From the NCBI GenBank assembly GCA_021780795.1, contig JAJXYA010000400.1, positions 1 to 6,008 on the forward strand: a DNA stretch of 6,008 bases. The letters run 5' to 3'. Positions 1 through 6,008 of the stretch are shown in pieces. The notes under the pieces were generated by a model. It was not told the DNA's origin, did not search any database, and saw only the letters and a list, made by a program, of their open reading frames with translations. Within the stretch, counting starts at the first letter, position 1, and each line of letters begins with the position of its first letter. Source of the stretch: Bacillota bacterium (lineage in GTDB: Bacteria > Bacillota_A > Clostridia > Clostridiales > Clostridiaceae). Both the position numbers and the translations under genes were made by a program.

Positions 1-753
1 ATTGTTACTATGTGAATTTCCCTTTATGTAATTTTTATCTTTTCTTGCGGGTTTTTCAATTTCTTTCCTAACATTTTCTATTAGAATAGGTTGTTTTTGT
101 TTTATTGCCCTCATTATTGAGCTGTTACTACTATTTAAGGTTTTTATATCTGTTTTCGGTTGATATGTTTTAGGAACATAGAAAAGCCATTTGATAATTT
201 TATCATTCTCTATTCTTAAAAGCCCAACTCTAAAATTAATATTTGGATGTAGATATTCAAAATACGCATGGATACCGTGAATTAATAAACCAATTTGTTG
301 ATCAGGTTGTACTATTGCATCGAAAATCTCAGAAGTATTTTTTTTACTATTTGAAACTTCTCGAGCACTTTTTTCAAAACACTCCATTTTACTATTTACA
401 ACAATTTCAATTTCCCTAAGAATCTGCGCAACATCTTCTATTTTAATTTCTCTACAGGGAGTAGCCCATTTTTTTAATAAGGGATTTATTATTTTAAACA
501 AATAAAATAATAATGTTAGTAATATAAAAAATATAAGAGAGTTGCTTATTGCATTGTCGACATATTTAAGGGGAAGAAACTTTTTAAGCTGCATTAAAAA
601 GTTAGGATTCACCAATATTGCCATCAACAATGTAGCTGGTAAAGTAAAACAAATGGGTTTAATAAAGTATTTAACAAGGAATTTCTCTTGTAAATCTAGG
701 CATTTTCTGCAGAAGTTATTAACTGCTGAATTGTTGACTTGAGGTAACTTCAT
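1..753 (-). CDS. Membrane-anchored GAF-like sensor protein, 3' end outside window (partial)
   Basis: This minus-strand reading frame starts at ATG 753-751 and stays open for 251 codons to the left edge, so the C-terminus is missing. An in-frame TAA lies nine bases before the ATG, which rules out a longer upstream start; no good ribosome binding site is seen. Residues 15-18 form a CxxC. Two hydrophobic helices span about 29-48 and 71-90, with a charged, probably helical linker at about 100-135. From about 143 onward a mixed alpha/beta region containing RVGLLRIENDKIIKWLFYVP and then SSIMRAIKQKQPILIENV has the pattern of a GAF domain: strand, strand, helix, then a short strand after 'QKQPI'. By family knowledge such proteins sense a small ligand or redox state at the inner membrane and pass the signal to a C-terminal output domain, here not visible. 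By orientation of the neighbouring ssrA remnant this is host flank, not element. The coding call is firm; the GAF assignment is moderate. Confidence 0.75.
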   Translation of the reverse strand, partial: MKLPQVNNSAVNNFCRKCLDLQEKFLVKYFIKPICFTLPATLLMAILVNPNFLMQLKKFLPLKYVDNAISNSLIFFILLTLLFYLFKIINPLLKKWATPCREIKIEDVAQILREIEIVVNSKMECFEKSAREVSNSKKNTSEIFDAIVQPDQQIGLLIHGIHAYFEYLHPNINFRVGLLRIENDKIIKWLFYVPKTYQPKTDIKTLNSSNSSIMRAIKQKQPILIENVRKEIEKPARKDKNYIKGNSHSNN

Positions 754-1136
754 AAAAAATTATTCAAAATAATTCCAGTTAGATATTATAACTACAGCAT
801 AATTATAGTACCCATGTCTGGTAATTTCTCAACTTTAAGCAATTAGATGTCGTCATAGTGGTGCTGGTTTTTACCTTTTACTTTCTACTTCTTTTGGAGT
901 TTTACTCTTATTTAAACTCAAGAATTACTACGATCTGCCGGCTTAATTACCAAAATTGGGAATTTCTATTTAATTAATACAACCTGCCGGGTATTTATGA
1001 AAAATCCCTAAAGACTACCAACCTCGAAAAAAAATTATCCACTTTTTATCCCCTTTTAAGCCGAAAGCTATAGTTTTTTATAGTAAATGAAAGTTAAGCT
1101 ATTTAGCCATTTTGAGGCTAGTTAGTGAGGAAAGAA
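754..1136. other. Non-coding host flank between the membrane gene and the ssrA remnant
   Basis: No gene is supported on either strand; all frames are broken by stops. Apart from the candidate promoter, the only structure seen is a small inverted repeat, TAGCC (1104-1108) and GGCTA (1116-1120), just downstream of the tmRNA 3' end on the minus strand. It lacks a following U tract in that direction, so it is not a convincing terminator. The 7-base word CTGCCGG occurs at 935 and 984 and may be chance. Confidence 0.6.
802..832 (-). promoter_or_regulatory. Candidate sigma-70-type promoter for the membrane GAF-like gene
   Basis: Read on the minus strand, TTGAGA (832-827) is followed either by TACTAT (810-805) after 16 bases or by TATAAT (807-802) after 19 bases. 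Either would start transcription about 40 bases upstream of the ATG at 753. A second TATAAT lies at 790-785 without a clear -35 partner. In AT-rich DNA such boxes arise often, so this rests mainly on position. Confidence 0.35.
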
Positions 1137-1163
1137 TGGTGGAGGCGGGGAATCGAACCCCCG
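1137..1163 (-). other. ssrA: attL: remnant of the 3' end of a tmRNA gene (T arm, acceptor, CCA)
   Basis: Read on the minus strand this segment has the T loop TTCGATT flanked by G and C runs, and it ends in CCTCCACCA. A CUCCACCA end is characteristic of tmRNA; serine tRNAs with similar stems usually end in GCCA. No D arm, anticodon or tag-peptide region follows upstream, so only the 3' tip of the gene is present. This is what integration into the 3' end of ssrA leaves at the integrase-proximal junction. Between T loop and CCA there are about two bases fewer than a normal T stem plus seven-base acceptor strand needs, which fits a non-functional, drifting copy. The integrase begins about 105 bases away. 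A second copy of this core is not found elsewhere in the window. Another RNA gene as the source is possible but less likely. Confidence 0.7.
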
Positions 1164-1188
1164 TAAATAGATACAAACATTGAATTAT

Positions 1189-1228
1189 GTATGCTATTTG
1201 CTTGCTTTTTGTGTAACGTATGCTATTT
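1189..1228 (+). repeat. Paired direct repeats GTATGCTATTT, candidate integrase arm sites
   Basis: GTATGCTATTT occurs exactly at 1189-1199 and 1218-1228, 29 bases start to start (close to three helical turns), between the ssrA remnant and the recombinase gene. Tyrosine recombinases of phages and islands commonly bind short direct repeats beside the core site through their N-terminal domain, and these repeats have the right place and spacing. The second copy overlaps a weak candidate promoter (TTGCTT 1202-1207, TATTTT 1224-1229), which would allow integrase autoregulation. The role is inferred. Confidence 0.5.
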
Positions 1229-1236
1229 TTTAGTTA

Positions 1237-1251
1237 AAGCTTGATAAGCTT
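1237..1251 (+). promoter_or_regulatory. Hairpin AAGCTT-GAT-AAGCTT before the integrase ribosome binding site
   Basis: Two self-complementary AAGCTT hexamers (1237-1242, 1246-1251) separated by GAT can form a six-pair hairpin with a three-base loop, or act as a two-part DNA operator. It ends seven bases before the only candidate ribosome binding site of the integrase (AAGG, 1258-1261). It might modulate integrase translation or bind a regulator. Confidence 0.35.
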
Positions 1252-1268
1252 AGTAAAAAGGCATAATC

Positions 1269-2525
1269 ATGATAAGCAAGACTAGAGGACACATTTTTAA
1301 GAGAGGCAATACTTATTCCCTACAATACAATATTAACGGCAAACGAATAGTCAAATCGTTAAATGTTACTAACCTTAGAGAAGCAGAAAAAAAGAGAGAC
1401 GAAATACTTACTCCACTGCTTTCTCTTAATACCAAACAAGATTTAGCTCATGTTATAGCAGAAGCTAAAAAAATATATCAGCCTAAGAAATTTCATCTAT
1501 CTTTAGTATGGAGTAATTTTGAAAGACATTTAAACAGAATAGGTTCTACCGATGATACTGCAATCAGACTTAAATACAAATGGAATAATTTTCTTGTTTG
1601 GATGCAGTTGAAATATTCCGAAATATCTAACTTAAATGAAATTACCAAAGATATAGCCAAAGAATATGCTGATGTTCTATTGGATACTGGAATATCGAAT
1701 AAGGTTTACAATGAAACTGTTAATCTATTATTTAGGATAATCGATCACTACAAAGATGAAGCTGATATTCATTATAATCCTTTTGATAAAGCAAATATTC
1801 CACGGCGCATTAAGAGTCCTATAAGCAGAAAAGAATTTACTGAAGAAGCTACCTTGAAATTATTGGAAAGTATTCCAAAAATAGGATTACCAAATTGCAG
1901 AGAGCTTGAAGTCCTGTTTCATATAGGAAGCTGGAGTGGATTAAGATTGAAGGATGCTATTTTACTTAAATGGGATGATATAGACCTAGTTAATCATAAT
2001 ATCTTTGTTACTCCATGTAAAACTAGAAACTATGGAACCAAAGTCAAAATTCCTATTCATCCAAGCCTTTTATTTTATTTGAATAGAGCCAGAGAATGGG
2101 TGATGAATGATTATGTATTGCCAAATTTAGCAGAGATGTATCTGAGAAACAGCGATACTATAGGCAAGCATATAAGAAAAATCTTAGAATATAACGGATA
2201 TGTTAATAAGAAAGAGACAAAAAGACTTTCAGCTCCGTGCCTATATGGCTTCCATTCCTTGAGGTATACGTTTGTTTCAGCATGTGCTAAGGCAGGAATA
2301 CCGGCTATGTTGGTACAAGAAATAGTCGGACACAGAAATCCTGCTATGACTAAGCATTATACTAAATTTGATGATAAATATCGACAGAAGGCTATTGGTT
2401 CGGTTCAACTATTGCCACAGTCTTCAATTTCTACCTTAAAAGATAAGATAATATTGGATGTAAATAATTTGCCAGAAGATAAACTTATTAGAGTGTCGGA
2501 GTACTTAGAATCATTGAAGCTATAA
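1269..2525 (+). CDS. int: Tyrosine-type site-specific recombinase (integrase)
   Basis: This 418-residue protein is expected to cut and rejoin DNA at the ssrA attachment site through a 3'-phosphotyrosine intermediate. The N-terminus (about 6-50: RGHIFKRGNTYSLQYNINGK) resembles the three-stranded arm-binding domain, and 75-175 the core-binding SAM-like helical domain. The catalytic domain covers about 190-385. The full active-site set is visible: Arg226 in WSGLRLKD, a likely hairpin Lys251, His329 and Arg332 in HSLRYTF, His355 in VGHRNP, and nucleophile Tyr364 in KHYTKF. About 50 residues follow the tyrosine, a longer tail than in XerC/D, ending in a helix (LPEDKLIRVSEYLESLKL). The start is preceded by AAGG seven bases upstream, a modest site. 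Length and adjacency to the attachment remnant fit an island or phage integrase rather than a chromosome-dimer resolvase. It appears intact and functional. Confidence 0.95.
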   Translation: MISKTRGHIFKRGNTYSLQYNINGKRIVKSLNVTNLREAEKKRDEILTPLLSLNTKQDLAHVIAEAKKIYQPKKFHLSLVWSNFERHLNRIGSTDDTAIRLKYKWNNFLVWMQLKYSEISNLNEITKDIAKEYADVLLDTGISNKVYNETVNLLFRIIDHYKDEADIHYNPFDKANIPRRIKSPISRKEFTEEATLKLLESIPKIGLPNCRELEVLFHIGSWSGLRLKDAILLKWDDIDLVNHNIFVTPCKTRNYGTKVKIPIHPSLLFYLNRAREWVMNDYVLPNLAEMYLRNSDTIGKHIRKILEYNGYVNKKETKRLSAPCLYGFHSLRYTFVSACAKAGIPAMLVQEIVGHRNPAMTKHYTKFDDKYRQKAIGSVQLLPQSSISTLKDKIILDVNNLPEDKLIRVSEYLESLKL

Positions 2526-2541
2526 TGCAATAAATCTTGTC

Positions 2542-2554
2542 AGTAAAGTTTACT
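2542..2554. promoter_or_regulatory. Perfect inverted repeat AGTAAA-G-TTTACT, possible operator
   Basis: A 13-base palindrome around a central G sits in the 61-base gap between the integrase stop and the next gene. There is no U tract, so it is not a terminator. It may be a protein binding site, or chance in AT-rich DNA. Confidence 0.25.
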
Positions 2555-2586
2555 AGCATTTTAACAGCATAAGATGAGATAGGGAC

Positions 2587-3183
2587 ATGGAAAAAATATA
2601 TAATTTGATTGAAGCCTTGAAGGATGATATAAAAACAAAAGCCAATGAGTTTGGCTTTCATATTTATGAGAACAAAGATGGTAACAACTCTGAAGAAATA
2701 AAAGATGAGCTAAAATTTCGAATGATCGAAACGACACCGATAAAGGCAAAATCAAAGAAATCTAAAGAAGGCAGTCTTTTTAAGAAGCGAGAGCCAAAAA
2801 AAAATAAAGAGGCTATCAGTAAACTTTTTGAGGTACTCAAAACATTAGAAAAAGCCGAAGATTATTTTCATAGTAGTGACTATGAGACAGGTATACTAAA
2901 ACTTCTTGAAGCAAAGGAAAAAATCGAGCCTCTTATGAATGAGATTAAAAAGCTAGCCAAGAAAGTAGCTTCAGGAAGATGTAAAGCAGGAAAGTCAAAG
3001 CTAAACCAAAAGCAAATACAAAATATGCGTTCTTTTATTGAAGTAAAACTAAAAGACGGAGTTGAGTATACTAGAGCAGATGACAAGAAATATGAAAAAA
3101 GTGCTGTAGCTCAAGCTATTAAAAAATTTAATGTTTGCAAAAGAACAGTGCAAGCACTTTGCCCTAAGAAATCTTTCAAATAA
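2587..3183 (+). CDS. Unrecognised lysine-rich protein with possible C-terminal helix-turn-helix
   Basis: I do not recognise this 198-residue protein. It is very basic and mostly helical in composition. Residues about 55-77 are a lysine/serine-rich low-complexity stretch (KAKSKKSKEGSLFKKREPKK). Residues about 78-127 look like a helical hairpin or coiled coil (SKLFEVLKTLEKAEDYF... LLEAKEKIEPLMNEIKKLAKKV). The last 60 residues (SKLNQKQIQNMRSFI ... SAVAQAIKKFNVCKRTVQALCPKK) have the rhythm of a helix-turn-helix, with AVAQAIKKFNVCKRTVQAL as a candidate helix-turn-recognition helix, so nucleic-acid binding is plausible. No signal peptide or membrane segment is seen. The gap to the integrase is 61 bases and a terminator follows, so it may be co-transcribed with int. 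The start has only AGGGA, too close to the ATG, and an upstream GAG, so translation may be weak or coupled. Function is unknown; an integration or replication accessory role is a guess. Confidence 0.75.
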   Translation: MEKIYNLIEALKDDIKTKANEFGFHIYENKDGNNSEEIKDELKFRMIETTPIKAKSKKSKEGSLFKKREPKKNKEAISKLFEVLKTLEKAEDYFHSSDYETGILKLLEAKEKIEPLMNEIKKLAKKVASGRCKAGKSKLNQKQIQNMRSFIEVKLKDGVEYTRADDKKYEKSAVAQAIKKFNVCKRTVQALCPKKSFK

Positions 3184-3188
3184 CCCTC

Positions 3189-3241
3189 ACCAAAACGAAA
3201 TCATGAAGGCGAGAAGCTAGACCGCTTTTTTTGGTTTTTTT
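3189..3241 (+). terminator. Rho-independent terminator after the int unit
   Basis: Six bases after the stop codon, ACCAAAA (3189-3195) pairs with TTTTGGT (3229-3235), and inside it AAGGCG (3206-3211) pairs with CGCTTT (3223-3228, one G-U pair) around an 11-base loop. A ten-base bulge lies on the 5' side. A run of six T (3236-3241) follows directly. This separates the integrase unit from the next operon. Confidence 0.65.
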
Positions 3242-3320
3242 AATGCAAAATGCTAAACATTCTAAGTAAATTGCATTTATTTTTTATTATTAAAAGTACA
3301 TTGCGCTATTGAAAAAATCA

Positions 3321-3345
3321 ATAACTATGATAAATTAGTTATACT
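3321..3345 (+). promoter_or_regulatory. Inverted repeat ATAACTA-N8-TAGTTAT over a candidate -10 box
   Basis: ATAACTA (3321-3327) and TAGTTAT (3336-3342) are perfect 7-base arms separated by eight bases. The right arm overlaps TATACT (3340-3345), a good -10 match about 125 bases before the first gene of the operon. No clear -35 is seen at the right distance; TTGAAA (3309-3314) fits only a different -10 (TAAATT, 3331-3336). A dyad over a -10 box is the usual geometry of a repressor operator, and the HTH protein encoded downstream is a natural candidate to bind it. The promoter and the regulation are inferred. Confidence 0.45.
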
Positions 3346-3353
3346 GAAGATAG

Positions 3354-3370
3354 TGCTTCTGATTGAAGCA
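3354..3370 (+). promoter_or_regulatory. Leader hairpin TGCTTC-TGATT-GAAGCA
   Basis: A six-pair stem with a five-base loop lies about ten bases downstream of the candidate -10, so it would sit at the 5' end of the leader RNA. There is no U tract. It could stabilise the transcript's 5' end or take part in leader control ahead of the two minigenes. Confidence 0.4.
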
Positions 3371-3394
3371 ACTTAATAAAAATCAAAAAACAGT

Positions 3395-3421
3395 AAGGAG
3401 GATTGAATCATGATTTTATAA
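3395..3421 (+). CDS. Leader minigene 1 (Met-Ile-Leu-stop) with consensus ribosome binding site
   Basis: AAGGAGG (3395-3401), the strongest Shine-Dalgarno in the window, lies eight bases before ATG at 3410, which is followed by ATT TTA TAA. A perfect site at perfect spacing in front of a three-codon frame is unlikely to be an accident in AT-rich DNA. It should attract ribosomes that stop almost at once. Known minigenes of this kind, such as the bar minigenes of phage lambda (Met-Ile), cause peptidyl-tRNA drop-off. Here it may instead be a regulatory leader for the operon starting at 3471. The CDS proper is 3410-3421. The role is inferred. Confidence 0.45.
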
Positions 3422-3441
3422 GGAATAAAATGTTCTTTTAA
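3420..3441 (+). CDS. Leader minigene 2 (Met-Phe-Phe-stop), coupled to minigene 1
   Basis: AAGGA (3420-3424) overlaps the stop codon of minigene 1 and sits five bases before ATG at 3430, which is followed by TTC TTT TAA (3441). A ribosome ending minigene 1 would be placed directly on this site, so reinitiation is plausible. Eighteen bases later a further AGGAAGG (3458-3464) leads to the HTH gene. Three Shine-Dalgarno/ATG units in 80 bases suggest a translated leader. Confidence 0.4.
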
Positions 3442-3470
3442 CTTAAAACTCAAAAATAGGAAGGTATGTA

Positions 3471-3764
3471 ATGTACACTAACGAAAATTTGGATGTTTTA
3501 GGAACAATGGCTCAAGGCGCTGTCAAGATCGGCTTGCTCGCAAAGGAATCTTTGACAGAAATGCTACACGTTTTAAAGACAAATCTATCAGGAATTGATA
3601 AGAAAGAAGAATATCTTACAATGACTGAGTTAGTCGAAACACTTAAAGTTTCTCGTCCTACCATCTATCGTTTGATATCGTCAGGCAAAATCAAACCAAG
3701 AAAACTCGGAAGACAGAACAGATTTCTGCTCACTGAAGTTAAAAAAATGTTGGAGGCGGCATGA
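3471..3764 (+). CDS. AlpA/excisionase-type helix-turn-helix DNA-binding protein
   Basis: This 97-residue protein ends in a compact DNA-binding domain (about 47-95) of the excisionase/MerR-like HTH_17 kind. EYLTMTELVETL begins the domain, VSRPTIYRLISSG gives the recognition helix, and KIKPRKLGRQNRFLLTEVKKML gives the basic wing and last helix. The first 40 residues are a helical extension that may mediate oligomerisation. Proteins of this family act as recombination directionality factors or as activators of island integrases (AlpA role). The start is chosen at 3471 because AGGAAGG (3458-3464) is six bases upstream. An ATG at 3466 is one base from that site and is followed at once by TAA, whose last base is the first of the true start (TAATG). 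It overlaps the next gene by ATGA. It is the first full gene after the leader and could bind the dyad at 3321-3342. It is not next to int, unlike many xis genes. Confidence 0.85.
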   Translation: MYTNENLDVLGTMAQGAVKIGLLAKESLTEMLHVLKTNLSGIDKKEEYLTMTELVETLKVSRPTIYRLISSGKIKPRKLGRQNRFLLTEVKKMLEAA

Positions 3765-4153
3765 GTAATATAAATAAAATGGACTCAGTTCTGGAAACAA
3801 CGGAAATTGTACTACCAGAATCTGAATCCAATACTAGTCATGAAGGACAAGTACTTTACTATACCTCTCCTAAGAAAGCAATCAAGCTAAAATGCAAAAA
3901 ATGTGTCGGTGGAGAAAAATGCAGAATTAAAACTTGCATGACTAAAGACTGTCCACTCTTAGAAATTAAAGATAGAAAAGGGAAGGTTTCAAAAAAGATA
4001 ATACAGAACTTTTGCTTAGAATTCTGTTTTAACAAGGAACGAAAAAAGAACTATCAATTAGTTCGTAATTGTTCTGAAGACAGTTGCCCCTTCTATCATT
4101 TACGAACTTCAGATGTAAATCGAAATCGATTTAACGCAATTTCTAGCGAATAA
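3761..4153 (+). CDS. Cys-rich protein with two related zinc-binding-like halves
   Basis: This 130-residue protein starts in an ATGA overlap with the HTH gene, with GGAGG at 3752-3756, so the two are translationally coupled. Residues 1-36 are acidic and probably disordered. The rest has two similar halves. Half 1 has KAIKLKCKKC then CMTKDCPL (Cys45, 48, 54, 59, 64). Half 2 has KKIIQNFCLEFC then CSEDSCPFYHLR (Cys85, 89, 104, 109). Each is 'K-x-I ... Cx2-3C ... C-x4-C-P-hydrophobic'. The pattern resembles small phage and island proteins with KCLDCCGG...CPxxDCPLYPYR, whose function is generally unknown; metal binding through the cysteines is a reasonable inference. Half 1 keeps the GG turn but lacks the terminal YPYR-like motif, while half 2 keeps FYHLR but has FN in place of GG. 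No membrane segment is visible. It precedes the polymerase gene and may be a replication accessory protein. Confidence 0.75.
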   Translation: MSNINKMDSVLETTEIVLPESESNTSHEGQVLYYTSPKKAIKLKCKKCVGGEKCRIKTCMTKDCPLLEIKDRKGKVSKKIIQNFCLEFCFNKERKKNYQLVRNCSEDSCPFYHLRTSDVNRNRFNAISSE

Positions 4154-4233
4154 AACAGGGATACAGGAGAGGAATGGATTACTTGCCTTCTCTTGGTGGT
4201 GGTAATTACATTTCTCTTCGTTTTCCTGCCAAA

Positions 4234-4255
4234 ATCAAACTATTTTTGATGGAGG
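4234..4255 (+). promoter_or_regulatory. Hairpin abutting the ribosome binding site of the polymerase gene
   Basis: ATCAAA (4234-4239) and TTTGAT (4245-4250) can pair around the loop CTATT, directly followed by the Shine-Dalgarno GGAGG (4251-4255) seven bases before ATG 4263. The site itself fixes the start codon. The weak hairpin could limit ribosome access or be opened by ribosomes translating the out-of-frame ATG that begins at 4174 with its own AGGAG (4165-4169). Confidence 0.4.
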
Positions 4256-4262
4256 TTGTCTT

Positions 4263-5585
4263 ATGGGGTATTCAACAAGAAATGATTCTTTTATTTTCAA
4301 TCAAAACGCATATTCAAATAATTGTGAAGTTTTGCATACCATTGAAAAGGTGTTTAGCATTATAAAAGGGGAGTTAAATTGTAATTATGAACAACCCAGG
4401 AAAAAGTTATTAAATTGTTTTTTATGTAATCTTTTATATTCATCGATTACTGGACAACGTTTAGGAATTCACCTCAATAAAAATCAATACTCCAATTTGC
4501 CGGTTCGCTATAGAGTTCCATATTATACTTACAGACTTATGGCAAATATGGTAAAGGCTCTAAACAAATACGGCCTTATATCCTTCTTGTCTCACATATA
4601 TTTCAAAGAAAATAAGGAATTGAATAGAACGACGTTATTTTATCCTACTGAGAGAATGCTTGAGATTACGAGTCTTATGGACACGAAAAAGATTACTATT
4701 TCTGAAGGTTACCCTGAAATAATTATGCTTAGAGAGAAAAAAATAGAGGGAAAAGGAGAAATTATAAACTATAAGGATACTAAAGAAACCTCAACAATGA
4801 GAAAGGATTTGGGGGAATATAACGAGTTTATCTCAGGTGCTAAAATATCTTGTAATAGAGTTAAAAGTTATAATAATACCCAATTATCTAACGAAACCAT
4901 AAATAACAATACAAACACGCAATCTCTACCATATATAAGTACAGTTAGAGTTAATGCGTTTGTAACCAGTAAGTTGCATAGAGTGTTTTCTAACTCTAGT
5001 TTTGAGCAAGGTGGGCGCTTTTATACAGGCAATTTTGGCTATCAGAATCTTTCTAAAAAAGAGAGGGAAACGATCCTGATAGATGGGGAAAGTACAGCAG
5101 AATTAGATTATTCAGGAATGCACATTTCTATGCTTTATGCTAAAAGGAATATTCAATATAATGATGATCCTTATTTAGCAGTTTCTAAACACCCAGAATT
5201 AAGGGAAATCTTAAAGAAAATACTTTTAATTTCTATTAATGCAGATAATAGAGCAAGGGCTAACAAAGCCATTATCAAAGAGTACCCTGATATAAAACAT
5301 AAACTAACTCCTTATGACTTAACATTATCATCTTTGATAGATAAATTTGAACAAGTACATAGCCCTATAGCAGATTATTTCTTTTCCGGACAAGGAGTCT
5401 TTCTTCAAAATACCGATAGCAAAATAATGAATGATATACTTATTAGTTTTACTAAACTAGGCAAGCCTGCTTTATCTGTCCATGATAGTGTTATAGTTCA
5501 AAAGAAAGATAAGTACCTGCTTAAATGGACAATGGAAGAATACTATAAAAAATATATGGATGGATTTACATGCAAAATAAAATAA
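4263..5585 (+). CDS. Polymerase-A-like DNA polymerase, probable TV-Pol (transposon/virus polymerase) family
   Basis: This 440-residue protein is likely the element's replication enzyme. Residues about 45-135 look like a winged helix (YTYRLMANMVKALNKYGLISF then NRTTLFYPTERMLEI), probably DNA binding. Residues 150-220 include LREKK, NYKDTKE and MRKDLGEYN, then an Asn-rich linker. The catalytic part follows: LHRVFSNSSFEQGGRFY (238-254), then motif A with ELDYSGMH (Asp282 metal ligand, His287), then a basic helix around INADNRARANKAI (325-337), a Q-rich segment GQGVFLQNTDSKIMNDIL (376-393), and motif C VHDSVIV (His407-Asp408). The order matches superfamily A (DYSQ ... QGTAAD ... VHDE), but the protein is far smaller, with no exonuclease domain, and has Ser after HD. 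These features fit the TV-Pol family described in bacterial mobile elements and Sputnik-like viruses, proposed to both prime and extend DNA. GGAGG and an upstream in-frame TAA at 4203 set the start. A terminator overlaps the stop. I am fairly sure of the polymerase fold, less of priming. Confidence 0.8.
   Translation: MGYSTRNDSFIFNQNAYSNNCEVLHTIEKVFSIIKGELNCNYEQPRKKLLNCFLCNLLYSSITGQRLGIHLNKNQYSNLPVRYRVPYYTYRLMANMVKALNKYGLISFLSHIYFKENKELNRTTLFYPTERMLEITSLMDTKKITISEGYPEIIMLREKKIEGKGEIINYKDTKETSTMRKDLGEYNEFISGAKISCNRVKSYNNTQLSNETINNNTNTQSLPYISTVRVNAFVTSKLHRVFSNSSFEQGGRFYTGNFGYQNLSKKERETILIDGESTAELDYSGMHISMLYAKRNIQYNDDPYLAVSKHPELREILKKILLISINADNRARANKAIIKEYPDIKHKLTPYDLTLSSLIDKFEQVHSPIADYFFSGQGVFLQNTDSKIMNDILISFTKLGKPALSVHDSVIVQKKDKYLLKWTMEEYYKKYMDGFTCKIK
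4926..4942 (+). repeat. 17-base repeat CTACCATATATAAGTAC, copy inside the polymerase gene
   Basis: This word encodes LPYIS plus part of Thr (residues 222-227) between the Asn-rich linker and the catalytic part of the polymerase. It recurs exactly at 5720-5736 downstream of the gene. Seventeen identical bases are not expected by chance within 6 kb. Confidence 0.8.
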
Positions 5586-5613
5586 AAAAGCCCAGTCTCT
5601 GAAGGTTTTTTTT
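5584..5613 (+). terminator. Rho-independent terminator overlapping the polymerase stop codon
   Basis: AAAAAAGCC (5584-5592) pairs with GGTTTTTTT (5604-5612; one G-U pair) around an 11-base loop, and the 3' arm is itself a run of eight T (5606-5613). The 5' arm begins in the TAA stop. The A/T-rich arms would also allow weak termination from the opposite strand. Confidence 0.6.
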
Positions 5614-5710
5614 AAAGGTATACTCTTGTTTTTAGCATAAGTTTATGGCAAAACTTTTTTCTCACTTTTTCTATTCATTTATTTATGACACATAAGATAC
5701 CAATATATCT

Positions 5711-5782
5711 AACACATTACTACCATATATAAGTACGTTTGGAATTAACAAGATAATAGTAAATGAGTTATAAAAGGTACTT
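5711..5782 (+). pseudogene. Decayed fragment resembling the polymerase gene
   Basis: The segment contains the exact 17-base repeat at 5720-5736. Translated in the matching frame it gives LPYISTFGINKIIVNEL, stop, KVL. This lines up without gaps against polymerase residues 222-242 (LPYISTVRVNAFVTSKLHRVF): LPYIST, N, L and V are identical and most other positions are conservative (V/I, F/I, R/K, F/L). The in-frame TAA replaces the His codon. It is therefore more likely a remnant of a second, related polymerase gene than a random repeat. No further similarity is seen beyond about 5790. A DNA binding site shared by both places is the alternative. Confidence 0.5.
5720..5736 (+). repeat. 17-base repeat CTACCATATATAAGTAC, downstream copy
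   Basis: This is an exact match to 4926-4942 in the same orientation, 794 bases apart. The surroundings are diverged at the base level but keep partial protein-level similarity (see the pseudogene entry). Recombination between the copies would remove the catalytic part of the polymerase gene and its terminator. Confidence 0.8.
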
Positions 5783-5858
5783 CCAAAAGGTTGAGAGATG
5801 CATGACGTGACGCTACCGCCCCCAATTTCTATCGTTTGTTAAAATAAAATTTTATGCA

Positions 5859-5888
5859 ATGCGAAGTAACATAAATGCGAAGCATTTA
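5859..5888. repeat. Palindrome TAAATGC-GAA-GCATTTA with adjacent ATGCGAAG repeat
   Basis: TAAATGC (5872-5878) and GCATTTA (5882-5888) are perfect 7-base arms around GAA; GAA is a very stable DNA mini-hairpin loop when closed by C-G, as here. The word ATGCGAAG occurs at 5859-5866 and again at 5875-5882 within the palindrome. There is no T tract for termination. It may be a protein binding site or a single-strand origin or recombination element. Confidence 0.4.
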
Positions 5889-5982
5889 AAGTATGACAAC
5901 TCTTAGCTATTGAATGGTTATTATGCGAGTTTATAGGCATAGACTACCAACAGTATAGAAATGTTAAGCATTGTAGGTGGTA

Positions 5983-5992
5983 GGGGGGGGGG
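5983..5992 (+). repeat. Ten-G homopolymer tract
   Basis: Ten consecutive G in an AT-rich non-coding context near the right edge. Such tracts slip during replication and often mark phase-variable promoters or genes; they are also common sequencing or assembly trouble spots. Confidence 0.7.
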
Positions 5993-6008
5993 TATCTCAA
6001 AACCTATT

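What the first reader, a model, noticed from the sequence alone, without database searches (positions are those of the whole stretch)
1137..5613. Very small integrative element built around a recombinase and a TV-Pol-like polymerase
Seen: an ssrA 3' remnant, a complete tyrosine recombinase, an AlpA/excisionase-like protein, a Cys-rich protein, an unknown basic protein and a polymerase-A-like enzyme, all on one strand. Not seen: helicase, replication initiator, capsid, packaging, conjugation or cargo genes. Known: TV-Pol enzymes were described from bacterial mobile elements and Sputnik-like viruses and proposed to act as combined primase and polymerase. Inference: this could be a self-replicating satellite or transposon-like island whose whole replication module is one protein, parallel to cellular origins proposed for virophage-type elements.
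Basis: partly seen in the sequence, partly recalled or inferred. Interest (0 to 1): 0.75.

Follow-up and report, generated by a model that had tools for sequence, protein, structure and literature searches.

The report
Genomic island with orphan phage polymerase
This is the left end of a mobile DNA island inserted next to the bacterial ssrA gene, carrying its own recombinase and an unusual, barely studied copying enzyme that turns out to sit in many similar islands; it matters because such an enzyme may let a very small element copy itself.

Summary
The polymerase has a family-A fold with catalytic residues conserved. By profile it belongs to the phage family "divPolA2" (PHROG 4756), described in 2024 with unknown role. 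TV-Pol membership stays open. "Very small" is not shown: the right end lies outside the window. New here: the polymerase family occurs in 28 of 385 alphaproteobacterial and 23 of 398 Pseudomonadota genomes sampled. In 16 of 40 neighbourhoods a direct repeat at a tRNA gene flanks it (control 9 of 1560). Fifteen bounded islands span 6.7-17.3 kb; recombinase and polymerase are their only widely shared genes, anti-phage-type cargo was recognised in 7 of 15, and no D5 helicase was found near the polymerase. The gene order int-x-alpA-x-pol matches PICMI phage satellites with the polymerase in the primase's place. Best reading: left end of an ssrA-integrated, satellite-like island whose replication or priming protein is a divPolA2 polymerase. 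Excision, replication and transfer are inferred.

The parts
1..753 (-). flanking ORF (251 aa, runs off the window), outside the element
   Evidence: no match above a curated cut-off in Pfam, none in NCBIfam
1137..1163 (-). 3'-end remnant of ssrA (tmRNA), taken as attL; the complete gene should lie at the unseen right end
   Evidence: Rfam tmRNA 24.1 bits, E 2.5e-8, below the gathering score; single copy in window
1165..1228 (.). candidate integrase-binding repeats: GTATGCTATTT at 1189 and 1218, inverted partial copy AAATAGATAC at 1165
   Evidence: (repeat D3); function inferred
1269..2525 (+). tyrosine recombinase (integrase), 418 aa
   Evidence: phrog_1 integrase 1.6e-37; relatives that carry a taxon name are Lentisphaerae/Victivallaceae/Victivallales
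2587..3183 (+). basic 198-aa protein, unknown; C-terminal part reads like a helix-turn-helix (inference)
   Evidence: no significant family
3471..3764 (+). AlpA/Xis-type HTH_17 protein, 97 aa
3761..4153 (+). Cys-rich 130-aa protein; ATGA overlap with the Xis gene
4263..5585 (+). divPolA2 / PHROG 4756 polymerase, 440 aa: GGR 250-252, D282, R314xxxK318, H407-D408-S409
5586..6008 (.). no ORF of 40 aa or more starting here; element taken to continue past the window

Best explanation
The window holds the left end (attL) of a genomic island integrated by its own tyrosine recombinase into the 3' end of ssrA. The Xis/AlpA-type protein, the Cys-rich protein and the polymerase probably form one operon. 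On induction, recombinase plus Xis excise the island as a circle; the divPolA2 polymerase then primes and/or copies it, borrowing a helicase and the rest of the replisome from the host or a helper phage; the right, unseen part probably carries cargo. Shown: genes, attL remnant, polymerase fold and conserved catalytic residues, and that the same polymerase family together with a tyrosine recombinase occurs in tRNA-integrated islands with direct-repeat borders. Inferred: excision, that the polymerase replicates or primes the island, host helicase use, cargo on the right, and transfer.
For: Family-A polymerase fold with intact catalytic residues. Profile of the family hits the published divPolA2 representative's gene at 2.2e-35 and barbavirus Barba21A at 1.0e-42. 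Family in 28 of 385 and 23 of 398 genomes (class and phylum of a Bradyrhizobium centre; four genomes with hits are in both draws). In 40 fetched neighbourhoods (of 59 distinct match places): tyrosine recombinase in 32, upstream on the same strand within 8 kb in 19; direct repeat of 16 bp or more touching a tRNA gene on one side in 16 of 40 versus 9 of 1560 mismatched left-right pairs. L064, L067, L070 and L083 show the window's own layout: remnant on the minus strand, int, pol, then the complete tRNA gene on the minus strand. Fifteen bounded islands share the polymerase (15; they were chosen by it) and the recombinase (14 of 15 in one cluster), next family 4 of 15. AlpA or HTH_17 gene within 3 kb of the polymerase in 6 of the 28 genomes examined (one of the six below the curated cut-off).
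Against: The right end and cargo of this element were not seen. In a quick tree (careful tree unfinished) the window polymerase groups with P0002 and P0003, inside a 14-row group that also holds the four phage rows (support 92, not starred), while the 39 proteobacterial island rows lie elsewhere. In phages divPolA2 is an extra polymerase beside a regular one, which argues against a replicative role there (PMC11348598). No experiment shows activity. Eight of 40 neighbourhoods gave no tyrosine recombinase and 24 of 40 no tRNA repeat by the one-sided rule. None of the window's other proteins except the integrase (best E 1.2e-5) had a relative among the ORFs of 43 stretches, so the five-gene block itself was not found again in named or sampled genomes.
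Confidence: 0.6

Rival explanations
1. The window is one end of a full temperate phage (prophage) integrated at ssrA; int, Xis and an accessory divPolA2 belong to its early region.
For: divPolA2 relatives are found in tailed phages (58 phage records by tblastn; 286 with a phage member as query); the window polymerase groups near the phage rows in a quick tree; phages of that group carry it as an accessory gene (PMC11348598).
Against: The phage records listed are 42-144 kb and no feature is annotated as integrase beside the polymerase in the four stretches I read. Bounded relatives with this polymerase are 6.7-17.3 kb and no terminase, portal or capsid family is among the 25 families printed of 70 (PHROGs) or of 55 (Pfam) for their 93 cargo ORFs (the rest of those lists was not seen), though one ORF is T7 gp14-like.
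Confidence: 0.17
2. The polymerase does not replicate the island: it is an RNA polymerase, or a nucleic-acid-synthesising defence or anti-defence factor carried as cargo.
Against: Besides the recombinase it is the one gene shared across the 15 bounded islands, though they were chosen by it, while the cargo varies; Iyer 2008 argued a replicative role for TV-Pol elements from context.
Confidence: 0.2
3. A decayed island remnant: the genes survive by chance and the element no longer moves.
For: Only one end is visible; split polymerase copies exist in relatives (L066 in two ORFs; second copy in the Paracoccus record short and with a stop).
Against: All five ORFs are open; the polymerase residues invariant in 36 rows are present; close relatives on other contigs are 75% and 69% identical over the whole polymerase and 73% and 71% over 88% of the Cys-rich protein.
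Confidence: 0.08

Closest known systems
divPolA2 polymerases of Caudoviricetes (PMC11348598; section 'Two novel phage PolAs' read, other passages seen)
   Same: Profile-level homology over about positions 27-433 of 437; active palm, no 3' exonuclease domain, N-terminal domain unlike known thumbs (the paper's statement), RNA polymerases among fold matches
   Different: There an extra gene in phages in variable neighbourhoods; here next to a recombinase in a chromosomal island
TV-Pol elements (Iyer, Abhiman, Aravind 2008, PMC2579912; abstract and parts 1-2 of 3 of the main text read)
   Same: Hairpin arginine, two catalytic aspartates, RxxxK; linked to integrases or resolvases and restriction-modification hot spots in small elements
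   Different: No firm sequence link to the presumed TV-Pol of Ma-LMM01; N-terminal part models as mixed helix and strand where the paper predicts an all-helical domain; no D5 helicase found near relatives
PICMI phage satellites of Vibrionaceae (PMC10803314; passages read)
   Same: Order int - gene - alpA - single small gene - replication gene; HTH_17 counts as AlpA in their model; small gene set
   Different: Replication gene is a polymerase, not a DUF3987/DUF5906 primase; site is ssrA, not fis; packaging and phage induction unknown
tmRNA-integrated defence islands of Pseudomonas, I55 type (PMC12595487; section 6 and passages, including part of the abstract, read)
   Same: tmRNA 3' end as site with near-identical 14-bp core (13 of 14), tyrosine integrase, AlpA
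   Different: Theirs run from under 20 to over 70 kb; other named frequent genes (RadC, YqaJ, Gp2-like); the words polymerase and primase do not occur in the main text
PolA-SSB primases (CcPol-MP, PMC10061031; parts 1-3 of 5 read)
   Same: A-family polymerase as primase or candidate primase in integrative elements; two examples sit at ssrA
   Different: Theirs appear to derive from Pol I, pair with an OB-fold protein (16 of 17) and the 17 pairs chosen all sit with a helicase; no OB-fold partner shown here (model unusable)

Membership tests
divPolA2 (PHROG 4756) | sequence homology to the published representative (AUR84708, phage MG592441) and barbavirus members | tested here: met
   profile A1 hits them at 2.2e-35 and 1.0e-42; HHalign probability 99.5 and 99.8. 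phrog_4756 at 5.4e-58; that phrog_4756 and divPolA2 are one family is my connection
divPolA2 (PHROG 4756) | active palm, no 3'-5' exonuclease domain | tested here: met
   motif residues invariant in 36 rows; 440 aa, family-A palm and fingers matched up to residue 440, many rows starting near 150; activity itself not tested
TV-Pol (Iyer 2008) | hairpin arginine, two catalytic aspartates, RxxxK | tested here: met
   GGR 250-252, D282, D408, R314xxxK318 invariant in 36 rows
TV-Pol (Iyer 2008) | sequence link to a named TV-Pol (Microcystis phage Ma-LMM01) | tested here: inconclusive
   no ORF of 195 (100 aa or more) better than E 0.22 with HMMER --max; best of 8 chosen proteins, MAP_030, HHalign E 0.006, probability 6%, 28% identity over 71 columns with motif A Asp, the +5 His, motif B Lys and the +12 Asn in register but not the motif B Arg; that MAP_030 is the paper's TV-Pol is my inference
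TV-Pol (Iyer 2008) | linked D5 helicase, or integrase/resolvase in a small element | tested here: met
   integrase in the window; element size unknown; D5_N in 3 of 28 genomes examined, none shown near the polymerase
PICMI satellite | integrase and AlpA (PF05930 or PF12728) co-located | tested here: met
   PF00589 and PF12728
PICMI satellite | DUF3987/DUF5906 primase | tested here: inconclusive
   none among the six window ORFs scanned, but the right part is unseen
PICMI satellite | integration at fis (optional in one of the paper's two searches) | tested here: not met
   tmRNA remnant next to int
PICMI satellite | induction, replication and packaging by a helper phage | not testable with these tools
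   needs culture
PolA-SSB primase (CcPol-MP) | adjacent OB-fold partner protein | tested here: inconclusive
   Cys-rich neighbour model pLDDT 38; basic protein not modelled
PolA-SSB primase (CcPol-MP) | helicase gene beside the polymerase | tested here: inconclusive
   none among the window ORFs scanned, but the right end is unseen
tmRNA-integrated genomic island | tyrosine integrase at a tmRNA 3'-end repeat with a complete gene at the other end | tested here: inconclusive
   one end seen; other end outside the window

The most novel reading that the evidence does not exclude
A broad, so far unnamed class of satellite-like islands uses a divPolA2 polymerase as its only replication gene: an A-family enzyme with RNA-polymerase-like motif C and a new N-terminal domain that starts strands de novo, doing alone what a primase-helicase does in PICMI/P4-type satellites. 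The phage divPolA2 copies would then be captured from, or aimed at, such islands.
Probability: 0.22. Interest if true: 0.8.

Novelty: new variant of a known kind. Interest (0 to 1): 0.55.

Why it matters
divPolA2 was reported in 2024 as an extra polymerase of unknown role in phages. Finding it with recombinases in many repeat-bordered islands, some of them carrying defence genes, gives it a likely job and a tractable host system, and makes testable whether one A-family enzyme can prime and replicate a small element. It would add a replication module to the known ways satellites and defence islands copy themselves.

Tried and rejected
Rejected or left open: 'Very small element' as a result (right end unseen). 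Virophage kinship (not properly tested; one search names none among 50 printed rows, many of them nameless, which is no evidence against). tRNA-His as the integration target, which I considered from the spacing of the remnant; Rfam prefers tmRNA and the printed Pseudomonas tmRNA core matches 13 of 14 bases. OB-fold partner: the structure model of the Cys-rich protein was unusable. The window's integrase, basic, Xis, Cys-rich and a 63-aa ORF were searched against the ORFs of 43 stretches at E 0.01: only the integrase found weak hits, best 1.2e-5. Window letters absent from IMG/VR as two exact patterns; no relative of the window polymerase found there with the single protein as query. PDB sequence search: three hits, best E 0.12, unrelated molecules. 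Promoter-like sites no more frequent than in shuffles (23 found, 23.0 expected), terminator-like 3 against 1.9. Careful tree not finished. Search for papers: 'TV-Pol' (8 papers hold it, some unrelated), 'divPolA2' (2), and with other terms, of which only the top 6-12 rows were listed; in what I saw no paper describes islands of this kind with this polymerase, but the library holds open-licence papers only.

Limits: 40 stretches were fetched around 40 of the 59 distinct match places; the choice favoured high scores and longer contigs. The helicase and AlpA/HTH_17 checks covered 28 of the 47 genomes with a match. Of 93 cargo ORFs of 100 aa or more, 20 were scanned singly and all 93 as a set, where only the 25 commonest families are printed. 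Two of the 15 bounded islands are weaker: L098 has no tRNA gene found, L066 has tRNA genes at both ends and is not in the 16; L075, L084 and L090 are in the 16 but were not used as bounded islands. The recombinase profile was my own. The repeat control pairs stretches of different genomes; at other lengths the counts were 15 of 40 against 8, 11 against 6 and 7 against 4 of 1560 (17, 18, 20 bases).
Full report
What is in the window. One search gives five genes on the plus strand: a 418-aa tyrosine recombinase (1269-2525), a basic 198-aa protein (2587-3183), a 97-aa AlpA/Xis-type HTH protein (3471-3764), a Cys-rich 130-aa protein (3761-4153, four-base overlap with the HTH gene) and a 440-aa protein (4263-5585). 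The recombinase matches PF00589 at 3.6e-15 and the HTH protein PF12728 at 3e-13 and the excisionase model TIGR01764 at 2.2e-10. The basic and Cys-rich proteins match no family significantly. Left of the recombinase lies the 3' end of a tmRNA gene on the minus strand: best Rfam match tmRNA, 24.1 bits, E 2.5e-8, below the curated score of 47. Only one copy is in the window, and ARAGORN finds no tRNA or tmRNA gene. In such insertions the complete gene stands at the far end (established knowledge), so the right end of the element should be past base 6008 and its size is unknown.

TV-Pol. The 2008 paper (PMC2579912) defines TV-Pol by, among others, a hairpin arginine, two aspartates and RxxxK, all present here, and describes small elements with an integrase or resolvase. 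But a member in phage Ma-LMM01, which the paper names, was not detected by profile: of 195 ORFs of 100 aa or more the best E is 0.22. HHalign on eight chosen proteins gives MAP_030 as best, E 0.006 and probability 6%; the 71 aligned columns are 28% identical and put the motif A aspartate, the +5 histidine, the motif B lysine and the +12 asparagine in register, though not the motif B arginine. That MAP_030 is the TV-Pol meant in the paper is my inference. I leave TV-Pol membership open: alike in layout and perhaps a distant relative, not shown to be a member.

Sugar choice. T7 RNA polymerase has HDS at motif C and T7 DNA polymerase HDE; the family has HDS in 34 of 36 rows. The tyrosine at motif B +12 of both T7 enzymes is Asn in 33 of 36 rows, and motif A +5, Gly in T7 RNA polymerase, is His in 33 of 36 (correspondence by motif spacing, since the profile alignments to the T7 proteins were not significant; the role of these positions is recalled). 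DNA versus RNA synthesis therefore cannot be called from sequence.

Relatives in genomes. With the profile, 28 of 385 genomes of the class and 23 of 398 of the phylum of a Bradyrhizobium centre have a match at 1e-10; four genomes with hits are in both draws. I took 40 neighbourhoods of up to 20 kb around 40 of the 59 distinct match places. A tyrosine recombinase was found in 32 of 40, upstream on the same strand within 3 kb in 13 and within 8 kb in 19 (my own recombinase profile). A direct repeat of at least 16 bases that touches a tRNA gene on exactly one side was found in 16 of 40, against 9 of 1560 mismatched left-right pairs. L064 (55-base repeat, tRNA-Val), L067 (51, tRNA-Gly), L070 (17, tRNA-Arg) and L083 (72, tRNA-Gln) show the window's own layout: remnant, int, pol, complete tRNA gene.

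Fifteen bounded islands measure 6,693 to 17,297 bases. Clustering their proteins, the polymerase is in 15 (by choice of loci), the recombinase cluster in 14, and the next shared family in 4 (probably the serine resolvases that Pfam finds in 4 of 93 cargo ORFs). Of 20 cargo proteins scanned singly, 10, from 7 of the 15 islands, match anti-phage models at 1e-9 or better: type I, II, IIG and III restriction-modification proteins, OLD/AriA-like ATPases, an LmuB-like protein and a candidate PDC-S60; the ATPase matches are generic. No terminase, portal or capsid family is among the 25 families printed (of 70 and of 55) for all 93 cargo ORFs, but one ORF is T7 gp14-like. D5_N helicase occurs in 3 of the 28 genomes examined; one lies about 134 kb away on the same contig, the others on other contigs whose distance is unknown. 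An AlpA or HTH_17 gene lies within 3 kb of the polymerase in 6 of these 28 genomes (G016, G023, G105, G683, G223, G118; the G683 match is below the curated cut-off).

Reading. The gene order int, gene, alpA, single gene, replication gene is that of PICMI satellites (PMC10803314, passages), where the last gene is a DUF3987/DUF5906 primase and its deletion lowers copy number. Here a polymerase stands in its place. Pseudomonas islands at the tmRNA gene (PMC12595487, section 6 and passages) share site, tyrosine integrase and AlpA, most carry defence systems, and one, I55, is transduced by a jumbo phage. I therefore hold that the window is the left end of an ssrA-integrated, satellite-like island whose replication or priming gene is a divPolA2 polymerase. 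Against this: the right end is unseen, the five-gene block itself was not found in the sampled stretches, the quick tree places the window polymerase in a group with the phage rows and some metagenome rows rather than with the proteobacterial island rows, and no activity is known.

Host. The only relatives of the recombinase whose source name gives a taxon are from Lentisphaerae, Victivallaceae and Victivallales, so a Lentisphaerota host is likely but not shown; no genome of the window is held.

Noticed in passing
L003 10090-13173 and 5878-7339 (Paracoccus versutus pBEN): An integrase ORF (404 aa) ends 9 bases before a divPolA2-type ORF (619 aa), and an integrase fragment plus a polymerase fragment lie about 3-4 kb upstream: a two-gene int-pol unit, apparently duplicated.
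   Followed up: partly
HQ641351 52721-54208 (L107) and other ICP1 phages: Vibrio cholerae phage ICP1 carries a divPolA2 relative annotated hypothetical (profile 2.9e-41); some phage records show two or three places.
   Followed up: partly
G143, G009, G242, G323 (L032-L035): Four genomes of about 1.4 Mb have 455-aa open frames matching only the N-terminal half of the profile (E 5e-19 to 4e-17), as if that domain also occurs with another C-terminal part.
   Followed up: no
window 1165-1228: Two direct copies of GTATGCTATTT and an inverted partial copy between the ssrA remnant and int: candidate recombinase arm sites.
   Followed up: no
window 5983-5992: A run of ten G close to the window's end, a possible assembly weak point.
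   Followed up: no
window 1-753, minus strand: Flanking protein with hydrophobic stretches near its N-terminus and no family match above a cut-off.
   Followed up: no
one of 15 bounded islands (93 ORFs): A T7 gp14-like internal virion protein family (PF24072, phrog_308) is matched by one cargo ORF, the only virion-type family among those printed.
   Followed up: no
AB231700 22746-24266 (L112, MAP_030): Hypothetical protein next to a transposase in phage Ma-LMM01 aligns weakly to the family with the unusual motif A +5 His and motif B +12 Asn in register: a possible bridge between TV-Pol and divPolA2.
   Followed up: partly
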